Shown here in pieces: positions 1 through 64,000 of a stretch of DNA of 64,000 nt. The position numbers were made by a program, and so were the translations under genes. The stretch lies in contig NZ_JADEWT010000017.1 of assembly GCF_015207505.1 (NCBI RefSeq), positions 1 to 64,000 of the forward strand, read 5' to 3'. The notes beneath the pieces are model-generated. The model was given only the letters and a program-made list of their open reading frames with translations. It ran no database searches and was not told where the DNA came from. How positions within the stretch are numbered: the stretch's first letter is position 1; each line of letters opens with the position of its first letter. This DNA is from Tychonema sp. LEGE 06208. Lineage in GTDB: Bacteria > Cyanobacteriota > Cyanobacteriia > Cyanobacteriales > Microcoleaceae.

Positions 1-2124
1 CCACTACCCCTACCCACCCCCAGTCCTTCTCCGACACCGACTCCGACAGCAAGTCCGACACCGACTCCGACAGACAGTCCGACACCAACACCGACATCAA
101 GTCCGACACCGACACCGAGTCCGACACCGATGTTCCCGACGCCGACAGCAAGTCCGACACCGATGTTTCCGACACCGACAGCAAGTCCGACACCGACGCC
201 GACAGCAAGTCCGACACCGAGTCCGACACCAAATCCTACACCCTTCCCGAATCAGGCTCCCAGAGCAGTTAACGACAACTTCACCACGGTTTCGGGTCAA
301 GAACTCAGTCTTAACGTTCTATTCAACGACACCGATCCTGACAAGAACCCCCTGAGTGTCAGCACTTTTACTCCAACAACCAAAGGAACCCTGACTCCCT
401 CTGGTGGGGGCGTATTCAAATACACGCCGAATCCAGGCTTTTCGGGTAGTGACAGCTTCAGTTACTCGATCTCAGATGGCAGGGGCGGCACCAGTCAGGC
501 GGTAGTAACCATCAACGTCAGCAACCCGCCGCAGTTAGTAGTTAACGGCGGTGTGGTGGTTGCCAAAGCTGCTCCTACCCAGACAATCACCGCTGCGGAT
601 TTGTTGGTAACAGATCCCGACAACCCGCCGTCGGAAATCGTTTACACGATTACCAAAGCCCCGGATGCTACTAGAGGTTTTGTCCAAAGGGGCACCACGT
701 TTCTCAACGTCGGTGGCAAATTCAGCCAAGACGATATCAACAACAACATTGTCAAATACAACTTGCTGGCGGCTGGCAGTAGCGACAGTTTCACGTTTAC
801 AGCTTCCGACGGGTCTGCAACGATCGGGCCTGCATCCTTCAGCATTACGGTGGTAGATAATATTGTCGATCGCACCGCACTCCCAGCAAGTACCTTTACA
901 GGCAGCAACCTCAGCGACTACATCATCGGCGGGGCGGGCAACGATACCCTCTCTGGAGGCGACGGCAACGACATCATCGACGGCAGGGGCGGCGACGACC
1001 TCCAATTCGGTGAAGGAGGTAACGACTCACTGCTAGGTTCGATCGGCAACGACATCCTCGACGGCGGACTCGGCAACGACACCATCGACGGCGAAGACGG
1101 CATCGACTCCCTCATCGGCGGACAGGGCAACGACCTGATGTTCGGCGGCAATGATAACGACATCATCTTGGGCGGCGACAACGGCGACACCATTGATGGC
1201 GGAACAGGCAATGACTCAATATTGGGAGAAGCCGGCGAGGACTCGATACTTGGAGGCACCGGCATGGACACCTTATTGGGTGGTTTAGGTGACGACACCA
1301 TTGACGGCGGTGCAGGCGACGATATCCTCGACGGCAGCCTCGGCAGAGACTTGCTCGACGGCGGTATCAATAACGATTTCATCTCCGGCGGCGACAGCGA
1401 AGACACGATTTTGGGCGGAGAAGGCAGCGACACCGCACTCGGAGGTATCGGCAACGACTACATTTTGGGAGAGGGCGGCAGCGACTCCCTGTTCGGCGAA
1501 GCGGGCGACGACACTGTAGACGGCGGTGCCGGCAGCGACTGTCTCAGTGGCGCATTCGGCAACGATTTGGTGTTGGGCGGCGATGACAACGACACCCTAG
1601 AAGGCGGTGCCGGCAATGACATTTTGGGGGGCGGGAACGGTTCTGACTTGCTCACAGGCGGCGCTGGCGATGATTTCTTCTACTACGAAGTTCCGAGTGA
1701 AGGTGTGGATATTATTGCTGACTTCAATGTCGGCGGCACAGGCACCGACAGATTCTTGTTCAGGTCGTCAAATTTTGCCGGTCTAACCAACTCTGGAACT
1801 ACTAACGATTTCACCAGTTTTATCGTCAGGAATATCGGCAGCGGCGGCGACAATATCAGCAATCAAGAAGTCATTTTGTTTGAATCTAAATTTGACAACG
1901 CTCAAGCTGTCAACGCAGTGTTGAAAAATCAAAACGGTTCGAGCAAAACAGGAGCTTTCTTCGTGTACTTGAACAATACTTTTGACAAGTACGTTCTCGG
2001 GTTTGACCCAAATGTGGCAGATGACAGTCTCCCAGCTTTCGATTTGGCAGTGTTGAATACTATTCCTACAGTGCCGGGAGCTCTGAGCACAGTTATTACT
2101 GCCTCTGACTTTAAGTTTATTTAG
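1..2124 (+). CDS. RTX calcium-binding protein with Pro/Thr linker (5' end outside window)
   Basis: The reading frame is open from base 1, so the N-terminus lies outside the window; the first ATG at 130 is internal to a Pro-Thr-Ser linker and is unlikely to be the start. After the linker (to about base 255) come a bacterial Ig/cadherin-like domain beginning APRAVNDNF (about 262-515), a CSPG-like segment (about 520-870), then a long run of GGxGxDxxx nonapeptides (about 940-1670) that in this family bind calcium in a beta-roll. The last ~150 residues have no repeats and end in SDFKFI. RTX proteins are usually exported by type I secretion through a C-terminal signal; that route is inferred. No transporter gene is visible nearby. 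Substrate or adhesive role unknown. The next gene encodes a similar protein 34 bases downstream. Confidence 0.85.
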
Positions 2125-2144
2125 TAGTTTTTGAGTAGCGTCGC

Positions 2145-2150
2145 AAGGAG
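2145..2150 (+). promoter_or_regulatory. ribosome binding site of second RTX gene
   Basis: AAGGAG, 8 bases before the ATG at 2159. It supports this start although the ATG overlaps other candidate frames in the same repeat-rich region. Confidence 0.7.
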
Positions 2151-2158
2151 TCGAAACA

Positions 2159-5155
2159 ATGCCGAGTGCAGTACCAGCAATTATTGTCGAAACGATGACG
2201 GAACCTACGCCGTCGCCCTCGCCGTCACCGGGGACAACTCCGACCATGACGGGGACAACTCCGACCATGACGGGGACAAGTCCGACCATGACGGGGACAA
2301 CTCCGACGATGATGGGGACAACTCCGACCATGACGGGGACATCGCCTACGCCGTCGCCGGGGACAACTCCTTCGATGAACGGGACGGGCCCGGGGATTTC
2401 GGTCACGCCGGTGCCGCGGCCAGTTCCGACTGCACCCACGCCTCCCCCAGAACCAGTTTTCGTCGATGGCTTAGTTGTCGGAAATGATGGGAATAACTAT
2501 TTAGTCGGCAGCTTGTTCAATGACACGATTTCCGGGGGTGTCGGTGACGACACGATTCTGAGTCGGGACGGGGCTGATATCGTCAGGGGCGATGATGGTG
2601 ACGATTCTCTCAATGGTGGTGCCGGTCAAGATATTGTTGAAGGCGGCAGCGGCAATGACACGGCGCGGGGCGGCAAAGACGATGATTTGGTTTCTGGCGA
2701 CGTTGGTAATGATGTAGCTTTTGGCGACCAGGGCAATGATATTGTTTTGGGTGCTGAAGGTAACGACACGCTGTACGGCGGTAAAGGCAATGATTGTCTG
2801 CGCGGCGGTGCCGAGGATGACCTGATTTTTGGCGACAAGGGCAGTGACACTATTTTTGGCGACACTGGTAATGACTGTCTGATCGGCGCTAGGGGTAATG
2901 ATATTTTGTTGGGCGGCGACGGGGGCGATGTCATCAGCGGTGGTGTGGGTAATGATACTGGTGATGGCGGTGAGGGTGATGACTTGATCTTCGGGGGGGA
3001 TGACAATGATTCTCTGTCTGGAGGTGGTGGGGATGATATTCTGGCGGGCGATCGCGGGTCTGATACTCTGACTGGAGGCGATGGATCGGATATTTTTGTT
3101 CTCGCTAGGGTGGGTACTTCGCCTAGTGGCAACGGGTTTCTCACGACAGGCGGCCGCGACATCGGGGATGCTGATTTAATTAGAGATTTTAAGCCGGAAG
3201 ATTCGATCGGTCTGGCTGGAGGTCTCAACTTTACACAGTTAGAAATCTTTCAGGGTCAAGGCTCGAATTCTAGCAACACGATTATTCGGGACAGGCAAAC
3301 TGGGGAATTTTTGGCGGTGTTGGTGGATGTGCGATCGAACTCGCTAGATGAATCTCGGTTCACTACGGCTCAAATACCCCGCGTAGAGGACAATCCCTTC
3401 ACAATTGTGGGGACAAGTCCTTCTCCAACTCCGGGAACGGGGACAAGTCCTTCTCCAACTCCTTCGGGGACAAGTCCTTCTCCAACTCCTTCGGGGACAA
3501 CGCCTTCTCCAACTCCTTCGGGGACAACTCCTTCTCCAACTCCGACGGGGACAACTCCTTCTCCAACTCCGGCACCGACTCCGACGGGGACAACGCCTTC
3601 TCCAACTCCGGCAACGACTCCGACTCCGGCACCGACTCCGACTCCGGCACCGACTCCGACTCCGGCACCGACTCCGACTCCGACTCCAACTCCGACTCCC
3701 GAACCGACTCCGACACCAGGGACAAGTCCGAGTCCGACTCCATCACCATCACCGGGGACAACTCCTTCTCCAACTCCGTCGCCGGGGACATTGCCGACAC
3801 AGGTTCCGAGTCCGACTCCGACTCCGACTGCGGGCGGGACAATTCCGAGTCCGAGTCCTTCCATCGTCCCGACTCCGACTGCTGCTACTCCAACTCCTCC
3901 ACCTTTCGGCGGGGGGCCGGTGCCGCCGAGTTTCACATCTCCGACTCCTAATGAGCCGCCGATCGTGGAAACTGGTAAGACGCTGACTGGTTTGCAAAAT
4001 TTGCCTTTGTCTCTGAGCATTTCTGCGCCCAGCGACCCGGAGGGCCAAGCGCTGGCGGTCAGCGTAGCTGGACTTCCCAATCCGACTTTCGGCCAAGTAG
4101 TTATCGGTACGAGTCCGCTGGCTATCAACCAAAAATTGACTGTTCAGGAATTGCTGGGCTTGCAGTTCCAACCTAAAGCTGATGCGATCGGGCAAGCGGG
4201 CTCTTTCAGCTACAGCGTTGCTGACGACCAAGGCGGCACGGCTGCAGCCTCTGTCGCAATTAATATCAATTCTTTCGATACCTCGGTAACTGTTCCAACT
4301 ACTCTGTCGCCGATTGTTGGCGATGACGGCATCGTCTTTACGAGTACGAATAATTTGGTGCCCACTTTCATCGATGTGCTCGCCAACGATTCGAGCCCGC
4401 AAAAAGGCCCGCTGAGCATTATCAATGTCGGTACGCCAAAACAGGGCATAGCTGTCAATCAGGGCGATCGAGTGCTGTTCATCGCGGGTAACGTAGCGGG
4501 TACCACTACTTTCACCTACAGCGTCAGCGACGGATTCGGGACGCTTCCGGGCGTAGGTACTGTCACCGTTGGCATCTTGCCGGCCGATACGGGCCCCAAC
4601 AAATTGATTGGAGGCTCGTTGCCGGACAATTTGAACGGTTTGCTTGGCAGCGATACTGTTGACGGGCAAGGCGGCAACGATACGATTAATGGCGGTTTGG
4701 ATAATGACGTGTTGATCGGAGGGCAGGGGGCAGATACGATGAGCGGAGGTGGTGGCAGCAATCAATTCCGGTATACTAGCCCTGCGGATGGTGGGCCGGT
4801 GTTTGATGCGGCTTCTTCGGCGGCGATCGATGCTGCGATCGCCACGGGCGGATACGATGTGATTACCGATTTTAGCGGTCTCGGCGTGCCGATCGAGGAT
4901 CAGTTTAATTTTGCCCCCGGATTCCCGAATCTGAGCAATGGCAGTCAAGTTCTGCTGAACGTGCAGACAACTGTTTCTGCAAATATTTTGGGAGGAACCG
5001 CTTTCTTGTTTGCCTACGATTCCGGCGGCAATACTTACATCATTTATGACGGCAATGGTAATAATGTCACCGGCAACGATTCTCAGATTTTGGCGAAGTT
5101 AAATGGTGTAACTGGAGTTGCTTCTCTTTCGGGATTTGACTTCACTTTTATCTAG
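2159..5155 (+). CDS. RTX calcium-binding protein with two Pro/Thr linkers
   Basis: 998 residues. The ATG is preceded by AAGGAG at 2145-2150, a good ribosome binding site. Order of parts: a short start, a GTTPTM-type linker (about residues 15-95), a block of GGxGxDxxx calcium-binding nonapeptides (about 100-320), a second long Pro/Thr linker (about 420-600), two Ig/cadherin-like segments (about 600-810), a short second RTX block (about 815-870) and a repeat-free C-terminus ending GFDFTFI, close to the end of the upstream RTX protein. There is no Sec signal peptide, which fits type I secretion (inference). It probably forms an operon with the preceding gene. Likely a large extracellular or surface protein; adhesin and matrix roles are both possible and the sequence does not decide. 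Confidence 0.88.
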
Positions 5156-5156
5156 A

Positions 5157-5500
5157 AAGTCATTAGTCATTAGTCATTAGTCATTGGTCATTGGTTATTG
5201 GTTATTGGTTGTTAGTTATTGGTTATTGGTTGTTAGTTATTGGTTATTGGTTGTTAGTTATTGGTTATTGGTTATTGGTTGTTAGTTATTGGTTATTGGT
5301 TATTGGTTGCTCGCTACGAATTCCCAATCCCTCCGCTTCGCTCCGCCCAATTCTTAATTTCCAATAACAACTAACAACTAACAACTCGCAACTAACAACT
5401 AACAACTAGCAACTAACAACTAACAACTAACAACTAACAACTGCGGGCCCGCACGCACCATCCACCGCCCCAACTAACAACTAACAACTAACAACTAACA
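5157..5500. repeat. 7-base tandem repeat spacer
   Basis: The 345-base gap between convergent genes is almost entirely short tandem repeats. It runs from GTCATTA-type units into TTATTGG/TTGTTAG units, then, after a unique stretch near 5310-5350, into AACTAAC-type units, which are the reverse complement of GTTAGTT. The two halves can therefore pair with each other. No gene is seen. The same style of repeat recurs in many other spacers of the window. Confidence 0.85.
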
Positions 5501-5501
5501 A

Positions 5502-6206
5502 CTAAATCCGATCGTCCTCAGAAAAAAGCCCCAATAAAGGGCCGAGAATAGCGCCGAAAACAAAGCCGCCGGCGTGAGCCCAGTAGGCAACTCCCCCGGA
5601 TTCCATGCCGACATTTGCCGGGGCATTTAAGGAAGCCAACCCGCTCAATGCTTGCTGTGCAAACCAAAATCCGAGAAAGAAGAAAGCGGGGATTCTGACG
5701 GTGGTGATAAAGATTCCTAACGGCAGCAATGTCAATACTTTGGCTTGGGGATATTTGAGAATGTAAGCTCCCATCACGCCTGCGATCGCCCCGCTAGCAC
5801 CAAGGGACGGAATGGCTGATGCTGAGGAAAAAAACCACTGAGTTAGTGATGCTAAAACGCCGCAGGTAAGGTAAAATATTATAAATTTGACGTGTCCTAA
5901 ACGGTCTTCTACATTGTTGCCAAAAATCCACAAAAATAACATATTTCCGGCAATGTGGAGAAAGCCTGCGTGCAGGAATTGCGAGCTAATTAGCGTAGTC
6001 CATTCGGGAAATGGCGAAACGGGCAGCGCTACCCGACACATATTGCTTAGCTGGCAAGGAACTACCGCCCAAGAGTAGAAAAATTGCGTTAATTGGCGAT
6101 CGCCCAAGGAGAGTTCGTACAAAAATACTAATACGTTTGCAGCAATCAGCCCGTAGGTAACGTAGGGAGTGATGCCGATCGGGTTTTCGTCGCGTAAGGG
6201 AACCAC
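5502..6206 (-). CDS. rhomboid family intramembrane serine protease
   Basis: 234 residues with about six membrane segments. The catalytic pair is visible: Ser138 in GASGAIAG and His211 in YWAHAGG. The HxxxN element LHIAGN (residues 83-88) that helps form the oxyanion hole is also present. Rhomboids cut substrates within or next to transmembrane helices; the substrate here is unknown. The start is a GTG at 6206, preceded by GAGGA 10 bases upstream on the minus strand. The gene is convergent with the RTX gene across a repeat-filled spacer. Confidence 0.92.
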   Translation of the reverse strand: MVPLRDENPIGITPYVTYGLIAANVLVFLYELSLGDRQLTQFFYSWAVVPCQLSNMCRVALPVSPFPEWTTLISSQFLHAGFLHIAGNMLFLWIFGNNVEDRLGHVKFIIFYLTCGVLASLTQWFFSSASAIPSLGASGAIAGVMGAYILKYPQAKVLTLLPLGIFITTVRIPAFFFLGFWFAQQALSGLASLNAPANVGMESGGVAYWAHAGGFVFGAILGPLLGLFSEDDRI

Positions 6207-6313
6207 AGCCGTTTTTTCCTCAAAATCAAAAATATTGGCAACAGGATAGCGTATTTGCCTGCAATATTTCTTCTATCGCAAGGAAGAAGTTATTAGTCAG
6301 TTGTCTGTTGAAT

Positions 6314-6463
6314 TTATCTGTTGTCAGGATTGCCGTAAATCATTTGGGAAACTTTGGGGGTTTTGTCTCCGATGTGAAAAGTGCGGGCTGTTTCTTCGAT
6401 CGCCCGATCGGCATTTGTGACTCGCTCGAATTGGCGAAAGTTTTTTGTCAATGGGATGGACAA
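6314..6463 (-). CDS. possible small ORF, 49 residues, unknown
   Basis: In the gap between the rhomboid gene and the divergent GNAT gene, the minus strand holds an open frame from a TTG at 6463 to TAA at 6314-6316. It reads like a soluble, charged peptide (for example FRQFERVTNADRAIEETA). An in-frame stop lies just upstream of the TTG and there is no good ribosome binding site. It may be a small gene or the 3' remnant of a longer one. No family recognised. Confidence 0.3.
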   Translation of the reverse strand: MSIPLTKNFRQFERVTNADRAIEETARTFHIGDKTPKVSQMIYGNPDNR

Positions 6464-6511
6464 AAATTAGGTATCATAGTCTAGAAGTGAAGTTTCGATA
6501 GATTTTAGTTC

Positions 6512-6931
6512 ATGTCGATCCTGTTGGCAAAATCCGATTCACAAATCCTTGAATGCTTTCCGATATTGGCTCAATTACGTCCACACCTGAAACAAGAGGA
6601 TTTTTTGGAGAAAGTTCAGCGTCAAAAGCAGAATGGTTACCAGTTGGCTTTTTTAGAACGAGATGCTCAAATATTTGCTGTAGCAGGGTTCTGTATTGAT
6701 GAGTGTTTGGCGTGGGGACGATTTTTGTATGTTTATGATTTGGTTGTTGATGAAACAGTGCGGTCAAAAGGTTACGGGCAAAATCTGTTTGAGTGGTTGA
6801 TAGAATTTGGCAGGCACCATGATTGCAAAGAGTTACATCTAGATTCAGGAGTTCAGCGTTTTGATGCCCATCGCTTCTATTTGCAGCAACGTATGAACAT
6901 TATATGCCATCATTTTTCGCTAAACTTGTGA
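6512..6931 (+). CDS. GNAT family N-acetyltransferase
   Basis: 139 residues with the GNAT fold order: beta strands YQLAFLER and IFAVAGFCI, the LYVYDLVVDETVRSKGYGQNL segment (about residues 74-94) that carries the acetyl-CoA pyrophosphate-binding R-x-x-G-x-G/A type loop, then ELHLDSGV and the C-terminal helix/strand AHRFYLQQRMNI. It transfers an acetyl group from acetyl-CoA to an amine; the acceptor is unknown. The stop codons of this gene and the convergent glycosidase-like gene are directly adjacent (6931/6932). Confidence 0.88.
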   Translation: MSILLAKSDSQILECFPILAQLRPHLKQEDFLEKVQRQKQNGYQLAFLERDAQIFAVAGFCIDECLAWGRFLYVYDLVVDETVRSKGYGQNLFEWLIEFGRHHDCKELHLDSGVQRFDAHRFYLQQRMNIICHHFSLNL

Positions 6932-8950
6932 TTATATTTCTATGAAAACTCCTACACTTTCTACAGCCATGATACTCACCGCGCACAAAGCATAAATTCC
7001 CGTTCCTACGGCTACTTGTACTGTGTCTGCATTGAGGATTTTGATCAGCTTCCAGCTATCTCCATTTTTTTGATAAAGCGTCCAGGAACGAATGTTTTTA
7101 TCGGCGGGATTTTTCCACTGCAAAATATTGCTGTTGCCAACTTTTTGGACTACGGCTGATGCGGGAGGGGCTGGTCGCGTTCCATTTTGCCAAGGCATCA
7201 CGGGAACGAGTGCGGGTTGCGTGTATGTAGTGGATTTGAAATTATCGTATATTTTTTGGCGATTGTCGCTAAATGCTTTCATGCTGAAGAAAACATTGCC
7301 TAAAGCTAAGTTTTGTTTGGAGTTGCGCGTCATCTCAATTTGATTGTTGATTTCGTCTACATTCCACTTCTGACCGTCAAGCTTTCCTAAGTTATTTCCC
7401 ACATAAATATGTCGGTTTTGCGGGTTATTTTCTAGCCACCATTGCAGCAAAACAGGATAGCTTTGAGCTGTTTGGTCGATGCGCCAATAAAGTTGCGGAT
7501 TGAGATAATCGACCCAACCTGATACTAACCATTTTTTGGCATCGGCGTAAAGTGTTTCGTAGGCATCTAAACCGCGACTTTGGGGCGGCTGGCCGGGGCG
7601 ATATATGCCGAAGGGACTGATGCCGAATTTAACGTTGGGTTTGGCTGCTCGAATTCCTTCTCCTAGTCTTTTAACTAGCTTGTTAACATTTTCCCGACGC
7701 CAATCTCCTAAATTCATTTTTCCGCCTCGGGAAACATAACTATTGTAAATCTTGCTGTCGGGAAATTCTTGGCCGGCAATCGGGTAAGGATAGAAATAAT
7801 CGTCGAAGTGAACGCCGTCTATATCGTAGCGCTTTACTACGTCTAAAATGACGTTGTAAGTTTTTTCTAGCACTAAATCAATTCCCGGATCCATCCACCA
7901 GTCGTCGCCCCACTGATAAACGCATTCGGGATTGGTAACAGAGATGTGGGGGCTGACGTTGGGAGGGGTTTGGGTATAAGAAACTTTGGCGCGGTAGGGA
8001 TTGAACCAAGCGTGAACTTCTATGTTGCGTTTGTGGCTTTCTGCAACGGCAAATATTAAAGGGTCATAATAAGGTTCTGGTGGTTTTCCTTGAGTTCCTG
8101 TCAGCCATGAACTCCAAGGTTCTAATTGTGAGGCGTAAAGGGCGTCGCCTGCGGCTCTAACTTGGAGAATAATTGCATTGAAATTCATTTCTTGTACCCT
8201 GTCAAGAATTTTTAACAGTTCGGCTTTTTGCTGTTCTGTTGAGAGTTTGTTGCTGAACGGCCAGTCAATATTCCACACTGATGTTATCCAAACTCCGCGA
8301 AATTCTCGCTGGTGGTTGACGTAAACTTGGGGTCGGGGAACTTTGCTGAGAACTATAATATATTGATTGTATATTGCTGGCGCTTTTTTGAGATACACTA
8401 ATGCTTGATAAACCCAGGCTGAAATGTCGGCTCTGGTGGCGCTTCCGGCGGGATTTAATAAGTTTAAATTTGGATAGTTTACGACTATTTCGGATTGGGT
8501 GGCTATGACGATCGCATTTTTGGCATAGTTGGGAATTTCTGTGCTGTCTAGGTAGATGTTTGATAGGATAAGATTGCTTGTTGGTACACTATTTGAGCCA
8601 AATATTCCGCTAACTAAGGCGACTAATGCCTCGGCTCTGGTAATCCTGTTTTCGGGTTGGAACAGGTTGTCGGGGTAGCCGGAAATAAACCCTCTTTTAT
8701 ATGCTGTTTGAATGGCGGCGGCGGCCCAGTGAGTGGCGGGAACGTCGATAAAGGGAATGTAGGGCCGTTTGTCGGGTATGGGAAAGGCTTTGCTGACAAT
8801 GGCGGCAAATTGGGCGCGGGTTAGGTTGCTGTTGGGGCGAAAAGTGCGATCGGGAAATCCGCTAATTACTGACCGTTCTACTAAGCCGTCAATAAATATT
8901 TTTGCCCAATTATTTTGAATGTCGGAAAATTGGATGTTGCTAGAAACCAT
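6932..8950 (-). CDS. SLH-domain GHL10-type glycosidase-like protein
   Basis: 672 residues. Three S-layer-homology repeats at the N-terminus (about residues 8-55, 66-115 and 128-185; the first two contain the usual ISGFPDxTFRP and ISGYPDNLFQP motifs, the third is degenerate). They are followed by a glycosyl-hydrolase-like 10 domain (DUF187, YngK type) starting FRGVWITSVWNIDWP and running to about residue 550, then a short fibronectin-like tail. SLH repeats normally bind cell-wall polymers, so a cell-surface role is likely, yet no Sec signal peptide precedes the first SLH repeat and an in-frame TAA 9 bases upstream of the ATG rules out a longer N-terminus. A second GHL10-type protein lies at 54583-56232. 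Confidence 0.87.
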   Translation of the reverse strand: MVSSNIQFSDIQNNWAKIFIDGLVERSVISGFPDRTFRPNSNLTRAQFAAIVSKAFPIPDKRPYIPFIDVPATHWAAAAIQTAYKRGFISGYPDNLFQPENRITRAEALVALVSGIFGSNSVPTSNLILSNIYLDSTEIPNYAKNAIVIATQSEIVVNYPNLNLLNPAGSATRADISAWVYQALVYLKKAPAIYNQYIIVLSKVPRPQVYVNHQREFRGVWITSVWNIDWPFSNKLSTEQQKAELLKILDRVQEMNFNAIILQVRAAGDALYASQLEPWSSWLTGTQGKPPEPYYDPLIFAVAESHKRNIEVHAWFNPYRAKVSYTQTPPNVSPHISVTNPECVYQWGDDWWMDPGIDLVLEKTYNVILDVVKRYDIDGVHFDDYFYPYPIAGQEFPDSKIYNSYVSRGGKMNLGDWRRENVNKLVKRLGEGIRAAKPNVKFGISPFGIYRPGQPPQSRGLDAYETLYADAKKWLVSGWVDYLNPQLYWRIDQTAQSYPVLLQWWLENNPQNRHIYVGNNLGKLDGQKWNVDEINNQIEMTRNSKQNLALGNVFFSMKAFSDNRQKIYDNFKSTTYTQPALVPVMPWQNGTRPAPPASAVVQKVGNSNILQWKNPADKNIRSWTLYQKNGDSWKLIKILNADTVQVAVGTGIYALCAVSIMAVESVGVFIEI

Positions 8951-8963
8951 AGTTATTTAATAA

Positions 8964-9107
8964 TCGGGAATTGGGCGGAGCGAAGCGGAGGGATTGGGCG
9001 GAGCGAAGCGGAGGGATTGGGCATTGTTGACTGTTGACTGTTGACTGTTGACTGTTAACTGTTAACTATTAACTGTTGACAACTATCAACTGTCAACTGT
9101 CAACTGA
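8964..9107. repeat. tandem repeats: GGGCGGAGCGAAGCGGAG unit and TTGACTG heptamers
   Basis: Two copies of a unit containing ATTGGGCGGAGCGAAGCGGA are followed by TTGACTG/TTAACTG heptamers and their complements (CAACTGT). The first unit also occurs near 5325-5350 in the opposite orientation. No coding potential. Confidence 0.8.
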
Positions 9108-10544
9108 CTACAATAAACCTGCATTTTCGTAGAAAAGCCGGATGATATTGATGATTTTTTCTCCGTATAATGGGTCAGAATTCCAGCGACCGGCAAGTTC
9201 GTTGACTGTGGGGGCGACACCGCGCTTGACAAAGCGAAAACGCACGTTTTCTTTGACTAAAGGTTGGTCGATAGGTTCGATGCTACCGTAAGCTTTTAGG
9301 TGCTGAATTTGCGCTCTAATTCCTGTCCTGACATCGGGAAATGAGAGGCCGGAATTTGTGGGGCTGATGACTCCCATGTCGGCAAAGTTAAATTGTTCTG
9401 CTTTTACTGCAATGCCAAATTTGAGATAGTTTGTTTCTAAACACATTTGGCCAAAAGCTACGTCGTGGTTAACTCCTTCTGCGGCTGCTTCTTGCACGTA
9501 AATTTGAGGTAAATTCGGAAAGTTTACTGGGGCTTTGCTGTTATTTTTGGTGAGAAATGCTGTCATTTGTTGGGCGGTAGTTAGACCCCGACCCATGATT
9601 TTTGCTACGCCTGAGAGGATATCGCGGCGCGATCGCAGTAATACTGATGTTGTAGACTGATCCCATGTTACGGAAATATCGCGATCGCGCAAATCGATCG
9701 CCCGCACGAAAACTACTCCATTGTACGTTACCCGGCGATCGACTGCCTCTGGTTCGACGTTGAGAAGGTCTAGAACTTCGGAAGGGACAAAGGAATTTCC
9801 GTTCACCAAAATGCCTTTATCTTCGTGCGGCCCACCGTTAATTTGGATATTAATTAAGGGATAAACTATAGGTGTCGGCGCGGGCGTTGGTGCGGGTGTC
9901 GGGGCGGGCGTTGGTGCGGGTGTCGGCGCTGGTGTCGGCCCTGGTGTCGGTGCGGGTGTCGGTGTTGGCAAGGGTTTCAAATTCGTATTTTTCAACCAAG
10001 CTTCCAGCCCATCAGCGAGTCCGAGGGCGACATCGCGGCGACGAGTTTGAATAATTCGCAAGTCATCGGGGCTGGTCAAAAAACCGAGTTCAATCAGTAG
10101 GGAAGGAATGTTGACGCGCCGACAAAATCCGAGGCTACCAACACCAGCTTCAGTATCTGCTTTTGCGCCGCGGCTTGGTATTTCTCGGCACCTGCGTAAA
10201 TAGCCGTTTAAAATTAAATCCGCATCTGCTTTTCGCTTAGGGTTGCTGCCAATATAAAACGCAGTGGCACCGCGAACTTGGGGATTAGAAAAAGAGTCGC
10301 CGTGAATTTCTACCGCTACATCTCCCGCGAGGCTGCGGTTGTTTATCCAAGCGATAGTTTCTAGCAAACTCAGAGTATCGGGCACCGAAAAAGTTTCTAG
10401 GCCTCGCTGCCGCAATTCGGCTACTAATAAGTCGCGAGTTAGAATCATTTCCTGGGCTTCGGTGGTGCCAAGTGCGATCGCCCCCATATCCCGCAAGCTG
10501 CCTTCAAACCCGCCGTGTCCTGCTGAAACAAAGATAGAACCCAT
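9108..10544 (-). CDS. N-acetylmuramoyl-L-alanine amidase fused to glucosaminidase-like domain
   Basis: 478 residues. The N-terminal Amidase_3 domain (residues 1-190) shows the zinc ligands His10 (SAGHGG), Glu29 and His81 (EIHGDSF) and catalytic Glu152 in LLIELGF. A (PT/PA)n linker covers about 192-230. A small domain resembling copper-amine-oxidase N-terminal/stalk domains follows (about 230-310). The C-terminal part (about 320-478) looks like a mannosyl-glycoprotein endo-beta-N-acetylglucosaminidase/lysozyme-like domain (FGQMCLETNYLKFG). The protein would cut both the peptide stem and the glycan of peptidoglycan. No classical signal peptide is present; translation starts directly at MGSIFVSAGH, with GGTGGAG just upstream as ribosome binding site. 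Confidence 0.88.
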   Translation of the reverse strand: MGSIFVSAGHGGFEGSLRDMGAIALGTTEAQEMILTRDLLVAELRQRGLETFSVPDTLSLLETIAWINNRSLAGDVAVEIHGDSFSNPQVRGATAFYIGSNPKRKADADLILNGYLRRCREIPSRGAKADTEAGVGSLGFCRRVNIPSLLIELGFLTSPDDLRIIQTRRRDVALGLADGLEAWLKNTNLKPLPTPTPAPTPGPTPAPTPAPTPAPTPAPTPAPTPIVYPLINIQINGGPHEDKGILVNGNSFVPSEVLDLLNVEPEAVDRRVTYNGVVFVRAIDLRDRDISVTWDQSTTSVLLRSRRDILSGVAKIMGRGLTTAQQMTAFLTKNNSKAPVNFPNLPQIYVQEAAAEGVNHDVAFGQMCLETNYLKFGIAVKAEQFNFADMGVISPTNSGLSFPDVRTGIRAQIQHLKAYGSIEPIDQPLVKENVRFRFVKRGVAPTVNELAGRWNSDPLYGEKIINIIRLFYENAGLL

Positions 10545-10649
10545 TTTATAAAATTCTCCACCTTGCAGTTAATTTAGCATCTGCTTTTTAGTCTTGGGAT
10601 TTATTTTACCGCAAAGGCGTATATTTTATTATTGCATAGCAAATTTGTA

Positions 10650-10774
10650 GGGAGCATCTCACTTTTGCAGCCAAGCTAGAAATTGGAGGTAGGAGGCAGG
10701 AGACAGGAGACAGGAGGAAAGAGGAAGAAAGAAGGAGTCAAAAGAAGTCTTTTTACAAATATGAGATGCTCCCA
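10650..10774. mobile_element. 125-bp MITE-like element with 8-bp target duplication
   Basis: Perfect 12-bp terminal inverted repeats GGGAGCATCTCA (10650-10661) and TGAGATGCTCCC (10763-10774) are flanked on both sides by the same 8 bases, AATTTGTA (10642-10649 and 10775-10782). The interior is purine-rich (GGAGACAGGAGACAGG type) and has no ORF. Structure is that of a non-autonomous DNA transposon copy. Confidence 0.75.
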
Positions 10775-10846
10775 ATTTGTAGTTGCGCTCTAGGTGGGGG
10801 TTTTAACCCCTTGGCACAACTACAAATTTATTTATCCGGTGGCTAG

Positions 10847-11944
10847 TTACATCGTAACAGCGGGGCTAGTCGAAGGTTTTGGCGGCTTAATGTCCTGGGA
10901 AACTGCACGGGCGCGGAAGAGTTTAGCAAAGGCTTGCTCGCACATAGACAAATCCGCTTCTATCTCTGTAAAAATGTCAGTTGATACCGGATCTGTAAAC
11001 TGGGCCCGCAGGTTGTGGATATCGACAACACCAGTTTGCAAATCGCCCAGAATGGTTCGCAACAAAAACGTTTCATCAGTTCCTTGGAGCGAAGTTTTTA
11101 ATTTAGCGTATTTATCAGCAATTTGGGCGGGAATTGAGGGTTTTTCGCCGAAATCGTTCAGGCGCTTTTCCAGAGCGAGGATGTGGTGCTGTTTGTTTTG
11201 AACCATTTCTGCAAGGAACGATCGCAAATCGCTATCTCCGGTTTTCTCCGCATAATTTTGAAACGCTTCGCAAGCATAACGTTCCCCTGCGAGGGCGGTA
11301 TTCAAACCTTTAGCAATATCGCCTTGTGTGGAGCCTCCCCAAGCATTAGCTAATTTCCACCATTCTGCACTGCTGTCAGTTTCTTCGGGTAAACCTACTG
11401 CTTTACCGCCGTAACCGAGGCGAGCCAGAATTGCGGTGGTAAATAGTGCTAAATCTCCCGGTTGTCTGGAAGTAATTAAGTTGCCGTCAACTACTAAAGC
11501 TTCGTTGATGTAGTTAGCTCCGGCATTGATCATGTCTGTTTTTATTGCCAAGAAACCTGTGGCATTTTTGCCTTTTAGCAAGTCGGCTTCAATCAAAAGT
11601 TGCGGGCCGTGGCAAACAGCAGCTACAATTTTTCCTTGTTCAAATGCTTCTCGTACAAATTGCACTGTATTGGGGTTAGTCCGCATCTTATCGGGAGCCA
11701 TACCGCCGGGAATGACTACTGCATCGAATTCTCCTGCTACTGATTCAGTAGTAGTTCCGTCAGCTTGCTGGGAAACTTTACCATTTTTACCGGCATACTT
11801 TTCGTTAGTACGGGAACCGAGAACAACCACTTCAAATCCTGCTTGTTTTAAGGCGTTGTAAGGAACTAGAAATTCGGAATCTTCAACTCCATTTTCTATG
11901 AGTATGGCAACTCGTTTTGTGTGGGTGACGTTATCTGTTGTCAT
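10847..11944 (-). CDS. DJ-1/PfpI family protein fused to ferritin-like helical domain
   Basis: 365 residues from the ATG at 11944, which has GAGGAAA 7 bases upstream; a TTG two codons earlier is less likely. Residues 8-185 are a DJ-1/PfpI (class I glutamine-amidotransferase-like) domain with the nucleophile elbow AVCHGP (Cys111-His112) and the conserved Glu21. Residues about 190-345 form a four-helix ferritin-like segment (ERYACEAFQNYAEKTGD; EMVQNKQHHILALEKRL) of the DUF2383/PA2169 type. PfpI/DJ-1 proteins act as proteases, glyoxalases/deglycases or chaperones; a stress-protection role is likely but the reaction is not decided by sequence. Confidence 0.87.
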   Translation of the reverse strand: MTTDNVTHTKRVAILIENGVEDSEFLVPYNALKQAGFEVVVLGSRTNEKYAGKNGKVSQQADGTTTESVAGEFDAVVIPGGMAPDKMRTNPNTVQFVREAFEQGKIVAAVCHGPQLLIEADLLKGKNATGFLAIKTDMINAGANYINEALVVDGNLITSRQPGDLALFTTAILARLGYGGKAVGLPEETDSSAEWWKLANAWGGSTQGDIAKGLNTALAGERYACEAFQNYAEKTGDSDLRSFLAEMVQNKQHHILALEKRLNDFGEKPSIPAQIADKYAKLKTSLQGTDETFLLRTILGDLQTGVVDIHNLRAQFTDPVSTDIFTEIEADLSMCEQAFAKLFRARAVSQDIKPPKPSTSPAVTM

Positions 11945-12081
11945 AATCAATTTTCCTCAGACTATCTTTTTATCTAAACATAAGTCATTTATGATGTTTT
12001 TAGCGTCTTGCTAAAGTGATAATTTAGTGATTTTAAAAAGGTGCGAGCGTGAGCCTTGAGAGGTATTTTACAGTATTTTTC

Positions 12082-12240
12082 TCAATGCACGTAAGAGGCT
12101 CCGTTAATATCGATCGCAGTCCAGGTAGCGCGTGCAGCCAAACCCGACGCTAAAAACGCGATCGCATTGGCAACATCTTGAGGAGGAGCGATTTTGCCGA
12201 TCGGAATATCGCGCACGATTTCAGCTTCCCCATACTCCTG
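12082..12240 (-). pseudogene. C-terminal remnant of a short-chain dehydrogenase/reductase
   Basis: The minus strand reads EYGEAEIVRDIPIGKIAPP, then QDVANAIAFLAS, and ends NGASYVH plus TGA at 12082-12084. This is the normal C-terminal end of an SDR enzyme (the region after the active site, IPxGKIAxPxDVANAxAFLAS). Upstream the similarity stops near 12240 and no start, Rossmann glycine motif or YxxxK is present. The gene is a decayed 3' fragment. Confidence 0.6.
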
Positions 12241-12416
12241 CACAAGGCGAGAACACCACACACAATCTGTGAGTCTTTTTTGGGGCTAACAGACAAATCC
12301 AGATTATTGACAGAAAAGCTGAGTTGTGGCAATGGTTCCTGTTGAGATGGGGTCGAATTAGCGGACGAACTCAGTAATAACCCTGGATGGCACCCCAGGA
12401 GGGGGATCGCGGTCAT

Positions 12417-12540
12417 TCGATTTTAGATTTTAGATTTTAGATTTTGGATTGACCCCACGGATCGAGTCGGGGGCTTGAGGATTTTAGATTCCAGATGCTT
12501 TCGATTGATTCCACGGATCGAGACGGGGGCTTGTACCATC
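12417..12540. repeat. TTTTAGA heptamers and a duplicated 30-base unit
   Basis: ATTTTAG/GATTTTAG tandem units are followed by two copies of a unit containing CCACGGATCGAG(T/A)CGGGGGCTTG (about 12454-12477 and 12511-12534). The rest of the 11945-12724 gap holds only the SDR remnant and no other gene. Confidence 0.75.
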
Positions 12541-12724
12541 AAGAAATTCGCTTGTGATGGAGAGGAGGAATAAACGAACTAGAGGCTTCATGGGGAACAA
12601 AATTGGTCGAGTTTATTTGATGTTTGATAAGCTTTAATATGAATACTGTTGCTACAGTACCAGGCTAGTGAAATTCAAGCACTATCACTTGATTAACCAT
12701 CCAAAACTCGGAATTTGGTCAAAA

Positions 12725-13333
12725 ATGAAGTTGAAAAACGCCCTATTCTCTGCTGTCGTCACCTTTTCAACCCTGGCGATCGCCTCAGCAACCCAAGCTC
12801 AAACCGTTAATTCTCGCTGTGACATTTATCCCAGGGGGGAAGACCGCGCATCGAAAGTCGTCAATTGCACCTTCTCTCAGCGTCAAGGCTTTATCCGCAT
12901 TCAACGGGAAGATGGCATTACCTATGAACTCAAACCCAATGGTGAGAACGAATATCTGTATAAAAACCAGATGTCAGTTCTGAGAGAAAATGACGGCCCG
13001 GCGACCATCTTTCGTTTTAGCGACGAATCGGTTTACGTCTATCAGAACGAACGCGCTCCCTCTTCCGCGTCTACTACCAACAAAGGTAATACCCCCGAAA
13101 ACCTCTATAGTACCGTGCCTCCCAAATTAAAAGACCTCGTGGGAGCTAAAGCGGGGCAAGCAGAGGGAGAATTGCAACGACGGGGCTACACCTACCGCAC
13201 AACCCAAACCTTTGACGGCGGCAAAAGTGCCTATTATGTAGAAAACCGGACGGGGTATTGTGTGGAAGTGGGAACTGTTGACGGACGCTTCAGTAGCATT
13301 GTTTACAACTCCAGCGATCGGTGCAATAAGTAA
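12725..13333 (+). CDS. secreted protein of unknown function
   Basis: The ATG at 12725 is preferred because it begins a clean signal peptide (MKLKNALFSAVVTFSTLAIA, cleavage after ATQA) of a 202-residue protein; a GTG at 12668 would place 19 extra residues in front of it. The mature part is mostly beta-strand-like: CDIYPRGEDRASKVVNCTF, QGFIRIQREDGITYEL, FRFSDESVYVYQN, then a C-terminal half with a DUF1496-like feel (GQAEGELQRRGYTYRT; YYVENRTGYCVEV) whose two cysteines may form a disulfide. No family assigned with confidence. Probably periplasmic. Confidence 0.75.
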   Translation: MKLKNALFSAVVTFSTLAIASATQAQTVNSRCDIYPRGEDRASKVVNCTFSQRQGFIRIQREDGITYELKPNGENEYLYKNQMSVLRENDGPATIFRFSDESVYVYQNERAPSSASTTNKGNTPENLYSTVPPKLKDLVGAKAGQAEGELQRRGYTYRTTQTFDGGKSAYYVENRTGYCVEVGTVDGRFSSIVYNSSDRCNK

Positions 13334-13382
13334 CAAATAACGTGTCAAATAATTAATAGCAGTTCCCAAAAAGAATGCTATA

Positions 13383-13553
13383 TACAGCATATTCCAGGTT
13401 CGTTAAGTACAGTACCAGCTATTATTGTGCGGTACGTGTTATGTAGGGTGCGTCGCTGTTCTATGGTTCAATGGAACTTGCAGATTGACCGGTGGCGACG
13501 CACCTTACTGACAACAAGATTGTGTGTACCGCATATAAATGCAATATGCTGTA
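13383..13553. mobile_element. 171-bp foldback (MITE-like) element
   Basis: Perfect 11-bp terminal inverted repeats TACAGCATATT (13383-13393) and AATATGCTGTA (13543-13553). Inside, GCGGTAC pairs with GTACCGC and (A/T)GGGTGCGTCGC pairs with GCGACGCACCTTA, giving a long interrupted hairpin. Ends in TA suggest a TA-target element of the IS630/Tc1 kind (inference). No ORF. It fills most of the gap between two convergent genes. Confidence 0.65.
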
Positions 13554-13578
13554 GCTTTTTTGTCCTTAAACTCGATCG

Positions 13579-16500
13579 CTAAAGTGGATTCGGCAGCAGA
13601 GGTCGAATTAACTCCATAATTTGGTCACAATTAAAGTTATAAACACAATTAGTTAGTGCCTTGGACAAACTTGCTTTAGATTCGGGAATTTCTACGATTA
13701 ATTCGTTCAGAACTTCGGTATCGAGATAGTAAGCGGCTTGATACATTTGTTCTAACCACTCAGGGGGCATCACGGATAGATCTTCTACAGACAGCTTTTC
13801 AACCAATGGTTTTTTTAGAGTTTGTCCTAGGACTTCGTAGATATATTGCACTCCCAAATATTTAGCGAGTTTGTCAAAAAGTTCTCTCTGCTGAAATGGC
13901 TTGCTCATAAAGTCGTTACAGCCAGACATGAGAACGTTCTCTCGCTCATCTTCAAAAACACTGGCAGTTAAAGCAATAATGACAGTTTCTGGGTTGTTAG
14001 GGCGTTCTCTAATGAGTTTGGTAGCTGTGTAGCCATCCATGATTGGCATTCGCAGATCCATGAAAATCAGGTGCGGCAACCAACTCTCCCACAGTGAGAT
14101 TGCCTCAACTCCCTGTGTTGCTTCTCTCACCTCAAACCCAATTGAGGTCAGGATCTCGACTAATAAGCGGCGATTTTCTTCTAAATCTTCAACAACAAGA
14201 ATGCGGTAAGTCGGTTGTCCGGGAGCTAAACCAATTACTCTTTGATTGAGCGGTGCTGGGGGTAAGGATTCTGCTTGAGGTAACTGTACGCGAATCTCAA
14301 AGGAAAAAGTGCTACCTCGGTTCAAAGTGCTTTTAACGCCAATTTGACCGCCCATGAGTTGGACGAGTTTTTGACTAATCGCTAAACCAAGCCCAGTGCC
14401 TTGACTTAAATTATTCCCAGCTTCGGCTTGCACAAATACCTTAAATAATTTATCGATTTCTGTTGGCGAAATTCCCACACCTGTATCCTCGACTTCAAAA
14501 CATAGGTGACAGGATGTTTGGTCTCTTTGTGCTGCTCTTACTCGTAGGGTGATGCTTCCTTGCTTCGTAAACTTAATCGCATTACCGAGCAGATTGACCA
14601 AGACTTGATAGAGTTTTTTCTCGTCGGTATGCACAAATTTAGGAAGTTCGGGCTCTCGCTCGACAATTAGCTCTAATTCTTTGGGTTGGACTTTAATTTG
14701 CAGCATTTCTTCAATAGAAGTCAGTAAACTTGTCAAGTCAAAGTCAGAAGGATTGAGCGTCATCCGTCCGCTCTCAATTTTGGATAAATCTAAAATATCG
14801 TTAATCAAGTCCAACAAATGTCTACCGCTACGATTGACAATCTGTAAGCGTTCTTGGAAAGAAGGAGTCAGAGCGCTTTCATCGCTCATCAATTGCGTGA
14901 ATCCCAAAATCGAGTTGAGGGGGGTGCGGAGTTCGTGGCTCATATTGGCGAGAAAGATACTCTTGGCTTGGTTTGCTGCTTCTGCTGCTTCTTTTGCCTG
15001 CCGAAGTTCCACCTCAGCTTGTTTGCGTTCTGTAATGTCAATCAAATATCCCAAGATTTCAATTGGTTTGCCCGCACGATCGCGAATTAGCTTTAGTTGC
15101 TCGAGTACCCAGCGATAATTCCCATCTGCGTGCAGAAGACGGAATTCCTGAAAATAAAAATCATCTGTGAACAGGTTAGTTATTCCATTAAGCACTCGAT
15201 CTACTTCATCGGGATGCAGATGATTCATCCAAAATCCAGACTCTTCTAAAAATGCTTTAGTTTCGTAGCCCATTACGTCTTTGATGTTTTCGCTGATGAA
15301 GGTTGCGCCATAGTCGCCATCAGCTTTACTGCTAAAAATGACGACGGGACTGTAGTTCAGGAGAAAGTTAAGGCGATTTGTGGTGGATTGTAAGGCTTGC
15401 TGAGCAAGTTTTAGCTGCGATACATCCTCCTGAACGGCAACAAATACAGTTCCGTATTCAGGATGCTCGAACCTAGAGGTATGAACTCTGCACCAAAAGA
15501 GTGTGCCATCTTTTTTTTTGTTGTAGACTTCATATTTGGCTTCCCCGTCCCGATCGAGTTGAGTCACAACATCTTCAACGGTTTCGTCGGGTGTAACCTG
15601 TGTATCGACATAATTTATTACACCAACGGGTTGACCTGCGAGTTCGCCCTCTAGGTAGCCAAACATCGCCTCAAATTTAGGATTAGTGTAGACGATCGTC
15701 AAGTCTGAGGCTTTGACTAAACACACTCCCCCTGCCATATTATTCATAATAATGCTTTGCAGTTCGAGTGTCTTTTGAACTTCTTTTCGAGCCGTAATGT
15801 CTTGGATTTGAGAAATAAAATGCAGTGGATTTCCCCGCTCATCTTGTACCAGTGAGGCATTGAGAACAATCCAAACAATATGTCCTTGCTTGTGGAAATA
15901 CCGTTTTTCAATTTGGTAGGTAGAAATCTCGCCTGCTAATAGCTGATGGACATAACTAAGATCTGCTTCTAAATCGTCAGGATGGGTAATGTTTTGAAAG
16001 GTTAACGCTAATAACTCTTCTGGGGAGTAGCCAATAATCTGACATAACGCAGAATTGACATTAATCCAATGCCCATCAAGGGAAACAATCGCCATCCCGA
16101 TCGAGGCATCTTCAAAGGCATGGCGAAATTGCTCTTCACTGTTTCGTAAAGCGATCTCAATTTGTTGGCGATCGTTGTCAGCGCGCTTGCGATCGCTGAT
16201 GTCGCGTTTAATTACAGAAGCCGCAACAATTCTGCCTGTTGTGTCCTTCAGCGGTGATAGGGTAGAAGAGATGTGGATAAGTTGTCCATCTTTGCGTACA
16301 CGCACAGTTTCATAGTTTTCAATCTTTTCTCCTTGTCGAATCGTTTCGAGGATGTGCTGTTCTTCGTAAATAAGATTGGGTGGAACTAGAATGGCGATCG
16401 ATTGTCCTATAATTTCTTCAGCCTTATAGCCAAAGATTTTTTCTGCTGCATGGTTCCAGCTTAAAATGATGCCATCTAAGGACTTGCTAATAATTGCCTC

Positions 16501-18267
16501 ACCAGAGTATTCCACAATCGCTGCCAAGCATGCCAGTGATGCTTCTGCTTGCTTGCGGAGGGTAATATCGTTTCCAATGCCGAGAAACCCTGTGATATTC
16601 CCTTCTGGGTCATATAAGGCCGTCACCGAGATCAGTAACGGAAAGCGACTACCATCTTTGCGGATGTACGACCATTCGTACTCGTCGGGCTCTCCAAAAC
16701 GTGCCTTGGCAACAAAAACCTCAAATCCCGGTTCGATCGAGATTCCCATTTGGACAGATAGCTCTTGGGCGCGATGCACGACTTCCTGTGGATCGTGAAT
16801 GATGGCAGGTGTTATTTTCCCCACAACTTCTTCGGCACTATATCCCAACCATCGCTCGGCAGCTTTGTTAAAGGTAAGAATTGTGCCATCTACGGCGGTG
16901 GAAATGATGCTGTAGTTGGCACTATCTAAAATAGCTTTTTGCAGCGTCGTTGTTTGAAGTAATTCTTGCTCACGCTGTTTGCGATCGCTAATATCGCGAA
17001 GAATAACCGTAAATACCGTTTCGTCTGCTATTTCCAGCTTAGAAATTGAGGCTTCAGCCGGAAACTGCGTACCATCTTGACGGCGACCCAAAATCTCACC
17101 TCGTTCTCCCATGCTTCGCGCTGCACCAGAACATTTAGCAAACTGTTGGACATGGTGCTGGTGAGCAGTCCTAAATTGCTCTGGCAGCAGTAAGCTGAGG
17201 GGTTGCCCTAAAACTTCCTCTGTTTTATAGCCGAAAATCTTTTCTGCCCCTTGGTTGAATAGGGTAATGCGTTGAGTGCGATCGACTGAAATGATTGCAT
17301 CATTGGCGATTTCTAGGATTCCAGCAAAACGAGCCTGCGATTTTCGTACAGATTCTGTCCGTTCAGTCACAAGATTTTCTAAACTTTCATTAAGTTTTTG
17401 AAGCTCTACTTGGGTTTGTTGGCGATTGAAATCTATCTGGTTAAGAAATCGAGCCGTCCCCCAAATGAGAATTGAGAACGTGAGAACCATGATGATTGAC
17501 CGCAAGGCATAGCCAAATTCAGCGTTATACCAGCCTAGTTTTTGCCCCTGAAGAGAGAACCAGTTCATTGCCACTGGAAAGAGCGTCGCCCAAGGCAGGA
17601 ACCACCGCAACATGACTCCGCCGACTAGCGAACTGGTGACTTCTTGCATTAACCCTTCCTTGGGGCGGAGCCATAAAATTCCTCCATAGAGGATGAAAAA
17701 AGTCAGAATCGTGTTTAGGGCTTGAGTTGTTGTAACTACGATTAGTTGGGTGAAAATATTGACCTCAAAGATGTGTCCAAAGAAAGCTAGCAGAGAAATT
17801 AAAGCCGCAACAATACTGCAAATCTGTGCCAACCAAATGCCCCATTGGAGATTTTGCCCTAGCAGTAATAGTGCTAATCCCATCAGCACAAAATTCAAGG
17901 CAGTATTCACTCCCATTCGCCCCGGATAAGGAGTCGCTGAAGACACGACATCCCGGAAAAGCAACTCATCAATGCCCAGATGCCAACCAAAGAGATACTC
18001 GCTCAGCGTCAGCATACCGATGATGATGATGAATCCTGCCGTCCCTTGAGCGACTCGATAGTGCAGTCGGGTTAGTCTTTGGTACTGCAACAATCTCAAA
18101 GACACTCCAGCCAGCAAAAAGCAAACTGCCGTGTTTGCTTTCATAGTCGAAGTCATACCAGGAAAACCACTTTTGAGTAGGGAGATGTCAAATTGCCAAC
18201 CCAACAGCACGAGACATCCGATCGCAATGACGAATAGGCTTGCCATGTGAGAAATGCGCTTGTTCAT
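13579..18267 (-). CDS. membrane multi-PAS hybrid histidine kinase
   Basis: 1562 residues. About eight membrane segments (residues 1-280) precede six PAS/PAC units (about 310-1080), each with the usual GY(s/k)xEExxG and DIT(E/D)RK(Q/E) signatures. A HisKA domain follows with phospho-acceptor His1111 in [15 protein letters not shown], then an HATPase_c domain (N-box LLGNAIKFT, G-box VEDTGVGI, GTGLGLAIS) and a receiver domain with Asp1404 in HLIFMDLRMP. The last ~110 residues are a helical tail commonly found on cyanobacterial hybrid kinases and may act in phosphotransfer or dimer contacts. The signal is unknown; with six PAS units it may combine several inputs. The divergent neighbour is a REC-GGDEF-EAL protein, a plausible partner. 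Confidence 0.93.
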   Translation of the reverse strand: MNKRISHMASLFVIAIGCLVLLGWQFDISLLKSGFPGMTSTMKANTAVCFLLAGVSLRLLQYQRLTRLHYRVAQGTAGFIIIIGMLTLSEYLFGWHLGIDELLFRDVVSSATPYPGRMGVNTALNFVLMGLALLLLGQNLQWGIWLAQICSIVAALISLLAFFGHIFEVNIFTQLIVVTTTQALNTILTFFILYGGILWLRPKEGLMQEVTSSLVGGVMLRWFLPWATLFPVAMNWFSLQGQKLGWYNAEFGYALRSIIMVLTFSILIWGTARFLNQIDFNRQQTQVELQKLNESLENLVTERTESVRKSQARFAGILEIANDAIISVDRTQRITLFNQGAEKIFGYKTEEVLGQPLSLLLPEQFRTAHQHHVQQFAKCSGAARSMGERGEILGRRQDGTQFPAEASISKLEIADETVFTVILRDISDRKQREQELLQTTTLQKAILDSANYSIISTAVDGTILTFNKAAERWLGYSAEEVVGKITPAIIHDPQEVVHRAQELSVQMGISIEPGFEVFVAKARFGEPDEYEWSYIRKDGSRFPLLISVTALYDPEGNITGFLGIGNDITLRKQAEASLACLAAIVEYSGEAIISKSLDGIILSWNHAAEKIFGYKAEEIIGQSIAILVPPNLIYEEQHILETIRQGEKIENYETVRVRKDGQLIHISSTLSPLKDTTGRIVAASVIKRDISDRKRADNDRQQIEIALRNSEEQFRHAFEDASIGMAIVSLDGHWINVNSALCQIIGYSPEELLALTFQNITHPDDLEADLSYVHQLLAGEISTYQIEKRYFHKQGHIVWIVLNASLVQDERGNPLHFISQIQDITARKEVQKTLELQSIIMNNMAGGVCLVKASDLTIVYTNPKFEAMFGYLEGELAGQPVGVINYVDTQVTPDETVEDVVTQLDRDGEAKYEVYNKKKDGTLFWCRVHTSRFEHPEYGTVFVAVQEDVSQLKLAQQALQSTTNRLNFLLNYSPVVIFSSKADGDYGATFISENIKDVMGYETKAFLEESGFWMNHLHPDEVDRVLNGITNLFTDDFYFQEFRLLHADGNYRWVLEQLKLIRDRAGKPIEILGYLIDITERKQAEVELRQAKEAAEAANQAKSIFLANMSHELRTPLNSILGFTQLMSDESALTPSFQERLQIVNRSGRHLLDLINDILDLSKIESGRMTLNPSDFDLTSLLTSIEEMLQIKVQPKELELIVEREPELPKFVHTDEKKLYQVLVNLLGNAIKFTKQGSITLRVRAAQRDQTSCHLCFEVEDTGVGISPTEIDKLFKVFVQAEAGNNLSQGTGLGLAISQKLVQLMGGQIGVKSTLNRGSTFSFEIRVQLPQAESLPPAPLNQRVIGLAPGQPTYRILVVEDLEENRRLLVEILTSIGFEVREATQGVEAISLWESWLPHLIFMDLRMPIMDGYTATKLIRERPNNPETVIIALTASVFEDERENVLMSGCNDFMSKPFQQRELFDKLAKYLGVQYIYEVLGQTLKKPLVEKLSVEDLSVMPPEWLEQMYQAAYYLDTEVLNELIVEIPESKASLSKALTNCVYNFNCDQIMELIRPLLPNPL

Positions 18268-18512
18268 AAATCGGCTGCTTAGGTTGAAACAATGTTCTTA
18301 TGATGTTAGGCAAAGCGAAGAAGGGCAACCACGGGGGGACTGCCCCTACCTGAACAATGGAGATTTTGTATGGTTGCGCCCTCTTGCCAGCCCCATATCT
18401 CCGGGATCGCAGGACTTCTTTGTGGGTAAAGTGACTTTTTTAACCGAATAATTAAACTATACTATTTGTGCATAGGCTTATATTCCTCTAGCAGGAAACT
18501 AGGGAAATTAGT

Positions 18513-20687
18513 ATGATTGGCAATAGAACTAGCGATAGGGTTAGCGATCGAGCTACAAACTACCGAGGCAATATTTTAATTGTTGACGATCTGCCTGATA
18601 ACCTGCGTCTTCTCAGGGATACTTTGATCGCACAGGGTTATAAAGTTCGTAGTGCGATGACAGGGGCAATGGCTATCAGAGCTGCCAAATCTCCAGCCAC
18701 GGAATTAATTTTACTAGACATTAAATTGCCAGATATGGATGGCTATGAAGTTTGCAGAAAATTAAAATCTGAAGATCGCACCGCAGACATTCCAGTTATT
18801 TTTTTGAGTGCGCTCAGTGAAACTTTCAATAAGGTGCAAGCACTGGCCGTAGGAGGAGTAGATTATATTGCCAAGCCGTTTCAAGTCGAAGAGGTATTGG
18901 CGCGTGTCGAAACTCACCTAACTATCCAACGACTCCGCAAAAGCCTCCAAGAACACAATTTGCGCCTCATCAAAGAGATCGAGGAACATCAACGCCTCGA
19001 AAATGCCCTTTTTGCCGAAAAGGAATTGGCTCAGGTGACATTGCAATCGATTGGCGATGGCGTCATTACTACTGATGCTCAAGGTAATATTAGATATTTC
19101 AATCCTGTGGCTGAGCGACTAACAGGCTGGATATCGGAGGAAGCTGAAGGAATGCCTCTGTCTGAAGTTTTCATAATCGTTAATGAAGTAACGAGAAAGC
19201 CAGTAGACAATCCTGTCACTACAGCTCTGTCAAAGGGTAAAATTGTGGGCTTAGCTAACCATACTATTCTCATTGCTCGCGATGGGACGGAGTACGGCAT
19301 TGAGGACTCAGCAGCACCAATTCGCGATCACCAAAACCAAATTATCGGGGCAGTCATCGTCTTTCATGATGTTACCGAATCGCGCCATCTTGCCAAGCAA
19401 CTTTATTGGGAAGCCAGTCACGATGCCCTGACGGGTTTAATCAACCGTCGAGGATTTGAACAGCAGCTAATTGAGGCGATCGCATCTGTTAAAGATAGCA
19501 ATCACCAGCACGCTCTCTGTTATTTAGATTTAGATCAGTTCAAAGTCATTAACGATACCGCAGGTCATATTGCTGGCGATGAGCTACTGCGCCAAATCAC
19601 CGCACTTATTCAACAGGGAGTCCGTGCTAGTGACACGCTGGCTCGCTTGGGAGGTGATGAATTTGGTCTTTTGCTCACTCAATGTCCACTATCTCAAGCA
19701 GCTCAGATTGCGGAAAAGCTCAAAGACCTAGTGCATCAGTTTCGGTTTATTTGGAATAGCAAAAGCTTGATCATCGGGGTCAGCATTGGAGTTGTTGCTA
19801 TTGACCAAACCAGCCAAGATTTGATGCAGCTTTTGGGAGCCGCTGATGCAGCTTGTTATGCCGCCAAAGCCAAAGGCCGCAACTGTGTTCATGTTTATCG
19901 TGTGGATGATGGCGAACTAATTAAACAACGGGGTGAGAGACTGGTGATTTCCAAAATCAGCCGAGCGTTGGAAACCAATCATTTTCGTCTCTACTGCCAA
20001 AAGATTGTCTCTATTACCTCTAACCCCTCAGTAGAGCATTATGAAATTTTGCTAAGAATGCTAGACGAAAATGAAGAAATAGTGACTCCCAATGAGTTTG
20101 TTCCCGCCGCCGAGCGTTATGGCTTGATAACTGAGATCGATTGTTGGGTCATCGAAACTTTTTTCTCCAATTATCATAATTTATCTGGGGAACAGGTTCT
20201 TACTGATGGCTTATATAGCATCAATCTTTCTGGCGCTAGTATTAGTAACAATCAATTTATGAAGTTTTTAATCGGACAATTTCCTCGCTACCAAGTCCCC
20301 CCAGAAACCATTTGTTTTGAAATCACGGAAACCGCAGCGATCGCGAACTTTGAGCAAGCCCGATATTTCATGAGCGAACTCAAAAAGATTGGCTGTTGCT
20401 TTGCTTTAGATGATTTTGGCAGTGGGTTGAGTTCCTTTGCGTATCTGATGAATTTACCAGTTGATTATCTAAAAATTGATGGTGCTTTTGTCAAGAATAT
20501 TAATCATTGTTTGATTTCTCAAGCGCTGGTTAAAGGCTTTAATGGTATTGCCCATGCGATGAATCTTGAAACTATAGCTGAGTTTGTAGAAGACGAGACT
20601 ATCTTAGAAAAATTGCGGGAGATTGGCGTAGATTATGCTCAGGGTTACGGGATCGCCCGCCCTGTTCCTATTAATTTTAATCGCTAG
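18513..20687 (+). CDS. response regulator with PAS, GGDEF and EAL domains
   Basis: 724 residues. Receiver domain at residues 20-135 with the acidic pair Asp25-Asp26 and phospho-acceptor Asp69 (LILLDIKLPDMDG). A PAS domain lies at about 165-290, GGDEF at about 300-460 with the intact motif GGDEF at 380-384, and EAL at about 475-720. The EAL signature reads EIL (511-513), but the catalytic Glu, the NLS-type Asn, the ITE Glu, the DDFG pair, the LKIDG Lys and the QGY Gln are all present, so phosphodiesterase activity is possible. The protein should make and/or break cyclic di-GMP under control of phosphorylation, probably from the divergent hybrid kinase (inference from position). Confidence 0.94.
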   Translation: MIGNRTSDRVSDRATNYRGNILIVDDLPDNLRLLRDTLIAQGYKVRSAMTGAMAIRAAKSPATELILLDIKLPDMDGYEVCRKLKSEDRTADIPVIFLSALSETFNKVQALAVGGVDYIAKPFQVEEVLARVETHLTIQRLRKSLQEHNLRLIKEIEEHQRLENALFAEKELAQVTLQSIGDGVITTDAQGNIRYFNPVAERLTGWISEEAEGMPLSEVFIIVNEVTRKPVDNPVTTALSKGKIVGLANHTILIARDGTEYGIEDSAAPIRDHQNQIIGAVIVFHDVTESRHLAKQLYWEASHDALTGLINRRGFEQQLIEAIASVKDSNHQHALCYLDLDQFKVINDTAGHIAGDELLRQITALIQQGVRASDTLARLGGDEFGLLLTQCPLSQAAQIAEKLKDLVHQFRFIWNSKSLIIGVSIGVVAIDQTSQDLMQLLGAADAACYAAKAKGRNCVHVYRVDDGELIKQRGERLVISKISRALETNHFRLYCQKIVSITSNPSVEHYEILLRMLDENEEIVTPNEFVPAAERYGLITEIDCWVIETFFSNYHNLSGEQVLTDGLYSINLSGASISNNQFMKFLIGQFPRYQVPPETICFEITETAAIANFEQARYFMSELKKIGCCFALDDFGSGLSSFAYLMNLPVDYLKIDGAFVKNINHCLISQALVKGFNGIAHAMNLETIAEFVEDETILEKLREIGVDYAQGYGIARPVPINFNR

Positions 20688-20866
20688 TCGATCGCACGCT
20701 TGCCAGCGAACCCATTGCCTCACGCCTGCTTCCAGTCGGTCGGCCTCCAAGAGTCGATCGCCCGCTGCTACAAGGCTGGCTCAATTTACTGTGTCACATT
20801 TAGATCGAATGTGCTGTAATTGTAAAGGATTGAGTGTTCTATTGGAAATAAACCGGAAAATTTGCC

Positions 20867-21814
20867 ATGAAAGCAGTTGCGTTCGATCGCTACGGTTCAG
20901 CCGAAGAATTGCAGTACCGAGAATTGTCCAAGCCGATCGCCAAATCCAACGAATTGTTAATCAAAGTTCGCGCTAGCAGCGTCAATCCCGTAGACTGGAA
21001 AATTAGGCAAGGACACCTGCAACTATTGACAGGATTTAAATTTCCTCGAATTGTCGGTTCAGACATTTCGGGAGTAGTCGTAGAAGTCGGCCGGGAAGTC
21101 ACCAAATTTCAACCGGGAGACGAAGTTTATACATTTTTAAATCCCCTGAATGGCGGTGCTTGTGCCGAATACGCTGTCGTGCCAGAATCGATAGCAGCAA
21201 TTAAACCTAAAAACATCACCCATGCAGAAGCTGCCGCAGTACCGATCGCCGGTTTAACTGCTTTGCAAGCGCTGAGAGATTTGGGTGAAATCAAAGCCGG
21301 CAAAAAAGTATTAATTAACGGCGCTTCTGGCGGAGTCGGCACTTTTGCCGTGCAACTTGCCAAAGCACTTAACGCGGAAGTAACGGGACTTTGCAGCGCT
21401 AAAAATAGAGAGTTTGTCAAGAATTTGGGAGCAGATATTGTTCTGGATTATGCAGAAATAGACTTTACTAAACAACCCCAAAAATATGATATAATCTTGG
21501 ATGCTGTCGGCAAACAAACATTTGCTAAATGCGAAAAAGTGATGCAATCGGAGGGAGTTTATATCTCGACTTTACCGAGTTTTGAGAACTTCTTCCCGAT
21601 GTTGACTAGCTGGTTTTTGTCGAGTAAAAAAGCTCAATTAATTGTTGCCAAACCCAAGCCGGACGACTTGGGATTTTTGCGGGAATTAATCGAATCTGAG
21701 CAAACCCGGCCAATTGTCGATCGCACTTACAGCTTAGCAGAAGTAGCCGCAGCCCACACTTACAGCGAAACCGGCCGCGCTGTCGGCAAAATTGCGATCG
21801 TCATTGACAGTTAA
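20867..21814 (+). CDS. NAD(P)H quinone-reductase-like medium-chain dehydrogenase
   Basis: 315 residues of the zinc-free MDR/quinone oxidoreductase type. The N-terminal GroES-like part contains RASSVNPVDWKIRQG and FPRIVGSDISGVVVEVG. The nucleotide-binding part has the NADPH motif NGASGGVGTFAVQLAK (about residues 145-160). The cysteine cluster for structural zinc is missing, as expected for quinone reductases of this branch. Substrate unknown; reduction of quinones or reactive enals is typical of the family. It stands alone, with 179 bases before it and a repeat-bearing spacer after it. Confidence 0.9.
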   Translation: MKAVAFDRYGSAEELQYRELSKPIAKSNELLIKVRASSVNPVDWKIRQGHLQLLTGFKFPRIVGSDISGVVVEVGREVTKFQPGDEVYTFLNPLNGGACAEYAVVPESIAAIKPKNITHAEAAAVPIAGLTALQALRDLGEIKAGKKVLINGASGGVGTFAVQLAKALNAEVTGLCSAKNREFVKNLGADIVLDYAEIDFTKQPQKYDIILDAVGKQTFAKCEKVMQSEGVYISTLPSFENFFPMLTSWFLSSKKAQLIVAKPKPDDLGFLRELIESEQTRPIVDRTYSLAEVAAAHTYSETGRAVGKIAIVIDS

Positions 21815-21904
21815 AAAACTATGTTTGACCGACACGACTCAGACATTATATGTATTACGTGGGAATAGTTCAGCAAAAAATGCGCGGTTGGCGTTAAAGT
21901 TAAA

Positions 21905-22053
21905 AGGGATCTCCGGCTTAACTCAATACACTTGGGTTAAGCCGGAGATCCCTGGCCCCCTAAAAAAAGGGGGGACAAGAGTGCTCTCAAAGTCCCCCGA
22001 CTATCCGGGAGATTTAGGGAAATCTCCGGGAAATAAACAGTGTCAACCCAACC
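21905..22053. repeat. interspersed GATCTCC repeat element, copy 1
   Basis: Starts with a perfect 18-bp hairpin (AGGGATCTCCGGCTTAAC at 21905-21922, GTTAAGCCGGAGATCCCT at 21936-21953), then a run CCCCCTAAAAAAAGGGGGG, then AGTCCCCCGA and GGGAGATTTAGGGAAATCTCCGG. The core (ACAAGAxTGCxCTCAAAGTCCCCC) matches the element at 32357-32503. Outer ends (CAATACACTTGGGTT and AACCCAACCTTATTG) form an imperfect inverted repeat. The surrounding 21815-22143 gap has no gene. Confidence 0.7.
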
Positions 22054-22143
22054 TTATTGGAACTTAAGCTGTAAACTAAATTTTTGCACTCACCTACCTC
22101 CAAGACTAATAAACGTAAAGCTTAAATAAAATCACAAATACCT

Positions 22144-23493
22144 ATGACTGTGCCCTCAGACTTGGAGAAATCCGAACAAGATTCCGACAACAACCTCGAA
22201 GAAGTTAGCCCGGAAAATAGCATTGCACCAATCGCCGATGATTCGGTAGATGTTAGTAAATTAGAAGGTGAAGAAGTTAGCCCGGAAAATAGCATTGAAT
22301 CAATCGCCGATGATTCGGTAGATGTTAGTAAATTAGAAGGTGAAGAAGTTAGCCCGGAAAATAGCATTGAATCAATCGCCGATGATTCGGTAGATGTTAG
22401 TAACTTAGAAGGTGAAGAAGTTAGCCCGGAAAATAGCATTGAATCAATCGCCGATGATTCGGTAGATGTTAGTAAATTAGAAGGTGAAGAAGTTGGCCCG
22501 GAAAATAGCATTGAATCAATCGCCGATGATTCGGTAGATGTTAGTAACTTAGAAGGTGAAGAAGTTGGCCCGGAAAATAGCATTGAATCAATCGCCGATG
22601 ATTCTGTAGGTGTTAGTAAATTAGAAGGTGAAGAAGTTGGCCGGGAAAATAGCATTGAATCAATCGCCGATGATTCTGTGGGTGTCAGTAAATTAGAAGG
22701 TGAAGAAGTTAGCCTGGAAAATAGCATTGCCCCAATCGCCGACAGTTTTATGGGTTCCCGTAACCTAGAAAATGAATATCTCGACGAACTTCCCGACGAA
22801 GTTGAGATGTCTTTGTTCGACCATTTAGAAGAATTGCGGCAGCGAATTTTTTACTCGCTAATTGCAGTAGTAATCGCTGTTATTGGTTGCTTTTTAACAG
22901 TTAAACCTATCGTACAATTGCTAGAAGTACCCGCCGGGCCGGTCAAGTTTTTGCAACTAGCTCCCGGCGAGTATTTCTTTGTTTCTATCGAAGTAGCGGG
23001 ATATAGCGGTTTGCTAATTGCAAGTCCGTTTATTTTTTACCAGATAGCGCTGTTTGTACTCCCCGGCTTGACTCGCAAAGAACGTCGGTTGCTAGGGCCC
23101 GTGTTTTTGGGTTCGAGTTTCTTATTTTTGGGCGGGTTAGTATTTGCTTATATTGCTCTGATTCCGGCGGCGCTCAACTTTTTTGTTAGCTACGGGGCGG
23201 ATGTTGTAGAGCAGTTGTGGTCGATCGACAAATACTTTAAATTTGTGCTCTTGTTAATGTTCAGCACCGGCTTAGCTTTTCAAATCCCGATCGTCCTAGT
23301 ATTGCTGGGCGTTTTGAACATTGTTTCGTCCAAGCAAATGCTATCGGGCTGGCGCTATGTAGTGTTGGGAGCGGCTATTTTGGGAGCGGTGTTAACGCCT
23401 TCTACCGATCCTTTAACGCAAAGTCTTTTGGGAGGTGCGGTGCTGGCTTTGTATTTTGGCGGTGTTGGTTTTGTGAAGCTTTTGGGGCGGTGA
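22144..23493 (+). CDS. tatC: TatC, twin-arginine translocase subunit, with repetitive acidic N-terminal extension
   Basis: 449 residues, about 200 more than an ordinary TatC. Residues 222-449 are the normal TatC core with six membrane segments, beginning [13 protein letters not shown], and holding the conserved periplasmic/loop signatures ([31 protein letters not shown]). Residues 22-212 consist of eight tandem 24-residue units, consensus [24 protein letters not shown], the last one decayed. The units are 72 bases long and almost identical in DNA, so the expansion is recent. The extension is acidic, has no membrane segment and would sit on the cytoplasmic side where TatC binds signal peptides. 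TatC recognises RR signal peptides, such as that of PetC encoded at 24947. No other tat gene is in the window. Confidence 0.93.
22207..22782 (+). repeat. eight tandem 72-bp coding repeats inside tatC
   Basis: Each unit encodes 24 residues. Units 2-4 differ only by AAA/AAC (Lys/Asn) changes; later units show AGC to GGC (Ser to Gly) and GAT to GGT (Asp to Gly) changes; the eighth is degenerate. The low divergence fits slipped-strand or recombination-driven copy number change. Confidence 0.9.
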
Positions 23494-23662
23494 GGGGTCG
23501 AAAGTTTCTGGTTTTTTGGGCTGGGGGCGGGTTGTACTGAAAATATTTCTCGCTCATAAATGCGATCGACTCGCCATCAAAAAAATATAGAGATGCGATC
23601 GCCCGCGCCTCTATAATTACTAAAAGTTAAAACTCCACACCAAAGTTTTGTCAAAACTTTGT

Positions 23663-23971
23663 CTACATTCGGAACTGTTCGACTTCAGGTGTGTAGCCGA
23701 TCGGCAAAATATAATCGAGATTCTCGTGGGGACGAGCAATTATGTGATAGGATAGCAACTTTCCGCCATCGACCTTTTTAACTGATTCAATTCCAGCAGC
23801 AACGGCTGCTTGCACTTCAGAAATATCTCCTCGAACTATAATTGTCCAGTAGGCGCGGGTTATCTTTTCATAACGAACTAAAGTAACTCGGGCTGCTTTC
23901 ACCATTGAGTCTGCAACTTCTACGGCGGCGGGAAATCCTAAGACTTCAACCATTCCAACTGCAACACCCAT
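23663..23971 (-). CDS. ccmK: CcmK-type carboxysome shell hexamer protein (divergent paralogue)
   Basis: 102 residues, one BMC domain, beginning [24 protein letters not shown] hexamers tile the facets of the carboxysome shell. The residues that line the central pore in CcmK2 (Lys36-Ile37-Gly38-Ser39) read Lys36-Ile37-Thr38-Arg39 here, and Tyr-Trp follows, so pore size and charge would differ. This resembles the minor CcmK5/CcmK6-type paralogues more than CcmK1/2 (from memory, not checked). It is a lone satellite locus, with no ccmL, ccmM or ccmN beside it. Start supported by AGGAGA upstream. Confidence 0.9.
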
Positions 23972-24281
23972 TACAACATTCTCCTAAATTTCACAAGATA
24001 TCTGAGGTTCATTGTATGTGAAAGTGTTGACAGAAAATGGTTCGGATGATTTTGGTCGGCTAGAAACCCGGATCGCGAAAAGGGCCGAGGCTGGCGAGCT
24101 CTAGAAGGGATCGCGCTGAAAGATGGTTCGGATTTAACTCGCAGCATCTGTGTTTTGCTTTAACGCCGTGGGATCCGCGAGGGAACTGTACAATATTTCG
24201 GAGCGGAGACAGCACTACCCAAAAAATGCTTTGCGACAAAAATAAAAATGAAATGCTCCCTGTAGCTGGATTTGATATGAC

Positions 24282-24420
24282 TGACAACAGTCAACAGTCA
24301 TTAGTCATTAGTCAACAGTCAGCAGCCAACAGTCAGCAGTCAGCAGTCATTAGTCATTAGTCAGCAGCCAACAGCCAACAGTCAACAGTCAACAGTCAAC
24401 AGTCAACACACAACTAGCAG
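24282..24420. repeat. CAACAGT/CATTAGT heptamer array
   Basis: Tandem 7-base units CAACAGT, CATTAGT and CAGCAGT fill the bases just after the DUF3067 stop codon. The preceding part of the gap (23972-24281) shows no gene. Confidence 0.85.
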
Positions 24421-24422
24421 AT

Positions 24423-24740
24423 TCAAAACTCGTCAAGCAACCACTCCGAGGCTCTTTCGCCCAAATCCAGGGGGATGCTGACAGCTTTGCCCAAGCGCGG
24501 GCGATCGCGAGTAGTTACAATGTATTCTCTCACCTGTGCCGTGCTGCCCCAGCCGTTGAGGTAATTCGCCACCGCGTCCAAATGCTCGAAATAATCAGCC
24601 TCCGTCATCGGAAAAGACGCTTGTTCCAAATATTTCCACATCACCTGCACAAAAATCTTGCCCCGCGTCCGCCGCAATCTGATATCGTAAGACTTTCCCC
24701 ATTTTTCTAGGAGTAGCTGGTGTAAATCCTTGCCCGTCAT
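24423..24740 (-). CDS. DUF3067 family protein
   Basis: 105 residues, soluble, beginning MTGKDLHQLLLEKWGKSYDIRLRR and containing FVQVMWKYLEQASFP and LNGWGSTAQVREYI. This matches the DUF3067 family, found in cyanobacteria and plant plastids. AGGAG lies just before the ATG. It is divergent from petC across 206 bases, an arrangement I recall from other cyanobacteria; a link to cytochrome b6f biogenesis is an inference from position only. Confidence 0.8.
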   Translation of the reverse strand: MTGKDLHQLLLEKWGKSYDIRLRRTRGKIFVQVMWKYLEQASFPMTEADYFEHLDAVANYLNGWGSTAQVREYIVTTRDRPRLGKAVSIPLDLGERASEWLLDEF

Positions 24741-24946
24741 GGTTGCTCCTGAGTGAATCTCTTAAACAATAAAAGACAAAGTTCAAAAAATGTAATAATA
24801 CTCTAATAAAGGCTGGAAGGCGCATTATTCAAAGGAATTTTCGCTGCCTGAAGTTGGTGCGAGCAGATGGGCTGCGACTACGCCAGTTGTCTGCACGTAC
24901 AAATTCCCTAACAAACAAACGTAACTTAAAACCGTAAAGGCAGGTC

Positions 24947-25489
24947 ATGGCTCAATCTTCTGCTGGAAATCCCGATGTCCCCGATATGGGGCGTCGCCAA
25001 TTTATGAATTTGTTGACGTTCGGTACAGTCACAGGTGTGGCACTGGGCGCACTCTATCCCGTTGTCCAATATTTTGTTCCTCCGTCGAGTGGGGCTGCAG
25101 GTGGCGGTGTCACCGCTAAAGACGCCTTGGGTAACGACATCATCGTTAGCGAATATTTGGCTTCCCACCCAGCGGGCGATCGTACCTTGGCCCAAGGTCT
25201 CAAAGGCGACCCCACTTATTTGGTGGTGGAAAAAGACGAATCTCTCGCCGATTACGGCATCAATGCAGTCTGCACTCACTTGGGTTGCGTCGTGCCTTGG
25301 AATGCTAGTGAAAACAAGTTTATCTGTCCTTGCCACGGTTCTCAATACAACAGTGAGGGCAAAGTGGTGCGCGGCCCCGCGCCTTTGTCTCTGGCCCTAG
25401 CCCACGCCACTGTCGCAGATGACAAGATTGCTTTGACCACTTGGAAAGAAACAGATTTCCGCACCGGCGAAGAACCTTGGTGGTCATAG
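24947..25489 (+). CDS. petC: cytochrome b6f Rieske iron-sulfur protein
   Basis: 180 residues. An N-terminal twin-arginine motif (Arg16-Arg17 in [12 protein letters not shown]) leads into the single membrane anchor (about 22-44). The 2Fe-2S ligands are Cys109 and His111 in CTHLGC and Cys127 and His130 in CPCHGS, with Cys114 and Cys129 for the stabilising disulfide. A Gly-rich hinge (SSGAAGGGV) follows the membrane helix. The protein passes electrons from plastoquinol to cytochrome f. AGGCAGG precedes the ATG. petA follows 237 bases downstream, although the spacer holds a heptamer repeat array. Confidence 0.97.
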
Positions 25490-25493
25490 CTAT

Positions 25494-25694
25494 TAGTCAG
25501 CAGTCAGCAGTCAGCAGTTAGTAGTTAGTAGTTAGTGGTTAGTAGTTAGTAGTTAGTAGTTAGTAGTTAGTGCTTAGTTCCAATAGCCAATAACAAGTAA
25601 CCAATAACCAATAACCGATAACCAATAACAAGTAACGAATAACCAATGACTAATGACCGAGGACTAATGACCGATGACTAATGACCAATCACTA
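25494..25694. repeat. heptamer repeat array between petC and petA
   Basis: TCAGCAG, TTAGTAG and then CAATAAC/CTAATGA/CGATGAC seven-base units fill about 200 bases within what is probably one transcription unit. No gene. Confidence 0.85.
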
Positions 25695-25726
25695 AATTGT
25701 CTGAACCTTTGAGATTGAATACTCTA

Positions 25727-26716
25727 ATGCCACAAACTAATTTATCTGCGATATTTCGCCGCAGTGTCGAGACGATCGCCAAAACTGCTTTAATTGCGAT
25801 CGTCGCCGCCGGATTTTTTCTCACCAGTGACATCGCACTTCCCCAAGCAGCATTTGCTTATCCTTTCTGGGCCCAGGAAACAGCACCCGCTACTCCCCGC
25901 GAAGCCACCGGTCGCATTGTTTGCGCTAACTGTCACCTAGGTGCAAAACCGACAGAAGTTGAAGTACCGCAATCTGTTTTGCCTGACACAGTTTTTGAAG
26001 CTATTGTCAAAGTTCCCTACGATACTAACGTGCAGCAAGTTGTCGGCGACGGCAGCAAAGGCGGCTTGAACGTAGGCGCAGTTGTGATGTTGCCCGAAGG
26101 TTTCAAGATTGCTCCCGCTGACAGAATTCCCGAAGAAATGAAGGAAAAAGTCGGCGATCTTTACTTCCAACCTTACAGCGAAACCCAAGAAAATATTATT
26201 TTAGTGGGCCCGCTGCCTGGTGAACAATACAAAGAATTGGTATTCCCAGTTTTGTCGCCAAATCCCGCAACTGACAAGTCCGTTCACTACGGCAAATACC
26301 TAATTTATGTCGGCGGCAACCGCGGTCGCGGTCAGCTTTATCCTACAGGCGCTAAGAGCAACAATGCTGTTTATAATGCTTCGGTAGCTGGCACAATTTC
26401 TAAAATCACCACACTTGAAGATGGTGGTTTTGAAGTGACAATCCAACCAGCGGGCGGTGCAGCGGTTGTTGATACAATTCCTGCTGGCCCAGAACTGATT
26501 GTTACCGAAGGACAAACAGTTGCAGCCGACGAACTTTTGACGAACAATCCTAATGTGGGCGGCTTCGGTCAAAAAGATGTGGAAATTGTGCTGCAAAGTG
26601 CAGGTCGAGTTAAAGGATTGATGGCTTTTGTGGCTATAACCATGCTGGCTCAAATCATGCTGGTTCTCAAGAAGAAACAGGTCGAAAAAGTTCAAGCTGC
26701 TGAAATGAATTTCTAA
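25727..26716 (+). CDS. petA: apocytochrome f
   Basis: 329 residues from the ATG at 25727; a TTG ten codons upstream is also open but lies at the edge of the repeat array. The signal peptide ends AAFA and the mature protein starts at Tyr45 (YPFWAQ), whose amino group is the sixth heme ligand in this family. Heme c is bound through CANCH (66-70). The large lumenal domain ends with the C-terminal membrane anchor [17 protein letters not shown] and a short KKKQ stromal tail. It takes electrons from PetC and gives them to plastocyanin or cytochrome c6. Confidence 0.97.
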
Positions 26717-26760
26717 GCGGGACTTTAATTATTTGGGTAAGGTACTCTAGAGCGCGTCTA

Positions 26761-26864
26761 AATCATTTGTACAAATATGTAGGGGTACTGTCCCCCTGCC
26801 TACCTCCAAGGCCAGGAGGACAACCACGGGGCCAAGACTCCCTACAAGAATTACACAATTGATT
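26761..26864. repeat. MITE-like repeat with imperfect ~25-bp inverted ends, copy 1
   Basis: Left end AATCATTTGTACAAATATGT then AGGGG; right end CCCTACAAGAATTACACAAT then TGATT. These pair as imperfect inverted repeats. A related copy lies at 30064-30212 and shares the TGTAGGGGTA start and the TACAAGAATTACA end. Confidence 0.55.
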
Positions 26865-26901
26865 TAGATTTCCTTGTACAGATCCAACTATTAGGTAAGT
26901 A

Positions 26902-26927
26902 GGGCGGGGAATACCCGCCTTATTCTT
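26902..26927 (+). terminator. possible terminator after petA
   Basis: GGCGGG and CCCGCC are separated by GAATA and followed by TTATTCTTT. It lies 190 bases after petA and 22 bases before the next start, so it may end the petC-petA transcript. Confidence 0.4.
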
Positions 26928-26948
26928 TGATAAATAATCAGTAAAATA

Positions 26949-27800
26949 ATGTCAATAGATGAGAAAACAGTTGAAGTAGGCTCGCTAAAATGGTTTTATC
27001 GGGAAACAAATCCGGTTAACGAAAGTGATAAGCCGCCGGTGCTGCTGCTGCACGGTTTGCCGTCCCAAAGCTTTACCTGGACTGTAATCATGTCGGATTT
27101 GGCGGCAGGGGGATTTCGATCGCTAGCGCCGGATTGGGTGGGCTACGGGCGATCGACCAAACCGGACAAACGCGACTTTGCCTACACTCCAGATGCTTTT
27201 GTAACCGCCCTCGCTGGCTTTATTAAAACTCTAGAAATAGACCGATTTTCCCTCGTAGTCCAAGGATTTTTAGCTTCGGCGGGCATTCAATACGCTTTGC
27301 AAAATCCAGATAAAATAGAACGTTTAGCGATCGTAAATACACCAGTTTCCGCCGATATCAAATTGCCTTGGAAAATGCAGCAGTTGGGACTGCCTTTTAT
27401 TGGCGACATGATGACGCAAGACCCGCTTTTGGTAGACAGAACCCTCGAAGGCGGTTGTCGCAAGACGATATCAGACAACGATTTAGATGTTTACCGCCGC
27501 CCGTTTTTGAAGAGTTCGGATGCGGGGCGATCGCTAATGAATACAGTCCGCAACATTCAATTACCGCAGTCAATGGCAGAAATTGAATCAGGCTTGCAAC
27601 AATGGACGCGCCCAACTTTATTTGTGTGGGGTTTGACCGATCCTTGGCTGAGTGTTGAACCCGCTCAAAAATTAGTCAGTTCCATGAAAAATGCCGAGTT
27701 AGTCACACTAGAACAAGCGGGGCATTATCCCCAAGAACATTGGTCAGAAAAAGTTGGCGAAGCTCTGATAACTTTTCTGCGACGTCAGGAGGTAAAATAA
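26949..27800 (+). CDS. alpha/beta hydrolase fold protein with altered nucleophile elbow
   Basis: 283 residues of the alpha/beta hydrolase fold, similar in layout to haloalkane dehalogenases/epoxide hydrolases. The oxyanion HG motif is LLLHGLPSQ (about 32-40), the APDWVGYGRS segment follows (60-69), and the acid and base regions are visible (VWGLTDPW, QAGHYPQEH). The nucleophile elbow, normally G-x-S-x-G or Q-D-W-G-G, reads Q105-G106-F107-L108-A109: the Ser/Asp is replaced by Gly. Either the protein is catalytically dead by this mechanism or it uses another residue. Similar plant and cyanobacterial proteins share this elbow as far as I recall. psbQ follows 89 bases downstream. Confidence 0.88.
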   Translation: MSIDEKTVEVGSLKWFYRETNPVNESDKPPVLLLHGLPSQSFTWTVIMSDLAAGGFRSLAPDWVGYGRSTKPDKRDFAYTPDAFVTALAGFIKTLEIDRFSLVVQGFLASAGIQYALQNPDKIERLAIVNTPVSADIKLPWKMQQLGLPFIGDMMTQDPLLVDRTLEGGCRKTISDNDLDVYRRPFLKSSDAGRSLMNTVRNIQLPQSMAEIESGLQQWTRPTLFVWGLTDPWLSVEPAQKLVSSMKNAELVTLEQAGHYPQEHWSEKVGEALITFLRRQEVK

Positions 27801-27856
27801 TATTTTGTACCTAACTCTCGGTGCCTAGGGTCGGTGTCCCCGTGCCCGCCCGCAAC

Positions 27857-27888
27857 GAGAAATCAAAAATCAAAAATCAAAAATCGAT
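27857..27888. repeat. ATCAAAA heptamers before psbQ
   Basis: Four tandem 7-base units AATCAAA directly precede the psbQ ATG, occupying the place where a ribosome binding site would be expected. Confidence 0.75.
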
Positions 27889-28332
27889 ATGACTCGTCCC
27901 CGTTCATTTTTTGCCTTGATGATGGCGTTTATGATGGCATTTCTGGTTAGTTGCAGCAGTGTCGAAGCAAAAGTTCCGACGACTTACACAGCAGCCCAGA
28001 TCCAGCAAATTCAGCGCTATGCTCCTACCCTGACAGAATTCCGATCGCGCATGGATAAACTAGGAAACCTAATTCAAAACAGAAATTGGATTGATACCGT
28101 AACTTACATTCACGGGCCTCTAGGCGACTTGCGTAACACCATGAGAGCCGTGTCAGGCACTTTGTTACCCAAATCTCAACAACAAGCTGTTGATTTGACA
28201 AAGAGTTTGTTTGCTGATTTGGTAAACATTGACAGCGCTGCTAAAGCGAATGACTATGCGAAAGTTATGGCTAGTTATCAAACAGCGGTGAATCATTTCG
28301 AGAATTTCTTGCAGCTAATTCCTCAAGACTAA
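27889..28332 (+). CDS. psbQ: photosystem II lipoprotein PsbQ
   Basis: 147 residues. Lipoprotein signal peptide with lipobox LVSC (Cys22), so the mature protein is lipid-anchored on the lumenal side of the thylakoid. The rest is a four-helix bundle (TAAQIQQIQRYAPTLTEF, RNWIDTVTYIHGPLGDLRNTM, QQQAVDLTKSLFADLVNID, YAKVMASYQTAVNHFENFL), as in cyanobacterial PsbQ (CyanoQ), and the length is normal. It stabilises the oxygen-evolving complex of PSII. No clear Shine-Dalgarno; the ATG follows a heptamer repeat. Confidence 0.92.
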   Translation: MTRPRSFFALMMAFMMAFLVSCSSVEAKVPTTYTAAQIQQIQRYAPTLTEFRSRMDKLGNLIQNRNWIDTVTYIHGPLGDLRNTMRAVSGTLLPKSQQQAVDLTKSLFADLVNIDSAAKANDYAKVMASYQTAVNHFENFLQLIPQD

Positions 28333-28429
28333 TTGCTTTAGTTTGTAGGGTGGGCGCTGCATACCGAGATGGTGCGTGCAGTTATTGTAGGGTGTGCGGT
28401 GCGCGCCCTACGAAAAAATTATATAAAGT

Positions 28430-28459
28430 CTCAAGTCTCAAATCTCAAATCTCAAATTG
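28430..28459. repeat. CTCAAAT heptamers before oxidoreductase gene
   Basis: TCAAGTC/TCAAATC seven-base units run up to the ATG at 28461, as they do before psbQ. Confidence 0.7.
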
Positions 28460-28460
28460 A

Positions 28461-29513
28461 ATGGTTCGCGTTGCAATTATTGGTTGCGGTATTATCGGGG
28501 CATCGATCGCCTTTGAACTAAGTAAATTCCCCGAAGTCAAAGTCACAGTATTCGACAAACAACAGCCGGCACTGGGTTCTACAGGTGCGGCCCTCGGCGT
28601 TTTGATGGGAGTTATCAGTCACAAAACTAAGGGCAGAAATTGGCAGTTGAGGGAAAGCAGCCTTCAGCGCTACGAAACTTTAATTCCTGAATTAGAAGCA
28701 GTTACGGGGCGAAAAATTCCCTTTAACAAACAGGGAATTTTGATGCTTTGTGGGGAGGGAGAGGATTTAAGTAAATGGGAAAAACTAGCAGCAATTCGCG
28801 AATCTCAAGGTTGGAAATTGGAACTTTGGGATGTGCAACAAGTGCGCGATCGCCATCCTCACTTATCTGTCAACAATAACATAATTGCTGGGATTTATTC
28901 GCCGCAAGACCGGCAAGTCGATCCGACGGCGCTAACTTTGGCTTTGGTGGATGCTGCTGAACGCAATGGCGTAATTTTTAAGTTTGGAGTGGAAGTTGAA
29001 GGGGCCGCGATTGCTGCTAGTGGCGAGTTCGATCGACTAATTATATCCGCTGGCTTAGGTTCTGCGACAGTCACTGCATCCTTAAATCAATTAATTGACA
29101 TTCGCCCCGTGTTGGGACAAGCACTGCATTTGCGGTTAAAAAATTCCTTAGGAAACCCAGATTTTCGGCCCGTAATTACTTGCGACGACGTTCACATTGT
29201 ACCTTTGGCAAATCAAGAATTTTGGATAGGCGCGACGGTGGAATTTCCCGAAAACGGCGGGGAAATTCAGGCGAATGCTGATATGTTAGAAAAAGTGATG
29301 GCGAGGGCGAGATCGCTTTGTCCCGCCTTAGCCGAAGCTGAAATCCTCAGCAAATGGTCAGGATTGCGCCCGCGCCCGGAAAGACGACCGGCCCCAATTA
29401 TCGAGACGCTTCCGGGTAACAGCCACGTTCTGATCGCCAGCGGCCACTACCGCAACGGTGTTCTGCTGGCCCCTGCAACCGCGCGATCGATCCGAGAAGC
29501 AATTTTGCAATAA
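28461..29513 (+). CDS. FAD-dependent oxidoreductase, glycine oxidase (ThiO)-like
   Basis: 350 residues of the DAO family. The FAD-binding dinucleotide motif GCGIIGASIAFEL is at residues 8-20, followed by the acidic residue FDK for the ribose. The substrate domain has GQALHLRL and the C-terminal SGLRPRPERRPAPIIE and ASGHYRNGVLLAPATA segments typical of glycine oxidase/ThiO, which oxidises glycine to the imine used for thiazole synthesis. In many cyanobacteria ThiO is fused to ThiG; here it is separate. Other amino acid or amine substrates remain possible. Confidence 0.85.
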   Translation: MVRVAIIGCGIIGASIAFELSKFPEVKVTVFDKQQPALGSTGAALGVLMGVISHKTKGRNWQLRESSLQRYETLIPELEAVTGRKIPFNKQGILMLCGEGEDLSKWEKLAAIRESQGWKLELWDVQQVRDRHPHLSVNNNIIAGIYSPQDRQVDPTALTLALVDAAERNGVIFKFGVEVEGAAIAASGEFDRLIISAGLGSATVTASLNQLIDIRPVLGQALHLRLKNSLGNPDFRPVITCDDVHIVPLANQEFWIGATVEFPENGGEIQANADMLEKVMARARSLCPALAEAEILSKWSGLRPRPERRPAPIIETLPGNSHVLIASGHYRNGVLLAPATARSIREAILQ

Positions 29514-29564
29514 TTAACAAATGTTAATACAATCAATAAAGCCATTCATATATTCCCTCAAAAA

Positions 29565-30047
29565 ATGTCCGACAAACCTTTAGGAAAACCCCGCTCCTTG
29601 TGGCGAGTGATTTTGCTTTCTGCAGTCAGTTTGCTGCTATATTACGGCTGGTATAAATGGATTATCCAAGAAGAATTGCGCCACTATAACGGCACTGGTT
29701 GGTCGGGGACTCTTTGCTTGCTGCCCTTTGTTTTAGGAGTAGCCGTTCCCCAAGCTTTGCGGATATTTGACCCCGACGTTCCCGGATGGTTTGGTTGGTT
29801 TTCCTTCGTGGGAATTGCTTGGATTTACATCGTGCAGTTCAAACTTTACAACACAGTTAACGAACTTTACCGCCTAGAAGGAATCAAAGAACCCTTAACA
29901 GTTTGGTGGATTTTTGTCCCTGGTTTAAATTTAATTGTCGGCTTGCGGCAAATTCACTTTTTGAGCCAGTTCTGGGCGAGAAAACAGGGAATTGAAGTTA
30001 AGGACAACTTAGCAGAAAGCATTCCTTTTCTATCAGCTAACGCTTGA
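29565..30047 (+). CDS. predicted membrane protein, unknown function
   Basis: 160 residues with about four hydrophobic segments: VILLSAVSLLLYYGWYKWII, LCLLPFVLGVAVPQALRIF, WFGWFSFVGIAWIYIV and WWIFVPGLNLIVGL. A PGW-FGW motif and a VPGLNLIVGLRQIHFL segment resemble DUF4234-like proteins, but I cannot assign a family. It starts 51 bases after the ThiO-like gene on the same strand and could be cotranscribed. Confidence 0.7.
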   Translation: MSDKPLGKPRSLWRVILLSAVSLLLYYGWYKWIIQEELRHYNGTGWSGTLCLLPFVLGVAVPQALRIFDPDVPGWFGWFSFVGIAWIYIVQFKLYNTVNELYRLEGIKEPLTVWWIFVPGLNLIVGLRQIHFLSQFWARKQGIEVKDNLAESIPFLSANA

Positions 30048-30063
30048 TCTAGCAATCCTTGCA

Positions 30064-30212
30064 GAATTTGTGTATGTGTAGGGGTAGTGCCAAGATTGTC
30101 TACCCCCAGCATCAAGAGGACGGTTCCCTAGGGGATAGCTACCCTTGGGGAACGCGATCGCGATCGCCGCGCAGGGGGGTTTCCCTTACAAGAATTACAA
30201 AACTGATGAACG
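30064..30212. repeat. MITE-like repeat, copy 2
   Basis: Shares its ends with the element at 26761-26864: TGTAGGGGTA on the left and TACAAGAATTACA on the right. The interior is different and holds nested palindromes (TCCCTAGGGGA, GCGATCGCGATCGC). No ORF in the 30048-30323 gap. Confidence 0.5.
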
Positions 30213-30323
30213 AACTGCTATAGTTCTTTTGCCCTGATTGTGGAATGTTCGGTTTTACCTTTTTTTTGAATTCGCCAACAGTCTTTTGAAATCATCTCCG
30301 AGTTTTCTTAATAACTAACCATT

Positions 30324-31154
30324 ATGAATTATGACGAATCCGACTCACCGGCGGGTGTAGCTGACGGCGAGTCTTTAACAGTAGAACAGGCGATCGCCAA
30401 TTTGCACTCCCAAGACTACAGTCTCCGGTATTACGCTGCTTGGTGGGTTGGCAGATTTCGAGTCAAAGAACCGGCGGCGATCGCAGCTCTTATTGATGCT
30501 TTGCAGGAAGAGTCAGAACAAACAAAAATCGGCGATTATTCCCTATTGCGAAATGCGGCGCGGGCGCTGGGTAAATTGGGCGACAAACAAGCCTTACCGG
30601 CGCTGATTCGGTGTTTGGAATGCGCGGATTATTACGTGCGGGAAGCGGCGGCTCAAGCTCTAGAAATGCTGGGCGATATCGATTCCATTCCGTCGCTGAT
30701 GAAACTCTTAGATGGGGGCGTGGCCAGGGCCGTGCGTGTGGCTGGTAAATCGCACTTGGTGCAGCCTTACGACTCGGTAATTGAAGCTTTGGGCACGCTG
30801 CGAGCGACAGAAGCTATACCGCTAATTGCACCTTTTTTAGAGCATTCTGTGGAGCGGGTGCAGTACGCTGCAGCGCGGGCGATGTATCAGTTGACTGGCG
30901 ATCGCATTTACGGAGATCGTTTGGTAAGGGCTTTGAATGGGGATAATTTGCAGTTGCGGCGATCGGCTTTGATGGACTTGGGGGCGATCGGCTATTTGCC
31001 GTCAGCGCCAGCTATTGCTGAAACTTTAGCAGAAAATAGCATGAAATTGATTGCCCTCAAAGGAGTTTTGGAGCATCACCTAAATCAACAAACCTCTCTA
31101 TCTTTGTCCGATGAAGCTATCCAAGTTATGAACTTAATGGATAGTTTACTTTGA
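30324..31154 (+). CDS. cpcE: phycocyanin alpha-subunit phycocyanobilin lyase, CpcE subunit
   Basis: 276 residues, the usual CpcE length. It starts with a CpcE-type segment (LTVEQAIANLHSQDYSLRYYAAWWVGRF) followed by E/Z-type HEAT repeats (NAARALGKLGDKQALPALIRCL; YVREAAAQALEMLGD). CpcE and CpcF form a heterodimer that attaches phycocyanobilin to Cys84 of CpcA, whose gene is at 46847-47335. In many cyanobacteria cpcE and cpcF are adjacent or follow cpcD; here they are 13-16 kb from the cpc operon and 1.5 kb apart. A PecE or CpeY-type relative is the main alternative, but only phycocyanin genes are seen in this window. Confidence 0.87.
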   Translation: MNYDESDSPAGVADGESLTVEQAIANLHSQDYSLRYYAAWWVGRFRVKEPAAIAALIDALQEESEQTKIGDYSLLRNAARALGKLGDKQALPALIRCLECADYYVREAAAQALEMLGDIDSIPSLMKLLDGGVARAVRVAGKSHLVQPYDSVIEALGTLRATEAIPLIAPFLEHSVERVQYAAARAMYQLTGDRIYGDRLVRALNGDNLQLRRSALMDLGAIGYLPSAPAIAETLAENSMKLIALKGVLEHHLNQQTSLSLSDEAIQVMNLMDSLL

Positions 31155-31773
31155 CAAAAATTAGTTCATAACTGAAAGAGGATTGCTTTAGCGATTCTCA
31201 ATTATCTAGCATAGATTCAGGACACAGTAATACCAATTTGAAGAAATCGTCCAGAATAAGAAACTAGAGGTTTTCACCTGTAGGGAAACGGCACTGCCGT
31301 GTCCAGGCAGGAGTTATGCCAATGACCGATAATTTCTCTAGGGTTCATAACCGTAGAAACAATTTTTCACGCATAGTATAAATTCAGGACACAGCAGAGT
31401 AAATTCAGGATACAGCAGTGCTGTGTCCCTACCACATATCTGTATTTGAGTAAATTCAGGAAACAGCAATGCTGTTTCCCTACCGCATCTCTGTATTTCA
31501 GGCAATTGAGAACTATTTGAGCGGTTTTAGCCTGGTGAATCGGCGACGGATGGTTTGATGGAATGAGGGATGAGGCGATCGGCAATAATTTTGCTCAAAT
31601 TTCCGTAAAAATACTGATCTTAGTAGCTTGATTTGGTAAAATAACTGGTGTTAAAATCACCTTACCATCTGGATCGCTCCTCAGTTAAAAAAGTTTTGGT
31701 TTAGAAAATAGCGATCGCGGAATGCTGGGAGATGATTGTGTAGCGGCTAGAAGTATAAATCGGGGGATTCATC
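31155..31773. repeat. gene-free spacer with CAGCAxTGCTG hairpin repeats
   Basis: Contains three imperfect palindromic units: AAACGGCACTGCCGTGTCC near 31288, ACAGCAGTGCTGTGTCCCT near 31413 and AAACAGCAATGCTGTTTCCC near 31462, each starting near a (T)AATTCAGGA or TGTAGGGA context. These are a dispersed hairpin repeat. A minus-strand ORF over this area is made of repeat sequence and is not a gene. The last 150 bases before 31774 are AT-rich and may hold the promoter of the next gene. Confidence 0.6.
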
Positions 31774-32373
31774 ATGAACAACGATCCTTTTGAAGTCCAG
31801 GTGCAACATTTTGCCGCGCTTAAGTCCAAGTATCAAACAACAAAATATGAAGATTCATCTCCCTCTAGTCTTCTGTATCTCATACTGCAAAGAGCTGATT
31901 TAGAATATGCAATTACCGGCTTCGAGTGGGATTGGTTACGAAAGCATCAGCTTTTGGAAACAATAGAAGCTATCGAGCAACAGCCACAACGTAAAGCTGA
32001 AGAACGAAGAAAACTAGATGCTAAATTTTCTCAACTTAAGTCTAAATTTAAAGTAACCAGACATCCGCAACGGCTATCCAGTCCTTTATATCCTATTCTT
32101 TGGAAACTTGACTCAGAAAATCACCTAACTTACTTAGAAGTTAAATATCTGCAAGAACTGGGGCTTACTCAAACAGTTGCTATCGTTCAAGAGATGGCGC
32201 GATTTGCTGCACTAAAGGCTAAGTACCGAGCAACTCAATATCCAGATTGTTCGCTTGATAGCCCCTTGTATCAAATTCTCAAGCAACTGAATGCACGAGA
32301 AAGATTAAGTGATGTAGAGGCTAACTGGCTGTTCAACAACCAACTGGTTGATACTCCAATACGGTTCACTTAA
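31774..32373 (+). CDS. unknown protein with three internal ~57-residue repeats
   Basis: 199 residues. Three homologous units: FAALKSKYQTTKYEDSSPSS (from residue 12), FSQLKSKFKVTRHPQRLSSP (from about 86) and FAALKAKYRATQYPDCSLDS (from about 144). Each continues with LYxIL..L......L...E..WL....L and is helical by composition. I do not recognise a named family. The gene sits between cpcE and cpcF on the same strand, which may mean a phycobilisome link or simple insertion. The last five codons and the stop are part of an inverted repeat of the element at 32357-32503, so the original C-terminus was probably longer or different. Confidence 0.75.
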   Translation: MNNDPFEVQVQHFAALKSKYQTTKYEDSSPSSLLYLILQRADLEYAITGFEWDWLRKHQLLETIEAIEQQPQRKAEERRKLDAKFSQLKSKFKVTRHPQRLSSPLYPILWKLDSENHLTYLEVKYLQELGLTQTVAIVQEMARFAALKAKYRATQYPDCSLDSPLYQILKQLNARERLSDVEANWLFNNQLVDTPIRFT

Positions 32374-32503
32374 GACAGATCTCCCTGGCACACCCCTTAA
32401 AAAGGGGAGTAGGGGGTGGGACAAGAATGCCCTCAAAGTCCCCCTTTTTAAGGGGGATTTAGGGGGATCTCCGGGGCATAAATATGTTAAGTGAACCGTA
32501 TTG
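32357..32503. mobile_element. 147-bp MITE-like element with 17-bp perfect inverted ends
   Basis: Terminal inverted repeats CAATACGGTTCACTTAA (32357-32373) and TTAAGTGAACCGTATTG (32487-32503) are perfect. CTC flanks both sides, a possible 3-bp target duplication. The interior (GATCTCCCTGG, CCCCTTAAAAAGGGG, AAGTCCCCCTTTTTAAGGGG, GGGGGATCTCCGG) folds on itself and matches the element at 21905-22053. The left end overlaps the 3' end of the upstream CDS and provides its TAA. Confidence 0.7.
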
Positions 32504-32643
32504 CTCTTTAACCAAGATTGTCCTATTTCGAGTAGGGTAAGCTTTCCAAGTCGATCGCCGCGCCTCACCGACGCTGCAAAAAGTTCGATCGCGCGATCGA
32601 CCCAACCTACAATTACAATGATCACGGTAGAGCTTACAAATCA

Positions 32644-33270
32644 ATGGCATTAGAACTAATTCGCGCAGTCGAACAAGCAGATTCTTCCGAAGGCTTGTTA
32701 AACGCAGTCAAAGCACTGGCGGAGGCTCCTTCCAAAGAAGCAATTCCTACCTTAATTACAGTCCTCGGCTACAACAACCCCGGCGCCGCAGTTGCCGCCG
32801 TTGACGGGCTGATTCAACTCGGAGAACCCGCCGTACTCCCGCTTCTAGAACAGCTTGACGGCTACAATTACGGAGCGAGGGCTTGGGCTGTTCGGGCTTT
32901 GGCGGGAATTGGCGACCCCAGGGGTTTAGAGATTTTGCTCGATGCTGCAGCGAATGACTTTGCTTTGAGCGTGCGGCGGGCGGCGGCTAGGGGTTTGGGG
33001 ACGATTTGCTGGGAACTTATGCCCGCAGAACAAGTTTTAGATGCTCAAATTCGCGCAGTGAAAACCCTGCTGCAAGCGTCCCGAGACCCGGAATGGGTGG
33101 TGCGCTACGCAGCAGCGGGGGCTTTGCAAGCTTTGGCGGTTGCTGCAACTGTTCAACCGGATTGGTTAACGGAAGTTTTGGCCCAACTTGAGGAAATTGC
33201 CCAAAGCGATGAAACTTTAGCAGTTAGAGCTCGCGCAGTGCTTGCTAAGGAAAAATTGTCACCTGGCTAG
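32644..33270 (+). CDS. cpcF: phycocyanin alpha-subunit phycocyanobilin lyase, CpcF subunit
   Basis: 208 residues, the usual CpcF length, made of HEAT-like repeats: AIPTLITVLGYNNPGAAVAAVDGLIQLG, GARAWAVRALAGIGDPRGLEILLDA, SVRRAAARGLGTICW, WVVRYAAAGALQALA. CpcF works with CpcE as the lyase for Cys84 of CpcA. The 3' end overlaps the convergent DUF2103 gene by 12 bases. It is separated from cpcE by an unknown gene and a MITE-like insertion. Confidence 0.87.
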   Translation: MALELIRAVEQADSSEGLLNAVKALAEAPSKEAIPTLITVLGYNNPGAAVAAVDGLIQLGEPAVLPLLEQLDGYNYGARAWAVRALAGIGDPRGLEILLDAAANDFALSVRRAAARGLGTICWELMPAEQVLDAQIRAVKTLLQASRDPEWVVRYAAAGALQALAVAATVQPDWLTEVLAQLEEIAQSDETLAVRARAVLAKEKLSPG

Positions 33271-33552
33271 GGTTTGGGCGATCATCTCTTCCAAGTCCCC
33301 TTGACTGAGAGTGGTTAATATAAAGACTTCTTGTACGGTTTTGCCCTGTCTGGCAATGATTTTAAATCCCCCGCGGATGGGTACTGACACTCTTAATGTC
33401 ATGCGGGGGATGTGTCCTTTAACTTTGTTGATGACCCCCGGCGTAACAGTTTGAATGCCCATTTTGAGGGTGAGGCGCTCTAAAATTGGTATCAAACCGG
33501 GAAGGTGGGTAGAGTGATTCCAAACTAGGCGGCCTTTAGATTGTGGGTTCAT
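33259..33552 (-). CDS. DUF2103 family protein
   Basis: 97 residues, starting MNPQSKGRLVWNHSTHLPGL and containing VTPGVINKVKGHIPRMTLRVSVPI. This fits DUF2103, described as predicted metal-binding proteins, with His13 and His16 in WNHSTH as obvious candidate ligands. Function unknown. It overlaps the end of cpcF tail to tail. Confidence 0.7.
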   Translation of the reverse strand: MNPQSKGRLVWNHSTHLPGLIPILERLTLKMGIQTVTPGVINKVKGHIPRMTLRVSVPIRGGFKIIARQGKTVQEVFILTTLSQGDLEEMIAQTLAR

Positions 33553-33652
33553 GACTTTTGTACCAAATTCAACATACCCAGTCTAAGCCACCCCCTGGCC
33601 GAACCAATTTGAAATTCCTTCAATTTATGTATCAATAACGTTACTGTACGTG

Positions 33653-34123
33653 TCATTGCAAGCAAAGCGACGCCATCTCAAACCGAGATTTTTGAGTCCG
33701 GGCGCCCAAGCTGAGATTTTCTTTACCAAAATTGTCCTGTACTTTTTGATGTTTTGGGTTGGTAATTTTCGGTTTTTCTAGTTGAGTTGCGATCGCCCGG
33801 AACATTTCTGTGGCGCTGCAAGGTTTCTTGAGGTAGCCATCGGCTTTGAGTTCGATCGCTTTTTCTATTTCTGAACCCGTCATAAAAATAAACGGAATGC
33901 TGGCGGTTGCAGGGTACGATCGCAAAATCGCGAAAACTTCCAAACCGTTGAGTTCCGGCATCATCACATCAGACAAGATTAAATCGGGAATTTGGGCGAT
34001 CGCTAACTGGATACCGACTTGTCCGTTTTCTGCGCCTACAGCTTCAAAACCGTGCAATTGCAAGAGTTCTATAACGGTTGCTCGGATAAAGTTATTGTCT
34101 TCAATTACTAATATTTTTGGCAT
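33653..34123 (-). CDS. single-domain response regulator with short tail
   Basis: 156 residues. Receiver domain (1-120) with acidic Glu8-Asp9, phospho-acceptor Asp52 in LILSDVMMPELNG, the Thr in FIFMTG and Lys in LKKPCSA. A 35-residue polar tail has no recognised output domain. Such stand-alone receivers relay phosphate or bind partner proteins. No kinase is adjacent; the nearest are at 35245 and 13579. Confidence 0.9.
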   Translation of the reverse strand: MPKILVIEDNNFIRATVIELLQLHGFEAVGAENGQVGIQLAIAQIPDLILSDVMMPELNGLEVFAILRSYPATASIPFIFMTGSEIEKAIELKADGYLKKPCSATEMFRAIATQLEKPKITNPKHQKVQDNFGKENLSLGARTQKSRFEMASLCLQ

Positions 34124-34477
34124 TTATTTTAGTTGCCTCTCTACTTTATTTGTCTTGATACCTTATAATCTTTGCAGGTAAATTTTATAAATTCAATAGG
34201 GTTATTGCAAAAAACCGCTTTTTTCGGGTAAAGCGCGATCGCAGCTAGGTGCAGTATCTCATCAATTCGCCGCTGGGATGAGCGCGCCACTCCAAAAATC
34301 ACTAACCTGTTGCGGTATTTAGATTAAATTTTTAGGGCACCGCTCAAAGCAACGCCCCACTCCTTGTTTCCAGAAACATATTTGTTAAAACTAGACGCGC
34401 ACACCAGCTTATTCACAAATTTCGGGCGATCGGGTAAAATATAACCTGGTGTATAGCGATTTATTCAGGAACAGGAT
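34124..34477. other. gene-free spacer
   Basis: 354 bases between divergent genes. It has an AAAAAACCGCTTTTTT palindrome near 34210 but no ORF, RNA gene or repeat that I can support. It probably holds the two promoters. Confidence 0.5.
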
Positions 34478-34804
34478 ATGTCAGAATTTTTAGACTTTCT
34501 CCGACATCAGTTTGCCTACGTTGCCCTTGGCGAATTTAAACCAGGAAAATTCAAAGAAGCAGAAGAACTTTTTGAAAAAGCCGTTGCCACATATGCTACA
34601 GGTTTTAAGGGAGCGTACCTGCTGCAATTGCCCAATACAGACAAAGGTATTGCCATCATTTTTTGGGAAAGTGTAGAAGAGATGACCGCCAATCAAAGCG
34701 AAGCATATCAGGAAATATTGAAGCAGATGACTCCTTTGTTCGCCAAAATTCCCGACACAGATATTTACGAAATAGTTAGTGAAATTAAGCCGAAAAGTGC
34801 ATAA
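34478..34804 (+). CDS. ABM-like dimeric alpha/beta-barrel protein
   Basis: 108 residues. The pattern YVALGEFKPGKFKEAEELFEKA, GFKGAYLLQLPNTDKGIAIIFWESVEEM fits the antibiotic-biosynthesis-monooxygenase/stress-response dimeric barrel fold: a strand, a long helix, two strands ending in a (F/W)(W/E)S motif and another helix. Members of this fold do many things, from monooxygenation to heme degradation; no active site can be named here. AGGA precedes the ATG. Confidence 0.65.
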   Translation: MSEFLDFLRHQFAYVALGEFKPGKFKEAEELFEKAVATYATGFKGAYLLQLPNTDKGIAIIFWESVEEMTANQSEAYQEILKQMTPLFAKIPDTDIYEIVSEIKPKSA

Positions 34805-35244
34805 TTAAAAATTAGGCAACTGGCGCATCATTCCCATTCCCATCGGCATTTTTCGCCCTACTCCGCTGTCAAGTCCAAAATCTGCTAAACTATTATTTGC
34901 TTGATAGTAATCGGATCAATATAGCGGTTATCAAGCATTGTGAGGTATGCCCAAGGAGGCCTATGCCCTATGCCGCATAGTACCTCCTATGAGAGCACAG
35001 AAAGGCTATATAGAAATTAGAGTCTATCTTATGTAGGAAAACGGGCCGACCGCATCCGGCGGGGAGCTAGGCAAATAAAAAATTATTTGTCTAATACCAT
35101 TTTTGTAAAGATGTGCTATTGATGAAGTCTTAGCCCTCCCGAACTCGCGGGGGCTAATATCTAGCGCTACTTTATGAAATTTGTCTAACATTAATCATTG
35201 TAGCAAGACTTATTCACATTTCCATTACATTTTTGGAACTGCAA
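34805..35244. other. gene-free spacer with a GC hairpin
   Basis: No ORF of note. TAGCCCTCCCG (35131-35141) and CGCGGGGGCTA (35146-35156) form a strong hairpin with two mismatches. CAAATAAAAAATTATTTG near 35074 is a second palindrome. Either may end transcripts from the convergent genes. A short RNA gene cannot be excluded. Confidence 0.4.
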
Positions 35245-38200
35245 TTACTTAAAATCTAAATCTGCCACACCTTCCCATCCTTCCGGCACTTCATATTGTT
35301 GATATTGCTGACAGCGTTTTACGTAAAGTAGAGCAGCCCTATCCTCATAGTTTATAACTAATATCTCTTCAAATATTGATTGAGCTAGGGCAAAATCTTG
35401 ACAACTGTAAGCCCTGATTCCTTCCTCAAAAATTGCCTGAGTCTGAGTCTTTAACTGGTTAGACAATCCGAGTTCTTCATCATAAACTTCATAAACAGCA
35501 ACCGATTCAGTTTTCCCTTTCACCCTCACTCTATCGAGAAAACGGGACTTAAAATTTGGTAAACCTTCCAGCCGAGATAGAGTATGTTCGCTAATCAAAA
35601 TTCCCACTCCGTACAGCTTCGTTAAGCCTTCCAAACGAGAGGCCAAATTAACAGCATCAGCAATCACCGTCGTATCCATGCGTTCTGATTCGCCAACGGT
35701 TCCCAGCATTAAATTGCCTGTATGCAAGCCAATACCTATAAAAATCGGAACCTCACCTCCCAGTTGCCGCTGTTCGTTGTACAGTGCTACTTGTTTCTGC
35801 ATCGCAATTGCAGCTTGCACAGCATCATTAGCTGACTCAGGAAACAGCGCCATAATCGCATCGCCAATATATTTATCAATAAAGCCTCGGTACTGCCGAA
35901 TAACTGGGCTGACTTGACTGAGATAAGAATTAATAAATTGAAAATTTTCTTGAGGTGTCATCGCTTCTGACAGAGTTGTAAATGAGCGAATGTCAGAAAA
36001 CATTACCGTCATTTCTTGCTGTACTTGGTCGCCAATTTGAACATCAATAATACTTTCCTTTCCTAAAAATTTGAGAAAATTGCGCGGCACAAAACGCCCG
36101 TAAGCTGAAGTTATTTTTGCCAGAGAAATATGCGTTCTGATGCGGGAAAGCATTTCTTGTTTTTGAATCGGCTTCGATAAATAATCATTAGCTCCCGATT
36201 CAAATCCCTCCACAATATCTGCCACTTGATTTTTTGCAGTCAGCATCACAATCGGAAGTTCATAAGCTGGAAACTGCTCGCGGATTTTTTGACAAACTTC
36301 ATAACCGTTCATGTGCGGCATCATCAAGTCTAGCAAAATCAAGTCAGGAATAAAACCGCCTTCCATTACGGCCAATGCCTCTTGTCCGTTACTAGCTTCT
36401 GTAATGGCGTAATTGTACAGGGAAAGGTTATTGATGAGTACCTGACGGTTAATGGGTTCGTCATCAACAATCAAAACTTTGAACTGTTTTTCATGATTTA
36501 TTGTCAGCGGTAACTCTTCGACCACTATTGGGATTGCTAACTCGTAAATCTGATTTTTTTGAAGCTCAGCAGACGGCTTGGATTCAGTTTCGACAGTGGA
36601 AATAGGCAAGGTAAATGTAAATTGCGAACCTTTCCCTAGTTGAGACTCAACCAGAATTTTACCGCCATGCAATTCAACCAATTTTTTGGTGACAGCTAGA
36701 CCCAATCCTGTACCGCCATATTCTCTGGTGCTAGCTCCTTCTGCTTGTTCAAAAGATTCAAATATTCTCTCAAATTGATTTTCTGCAATACCAATTCCGG
36801 TATCAGAAATTGTCACAGCCAAGAGAGAGTTTGTAGTTTGTGATTTTGGGAAATTTACTGCCGATAGCTGAGGCTCGATAACCACTTTTGCTGACACTGT
36901 TACCGTTCCTGACCAAGTGAATTTAATCGCATTACCCACAAGGTTGTGCAAAATCTGTTGCAGGCGCTCTTCATCGGCTAAGGCGGCGGGAAATTCCGCA
37001 GGAATCGAGTTGATTAATTGCAATTTTTTAGCCGCAGCTAGGGGTTTACTCATGGTCAAAATTACATTGGTTACTGCTCGTAAGTCTACGGGTTTGAGTT
37101 GCAGTTCCAAATTTTTGTGCCTCAATTTAGAGAAGTCAAGAATATCGTTGACTAAATTAGACAAACGCCTACCGCTGGAGACAATTAAAGTGAGGTTAGC
37201 TTGAGTTCTTTGGGAAAGTTCTCCGGTTGCTCCGTCAATCAGGGATTCAGCGATGCCAATGATGCCGTTGAGGGGTGTGCGGAGTTCGTGAGATGTGTTG
37301 GCAAGGAATTCATTTTTGAGTTGATCAAGGTCTTTTAAGTCTTCATTTTGCTTTGCTAGGGCGGCAAAAGATTCTTGAAGTTGTCTTGCCATGCTGTTGA
37401 ATGAATGTGCTAGTTGTCCGATTTCAACTATCCTGCTGAGCGGGACGTGCTGCTCTAAGTTTCCCGTGGCAATTTCTGCGGATGCTTGAGAAAGTTTAAG
37501 CAGTGGTTTCGCAATCCAGGCAGCGGTGAAAATACCGATAATAATTGCCACAATTAAAGTTACAATACATAGCAGGATCGTAGTTTGGTTATTGGCATCA
37601 ATTTCTGCTGTAAAGTCTGATTCGGGGACAACTACGATAACTAACCAATCTAAAATACCTAATTCATCTCGAAAAGGGGCAGCTTGCAGAAAATGTTTCT
37701 CGCCGTCGAGCAGAAATTCCATCTGCTGAGGGGTATTTATTTTATTTAAATTTCCAAATTGCTCGAATAAATATTGAGTTGTTTTTCGGGTTAAATGGTC
37801 GCTAATTTTTTCGGCGTGAAGACGCTCGGTTTTACCGCTGGCAGCAACTGTAAAAGGTTTGTTGATTGTGGAGCTAGCAACTAAAAGTCCGCTGCGTTCG
37901 ACGATGAAAATTTTCCCTGATTTGCCAACAGTGAAACTGTGCAGGAAGTCGCTAATTTGTCCGAGGGAAATATCGGTCAGAAAAACGCCCTGAAGTGTTC
38001 CTGTACTGTTGTAGAAGGGGTAGACTGCTGAAAGGTCTAGCCTGTCACCTAAAGCGGAAGTATCTATGGCGCTCCAAGTTGGGCCGCCGGCCCGGACAGC
38101 AGCTTTATACCAATCGCGAGTTCGAGCATCATAATTGGGTTTTTCTCGAATTAATTTGATGCGATTGCCTTGATTGTCAACTGCATATCTGCGGATGGCG

Positions 38201-38610
38201 TTACCAGTTGTTTCGTTCGCTATTACTGTGTAGCCTTCTGGTTTATTAGCGCCTACAAATTCTCCTTTTGGATTGGCAAAGGCGATGGTTCCAATATTAG
38301 GATTAAGGGATTGGCTTTGCTGCCAAAAATAGCCTTCTATTTGCTTAAAATTGGTGGGGTCGAGTAACTTTTGCCGAATTGTATTGATGTGAATTTGCTC
38401 AATTAAATGAGGTTTAGCTAAGTAGCTTGTTAGGTGAAGTTGGACGCGGGCTACCACTTCACGCCGCAACTGGCTGGCAACATTGTTGACCGCTTTTTGT
38501 CCGTTGCGGAAGGATAGATAGCCCACTAGCCCAACCGCTACAAAAATTTGTATTACGAAAGGAACGACGAGGGTGGCACGGAGGCCGAATTTGCCGGGAT
38601 TATTACTCAT
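35245..38610 (-). CDS. sensor hybrid histidine kinase fused to class III adenylate/guanylate cyclase
   Basis: 1121 residues. Membrane segment near residues 12-32, an extracytoplasmic double-CACHE sensor (about 40-330), a second membrane segment (about 340-365), HAMP (about 365-415), HisKA with His441 in [15 protein letters not shown], HATPase_c (GTGLGLAVT), a receiver with Asp761 in [13 protein letters not shown] and a C-terminal class III cyclase domain (about 860-1050). The cyclase has metal Asp873 in MFSDIRSF, the GDAIMALF element and NLASRLEG. A ~50-residue tail with a TPR-like stretch follows. The protein should couple an external small-molecule signal to phosphorelay and cyclic nucleotide production. 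Layout differs from CyaC, which carries two receivers and no CACHE. cAMP rather than cGMP is likely but not proven. Confidence 0.93.
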
Positions 38611-39291
38611 AAGGGGGCGCGATCGACAAATGTGAGGCTAAAGGGGGTATAATCCATTATTACAAAAATTCATTTTTGAAGAGATACAGTTAGGGTTATA
38701 GGATTTTAGTTGGAAGAATTGAGAATTAATGATTAAGCTTGTGGTTGAGAGTTGACCTAGAGTTGCATTGTATTTTAGATATGCTATTATTTTGGTAGCG
38801 AGTTAGAAGGTAGAGGGAATCACAAATAAAAATTTATGCCTTCTATTTTATACTTACAAAATCTCTAAGATCCGAGCAATTTAATAAAAATTGACAATTT
38901 ACAACTTAGTAATTGCAAAGTTTAGATTTTTTTGGGTAAATTTAGTATAAGTTATTTTAACAAAATCGGTGCATTGTAGGGGCTTGATGAAGATATGATT
39001 TGGTTTTAAACAAGGCTGTGGGGTATTTTAATACCATCTTGACAAATTGTTGCTACGGTTATTAATCCTATATAAATTATCTGTTATATCGTGTTCGGTT
39101 GCATCGGAATGATTTAACCGCAGAGAACACAGAGTACACAGAGTCCGAGAATATATATCTGAATTATTCCGATGCTACCGAATTTGATATCCTATCGTGT
39201 TCGATCTACGATCGCAACAAAAAGGGTCTGCACTACGAACCGGATAGCATCGGGTGCGCTGCACACCCTAATTTTAATAGGCTGTGAATGT
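38611..39291. other. 681-base AT-rich gene-free spacer
   Basis: No supportable ORF. Contains AACCGCAGAGAACACAGAG at 39116, a dispersed repeat common in cyanobacteria, and the inverted repeat listed separately. The part next to 38610 is AT-rich with TATACT/TATAAT-like stretches and likely carries the promoter of the cyclase gene. Confidence 0.5.
39094..39182. repeat. 89-bp element with 17-bp inverted ends
   Basis: TTCGGTTGCATCGGAAT (39094-39110) pairs with ATTCCGATGCTACCGAA (39166-39182), one mismatch. The CCGCAGAGAACACAGAG repeat lies between the arms. It may be a small foldback element. Confidence 0.5.
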
Positions 39292-40374
39292 TTAGGCGAT
39301 CGCAATTTCGGACGACAAATAAACGTCTTGAATGGCGTGGAACAATTTTACGCCTTCTTCAAAGGGACGCTGAAAAGTTTTGCGGCCGGAAATTAAGCCG
39401 CAGCCGCCAGCGCGTTTGTTGATTACTGCGGTGCGAATGGCTTCGGCAAAATCGTTTTTTCCCGAAGCACCGCCGGAGTTGATTAAACCCATTCTTCCCG
39501 CATAACAGTTGAGCACTTGATAGCGTGTTAGATCGATCGGGTGATCCGTTGTCAAATCGGAATAAACGCGCTTGTCGGTTTTGCCGTAACTGTGGCCGCT
39601 GGCTTTAGCAACTGCTGCGTAGCCGTTGTTGCATTCGGGCAATTTTTGCTTGATGATGTCAGCTTGAATTGTCACTCCTAGGTGATTTGCTTGAGCTGTT
39701 AAATCCGCTGCTAAGTGATAATCTTTGTCTTGTTTGAAGATATCGTTGCGGAGGTAGCACCACAGAATTGTTGCCATTCCGTATTCGTGAGCTTGGGCAA
39801 AAGCTTGACTGACTTCTTGGATTTGTCGCGTCGATGCTGGGGAACCAAAATAAATTGTTGCTCCGACTGCAACTGCTCCTAAATTCCAAGCTTGTTCGAC
39901 GGAAGCAAACATTATTTGGTCGGCTTGATTGGGATAAGTCAGTAGTTCGTTGTGATTTAGTTTGAGAATGAAAGGAATTTTGTGGGCGTATTTACGAGAT
40001 ACGCTGCCTAACACTCCTAGGGTGGTGGCGACAGCGTTGCAGCCTGCAGAAATTGCTAGTCTGATGATGTTTTCGCTGTCAAAATAAATGGGATTTGGTG
40101 CAAAAGAAGCGGCTGCTGAGTGTTCGATTCCTTGGTCTACTGGTAGGATGGATAAATAGCCGGTATTCGCCAAGCGTCCGCTAGAATAGAGTTGCTGGAG
40201 CGATCGCAAGACTTGCGGAGATCGATCGGTTTGAGCGAAAATGCGATCGACCCAATCCGGGCCTGGCAGGTGCAACAAATCTTTAGAAACTTTTGCTTGA
40301 TGGGTGAGCAAGTCTTCGGCTTCGTCGCCCAGCAAAGATGCGATCGCACTGGGAACTGATACTGTAGCTGTCAT
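39292..40374 (-). CDS. fbaB: class I fructose-bisphosphate aldolase, FbaB/DhnA type
   Basis: 360 residues, closely matching the E. coli FbaB layout along the whole length: [20 protein letters not shown] (73-92), FILKLNHNE (135-143), [24 protein letters not shown] with the Schiff-base Lys242, and [17 protein letters not shown]. It splits fructose 1,6-bisphosphate into the two triose phosphates, and in cyanobacteria can act in the Calvin cycle and glycolysis next to a class II enzyme. Single gene; upstream neighbour is divergent. Confidence 0.93.
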
Positions 40375-40599
40375 GCTGATTGCCCTCTCAATTTCAATTT
40401 CAGGCTGATGATTGCAGATATTAGCCTTGCTGATATTGTAGCAAACAATTCATATTTTCGATCCAGGCAATTATCAGCCAAGTTTTTAATAAGATTAGAG
40501 ACAACAGCAGCGGGACGCGCTACTCTAGAATAAGCTGGCAGTTTAGCTTTCCTCGCTGCTGCCTGCGATCGCCGATCGACACACAACTCTGCCATCATA

Positions 40600-43218
40600 A
40601 TGTCACACACTTACTTTGATTCTGAAAACGGTCACAAATCCTTCGAGATGCCCGGTGCCAGACCCCACTACAACCCCGATCGCCCCGGACAAGTAGAGCA
40701 TATTTTCCTCGATTTAGTGCTGGATATTCCCAAACAAAGTTTTCGCGGCACTTGCAGCATCCGCATCAATCCAGTCCGCAGCGGTATTGACAAATTAACC
40801 TTAGACGCTGTAAACCTGAACATTAAATCAGTCAAAATTGGCGAAACCGAACAAAATTTCGACAGCGACGGCGAAGTGCTGCAAATTCAACTGCACGAAG
40901 CAACAAAAGCATACGAACCAATTACAATCGCGATCGAATACTCGGTCGAAAAACCCCAGCGGGGTCTCTATTTTGTCGGGTCAGACAAACACTATCCCGA
41001 CAAACCAACACAAGTTTGGACTCAAGGCGAAGACGAAGATTCCCGCTTCTGGTTTCCCTGTTTCGACTATCCCGGACAACTCGCAACTTCCGAAATTAGA
41101 GTACAAGTTCCGAAACAACTTTTTGCAATATCTAACGGCGAATTAATTAGCACAAAAAATGAGGGCGACGATAAGATTTATCACTGGTCGCAAACCCAGA
41201 TCCACCCAACTTATTTAATGACCTTAGCTGTCGGAGATTTTGCCGAAATTAAAGACGAATGGAACGGCAAACCAGTTAATTATTACGTCGAAAAAGGCCG
41301 CGAAGCCGACGGTAAGCGTAGCATGGGCAAAACGCCCCAAATGATTGAGTTTTTCTCTAAAGCATTTGGCTATCCTTACCCTTTTCCTAAATATGCTCAA
41401 GTCTGCGTCGATGATTTCATCTTCGGCGGTATGGAAAATACTTCGACAACTTTGCTAACAGATAGGTGCTTGCTAGACGAACGCGCTAGCCTCGACAATC
41501 GCGGTACAGAAAGCTTAGTTGCTCACGAATTAGCTCACCAATGGTTCGGCGATTTAGTAGTAATTAAACACTGGTCTCATGCTTGGATCAAGGAAGGTAT
41601 GGCTTCCTATTGTGAGGTGCTGTGGACTGACAAAGAATACGGCAAAGAAGATGCGGCTTATTATATGTTAGGTGAAGCCCGCAATTATTTAGCTGAAGAC
41701 AGTTTTCGTTACCGCCGCCCGATTGTCACTCACGTTTACCGCGAAGCGATCGAATTGTACGATCGCCATTTGTACGAAAAAGGCGCTTGCGTGTATCACA
41801 TGATTCACGCCGAGTTAGGCGACGAACTATTTTACAAAGCAATTCACACTTTTGTGCGGGATAACGCTCACAAAACTGTAGAAACGATCGATTTGCTAAG
41901 GGCGATCGAAAAGGCGACAGGCCGCAATCTAATGTTTTTGTTCGATCAGTACGTTTATCGCGGCGGTCATCCAGATTACAAAGTTGCTTATTCCTGGGAC
42001 GGCGACAGCAAATTAGCCAAAGTGACTGTCACACAAACTCAGATCAAAGATAGCAAAAAGGACAACGGTAATAGCAAAGATGTCTTCGACCTAAAAATTC
42101 CGATCGGCTTCGGTTATAAGCCGGAAAAAGATGCAGACGAGGGAAGTGCTGCTAATATAAAAACTTTCACTGTTCGAGTGCACGAACGCGAGCAAAGTTT
42201 CTATTTCCCCCTAGAAGAGAAGCCTGCTTTTATTAGTTTTGATGTCGGAAATAAATACTTAAAAACCGTTGTTTTAGAGTATGGAGTTGCCGAATTAAAA
42301 GCTCAGTTGCAGTTTGACCCTGACCCGGTTTCCCGGATTTATGCAGCTAAAGCTTTGGCGAAAAAGGGAGGACTGGAAGCTGTGAAAGCGCTGTCAGAAG
42401 TTCTCAAAAAAGATCGGTTTTGGGGGGTGCGGGCTGAAGTAGCTACTCAGTTAGTTGAAATTAAACTAGACCAAGCTTTTGAAGGTTTAGCAAGTGGTTT
42501 GAAAGATAAAGATGCTAGGGTTCGCCGCGCTGTGGTGAATGCGCTGGGCCAAATCAAGACTCACGAAACTTATAAGGCGCTGAGGTCGATCGTCGAAAAA
42601 GGCGACGACAGCTATTATGTAGAAGCGGCCGCAGCTAGTGCTATGGGCTCGATCGCAGGGGCGAATCCCGACGAAAAACCGACGGACGAACAGGTACTCA
42701 AAGAGTTAAAATTGGTTTTGAAAGAGCGTCAGGGCTGGAATGAGGTTGTGCGATCGGGTGCTATTGCCGGTTTGGCGCAAATGAAAACTTCTGAAGATGC
42801 CCTGAATCTAATTTTGAAATATACAGCCATCGGTACTCCGCAAGCTTTGCGCTTGGCTGCAATTCGCTCTTTGGGGACAATTTCAACAGGTCAAACTAAG
42901 CTTAATTTAGAACGAATTTTGCACCGATTGGCAGAATTATCTAAGGAGACGTTTTTCTTGACTCAAGTATCGGTGGTAGTGGCTTTAGGACAGATGGAAA
43001 CTCGCAAAGCAATTCGGATTTTGCGTTCTTTAGCTGACCAAACTCCCGACGGCCGCGTCCGTATGATGGCTGATGAAGCTGTGCAAAGAGTGCAGAAAAA
43101 TGCTGGTTCCGATGCAGCGGTGAAGCAGTTGCGGGAGGAGTTAGACCAGGTGAAGAAGGAGAATCAAGATTTGAGGAGTCGGATGGAAAATCTGGAGGCT
43201 AAGGCGAAGAAAGATTAG
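40600..43218 (+). CDS. M1 family aminopeptidase with C-terminal HEAT repeats
   Basis: 872 residues. The zinc site HELAH has His309, Glu310 and His313, and the third ligand is Glu332 in WIKEGMASY. The exopeptidase motif is GGMEN (276-280) in place of the common GAMEN. The N-terminal beta domain begins PHYNPDRPGQVEHIFLDLVLDIP. After residue 560 come HEAT-like repeats (AAKALAKKGGLEAVKALSEVL; VRRAVVNALGQIK) and a final coiled coil (about 845-872). It removes N-terminal residues from peptides. Homologous to eukaryotic-type M1 enzymes such as those with HEAT ends. Divergent from fbaB. Confidence 0.93.
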   Translation: MSHTYFDSENGHKSFEMPGARPHYNPDRPGQVEHIFLDLVLDIPKQSFRGTCSIRINPVRSGIDKLTLDAVNLNIKSVKIGETEQNFDSDGEVLQIQLHEATKAYEPITIAIEYSVEKPQRGLYFVGSDKHYPDKPTQVWTQGEDEDSRFWFPCFDYPGQLATSEIRVQVPKQLFAISNGELISTKNEGDDKIYHWSQTQIHPTYLMTLAVGDFAEIKDEWNGKPVNYYVEKGREADGKRSMGKTPQMIEFFSKAFGYPYPFPKYAQVCVDDFIFGGMENTSTTLLTDRCLLDERASLDNRGTESLVAHELAHQWFGDLVVIKHWSHAWIKEGMASYCEVLWTDKEYGKEDAAYYMLGEARNYLAEDSFRYRRPIVTHVYREAIELYDRHLYEKGACVYHMIHAELGDELFYKAIHTFVRDNAHKTVETIDLLRAIEKATGRNLMFLFDQYVYRGGHPDYKVAYSWDGDSKLAKVTVTQTQIKDSKKDNGNSKDVFDLKIPIGFGYKPEKDADEGSAANIKTFTVRVHEREQSFYFPLEEKPAFISFDVGNKYLKTVVLEYGVAELKAQLQFDPDPVSRIYAAKALAKKGGLEAVKALSEVLKKDRFWGVRAEVATQLVEIKLDQAFEGLASGLKDKDARVRRAVVNALGQIKTHETYKALRSIVEKGDDSYYVEAAAASAMGSIAGANPDEKPTDEQVLKELKLVLKERQGWNEVVRSGAIAGLAQMKTSEDALNLILKYTAIGTPQALRLAAIRSLGTISTGQTKLNLERILHRLAELSKETFFLTQVSVVVALGQMETRKAIRILRSLADQTPDGRVRMMADEAVQRVQKNAGSDAAVKQLREELDQVKKENQDLRSRMENLEAKAKKD

Positions 43219-43641
43219 AGGGAAAACCGCACACCGGCGCGGATAGAGGTCGATTTGGGCGATCGGCTTTTATCTGCGCGCGAGTATTACAATATTATTT
43301 TCTAGCTGGAGTGCATCTACATTTGCTAGTTTTAACAGAGGGAAAGCAAAATATGTCTGTTCTCTACTGTGCGGTTGTCTAAAATGGTGAATTATCTATA
43401 ATCAGGCGTGCAGTTTTTATTGTTTAGGAACGAAAAGTTAATAACTTAAATATCTGCCACACTCCTCCTGGTAGCGAGCAGAGCGGACTTATGCACTGGC
43501 GGTCAGAAACTGGGTTTTTTTACGAAAAGACGCGCTGTATCCCGGATATTCGGTAAAACACGCGGTTTCTTTAGTCCTATGCCTCAGTCCTATATTAATC
43601 TAGTTGCAGCAGCTTTTGCACCCACAACTATTGCCAAAATT
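43219..43641. other. gene-free spacer
   Basis: 423 bases with no supportable gene, RNA or repeat array. A possible upstream start for the Nudix gene lies at 43579. Confidence 0.5.
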
Positions 43642-44055
43642 ATGAGTATAACCGCTTTATTGGTAGAGCAATCGGGAGTAATTCCCTACCGCATTCAAGA
43701 CGGAAAAATTGAAGTCATGCTGATTACTTCTTCAACCGGTAAGCGCTGGGTAATTCCCAAAGGGTTAATTGAACCTGATATGACTCCGCAAGATTCTGCA
43801 GCGAAGGAAGCTTGGGAAGAAGCAGGTTTGTTGGGTAAAGTGTTGCCGGATTTGTTGGGAACTTACAAATATCAAAAGTCCGGCCATACTTGTCATGTAG
43901 AAGTATTCTTGCTACCAGTGCAAACTATTCTGGAAAATTGGCCGGAAGCTAGCAAGAGAAAGCGGCAGTGGGTAAGTATTCCGAAAGCAATTAAGCGGGT
44001 GAATGAACCGGAACTTAAACTGATTCTTGCAGATTTACCGAATCAGTTCTGGTGA
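43642..44055 (+). CDS. Nudix hydrolase
   Basis: The ATG at 43642 gives 137 residues beginning just before the Nudix fold (MSITALLVEQSGVIPYRI). An upstream ATG at 43579 adds 21 residues; neither has a clear ribosome binding site. The Nudix box reads PKGLIEPDMTPQDSAAKEAW and then EEAGLLG. It keeps the EExG core, but Met replaces the first Glu of the classical Gx5E, as in diphosphoinositol-polyphosphate/diadenosine-polyphosphate hydrolases. It hydrolyses nucleoside diphosphate-linked or polyphosphate substrates with Mg; which one is unknown. Confidence 0.85.
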   Translation: MSITALLVEQSGVIPYRIQDGKIEVMLITSSTGKRWVIPKGLIEPDMTPQDSAAKEAWEEAGLLGKVLPDLLGTYKYQKSGHTCHVEVFLLPVQTILENWPEASKRKRQWVSIPKAIKRVNEPELKLILADLPNQFW

Positions 44056-44220
44056 TTGACATATATTATCTTAAATCCGCGTTAAAAAGCCCTCGATCAA
44101 AGTCGGCGATTGAAATAGACTGTTGGCGAATTCACGGGGGTTTTCCCTGAACTCTGGAGGGCAGGATTTCCGTTGGTTATTGGCAGTTAACTAGGTATGC
44201 GATCGATTAGACATTTAGTC

Positions 44221-44246
44221 CCTCACCACTAAAAATAGTGGTGAGA
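44221..44246. terminator. hairpin terminator after the cpc operon
   Basis: CCTCACCACTA and TAGTGGTGAGG form a perfect 11-bp stem with a four-base loop. It lies between the convergent ends of the Nudix gene and cpcD. On the minus strand the stem is followed by mixed sequence; on the plus strand by TAAAAATCTTTT. Likely ends one or both transcripts. Confidence 0.6.
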
Positions 44247-44304
44247 GGTAAAAATCTTTTGAGATGCGCCAGCAGTCTCTTTTAATCGTCCTTTTCAATC
44301 GCTC

Positions 44305-44604
44305 TTAATTATCATCTGAGGATGATTCATGGGACGATTCTGCAGACGATGATTCATGGGACGATTCTGCGATGGCACTTAGCGGCTGAATGCTTACAAT
44401 CTTCCCGCCCATGCGAGTAATCCGCTGCATTTCTTGATTCATCCGATTGTACGGCACGGTGATAAATGTACTGCCGCTCGATCGAATCGAATAATCAATA
44501 TTTTCCGTATCATCGCTTTGGCGCAAGCCCACAACTTCGTACCGAAAACAGCGACCTGCGGAAGCTGTATTGCCACTTTTTCCAGCTACAATTTGACCGA
44601 ACAT
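44305..44604 (-). CDS. cpcD: phycobilisome rod-capping linker CpcD with repeated Ser/His/Glu tail
   Basis: 99 residues. Residues 1-76 are a CpcD domain (CFRYEVVGLRQ, STFITVPYNRMNQEMQRITRMGGKIVSIQPL), which caps the distal end of the phycocyanin rod. The usual length is about 80. The extra C-terminal ~20 residues are two copies of the nine-residue unit AESSHESSS followed by DDN. This comes from a duplicated stretch (44321-44343 and 44348-44370, period 27). Last gene of the cpcB-cpcA-cpcC-cpcC-cpcD operon; 167 bases of heptamer repeats separate it from the preceding linker gene. Confidence 0.93.
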   Translation of the reverse strand: MFGQIVAGKSGNTASAGRCFRYEVVGLRQSDDTENIDYSIRSSGSTFITVPYNRMNQEMQRITRMGGKIVSIQPLSAIAESSHESSSAESSHESSSDDN

Positions 44605-44627
44605 AAGCTTCTTGGTAATTGGTAATT

Positions 44628-44770
44628 CTGACTGTTGACTGTTGACTGTTGACTGTTAGCTGTTAGCTGTTAGCTGTTAGCTGTTAGCTGTTGACTGTTG
44701 ACTAATGACTAATGACTAATGACTAATGACTACTGCCAACTGCCAACTGCCAACTGCCAACTGCCAACTG
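44628..44770. repeat. heptamer repeat array within the cpc operon
   Basis: Seven-base units TGACTGT, TAGCTGT, TAATGAC and CAACTGC fill the space between cpcD and the upstream linker gene, inside what should be one operon. Confidence 0.85.
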
Positions 44771-44771
44771 A

Positions 44772-45641
44772 CTAAATTGGAGTAATGCTGGCGATTTTCG
44801 CGCCCATGCGTTGAAATTTCTGCATTTGCGAGGACAAATCATCAACAGGTACGATAAACGCCTTGCTGCTGCGGCGCACGCTGGGATAGCCGCCGGTGCG
44901 AATTCCTGAAACTTCCACGCGGAAAAGCCGCCCTTCTTTGCCGTAAGCTGCGCCGCCGCCGAAACCGGTGCCGGGAGTTACGTTTCTGGCAGAAGGCCGA
45001 TATGCCCAACCTTCGTTACCGCCAGAAGGCCCAACTACTGCTGTAGCGCTGTTAGTACCGAGTTCAACTGCTAAGCGAGAGTTATTGCCTTCTAGTTGAG
45101 ATGTATCGCTGTTTGCGTAGCCGCGATACAGGCGGAACATCCGGGTAAAACCGACGGTTTTTTGCCCGCGCTGCGTGTTAAAGCCGCGGTAGTAGGGGAC
45201 GATATTTTCGCCGAAGTTCTCTTGATACTCTACTGAATCGATGTAAGAATCGATATCAGCATCGTAGCCTTGTGTTTGGTACAAATCTAAGTGGTAAACT
45301 ACTTCAGATTCGTCGTAGGGAGCGCGACCGAGCAAGTGTTTGTAGTTTAGTTCGATCGTCCTAGTTTGAAAGCTGCTGTATAAAAACTTGGTTTTGTACA
45401 GTTCCGATTTTGCCACTGCGCGCACAAATTCTCGCACTGATAAACTGCCGTCTCGCAGGAGAGATTCAGCACTTTTGAGGCGCTCGGATTTCATCAAATA
45501 ATCGTTGCCCAGCACCTGACGGTAAACGGCGCGAATTACTATTTCCAGGTCGTCTTTGGTGTAGTTAGGGCGCAATTCTACCTTCGGCACATCGCTCAAT
45601 GCGGATGTTCCCAGCCTGGATGCTGCTGTCGTAATAGCCAC
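44772..45641 (-). CDS. cpcC1: phycobilisome rod linker, phycocyanin-associated (CpcC1-like)
   Basis: 289 residues. The N-terminal PBS-linker domain (about 20-180) contains [37 protein letters not shown] and [22 protein letters not shown]. The C-terminal CpcD-like domain (about 235-289) contains [12 protein letters not shown] and [28 protein letters not shown]. It links phycocyanin hexamers in the rod. The start is GTG at 45641, with AGGAG upstream. Numbering C1/C2 follows the Synechocystis order and is tentative; cpcI is the name in Arthrospira. Confidence 0.93.
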
Positions 45642-45697
45642 CAGATTTTCTCCTAAATTAATAACAAAAATTCAAAGCTTCGTTGCACTTGAGATTG

Positions 45698-45839
45698 TTA
45701 GGACTAAGCCTAATATGTGTATTGGTAGGATGCACAGAAGTCGGGCGGGTTTTGCCACAATCAACTGCCGGTTGGCATATATTTTGGCTAAACCCACCCC
45801 TACAAGTATGATTTGTCCTACCTATTTACTTAGTCCTAA
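45698..45839. mobile_element. 142-bp foldback element between two cpc linker genes
   Basis: TTAGGACTAAG (45698-45708) and CTTAGTCCTAA (45829-45839) are perfect 11-bp inverted ends. Interior arms continue to pair imperfectly (GGTAGGA with TCCTACC, GGCGGGTTTTGCC with GGCTAAACCCACCC). No ORF. As RNA it would form a long hairpin inside the cpc transcript, upstream of cpcC1. Confidence 0.6.
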
Positions 45840-45879
45840 GTTGTTTCCTGACGCTTGCAAAAAAACGTCTTTACAAACT

Positions 45880-46695
45880 TTAAGCTGTGGTAATACTTAC
45901 CACTTTGCCGCCACGTTTGTTGATTTGTTGCAAGCGACTTGAAAGCTGTTCGTAAGGTACGAGATATTCGGTAGTAGTCCGCCGCACTTGGGGCGAAAAC
46001 TTAGCCGCACCTTGCATTGCGGTGACTCGATAGAGTTTACCGCGATCGCCACCGGCCGCACCAGCTAGAGATTGTCCGCTAGAGGCTGTGTATATCGGCG
46101 ATGCCGTATTTCTCGCGACTTCCCAAGTTAACCGCGCTTGGGTTTGGTTTTGCGAGCGATCGCTATTTGCGTAGCCGCGGTACAGTTGAAACATCCGGTT
46201 AAAACCGACGGTTTTTTGATTTCTTTGAGTCGAGAAACCGCGATAGTAAGGCACTATACTTTCGCCAAAATTTTCTTGATATTCAACGGAGTCAATATAA
46301 GAATTGATTTCAGCTTCGTAGCCTTCGGCATTGTACAAATCAACGTGGAAAGCAATTTCCGACTCGTCGTAAGGAGCGCGGCCCAACAAATGTTTGTAGT
46401 TTAGTTCGATCAACCGCGTTTGCGAGTTCGGGTAGAAAAACTTTTTCCGATAAATTTCGGACTGAGCAATTGACCGCACAAAATCTTTAACTGAAATCTG
46501 TCCTTGCATCAGCAGAGATTCAGCGCTGGTAACTCGCTCGCTGGACATTAAATACTCGTTGCCGAAAACTTGCCTGTAAGCTGCGCGAATTACTGCTTTC
46601 GCATCATCTTGCGTCCAGTGGGGGCGAAGTTCTACCTGTCCCGCTTCTTCAAATGCTTTTATTCCCAATCTTTCGGCTGCACCTAATCCCGCCAT
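45880..46695 (-). CDS. cpcC2: phycobilisome rod linker, phycocyanin-associated (CpcC2-like)
   Basis: 271 residues. PBS-linker domain (about 20-180: [59 protein letters not shown]) and C-terminal CpcD-like domain (about 215-271: [36 protein letters not shown]). Strongly similar to the following linker, so the two arose by duplication. It is the first linker gene after cpcA. GGGAGA precedes the ATG. Called cpcH in Arthrospira. Confidence 0.93.
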
Positions 46696-46774
46696 CTTTA
46701 GCTTCTCCCTTTTTTGGTTTAAAAACTGAAAACTTCTTAAAAAAAAGTATTTGGAAAACTAGGCTAAGATCGCA

Positions 46775-46838
46775 GATGCCCGGAATCGTAAACAACCGCT
46801 AACACTTTAGCTAACAGCAGCTTACAATTCCGGGCATC
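46775..46838 (-). terminator. 17-bp hairpin directly after cpcA
   Basis: GATGCCCGGAATCGTAA (46775-46791) pairs with TTACAATTCCGGGCATC (46822-46838) with one mismatch. It begins 9 bases after the cpcA stop codon. Hairpins at this site in phycocyanin operons act as attenuators or stabilise the abundant cpcBA message; which applies here cannot be told from sequence. Confidence 0.7.
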
Positions 46839-46846
46839 ACGCAAAT

Positions 46847-47335
46847 CTAGCTCAGGGCGTTGATTGCGTAGTCGAGGTAGGAATTAGCTTCCACTGCGGG
46901 GTCGCCGCTCAGGCCGTGGTTGCCTTTGATGTACTTGAGAGCTTCAACGTACCAGCTAGGGGACAATTCAAATGTCCGGTTGATTTCGTCGATGCCTGCA
47001 ATCAGGTACTCATCCATTGGGCCTGTGCCACCTGCAACTAAGCAGTAGGTCACCATCCGCAAGTAGTAGCCGATGTCGCGAGCGCACTTGGCTTTACCGG
47101 TTGGGGTAGAAGCGTAGTTAGGGCCTTGCATTTGTTGTGTGTACGGGAATTTGTTGTACACTGCTTGGGCTGCACCGTCGATCAAGCGCTGAGAGTTGGA
47201 TGTCAGAGCTTTGGCTGCTTCTAAGCTAGCGGTTGCTTGGCGGAAACGACCGAAAGCTGTTTGGATTTCGGTGCTGCTCAAGAAACGGCCTTGAGAATCT
47301 GCTGCTGTGACTGCTTCAGTCAATGGGGTCTTCAT
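46847..47335 (-). CDS. cpcA: phycocyanin alpha subunit
   Basis: 162 residues, the standard length. Starts [19 protein letters not shown]. The single chromophore-binding cysteine (Cys84 by family numbering) is in [20 protein letters not shown]. Pairs with CpcB to form the phycocyanin monomer, the light-harvesting unit of phycobilisome rods. Phycocyanobilin is attached by CpcE/CpcF. GGGAGAAAG is a clear ribosome binding site. 110 bases after cpcB. Confidence 0.98.
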
Positions 47336-47445
47336 AGTGTTGCTTTCTCCCTAGTGTTTGCGGTTTTTTCTACGAATGCGATTTGTAAAAGCCCGATCGA
47401 TATATCGAATCGTTGCTTTACAGATTGGGTTGCAATGGCTGGGGT

Positions 47446-47964
47446 TTAGCCTACTGCGGAAGCGGCGCGATCGAAGTAGCTGCCGACTTCAGACATCAGG
47501 GAGTTGCAATCTCCACGAGTTACACCGTTTGGATCGTTAGCGATCGCCAAAGCGGCTTCTTTCATTTTTTGAACGCCAGTTGCTACGGAAGCGCCGGGAG
47601 TTCCCAATGCCAAGTAGGTTTCGCGAAGGCCGTTCAAGCAACGGTCATCGAGGACGCTGGCGTCGCCTGCGAAAATCGCGTAGGTGACATAGCGCAAGAT
47701 GATTTCCATGTCGCGCAAGCAAGCTGCCATGCGGCGGCTGGTGTAAGCGTTGCCGCCGGGAGCGATCAACTGAGGCTGCTCAGCAAACAAAGAGCGAGCT
47801 GCATTAGCAACAATGCTGGAAGCGTTGCTGGTGATGCGGTTGACTGTATCCATGCGCTTGTTGCTTTCTGCAACCATTTGGCTCAAGGCATCAAGTTGGC
47901 CGGTGGCCAAAAATTCGCCGCGAGCGTCTGCTTGGGAAACCACTTTTGTAAATGCGTCAAACAT
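47446..47964 (-). CDS. cpcB: phycocyanin beta subunit
   Basis: 172 residues, the standard length. Starts [19 protein letters not shown]. Two bilin-binding cysteines: one in [19 protein letters not shown] (Cys82/84 by family numbering) and one in [20 protein letters not shown] (Cys153/155). The Asn72 that is N-methylated in this family lies in the ITSNASSI to APGGNAYTS region. First gene of the operon, with a strong AGGAGAG site 8 bases before the ATG. Confidence 0.98.
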
Positions 47965-48578
47965 GAAAGAACTCTCCTACTTGAGTTAATTGAGTTTGGT
48001 TGCGGTATAAAACCGTTAAGTTAAATTTGTTCAGGCCGTTAAACCTGGAAGGGTTGAAGGTTGACGCCGGCTACTGTGCCGATCGGCTCCTTCTCTCCTT
48101 TTCCGCTACCTGTACTATTGTGACATTACAGCGGACATTTAAGAAACCTTAGAAAATTTTACACCTTTTATGAGATGCGACAAACCTTGTTAATCAGTGT
48201 TTTTGTTAACTTGCGTCTGTCGTTTCAACCTTCTTATGACATTTATACAATGCTCTCTGGCATTTGTTTATTACAAATTATTACAACAGCTTATCCCTCT
48301 GAGAAGGTAAATTGATGTTGAGCAACTCCGGGCTAATCTCCCTCCTAAGATAGATGCGAATTTACATACATAGCTCCTGGGTTTGGTTCGATTGCCCTGA
48401 TTTTTACCGTGGGGCAGCACAAAATTGTCCCGCATCCCGATCGCCATTGTGCGCTTTGCCCCGAAAAAGCCTATTATTAAGAAAAGTTAAGAAAATTAAA
48501 GTTTTGCGAAAACAAGGCGGGGGAATAGGGAAAACAGCCAAAAAAGTGCCAAATCCAAGATCCACTCAGAATTGGGTG
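47965..48578. promoter_or_regulatory. cpc operon upstream region
   Basis: About 600 bases without a supportable gene upstream of cpcB. On the minus strand a TATAAA lies near 48250, a possible -10 region, which would give a long untranslated leader; long cpc leaders are usual in cyanobacteria. The assignment is weak and the start site is not visible from sequence alone. Confidence 0.3.
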
Positions 48579-48580
48579 GT

Positions 48581-48806
48581 TGACATACTCCCCGCCGTAG
48601 AAAGGACGGAGATTGTTGACGGTTCATCGCAACCTGAGCGACTGTTGTCGTCTGACTGTCGCTCCCCGTCCGTTTCAAGTCTCCCTAGGCCCGATGGCGA
48701 CTACAACAATGCAAAGAATTTGATTGTTGCAGTTATTTAGATCACAAGTTTTGGGAAAGCCTTAGAACGACAGGGCTTTAAACCCAATTTTTTGGTAAGG
48801 TAGATG
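48581..48806 (+). mobile_element. non-autonomous IS200/IS605-like element, copy A
   Basis: Begins TGACATACTCCCCGCCGTAG and ends in a right-end hairpin region AAAGCCTTAGAACGACAGGG then CTTTAAACCCAATTTTTTGG. These are the kinds of ends carried by cyanobacterial IS200/IS605 (tnpA/tnpB) elements; no transposase or tnpB gene lies between them. An internal block CGTCTGACTGTCGCTCCCCG then TCCGTTTCAAGTCTCCC is shared with copy B. The right-end hairpin has decayed. Confidence 0.65.
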
Positions 48807-48820
48807 AGTGCTATCAGCGT

Positions 48821-49040
48821 TGACATACTCCCCGCCGTAGAAAGGAGGGGGATTCTTGACGGTTCATCGCAACCTGAGCGACCATTGTCGTCTGACTGTC
48901 GCTCCCCGTCCGTTTCAAGTCTCCCCATGCCCGATGGCGACTACAATCAAATAATTTGATTGTTGAAGTTATTAGAGCACAAGTTTTGGGAAAGCCGTCG
49001 TAGAACGACGGGGCTTTAAAGCCAATTTTTGGGTAAATAT
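48821..49040 (+). mobile_element. non-autonomous IS200/IS605-like element, copy B
   Basis: Starts exactly 240 bases after copy A with the same TGACATACTCCCCGCCGTAG, a left-end hairpin (CCCCGCC ... GGAGGGG) and an intact right-end hairpin AAAGCCGTCGTAGAACGACG then GGGCTTT (48991-49017), followed by AAAGCCAATTTTTGGGTAA. Very similar to copy A over about 170 bases. ORFs read across these copies are repeat-derived and are not genes. Confidence 0.65.
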
Positions 49041-49189
49041 ACCAACAGATCGAGAGAGCCTGAGATAGACCAGAGATAGAGAAGTGTCTAGCTTCCTGCT
49101 TCTTATCTCGAACCAATACCTATGCAGTATCGATCGACTGTAACTGTCCGGCCGCAACCACCTTTATGCCCCACGCTCGATCGTAATTT

Positions 49190-52015
49190 ATGTCTTCTTT
49201 AAATTCTCCCTCTTCTTGGCACACCGTAGCAATTGACAAAACCCTCCAGCAGCTAAACAGCAACAAAGACGCTGGCTTGAGCAGCCAACAGGTGTCAGAA
49301 CGCTTGCAGCAATACGGCCCCAACGAACTCGAAGAAACAGGAGGCCGCAGTCCGTGGTCGATTTTTGTCGATCAGTTCACCAACATCATGTTGTTGATGC
49401 TGATGGGTGTGGCCGTGATTTCTGGATTCTTAGACATCAAGTCGGATAACTTTCCCAAAGATGCGATCGCCATTTTTGCGATCGTCATACTCAACGGCAT
49501 TCTCGGCTATTTCCAAGAACAAAGTGCTGAAAAAGCCCTCGCAGCCCTCAAAAACCTCGCTTCCCCCCTAGTCAGAGTCCTGCGGAACGGCAAAACTTTG
49601 GAAATAGCAGCCAAAGAACTCGTACCCGGAGACGTGATGCTGTTAGAGGCTGGGGTAAAAATAGCAGCAGATGGCAGGTTGATCGAAGCATCAAATCTGC
49701 AAGTCAGAGAATCTGCTTTGACGGGAGAAGCAATGGCAGTTACCAAGCAAGCTGAGCTAGAACTTCCCGAAGATGCTTCCTTGGGCGATCGGCTAAACCT
49801 AATTTTTCAGGGCACAGAAGTTGTTCAAGGGCGCGCCAAGGCGATCGTCACCAACACCGGAATGCAGACTGAACTGGGTAAAATTGCCGCCATGCTTCAG
49901 TCAGTAGAAAGCGAACCAACTCCCCTGCAACAGCGGATGGGACAGTTGGGAAACGTTCTAGTCTCCGGTGCCCTCGGCTTAGTCGCAGTTGTCGTCATCG
50001 GCGGCATGATTACCTTCAACAACGGTAGTATCGGGTTCGATACCAGCAGGTTTGAAGATTTGTTGGAAGTTTCTCTCAGCATGGCTGTGGCTGTAGTTCC
50101 CGAAGGACTCGCAGCAGTCGTGACAGTTACTTTGGCACTCGGAACTAGGCGGATGGTGAAGCGGAACGCCCTGATTCGCAAACTTCCTGCTGTAGAAACT
50201 TTGGGTTCGGTGACTACCATTTGTTCCGACAAAACAGGTACTCTGACTCAAAATAAAATGGTCGTTCAGCGAGTGTCTACGGGCGACTGTACGATCGGCA
50301 TTGGAGGCGACGGCTATGCCCCGATCGGAGATTTTACCGATCGCCATACCTCGACCCAAATTAATAATTTAGAAGAATATCCAGAACTCGAATCTTTATT
50401 AATTGCCTGTGCCGTTTGCAACGACGCAGTATTGCAGCACGAAGAGCAAGAATGGAAGATTTTGGGCGACCCCACAGAAGGATCTCTGCTGTCTTTAGCG
50501 GGAAAAGCAGGCATTTATAAAGAAAAACAGTGTCAATTGCTGCAGCGCGCGGCCGAATTTCCTTTTTCTTCCGAACGCAAGCGGATGAGCGTGATTTGCC
50601 AAGTACCTGGTCGATCGGGACATTCGGGATTTCCAGCCGAAAACGGACAGCAGGCGAATTATTTGATGTTTACCAAAGGTTCTCCAGAGTTGACTTTGGA
50701 GCGCTGTAAAGGCATCATAATCGGCGATCGAGTACAACCTTTAAATCAGGAAATGCGCGATCGCATCCTCGCCGAAAACAACAACATGGCAAGCGAGGGT
50801 TTGCGAGTCCTCGGATTTGCCTACAAAATTTGGGAAAACCTGCCGCCCGAAGATTCTGACGAAACCAGCGAACAAGACATGATTTGGCTGGGACTCGTCA
50901 GTATGCTAGACGCCCCGCGCCCGGAAGTGCGCGAAGCTGTGGCGAAGTGCCGCGATGCAGGGATTCGGGTGGTGATGATTACAGGAGACCACCAGTTGAC
51001 AGCAAAGGCAATTGCTAGTGATTTAGGTATTGCACAAAAGGGCGATCGAGTTCTCACCGGTCAAGAATTAGAAAAACTCAGCCGAGAAGAACTCAAACAG
51101 CAAGTCGAACACATTAGCGTTTACGCCCGCGTTTCCCCCGAACACAAATTGCGAATAGTCCAAGCTTTGCAAAGTTGGGGCAAATTTGTCGCCATGACAG
51201 GCGACGGCGTTAACGACGCACCCGCATTGAAACAAGCCGATATCGGCATCGCAATGGGAATTACCGGCACCGATGTCAGCAAAGAAGCTAGCGATATGGT
51301 GCTGCTAGACGACAACTTCGCCACTATTGTCGCCGCCGCTGAAGAAGGGCGAGTTGTTTATACCAACATTCGCCGCTTTATCAAGTACATTTTGGGTAGC
51401 AACATCGGCGAAGTTTTGACAATTGCGGCCGCACCATTAATTGGTTTGGGAGGAGTGCCGCTGACCCCGCTGCAAATTTTGTGGATGAACTTAGTCACAG
51501 ACGGCGTTCCCGCTTTAGCTTTGGCCGTGGAACCGGCCGAACCGAACGTGATGAACAAGCCTCCTTTCAGCCCGCGAGAAAGTATTTTTGCGCGGGGTTT
51601 GGGTTCTTACATAATTCGGATCGGGATTATTTTTGCAATTTTGACGATCGGCATGATGAAATGGGCTTATGACTATACTCACGCTCCCGGACACGGCAAT
51701 CCAGAGGCTTGGAAAACAATGGTATTTACAACTCTTTGTTTGGCGCAAATGGGTCACGCGATCGCCATTCGCTCTAACACTAGGCTAACTATCGAGTTAA
51801 ATCCCTTCACTAACATCTTTGTTTGGGGAGCTGTAATTGTTACTACTGCTTTGCAATTAATGCTGATTTACGTTCCACCGCTGAGAGAATTTTTCGGCAC
51901 TCACTATTTATCGCCCTTTGAATTGATGGTTTGCTTCGGTTTCAGCGCCCTAATGTTTGTCTGGATTGAAATGGAAAAACTGTTCGTGCGCTTGTACAAC
52001 AAAACTCGTAAATAG
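49190..52015 (+). CDS. P-type cation-transporting ATPase (P2, calcium-type)
   Basis: 941 residues. Cation ATPase N-terminal domain (1-75), actuator domain with LTGEAMAV, phosphorylation Asp347 in [13 protein letters not shown], nucleotide-binding part with FTKGSPE, hinge [20 protein letters not shown] and ten membrane helices. Membrane helix 4 has [19 protein letters not shown], as in P2A (SERCA/PMR1-like) calcium pumps and their cyanobacterial relatives (PacL/PMA1 type). It moves a cation, probably Ca2+, out of the cytosol; Na+ or Mn2+ cannot be excluded. Full length. Confidence 0.93.
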
Positions 52016-52189
52016 TGTTAACGGCTGACGGATAATGAGCGATGTTTCATTATTCGTTAGACCCTTCACATTTGGCGCGAGTCTAAACACTATACATTGC
52101 GAACACAACGCTCCGCAAAAAAGCAATTGAAGAAATTCGCCCTTGAATAGGTAAGGTGCTCTTCGGCGCACCCTACGATAACTGTATTA

Positions 52190-52371
52190 CCCATAACCAA
52201 TAACCAATAACTAATAACCAATAACCAATAACTAATAACCAATAACCAATAACCAATAACCAATAACCAATAACCAATAACCAATAACTAATAACTAATA
52301 ACCAATAACCAATAACTAATAACCAATAACCAATAACCAATAACCAATAACCAATAACTAATAACTAATAT
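52190..52371. repeat. CCAATAA/CTAATAA heptamer array
   Basis: About 26 seven-base units of AACCAAT and AACTAAT run from 52190 right up to the recF ATG at 52373. The remaining part of the gap (52016-52189) shows no gene. The array takes the place of any ordinary Shine-Dalgarno. Confidence 0.9.
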
Positions 52372-52372
52372 T

Positions 52373-53605
52373 ATGTATTTGAAAACGCTGCACCTACGGC
52401 AGTTTCGGAACTACTTCGATCAAAAGGTAACGTTTGACGCTCCCAAAACCATTTTATTAGGAAATAACGCTCAAGGAAAATCTAACTTGTTAGAAGCTGT
52501 AGAGTTGCTTTCCACCTTAAAAAGCCACAGAGTATCGCGCGATCGCGATTTAATCCTCGACTCCAAGCCGATCGCCCAAATTGATGCTACGCTAGAACGT
52601 CAAACCGGAGCGATCGACCTATCTTTAACACTGCGATCGGGAGCGCGCCGCAGCCTGAAGCTCAACGGCGAACCGCTGCGCCGCCATTTAGACTTTTTGA
52701 GCGTCTTAAATGTAGTACAATTTTCCTGTTTGGATTTGGACTTAGTGCGCGGCGGGCCCGAAGGAAGGCGCAATTGGATCGATCGGCTAGTTATCCAACT
52801 AGAGCCGATTTACGCTCACATTTTGCAGCAGTACAACCAAATTTTGCGCCAGCGCAACGCTCTGTTAAAACGTTCTAAAGCAATCAGACAAGCCGAATTT
52901 TCCGAAAATTTTGACAAAAACCGATTTCTGCAACTCGAAAATCCCGAACCGGAAAATATTCAATACTCGCCAATTCCCAACTCCCAATCCCCCATTTCCA
53001 CTTCAGAATTAGCCTTGTGGGATGCACAGTTAGCGACAGCGGGCGCTCGCGTGATCCGCAGGCGCGATCGAATTTTGGAGCGTTTGATGCCATTAGCTCG
53101 CAATTGGCACCGTTCAATTAGCGGTTCAGCAGAAGTTTTAGATGTGAAATACGATGCTAATATTGAAGTAAGCTCAGAATTAATTGGTAAAGACAATCTC
53201 GAAGGAGTGCGGCAAGCATTTTTAGAAAAAATTCAAAAAAGGGCGATCGCAGAACAGTTTCAAGGAACCACATTAGTCGGCCCCCATCGCGACGACATTA
53301 TATTTACAATTAACAATACGCCAGCTCGTCAATACGCATCCCAAGGCCAGCAGCGAACTCTCGTATTAGCATTAAAATTAGCCGAATTGCAGCTTATTGA
53401 AGAAGTCGTAGGCGAAGCACCTTTACTATTGCTAGACGACGTACTTGCAGAACTCGATTTAAACCGCCAAAATCAACTTTTAGAAACAATTCAAGAACGA
53501 TTTCAAACTCTAATTACTACGACTCACTTAGGCGCTTTCGACAGTCAGTGGCTGCGACAAACCCAAATTCTCTCCGTTGCTTCCGGACAAATCGATCGAT
53601 TTTAG
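52373..53605 (+). CDS. recF: DNA replication and repair protein RecF, with repeat-derived insert
   Basis: 410 residues, slightly longer than the usual 360-390. N-terminal MYLKTLHLRQFRNY, Walker A GNNAQGKS (30-37), signature region YASQGQQRTLVLALKLAEL and Walker B LLLLDDVLAELD (Asp354). RecF is an SMC-like ATPase that loads RecA at gaps with RecO and RecR. Residues about 195-211 (NIQYSPIPNSQSPISTS) are not typical and are encoded by CAATTCCCAACTCCCAATCC, the same kind of heptamer repeat as fills intergenic DNA. This looks like an in-frame repeat insertion in a tolerant loop. Confidence 0.93.
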   Translation: MYLKTLHLRQFRNYFDQKVTFDAPKTILLGNNAQGKSNLLEAVELLSTLKSHRVSRDRDLILDSKPIAQIDATLERQTGAIDLSLTLRSGARRSLKLNGEPLRRHLDFLSVLNVVQFSCLDLDLVRGGPEGRRNWIDRLVIQLEPIYAHILQQYNQILRQRNALLKRSKAIRQAEFSENFDKNRFLQLENPEPENIQYSPIPNSQSPISTSELALWDAQLATAGARVIRRRDRILERLMPLARNWHRSISGSAEVLDVKYDANIEVSSELIGKDNLEGVRQAFLEKIQKRAIAEQFQGTTLVGPHRDDIIFTINNTPARQYASQGQQRTLVLALKLAELQLIEEVVGEAPLLLLDDVLAELDLNRQNQLLETIQERFQTLITTTHLGAFDSQWLRQTQILSVASGQIDRF

Positions 53606-53802
53606 ATTTTAGATTGATTGACGGATTGATTTTAAATTGGAGATTCATAAATCAATCCCTGTGAGATTGACAAATTTTACTTTTCATGGTATTACTGCAA
53701 TAAATAATAAAAATTTGACATTATTTGACATTATTAGCTCAATTCGAGATACGATAAAGGTTAAATTTGATTGCCGCTTTCGCTTCCTTTTTTCTAACCC
53801 TT
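53604..53802. repeat. TTTTAGA/GATTGA short repeats and AT-rich spacer
   Basis: TTTTAGATTTTAGATTGATTG units follow the recF stop. The rest is AT-rich and leads to the psb27 start; no gene. Confidence 0.5.
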
Positions 53803-54201
53803 ATGAAGCATTACATTTCCCGTCTGTTAGCCCTCGTATTAGTTGTTGTCATCGGTGTAGCTGGCTGTACCAATGTTCCCGCCACTCTGAGTGGAGACTA
53901 CAGCAAAGACACATTAGCATTAGTCAGCAGCTTGAGAACAGCGCTCACTTTACCAGAGGGCACACCGGAAAAAGCAGCCGCTCAAGCTGGTGCTCGCACA
54001 AGTATCAACGATTTTTTTGCTGCATACCGCCGCGATCCCGCTCTTGCCAAGCTGACATCTTTCACGACAATGCGGACGGCCTTAAACTCTTTAGCAGGAC
54101 ATTATAGTTCCTATCCAAATCGTCCAGTTCCTGAAAAGTTGAAAAATCGTTTAGAGATTGAATTTCAGCAAGTAGAATCTGCTCTCAATAGAGGGGCTTA
54201 A
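53803..54201 (+). CDS. psb27: photosystem II assembly lipoprotein Psb27
   Basis: 132 residues from the ATG at 53803; an upstream start at 53767 would add 12 residues before the signal peptide and is unlikely. Lipobox VAGC (Cys22) gives a lipid-anchored lumenal protein. The mature part is a four-helix bundle (YSKDTLALVSSLRTAL, AAAQAGARTSINDFFAAYRR, FTTMRTALNSLAGHYSSYPN, RPVPEKLKNRLEIEFQQVES) of normal Psb27 length. It binds CP43 during assembly and repair of PSII and delays binding of the oxygen-evolving complex proteins. Confidence 0.93.
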   Translation: MKHYISRLLALVLVVVIGVAGCTNVPATLSGDYSKDTLALVSSLRTALTLPEGTPEKAAAQAGARTSINDFFAAYRRDPALAKLTSFTTMRTALNSLAGHYSSYPNRPVPEKLKNRLEIEFQQVESALNRGA

Positions 54202-54210
54202 TTTCAAAAT

Positions 54211-54255
54211 TTAAGGATAAAAGATCAATTTTAATAATTCATCTTTCATCCTTAA
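54211..54255 (+). terminator. hairpin after psb27
   Basis: TTAAGGATAAAAGAT (54211-54225) pairs with ATCTTTCATCCTTAA (54241-54255), one mismatch, 10 bases after the stop codon. Probable terminator or message 3' end. Confidence 0.55.
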
Positions 54256-54582
54256 CATTTGATTGTTAACAATTTTTAGTAAAAATATCAACTGTTTTTA
54301 GCGCCGACTTTACCCAGGCGTTTTTTTTGCTGGATTTAGCCGTAGGATGCGTCGCGATAGACAACTCGTAAATAAGGATCGACAATCTCACACATTTGTA
54401 CCTGTGCTTGCAGGGTTGAAGTCAGTCGATTTTTGAGAAATACTATAAGTAGGGTGCTTGTACCCGTTTTTGGGCGGAGTTAACGAGAAAAAAAGTAGAA
54501 AATTTGTAGATGTGCGTCGGGGCGATCGCAAATCCGCAGATCGCCAGCCAATTTAAACTAGAAAACCCGATTCAACTATCCC
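54256..54582. other. gene-free spacer
   Basis: 327 bases without a supportable gene or repeat array. An AGGCGTTTTTTTTGC stretch near 54317 resembles a terminator tail without a clear stem. Confidence 0.4.
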
Positions 54583-56232
54583 ATGAAAATTGCACCAACT
54601 CGCCTCGCGAACTTTCAACACCAGCGACGCTTTTTAAGTGCGGTAACTGCTGTTTTAACAAGTAGCTTCATCAGCCAACTTGTGTGGCCATTTATCGAAA
54701 ATCAACCAGCCTTTGCCGAAACATCAGCCTATTGCCAATTATCCAAAGAAGACGTAAATCAAAAAGAAGACTTGCGCCGCGCCGCCCTGTCAGGAAAATC
54801 AGAATCCCAGCAAGCATATTTTGCCGTTTTGAACAAACACGCGCGGGAAATAGCACAATGCCGCCAAAAAACTTGGCCTCAAACCCAAGCAGTTTGGCTG
54901 CGTTTGTATCCCTGCGATGTCAGGCCAGGAGAAGTCGATCGAGTATTAGACAACATTGTCAATAAAGGCTACAATGAAGTCTATATCGAAGCATTTTACG
55001 ACGGTCAAGTGCTGCTTCCAGTAGCAGACAATCCGACTGTTTGGCCTTCGGTTTTGAGAAATCCCGGCTACGAAAAATACGATTTGCTGGAAAAGGCGAT
55101 CGCCAAAGGCAAACAGCGAGGTTTAAAAGTATACACATGGTTGTTTACCATGAACTTTGGCTATACCTATTCTCAGCGTCCAGACAGACAGCAAAACCTC
55201 GCATTAAACGGCCAAAACCAGACAAGTTTAACAATAATTAAAGACGCAACAATTAACGACGACTTCGGAGAAGTTCCGGGTAATCAAGCCTTTATCGACC
55301 CCTACAGTCCGCAAGCGAGGCAAGACTATACTTTATTAGTAAATCAAATAGTCAAGCGCCGACCGCAAGGAATGTTATTCGACTACATTCGCTATCTACG
55401 GGGCTTCGGGCCTGCTTCAGTTGCTACCAAAGTTCAAGACTTGTGGATTTACGGCCCCGCATCGCAGCAAATGCTTTTACAGCGGGCTAACAATCAGCAA
55501 GGGCGAGATTTAATTCAGCGATATTTGACTAAAGGATTTATCAATACTAATGACGTTCAAGCAGTAGTCAAACAATATCCGAATGAGCGAGAACCTCTGT
55601 GGCAGGGGCGAATTCCGCAACCTGTACCAGTAGCAACTCCCGCTTCTCGAAGACAGAATACCGCATCAAAAGTAGCTTCACAAACTCCCGCCCCAAAATC
55701 GCTAAATGCTGCAACTCCTACACCAAAACCGACACCAAAACCGCCGCTTCCCGACACCGGCATTCTACAAAAAGACCTCTGGCAACTGAGCGTTGCTCAC
55801 GCAGTCCAAGGAATTTTAGATTTTTTTGGGGTGGCAACTCGGCCTGCTCAAAGCCTGGGAATTCCTGTAGGAGCGGTATTTTTTCCTGATGCCAATAAAA
55901 AAATAAATCAAGGGGGATATGATTCGAGATTGCAGCCTTGGGACAGCTTTCCGGCTGCTGTAGAATTCCACGCGATGTCTTACGGAAATTGCGGGAATGT
56001 AAGCTGTATTGTGCCGCAGGTGGAGCGGGTAGTGAGTTTAGCGCCTCCGGGAGCAAAAATTATTCCTGCCATTGCCGGAGATTGGGGAAAATCTGTGAAA
56101 AATCGGCCGTCTTTGGAGATTCAAATGCAGGCAATTCGTTCGGCAACGCCGCAAATTAATGCGGTGAGTCATTTTTCTTGGGGTTGGCAAGAACCGGAGG
56201 ATGAAAGGGCACGGCAAACTTGTCGCTTTTAG
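54583..56232 (+). CDS. secreted GHL10-type glycosidase-like protein
   Basis: 549 residues. The signal peptide ends AFAE near residue 47. Cys-containing start (AYCQLSKEDVNQKEDL), then a TIM-barrel-like part resembling GHL10/DUF4015 (AVWLRLYPCDVRPGEVDRVLDNIVNKGYNEVYIEAFYDG; KGKQRGLKVYTWLFTMNFG; QGMLFDYIRYLRG). A low-complexity TPKPTPKPP linker (about 350-388) interrupts the domain before its last part (HAVQGILDFFGVATRPAQSLGIPVGAVFFPD). Probably acts on a cell-wall or sheath polysaccharide; substrate and activity are not known. Confidence 0.82.
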   Translation: MKIAPTRLANFQHQRRFLSAVTAVLTSSFISQLVWPFIENQPAFAETSAYCQLSKEDVNQKEDLRRAALSGKSESQQAYFAVLNKHAREIAQCRQKTWPQTQAVWLRLYPCDVRPGEVDRVLDNIVNKGYNEVYIEAFYDGQVLLPVADNPTVWPSVLRNPGYEKYDLLEKAIAKGKQRGLKVYTWLFTMNFGYTYSQRPDRQQNLALNGQNQTSLTIIKDATINDDFGEVPGNQAFIDPYSPQARQDYTLLVNQIVKRRPQGMLFDYIRYLRGFGPASVATKVQDLWIYGPASQQMLLQRANNQQGRDLIQRYLTKGFINTNDVQAVVKQYPNEREPLWQGRIPQPVPVATPASRRQNTASKVASQTPAPKSLNAATPTPKPTPKPPLPDTGILQKDLWQLSVAHAVQGILDFFGVATRPAQSLGIPVGAVFFPDANKKINQGGYDSRLQPWDSFPAAVEFHAMSYGNCGNVSCIVPQVERVVSLAPPGAKIIPAIAGDWGKSVKNRPSLEIQMQAIRSATPQINAVSHFSWGWQEPEDERARQTCRF

Positions 56233-56275
56233 GGGGATGATATCAAATCTGGGTTGATTACCCGATTGCTCGCTC

Positions 56276-56322
56276 GGCGGTTGAAACCGCGACTATACAA
56301 ACGAAGTCTGCCTCCGCAGACT
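56276..56322. repeat. GGCGGTTGAAACCGC repeat, half copy
   Basis: GGCGGTTGAAACCGCGACTA then ACAAACGAAGTCTGCCTCCGCAGACT. Matches one arm of the long inverted repeat at 60216-60344. Confidence 0.6.
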
Positions 56323-56340
56323 AAGAGATTGAGGGGATAT

Positions 56341-57042
56341 TTAAGCGGGATTTGGAAAGCTGGCTAACTGTTGGACAAATTCTTGATGTGCGTCACTGTT
56401 TAATCCGGCTTGAAGAGTGGCGATTGCACTTGGCATATCCCCATCTATAAGTGCTGAGACTGCCAGCCACAACCCCGGAAAAACTCGGCTGCGGATAATT
56501 CCTTCAGCATCGGGAAGCAAAGAAATATATTCTTCTTCCTGCAACGAAAACCAATCTATCCGGCGATTCATGACTTGCCAAACGAGATATTCTTTGACTC
56601 CATTGCGGCGGTAAACTCGTTTTTTGTCCCGCAGATCGATCGTAGCGGTACTTGCAGAAATTTCGGCAACAAATTCGGGTGCACCTTCAATATAGCCATC
56701 ATCGCTAAGGCAAGTTTGGCCGCCACATTGAGCATCAATTAGCAGTACAGCATCGGGTTGAGGTTCGTTATCCACATCGAGACGCACGGTGGGATTATCG
56801 CCGATCCGAGTATGCGCGGTAAAAGCAACATAGAAGCCAAGACAAGTAATTAGGCGAGCATGGGGTTCGGCGTGGGGTTCAAAGCGTAAGGGTGAAGCCA
56901 TATAAACAATTCCTTCAATCAATTCTGCTTTTTTGAGTGCGGGCATGGCTGTATAGCGCCGCTCGAATTCTGCGCGGCTAAGCAAATCGCCATTTTCCAG
57001 AGGGGGAATCGTGATGCGGCTGAGATTTGCCGGAGCAATCAT
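56341..57042 (-). CDS. Uma2 family (DUF820) endonuclease-like protein
   Basis: 233 residues. PD-(D/E)xK-type residues are visible: the Asp in PQPDAVLLID, the Glu in PEFVAEISAS and Lys in DLRDKKRVYRRNGVKEYLVW. Uma2 genes are numerous in cyanobacteria and are thought to be nucleases or transposon-linked, but no cellular role is established. AGGAGA precedes the ATG. No toxin-antitoxin partner is adjacent. Confidence 0.9.
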   Translation of the reverse strand: MIAPANLSRITIPPLENGDLLSRAEFERRYTAMPALKKAELIEGIVYMASPLRFEPHAEPHARLITCLGFYVAFTAHTRIGDNPTVRLDVDNEPQPDAVLLIDAQCGGQTCLSDDGYIEGAPEFVAEISASTATIDLRDKKRVYRRNGVKEYLVWQVMNRRIDWFSLQEEEYISLLPDAEGIIRSRVFPGLWLAVSALIDGDMPSAIATLQAGLNSDAHQEFVQQLASFPNPA

Positions 57043-57143
57043 GGCTTTTCTCCTGTGATGATGCGTTGCTATCTTGAATTTTATCTAATTTTAGACAAAG
57101 TTGTAAGCTATCGTTATATCGTTAACAGCAAATAGTACAGTTA

Positions 57144-58040
57144 ATGAATACCAAATTTACTAAAAAATTAGCGATTAAAAGTATTATATTGATTGGAACG
57201 ATCGCCCTTTTTTCCCTGTTCCCTAAAAACCGACAAACTGGCCATTCAAATTCCCTCGCCCAAATCCCCCCTTTTGACAATTTCCCGCCAAACCTCCTCA
57301 AACCGCCAAAACCCCAAATACAGCCTTCTCCCGCCACAACTCCAACTCCGCAACCCGCCGAACAACCTTTAGTATTCGCACCGCCGGCGCAATTTCGCAG
57401 CCAGATTGTTTATAAAGCAAGTATCAGCAACTCCAAAGTTATCGCCCTGACATTTGACGATGGGCCAACTGCGGAAACTTTGAAAATATTAGCAGTTTTG
57501 CAGAAACATAATGTGGTAGCTACATTTTTTTGTTTGGGTGTAAATTTGCGAGAAAATCCAGAAATTGCGAAGCAAGTCGTAAAAGCGGGAAATGCGATCG
57601 GCAATCATACATGGCATCACTTTTATCATAATGTCACTGAGAAAACAGCCTCAAATGAAATCGATTATACAGGCATTCATATTTATCGATCGAGTGGGGC
57701 AAAAAGTTTGTTGTTTCGTCCTCCCGGCGGCCGTTTAAATAACGGTTTTGCAGATTATGCCAAAAAGAAAAATTACGTAGTTGTCATGTGGTCGATCGAC
57801 ACTAAAGACTTTTTGCAACCTCCGGCTGCTGCTATAACCCGCACTGTGCTGTCTCAAGCGACATCGGGGGCGATCGTATTGTTGCACGACGGCGGGGGCG
57901 ATCGCCAGCAAACAGTCGAGGCCGTGTCGGCAATTATTCCCAAACTCAAACAGCAGGGATACCGTTTTGTCACCGTGCCGCAATTGCTGCAAATGCAAGC
58001 AGCCCAAAAACAGCCAAATGGCGATCTCAAGCCCAAATAA
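57144..58040 (+). CDS. polysaccharide deacetylase (NodB domain)
   Basis: 298 residues. N-terminal membrane anchor or signal segment (about 8-25), Pro-rich linker (about 35-80) and a NodB domain (about 95-285) with all five motifs: TFDDGP (metal and base Asp), NHTWHH (metal His pair), RPPGGR, DTKDF and LLHDGGGDR. It removes acetyl groups from N-acetylglucosamine in peptidoglycan or another polymer; a periplasmic place is likely. Confidence 0.92.
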   Translation: MNTKFTKKLAIKSIILIGTIALFSLFPKNRQTGHSNSLAQIPPFDNFPPNLLKPPKPQIQPSPATTPTPQPAEQPLVFAPPAQFRSQIVYKASISNSKVIALTFDDGPTAETLKILAVLQKHNVVATFFCLGVNLRENPEIAKQVVKAGNAIGNHTWHHFYHNVTEKTASNEIDYTGIHIYRSSGAKSLLFRPPGGRLNNGFADYAKKKNYVVVMWSIDTKDFLQPPAAAITRTVLSQATSGAIVLLHDGGGDRQQTVEAVSAIIPKLKQQGYRFVTVPQLLQMQAAQKQPNGDLKPK

Positions 58041-58054
58041 ACAAAAACCTCAAC

Positions 58055-58125
58055 AAAATCAACTCTACCCATCTGCGTTCACCTGCGTTTATCTGCCTTT
58101 ATCTGCGGTTGCAATGACACTTATG
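58055..58125. repeat. ATCTGCG/CACCTGCGTT short repeats
   Basis: TCTGCGTTCACCTGCGTTTA then TCTGCCTTTATCTGCGG is a small dispersed cyanobacterial repeat. Nothing else in the gap. Confidence 0.6.
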
Positions 58126-58164
58126 CTAAAATTATTACCAATAATTTAAACTCGATAAATTATA

Positions 58165-58788
58165 ATGCAAAAACTTCAAGCAAGAGATATTAACCTCCGC
58201 TATCTAATCGATAACTTCGGCTTGCAGCGAGTTCGTAAAGCTGATTTTTTCCCAGAATGGCAAGAAAACTTGCCGGAAGTAACAGACTCAGAAAAACAAT
58301 TACTCGATCGCGTTCAAGACATATATTTCAACTTGGTAGACACCCCGCCCGTGTTGGAAAATGCAGTCAAACTCACGATAGTCAGCCCTATTTTGTTTAT
58401 TGCCGGTCTGTTTGAGTCTCCTTTTCAAGTCAAAGCCGAAAAATCGATCGCGATTCAAGAAGAAGACGAAGGCAGAATCATCGAAGGCAGAATAGATATC
58501 CTAATCATGAAAGCAAACTTGTGGGTGACAGTAATTGAATCCAAACAACTTTCGTTTTCAACTGACGCAGCACTCGCACAACTCCTGACATATATGCTGG
58601 CAGATCCCGATCCCGAAACTCCTACTTTTGGCATGATTTCCACAGGTGCTAACTTCTCTTTTGTGAAGTTAGTCACAGGGGAACATCCCCACTATGCCCG
58701 ATCGGCTGAATTTGTTATTTCCAATCCCGGCAATGAATTGTACCGCGTTTTGCAGATTTTAAAACGCCTAAGTCAACTGCCCGACTAG
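58165..58788 (+). CDS. lone type I restriction R-subunit-like PD-(D/E)xK protein
   Basis: 207 residues resembling the N-terminal nuclease domain of type I restriction enzyme R subunits (HSDR_N). The nuclease core is EGRIDILIMKANLWVTVIES then KQ: Asp in the first strand and ExK in the second (about residues 111-131), followed by the QxxxY-like QLLTYML. No helicase part, and no hsdM or hsdS nearby, so a complete restriction system is absent. Similar short proteins are common in cyanobacteria; role unknown. Confidence 0.8.
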   Translation: MQKLQARDINLRYLIDNFGLQRVRKADFFPEWQENLPEVTDSEKQLLDRVQDIYFNLVDTPPVLENAVKLTIVSPILFIAGLFESPFQVKAEKSIAIQEEDEGRIIEGRIDILIMKANLWVTVIESKQLSFSTDAALAQLLTYMLADPDPETPTFGMISTGANFSFVKLVTGEHPHYARSAEFVISNPGNELYRVLQILKRLSQLPD

Positions 58789-58920
58789 CAATAAAAGCAA
58801 TTTTAAGCTTTGTTTTAAAACAGACAATATCTAATATCATGTCCGCCGATAACGACCGCGACAGAACCTTTTTTATGACCAGATATGATATAATATCTTA
58901 AATTTATAACTTCTGCGAGT

Positions 58921-60192
58921 ATGGTAAATTACTGGATAGTCGGCGCTGTAGCAATAGCTTCTGTGTTTTGGGCAGAAATCATCCGAGACTTTTATCACGT
59001 CGCGTCTCATTATGTGCCGCCTTTGCAAAAGCTGCACAATTGGCATCACCGCGTTTTCCGCCCGAATTTGACTGCTGTCAGCGAGACAATTTACAAGCAA
59101 GCACACTGGCGTCACGATGTGCCAGAAGCTGCGGCAATGATGGTTTTGGGCTTGTTGCTGTGGGTTTTAGCTTATTTTGTGCTGCCGGCATATCACTGGG
59201 GCGCAGCAGCCGGTTGTATTTATACTTTAGGCTTTTTGTTGAGCGCGATCGCCCGCGCGTGTGGAATCAAAGGTGCAGACGAATTAACCGACATCACCCA
59301 CCAACCGGGAGAATTCCAGACTATCCCCGGCAACTGGTTCGTTAATAAACCTTATCATTGGCGGCACCACTTCGACAATCAAAATGCTTACTATTGCGGT
59401 ACTTTCACCTTAATAGATAAACTTATGGGTACAGCACTTTCTCTTAAAGGCAAAACTGTAGCCGTCACCGGTGCATCGGGAACTTTAGGGCGTTTGCTTC
59501 TCAAACACCTGCACAAAGCTGGTGCAAAAGTTATCGCCCTATCCTCTGGAAATGAGGAAATTACTTTGAATATAGGCGGCGATATTTTGCCTGTAAAAAC
59601 TGTAATTTGGCACGCTGGCGCAGAGGCAGATTTAGCTCAATTGTTAGAAAAAATTGATATTCTCGTGATCAATCACGGGATTAATGTACAGGCTGAAAGA
59701 ACCGGAGAGGCGATCGCCAACTCATACGAAATTAACACTTTTTCCGCGTGGCGGCTGATGGAGCTCTTTTTCTTAACAGTCCGAACTAACGAAAACATCG
59801 CTTGCAAAGAAGTCTGGATCAATACTTCCGAAGCAGAAGTGATTCCCGCTGTCAGTCCACTGTACGAACTCAGCAAACGCGCCTTGGGAGATTTAGTTAC
59901 TTTGCGGAGGCTGGACGCGCCCTGCATCGTTCGCAAGCTGATTTTAGGGCCGTTTAAAAGCAACTTAAACCCGATCGGCATTATGTCTCCCGACTGGGTA
60001 GCGCAGCAAATTGTCAAACAAGCTAAAGCCGATGTCCGCAATATCATTGTCACCATCAATCCTTTAACTTTGATCGTTTTCCCAGTTAAAGAATTTTTTG
60101 TTTCTTTGTATTTCCAAATCTTCAGCCGCAAGGCGATTCCAGAGATTAAAGCAGCCTCGGAAAAATCCAGCGTTGAAGCCAAGATTAATTGA
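58921..60192 (+). CDS. bifunctional sterol desaturase-like/short-chain dehydrogenase fusion
   Basis: 423 residues. The N-terminal part (1-175) is a fatty-acid hydroxylase/sterol desaturase-like membrane domain with His clusters HNWHHR (about 39-44), HWRHD and YHWRHH. The C-terminal part (about 178-410) is an SDR domain with the NAD-binding motif TGASGTLGRLLL and a YELSKRALGD active-site region. The two are in one frame with no break. The fusion is known in cyanobacteria. A lipid or carotenoid-like substrate that is hydroxylated and then oxidised or reduced is inferred. Confidence 0.88.
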   Translation: MVNYWIVGAVAIASVFWAEIIRDFYHVASHYVPPLQKLHNWHHRVFRPNLTAVSETIYKQAHWRHDVPEAAAMMVLGLLLWVLAYFVLPAYHWGAAAGCIYTLGFLLSAIARACGIKGADELTDITHQPGEFQTIPGNWFVNKPYHWRHHFDNQNAYYCGTFTLIDKLMGTALSLKGKTVAVTGASGTLGRLLLKHLHKAGAKVIALSSGNEEITLNIGGDILPVKTVIWHAGAEADLAQLLEKIDILVINHGINVQAERTGEAIANSYEINTFSAWRLMELFFLTVRTNENIACKEVWINTSEAEVIPAVSPLYELSKRALGDLVTLRRLDAPCIVRKLILGPFKSNLNPIGIMSPDWVAQQIVKQAKADVRNIIVTINPLTLIVFPVKEFFVSLYFQIFSRKAIPEIKAASEKSSVEAKIN

Positions 60193-60215
60193 GAAACTAG
60201 AAATCCTGAATACCG

Positions 60216-60344
60216 GGCGGTTGGAAACCGCGGCTACACAGACAAAACCCGCCGACGCGGGTTAAAGACAGGCAGTTAAAATTACGTTATTTTCTTCAGT
60301 CCGCGGAGGCGGACATCGTTTGTATAGCTGCGGTTTCAACCGCC
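60216..60344. mobile_element. 129-bp foldback repeat
   Basis: GGCGGTTGGAAACCGCGGCT at the left end pairs with AGCTGCGGTTTCAACCGCC at the right end. The pairing continues inward through the ACACAGAC.AAACCCGCC and GGCGGACATCGTTTGTAT regions. One arm matches the half copy at 56276-56322. No ORF. Confidence 0.6.
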
Positions 60345-60370
60345 GACTCTCTTTCTGAGAAAGGCTATAT

Positions 60371-60970
60371 CTAATTACTAACCTCGGCCATTTCAATCAC
60401 GCGGCCGTCATAATCCTTGACCAAAAAATTCAGCGGCTTTTCCCGGCGAATTTTATAACTAATGCCGCGAGTTTGTACCCTCATCAATAGCTGATCCAAA
60501 CAATCGCGATCGAAACAAACATGACGTTCGCGATTTTTTTCCCCTACACTGGCGCCACTAATGATGTGCAGTTGAGTATTTTTCATCAACTGATACCACA
60601 AACCTTCGGGACTCCCCATCGTTTGAGAGCTCGTTCCCCTGCCGACATTCGGCGACAAATACAGGGGGTCGATACCCGTGGTTCCCAAGGTTTGCTCGTA
60701 ATTGTAGTAGTAATGCAGCGGCACTTCTGCTACGGGCAGGTTTAGCATACCTTCATAAAACTCTCTGGCTTGTCCGAGATCCGATACCATCACCGTGTGT
60801 ACCTTCGGAGCACTGGTGAGAAACATCCACATCGCCCCCGCATAGGCCGCCAGCAGCATCACCATAATCCCTTGAGTCGAAAACAAGCTGTCGAGGGGCA
60901 GGTCTGGCAAAAAAGAGCTCACGTACAAGGGCTGAAGTCCAAAAGCAATAAAACTAACTGTTAGAGTCAT
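60371..60970 (-). CDS. membrane-anchored VOC (glyoxalase-like) protein
   Basis: 199 residues. Two N-terminal hydrophobic segments (about 5-20 and 30-52) precede a VOC domain starting KVHTVMVSDLGQAREFYEGML (about 57). The domain ends with GVSYKI-like RGISYKIRREKPLNFLVKDYDGRVIEMAEV. VOC domains bind metal and act as glyoxalases, dioxygenases or resistance proteins; the metal ligands are His58 in VHTVMV and Glu195 in VIEMAE, with others uncertain. Function not assigned. Confidence 0.8.
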   Translation of the reverse strand: MTLTVSFIAFGLQPLYVSSFLPDLPLDSLFSTQGIMVMLLAAYAGAMWMFLTSAPKVHTVMVSDLGQAREFYEGMLNLPVAEVPLHYYYNYEQTLGTTGIDPLYLSPNVGRGTSSQTMGSPEGLWYQLMKNTQLHIISGASVGEKNRERHVCFDRDCLDQLLMRVQTRGISYKIRREKPLNFLVKDYDGRVIEMAEVSN

Positions 60971-61090
60971 GAATTATAAGAGAGGGTAAACAACGAAATT
61001 TATCAAGATTGCCGTCGCGATCGCCCGCGAGACTTAAACTATTAGCTTAGCCATCTATCTTAGCAAAAACTAGCGGTTAGGCCCTACCCG

Positions 61091-61495
61091 ATGAAAGTCT
61101 TTGTCTACGGCACACTCAAACCCGGGGAGTGCAACTACCGGCGCTACTGCGAGGGAAAGGTTGTGGATGCTTGTCCGGCGATCGCCCGCGGTCAACTTTT
61201 TGCGCTGCCGATCGGCTATCCTGCGATGATGACCGGAGACGGCACAGTCTGCGGTTTTCTCCTCTGTTTCGCAAACTCGGCTATTTTGGACGATTTAGAC
61301 CGATTGGAAGACTATCATCCGCTGCGGGAACCGACACAAAACGAATATCAGCGGCAGGAAATCGAAATCTTCGATCGACAATTCAAACCTCTAGGCACGG
61401 CTTGGGCTTACTTCATGTTACCCGATCGCGTTCGTTCCCTAGGAGGCATCTGGCTGCCCGATGGGACGTGGGAAAATAGGTTTTTCACAAAATAA
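61091..61495 (+). CDS. gamma-glutamylcyclotransferase family protein (AIG2-like)
   Basis: 134 residues. Begins VFVYGTLKPGECNYRRYC, the YGxL motif of the family, followed by ARGQLFALPIGYPAMM and the catalytic Glu in LDRLEDYHP (about 77). The family cleaves gamma-glutamyl amines to 5-oxoproline; the substrate here is unknown. Its end is 5 bases from the convergent response regulator. Confidence 0.88.
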   Translation: MKVFVYGTLKPGECNYRRYCEGKVVDACPAIARGQLFALPIGYPAMMTGDGTVCGFLLCFANSAILDDLDRLEDYHPLREPTQNEYQRQEIEIFDRQFKPLGTAWAYFMLPDRVRSLGGIWLPDGTWENRFFTK

Positions 61496-61499
61496 GGCG

Positions 61500-62234
61500 T
61501 TAATGCCGATGAGCTGAGGAAATTGCCATTGCCGCGGGCGAGGGCGGCTCGAACCTGTAACCGTAACCCCGAACCGTTTTAATCAACTGCGACCCAGTAG
61601 CATCAATGTGAATCATTTTCTTGCGAATCTGGCCGATATGTACGCTAACAACTTTCTCTTCTTCTGTGTTGCTGCAGTTCCAACCCCAGATTTTTTCAAT
61701 TAGCTGTTGGCGACTCCAAGATTTACCGGGATGACTTGCCAAAAAATACAATATCTTAAATTCCAAGGCTGTTAATTTGATAATTTTGTCGTTTAGTGTT
61801 GCTTCTCGGCGCACTGAATCGATCGCGAATCGATCGAATACAATACGTGATGGAGTGACAATCCTCATGCGTCTCAACACAACTTGGATCCGCATTGCTA
61901 ATTCCTGAAGACCAAATGGTTTGCAGATATAGTCATCAGCACCCGCAGACAGGACTTTAATTTTATCAGCTTCGTCTGTGCGGCTGCTTAGCATGACCAC
62001 AAAAACATTAGTACGGCGCTGCATTTCCTGGCAAAGATGATAGCCTGTAGTATCCGGCAAATTCCAATCTAGAACTACTAGCATTGGCTTAAATTCCTCA
62101 AACAATGCTAAAGCAGTCTCGCCATCTGCTGCCGAATCTACTTGATATTTCTGATTTAAAAAACGATGAACTAGATTGCGAATTGGTGGGTCATCATCCA
62201 CAACGAGAATCTTGAGAGCAGTATTAGTAGTCAT
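61500..62234 (-). CDS. OmpR/PhoB-type DNA-binding response regulator
   Basis: 244 residues from ATG at 62234; a TTG two codons upstream is an unlikely start. Receiver domain (about 1-118) with the acidic triplet DDD and phospho-acceptor Asp (residue 56) in LVVLDWNLPDTTG. The C-terminal winged helix (about 145-240) contains FKILYFLASHPGKSWSRQQLIEKIWGWN, VSVHIGQIRKK and TVRGYGYRF. It would bind DNA when phosphorylated. The gene follows the GHKL protein gene by about 50 bases, probably in one operon; no histidine kinase is adjacent. Confidence 0.92.
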   Translation of the reverse strand: MTTNTALKILVVDDDPPIRNLVHRFLNQKYQVDSAADGETALALFEEFKPMLVVLDWNLPDTTGYHLCQEMQRRTNVFVVMLSSRTDEADKIKVLSAGADDYICKPFGLQELAMRIQVVLRRMRIVTPSRIVFDRFAIDSVRREATLNDKIIKLTALEFKILYFLASHPGKSWSRQQLIEKIWGWNCSNTEEEKVVSVHIGQIRKKMIHIDATGSQLIKTVRGYGYRFEPPSPAAMAISSAHRH

Positions 62235-62283
62235 CACCAAAAAAAATATTTTTCTTATTACTTAAAAGTTGATAAGTACAGAT

Positions 62284-62892
62284 TTAGTCAAGCATACATC
62301 CCAGCTCGCTCCAAATAACAGGCAATTCTTCAAGCAACTTAGCTTGGATGTCAAAAGGCTCTCCCCTATCCCAAATTTTGACTTCTAGACGTTCGTTAAA
62401 TACGGTGATTTCAAGGTCGATCGGAGTTTGAAAGGGCAGATTTTTGTGAGCATGGCGAACAGCATTTGTAAATCCTTCTATCGTAGCAAGTTTGCACTGC
62501 TGCAAAACTGCTTCGGGAATGGGTAGATCCTCTAACTGCTCGACCCACCATAAAACTTTTTTAACACTATTGAGGTCAGTGTTTAGTTGAAGGCAAATTA
62601 TTTTAGTCGGCTGATTATAACTCCGATAAAAGTGGCGATTTTGTCCTTGTTTAAATCCAAAATTAAAACTGCTGAAAAAATTAACTGCCCGCTTCAAATA
62701 ACCAGCTTGATTCGTCTGCTGGGGTGGTATTGTGACGGGATGAAAATTTTTCACAATTAACAGACAGTTGCGACGCTCGGAAGTGCGTGCATAGCTTAGC
62801 TCGTCGGCAATTTTGTTAATAAGTTTTATGCCAATTCCACGGGAGGGGATTTCATTAATATTATTTCTCATGTTGCTATCCTTTCTCATCAT
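62284..62892 (-). CDS. GHKL (anti-sigma/RsbW-like) ATPase with motifs in permuted order
   Basis: 202 residues from 62892; the third ATG (62871) has the best ribosome binding site (AAGGA). The family normally runs N-box, G1-box, then a G-rich region followed by IADELSYxRT and RNCLLIVK at the C-terminus. Here the G-rich end comes first: SRGIGIKLINKIADELSYAR (17-36) and RNCLLIVKNF (41-50). A linker (51-95) follows, then the normal start with KIICLQLNTDLNSV, N-box EGFTNAVRHAHKN (139-151) and G1 WDRGEPFD (174-181). The chain stops after AKLLEELP, just where the G-rich region should begin. The frame is intact. It could be a working circular permutant, or the join of two partial tandem copies. Operon with the response regulator. 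Confidence 0.85.
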   Translation of the reverse strand: MMRKDSNMRNNINEIPSRGIGIKLINKIADELSYARTSERRNCLLIVKNFHPVTIPPQQTNQAGYLKRAVNFFSSFNFGFKQGQNRHFYRSYNQPTKIICLQLNTDLNSVKKVLWWVEQLEDLPIPEAVLQQCKLATIEGFTNAVRHAHKNLPFQTPIDLEITVFNERLEVKIWDRGEPFDIQAKLLEELPVIWSELGCMLD

Positions 62893-63093
62893 TTAATAGG
62901 TGATTTTTAGAGACACAAGAGAGTTGCATTCTGAAGGATTAATTTTGCATGATTTATGCCTGACTTGTCTCCTATGCCGTGCAGTTGTTGTCCTTATCAT
63001 TTTCTCTTGGTTGCTGGGGTATTGACAATCTCAGTTTGCGATCGCTAAACTGATCTAAAATTGACATTGACAAATACAAAAGTAAATTATATA
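62893..63093. other. divergent promoter region
   Basis: 201 bases between divergent genes with no ORF or repeat array. TTGACA at 63061 followed 17-18 bases later by AATTATATAATG suggests a -35/-10 pair for the NACHT gene, but the -10 would nearly touch the ATG at 63094, so the call is weak. Confidence 0.3.
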
Positions 63094-64000
63094 ATGACGA
63101 CCCTCAAAGCCTCTGACGAGGGATTAGTAAAAATTAGGCAAGCTAGAAGAGAAAGGGGATCGACGATAGAAGACCCCAGATGGTTAGTAGAAGCTAGTCA
63201 AATATTAGAACCCGATCGCGCTTGGACAGAGGCCGGGCCCTATGCTGATGGCATCTCGCTGCCAACTTGGAGGCGTTTTTTAGCAGGAAGAGAACCAATT
63301 AAAGCCCATGCTTTTAGGGCTTTCTGCACGGTTTTGCAGTTGGATTGGGAAGAAATTGTCGATCGTCCTCCTTTAGTCTCCCCTTACCAAGGGGGGGTTA
63401 GAGATTTTTGCCAACAGCCTATTGATTCAGTAGTGGAAGAGATACGGCAAAAATGCCACAGCAAAATCCAACAGCTTTACAGCAAAATGCAACTGTTGGA
63501 TATTGCACAGCCCGTTGATGTCAGCACACTTTACGTTGAAGTCAACATTTTGGAGGAAATTACCAGTTGGCAGCCGGGAGAAATTCGTGATTTATTGAGA
63601 GACTTCAACCCAGATGCGGATAATTTTAATCGCTTGGGATTGGGTAAAGTACGCCAGAAACGAGTCCCTGGATTGGATGCGGTGAAATCTCACTCTAAAC
63701 TGATGGTACTCGGCAAACCTGGTTCGGGTAAAACTACTTTTTTGAAACACATTGCCATTCAGTGCGATCGGGCAAAATTTGAAGCAAACAAAATAGCGAT
63801 TTTTATCCCTCTCAAAACCTTTGCTGAAATCCCTAATCTTGATTTATTAGAATATATCAGCGACGAATTTGCCAGTTGCGGAGTTGAGGGGCGATCGCAA
63901 ACTGAATTCGCACTCAGTCAAGGTAGAGGTTTGATTTTATTGGACGGCTTAGATGAAGTGCCAGAATCAAATAGCGATGCAGTCGTCAGACAGATTCGTC
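63094..64000 (+). CDS. NACHT-domain NTPase (3' end outside window)
   Basis: The frame is open from ATG at 63094 to the window end (302 codons). The N-terminal ~90 residues (ASDEGLVKIRQARRERG; PRWLVEASQIL; ISLPTWRRFLAGREPI; FCTVLQLDWEEIVDR) form a helical domain seen in front of many cyanobacterial NACHT proteins. A second helical part follows (about 110-190), then Walker A GKPGSGKTTFL (from residue 207) and Walker B LILLDGLDEVPE (from residue 280). NACHT proteins are STAND NTPases that act as regulators or as antiphage sensors in bacteria. The sensor and any effector or repeat part lie beyond the window, so the role is open. Confidence 0.88.
   Translation, partial: MTTLKASDEGLVKIRQARRERGSTIEDPRWLVEASQILEPDRAWTEAGPYADGISLPTWRRFLAGREPIKAHAFRAFCTVLQLDWEEIVDRPPLVSPYQGGVRDFCQQPIDSVVEEIRQKCHSKIQQLYSKMQLLDIAQPVDVSTLYVEVNILEEITSWQPGEIRDLLRDFNPDADNFNRLGLGKVRQKRVPGLDAVKSHSKLMVLGKPGSGKTTFLKHIAIQCDRAKFEANKIAIFIPLKTFAEIPNLDLLEYISDEFASCGVEGRSQTEFALSQGRGLILLDGLDEVPESNSDAVVRQIR

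Follow-up and report, generated by a model that had tools for sequence, protein, structure and literature searches.

Probable circular permutation of an RsbW/SpoIIAB-type GHKL ATPase in Tychonema and other cyanobacteria

RsbW of B. subtilis (PDB 6m36 and 6m37) and SpoIIAB (1th8, 1tid and 1l0o) are GHKL serine kinases and anti-sigma factors. RsbW/SpoIIAB proteins are dimers, and the lid between G1 and G2 in SpoIIAB-like proteins senses the nucleotide state. The proteins described here share with them the N-box, G1 and G2 motifs and the secondary-structure elements, and RsbW/SpoIIAB come top by fold, but G2 stands ahead of the N-box and G1, the lid is severed and a linker of about 45 residues is present. 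The nearest experimentally studied cyanobacterial analogue found is Slr1861 of Synechocystis, described as a SpoIIAB homologue that is a kinase of the anti-sigma antagonist Ssr1600 and an anti-SigC factor (PMC12329169). The normal order of its motifs is presumed from that description. The gene for Slr1861 belongs to the icfG operon, whereas the permuted genes have a response regulator or other genes as neighbours. HmpU-V-W of Nostoc punctiforme is also an Rsb-like partner switch of a filamentous cyanobacterium, but its output is the STAS protein HmpV (PMC6495340). Permutation by duplication runs via a partly truncated or duplicated intermediate, as for saposin/swaposin and DNA methyltransferases (PMC3320104). 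The present case would follow the same route, with a C-N-C protein as the intermediate, but differs in that the domain is a GHKL ATPase and the new termini lie inside the ATP lid. No permuted GHKL or RsbW protein was found described in the accessible portions of the open-access literature; the permuted cases found there concern methylases, a GTPase, KEN/HEPN, Cache or GFP domains, the PP2C-proteasome relation and gene order.

The window is a stretch of 64,000 nucleotides from Tychonema sp. LEGE 06208, and the gene under study lies close to its end (Table 1). Its ORF is open throughout. The true start is probably Met8 and not the first codon of the ORF, because an SD-like sequence lies just upstream of Met8 and because, when loose patterns of 4-5 bases are counted, the start codon nearest to the C half has an SD-like sequence in 43 of 57 distinct genes, whereas a more distant upstream start has one in only 4 of 36.

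Table 1. Positions in the window of the permuted gene, its parts and the adjacent response regulator gene
Feature	Positions	Strand	Remark
Permuted GHKL (RsbW/SpoIIAB-like) ORF, 202 aa	62284-62892	-	Probable CDS from Met8, 62284-62871
SD-like AAAGGA, 7 nt 5' of the Met8 ATG	62879-62884	-	Pattern match only
C half at the N-terminus, residues 16-50: G2 region (G19, G21), helix, ADELSY strand, NCLLIVK strand	62743-62847	-	
Linker, residues 51-96, joining the old C-terminus to the old N-terminus; one predicted helix at 64-74 (low pLDDT)	62605-62742	-	
N half, residues 97-187: beta1, alpha1, N-box helix, G1 strands	62332-62604	-	
N-box, residues 139-149 (EGFTNAVRHAH)	62446-62478	-	Invariant columns in 30 sequences
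G1 box, residues 174-181 (WDRGEPFD)	62350-62373	-	D175, G177 and F180 invariant in 30 sequences
C-terminal tail, residues 188-202, with the proximal part of the severed ATP lid; G2 would come at the point where this chain stops	62287-62331	-	
OmpR-type response regulator (Response_reg + Trans_reg_C), downstream, same strand, 43 bp from the permuted gene	61500-62240	-	

The PF13581 (HATPase_c_2) profile matches the window ORF in two stretches with 66.5 bits, as compared with a curated cut-off of 27.4 (whole-protein E 2.9e-18). The best stretch, residues 105-186, covers positions 3-85 of the 127 in the profile, and the chain stops at residue 202 with no space after this stretch for the remaining profile. 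Half-domain HMMs trained solely on normal-order homologues (i-E at Z=1e6) place the C half, comprising G2 and the two final strands, at residues 21-50 (51.8 bits, i-E 2.4e-12), and the N half, with the N-box and G1, at residues 100-186 (127.8 bits, i-E 7.1e-36). These scores, obtained with normal-order models, indicate that the C-then-N order of the window protein is far beyond chance. With the same type of HMM, the C half precedes the N half in all 56 distinct permuted proteins, the window's included, and none of these permuted proteins has the normal N-box - G1 - lid - G2 order in one unbroken domain. The sequence-only reading had inferred a GHKL ATPase with a permuted motif order, an unbroken frame and a chain that ends where the glycine-rich region is normally found; the half-domain HMMs, the open ORF and the tail bear this out. 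A sequence-profile search of the PDB at E 0.01 gives RsbW as the only match (6m36_A, profile 132-187, E 4.6e-12). The RsbW equivalog profiles NF003144 (39.7 bits, cut-off 145) and TIGR01924 (33 bits, cut-off 155.05) are both missed, and the normal-order proteins L003 and L004 likewise fall below these cut-offs. A search of the own genome at E <= 1 for the missing halves beside the gene returned solely the ORF itself at the locus. Profile annotation is blind to the order of the halves, since the tested permuted proteins pass the PF13581 cut-off as members.

An alignment of 30 permuted sequences (A1) was used to examine conservation. Its invariant positions include G19, G21, D30, N42, E139, N143, D175, G177 and F180, among them the residues to which the sequence-only reading had pointed, and within the N-box they are E139, F141, N143, A144, V145, H147, A148 and H149. 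The N-box E/N, G1 DxG and G2 GxG patterns are retained in 55, 56 and 55 of the 56 distinct permuted proteins and in 51, 51 and 32 of the 51 normal-order cores. The permuted genes were divided into group A, to which the window gene belongs, and group B. The dN/dS values for groups A and B are 0.25 and 0.16 for the C half, 0.68 and 0.49 for the linker, and 0.30 and 0.39 for the N half (NG86, ratio of mean dN to mean dS, from 171 and 28 pairs respectively, which are not independent). These ratios indicate that both halves are on average under purifying selection, that the linker is less constrained, and that the detached C half is on average constrained at least as much as the N half. Close pairs are noisy and some point the opposite way: dN and dS of the C half are 0.092 and 0.136 between the window and L008, and the whole-gene dN and dS between L011 and L012 are 0.028 and 0.008.

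The structure of the window protein was predicted as a monomer by AlphaFold2 on A1. The model has a mean pLDDT of 70.9 and a pTM of 0.67, with a confident core: the ten-residue pLDDT means are 86-95 for residues 21-50 and 82-95 for residues 91-180, and pLDDT is below 50 for residues 1-18, 55-91 and 191-202. The predicted elements are H20-28, E31-36, E42-49, E97-104, H107-118, H127-148, E157-164 and E168-175, and this series in the model is the RsbW order rotated. The best PDB match of the model by Foldseek is RsbW (6m37_C, E 0.012, TMt 0.61, 95 columns), and no match reaches E 0.001 or better. A weak score is expected when a sequential aligner is applied to a permuted chain, but it is also no proof of permutation. 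That the two halves dock with each other in a single chain is inferred from the pLDDT, pTM and secondary structure of the model, and domain swapping is not excluded.

Both orders occur within one protein family. Sorted by order, the frames in the loci collected are 108 C-N, 55 N-C, 2 C-N-C (one protein found twice) and 4 C-only, and among the distinct cores 56 are permuted and 51 have the normal order. The window's genome contains a second permuted gene, with 45% identity over query 6-189. Matches spanning both halves are present in the window's genus for group B in 27 of 29 genomes and for group A in 19 of 29; two genomes (G012 and G015) contain neither at E <= 1e-10. In the other genomes of the window's family such a match is found in 4 of 32. 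These counts were made by hand on query coverage, groups A and B were separated by identity (>=54% and <=47% respectively), and the order was verified for those matches that were fetched as loci. Outside the family, permuted genes are found in four genomes of two families (G079, G126, G143 and G297) and a C-N-C gene in one genome of a third family (G151), all with their order verified, among the matches listed for a draw of 388 genomes of the order. A draw of 388 genomes of the class, many of the same order, gives 4 genomes with relatives at E <= 1e-42, all of the window's family. In both draws at most 8 candidates of each genome were scored, and diverged permuted forms could escape the 1e-42 cut-off. 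Searches of the families around G151 (14 genomes), G297 (20) and G079 (8) gave no additional permuted or C-N-C gene.

Permuted or C-N-C genes are present in 36 of 80 named loci (L065-L100), including the complete genome of Microcoleus vaginatus HSN003. Of these 36 loci, 20 are titled Microcoleus, and the others Lyngbya, Oscillatoriales, Richelia and more; locus titles and genome groups are sometimes discordant, since L077, titled Microcoleus vaginatus, is the gene of G143, a genome of another family. M. vaginatus HSN003 has four permuted copies, two of them in tandem at L157:5085-6603 (= L073:4094-5612). Two extra matches in G189, as well as long but stop-containing matches in G156 and G270, proved on checking the order to be normal-order genes. 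Carriage by phages or plasmids was considered and rejected: 50 pattern matches in viral contigs include none confirmed as a relative, and plasmids gave no full relative, only one partial match that covers the N half alone (Nostoc, query 99-186).

One protein, from Oscillatoria sp. SIO1A7 (L099:5004-5690), contains a C half, a linker, an N half and a second C half in a single frame. As far as can be judged from its sequence, it is a normal domain with an additional G2 half in front of it, the partly truncated intermediate that would be expected from permutation by duplication, although it is a single case (n = 1). Its first C half scores 66.8 bits with the permuted model and 61.7 with the normal one, whereas its second C half scores 58.5 bits with the normal model and 51.2 with the permuted one. 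Because the two C halves prefer different models, an origin of this protein from two different paralogues is possible. Its AlphaFold2 model has a normal domain at residues 93-228, in which 10 of 14 pLDDT blocks are at least 90 and the lowest is 76; the first C half is less confident (blocks of 69-87 for residues 11-40). By Foldseek, the top 7 rows for this model are SpoIIAB/RsbW matches with 136-142 aligned columns, TMt values of 0.71-0.87 and a best E of 3.8e-8. The contrast with the model of the permuted protein is the pattern that a sequential aligner would give on a permuted chain. The two models, however, do not form a clean pair, because that of the C-N-C protein was built on a mixed alignment (A2) that includes normal-order rows.

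The linkers of the permuted proteins are 36-52 residues long. A linker profile was made from 48 other linkers and tested on 9 distant sequences, with 500 shuffles of each. In 6 of the 9, the C-N-C protein included, the linker scores above all 500 shuffles, but several of the nine are sisters, some of them among these six. The fit is weaker in L029 (5 of 500 shuffles as good), and the linkers of L151 (116 of 500) and L035 (164 of 500) are dissimilar. Derivation of the linker from the N-terminal extensions of normal-order proteins was considered and rejected, because the profile recognises none of 30 distinct extensions of at least 25 residues (none with 3 or fewer of 300 shuffles as good; best 8 of 300). 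In a core tree of 108 rows and 126 columns the permuted label requires two changes, and the permuted rows are united in 0% of 200 bootstrap trees. When one clade is forced, the log-likelihood is 5.29 lower for the permuted proteins with the C-N-C protein (p-AU 0.343) and 8.85 lower for the permuted proteins alone (p-AU 0.241). A single origin of the permuted order is thus neither rejected nor shown by the tree, but it is favoured, because the permuted proteins have the linker and the cut site in common.

Remnants of a lost C-terminal copy were sought in 43 C-terminal tails, with 200 shuffles of each, and only 1 of the 43 beats all shuffles, which is not convincing. The numbers of shuffles as good are 0 of 200 for L150, 3 for L077, 4 for L084 and 7 for L027; the other tails are weaker and 8 are unscored. 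No intact free half is present among the loci collected, where the 4 C-only frames have just 30-42 codons. A 33-codon frame that resembles a decayed C half is found downstream of the permuted gene in L020 and L044 (2840-2938 in both). Short stretches that resemble a broken C half also directly precede a normal-order gene in two cases: the stretch of Hormoscilla (L156:1779-2345, = L101) is in frame, that of genome G217 (L155:1791-1916) in another frame. These two upstream stretches are possibly decayed C-N-C forms, but the resemblance is only suggestive.

The permuted gene had been placed by the sequence-only reading in an operon with a response regulator. The two genes are indeed adjacent on the same strand. 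However, of the 14 group A loci with long flanks, only 6 have a full-length response regulator; another 6 have it split or shortened, and 2 (L067 and L074) lack it, whereas the permuted gene keeps an open frame in each of the 14. It is unlikely that a dedicated two-gene unit is the whole story, because the response regulator is often broken and the permuted gene always open; by this comparison, the response regulator is unnecessary for persistence of the permuted gene. Orthologues of the response regulator include those of L066, L069, L070, L071, L073 and L100, and its parts are about 4.1 kb apart in L070 and about 1.5 kb apart in L073, as if by insertion. In the 14 loci, a divergent NACHT gene is found upstream in 7, response regulator sequence downstream in 12, and GGACT and glyoxalase-like genes in 8; L073, L075 and L076 represent a second locus with different neighbours. 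In the window, the divergent gene from 63061-63999 onward (L160:7062-9539) encodes a NACHT NTPase domain together with an HTH-like region that scores below the Pfam cut-off. On the far side of this gene, past the end of the window and on the strand of the permuted gene, lie genes for a zf-HC2 (anti-sigma-like) protein and an ECF sigma factor (L160:9760-11390), relatives of both of which are present in several group A loci. The 423-aa ORF at 58921-60192 presumably has, as judged by eye, a hydroxylase/desaturase-type N-terminal part and a short-chain-dehydrogenase-like C-terminal part.

No STAS, PP2C/phosphatase or sigma gene lies directly beside the permuted gene, the neighbour of which is the response regulator gene. 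Of the 8 STAS matches in the window's genome, the window's contig has none. The normal-order genes L003 and L004 have two of them within 2 kb, and another is on the contig of the group B gene, about 12 kb from it. Several short normal-order HATPase_c_2 proteins are also present in this genome. L004 is divergent to a response regulator gene with an RsbU-like region, a domain recognised by eye.

The window protein is probably a true circularly permuted form of a single-domain GHKL (Bergerat-fold) ATPase of the RsbW/SpoIIAB type, formed most likely via a C-N-C partial duplication. The order, motif retention, conservation, selection and the one C-N-C relative are sequence evidence, and the confident core and RsbW as the best PDB match are predicted. 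The sequence-only reading had proposed such a permutant, provided that it folds, made by a tandem duplication of which the outer halves were lost, and this proposal is supported by the orthologues and paralogues of the same order, the purifying selection, the confident core and the C-N-C protein. It had offered a fused remnant as the alternative. Such a remnant or pseudogene would have arisen by deletion between two tandem RsbW-like genes and would be carried without function. A deletion between tandem copies would produce the observed order, and the decayed extra C fragment near the gene in L020 and L044, the tandem pair in M. vaginatus HSN003 and the high dN/dS of a few close pairs are compatible with it. 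For the permuted gene this alternative is nevertheless rejected as very improbable, because there are two conserved orthologous groups with open frames, the ATP-site residues are invariant and mean dN/dS is well below 1 in both halves. An assembly or frameshift artefact, which would have refuted the permutation, could be suspected in a genome assembled in 232 contigs, but the same order is repeated in independent assemblies, including the single-contig genomes G037 and G038, and assembly error is ruled out with hardly any doubt left.

The two remaining alternatives accept the protein as real. Its C half may dock on the N half of another chain, so that the functional unit is intermolecular, in a domain-swapped dimer or a higher oligomer. 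The flexible linker is long, RsbW and SpoIIAB are dimeric, and a single-chain prediction cannot separate the swapped from the closed form; but the monomer prediction already has a confident core and a linker of such length should permit closure in one chain, and swapping is considered quite unlikely. It is also conceivable, though on balance unlikely, that separate halves arose by fission and were fused again, or that the order has several origins, in which case the Oscillatoria protein would be a later independent fusion. The C-N-C sequence is the only one of its kind and its C halves may come from different paralogues, and the tree unites the permuted rows in no bootstrap replicate and merely fails to reject one clade. 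Against this stand the absence of intact free halves among the loci collected and the resemblance of the C-N-C linker to those of the permuted proteins.

According to the circular permutation preferred here, a C half would have been duplicated in front of a whole domain to give the C-N-C form, and subsequent loss of the C-terminal copy would have left the C-N order. The flexible linker would tie the old C-terminus to the old N-terminus, and the new termini would be located within the ATP lid, after G1 and before G2 of the normal order. The fold is inferred to close within one chain and to bind ATP with an open lid in two pieces. By analogy with normal-order relatives, the permuted protein may have a partner-switching role, in which it binds or phosphorylates a STAS antagonist and/or sequesters a sigma factor; its ATP binding, kinase activity and partners are all inferred. 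A further proposal, which is only tentative, is that the family formed through a surviving C-N-C intermediate and that a lid in two pieces abolishes or rewires the nucleotide-gated switching seen in RsbW/SpoIIAB, so that the protein would be an anti-sigma/STAS binder less dependent on ATP/ADP. An altered ATP/ADP switch is the most interesting testable consequence, because the new termini would lie in the nucleotide-sensing lid. It is judged uncommon for a signalling ATPase domain to be circularly permuted in nature while both orders and a candidate intermediate survive within a single bacterial order. The family would provide a natural experiment on whether binding, kinase activity and partner switching need an uninterrupted GHKL ATP lid, and the C-N-C protein one on which C half, the first or the second, is used.
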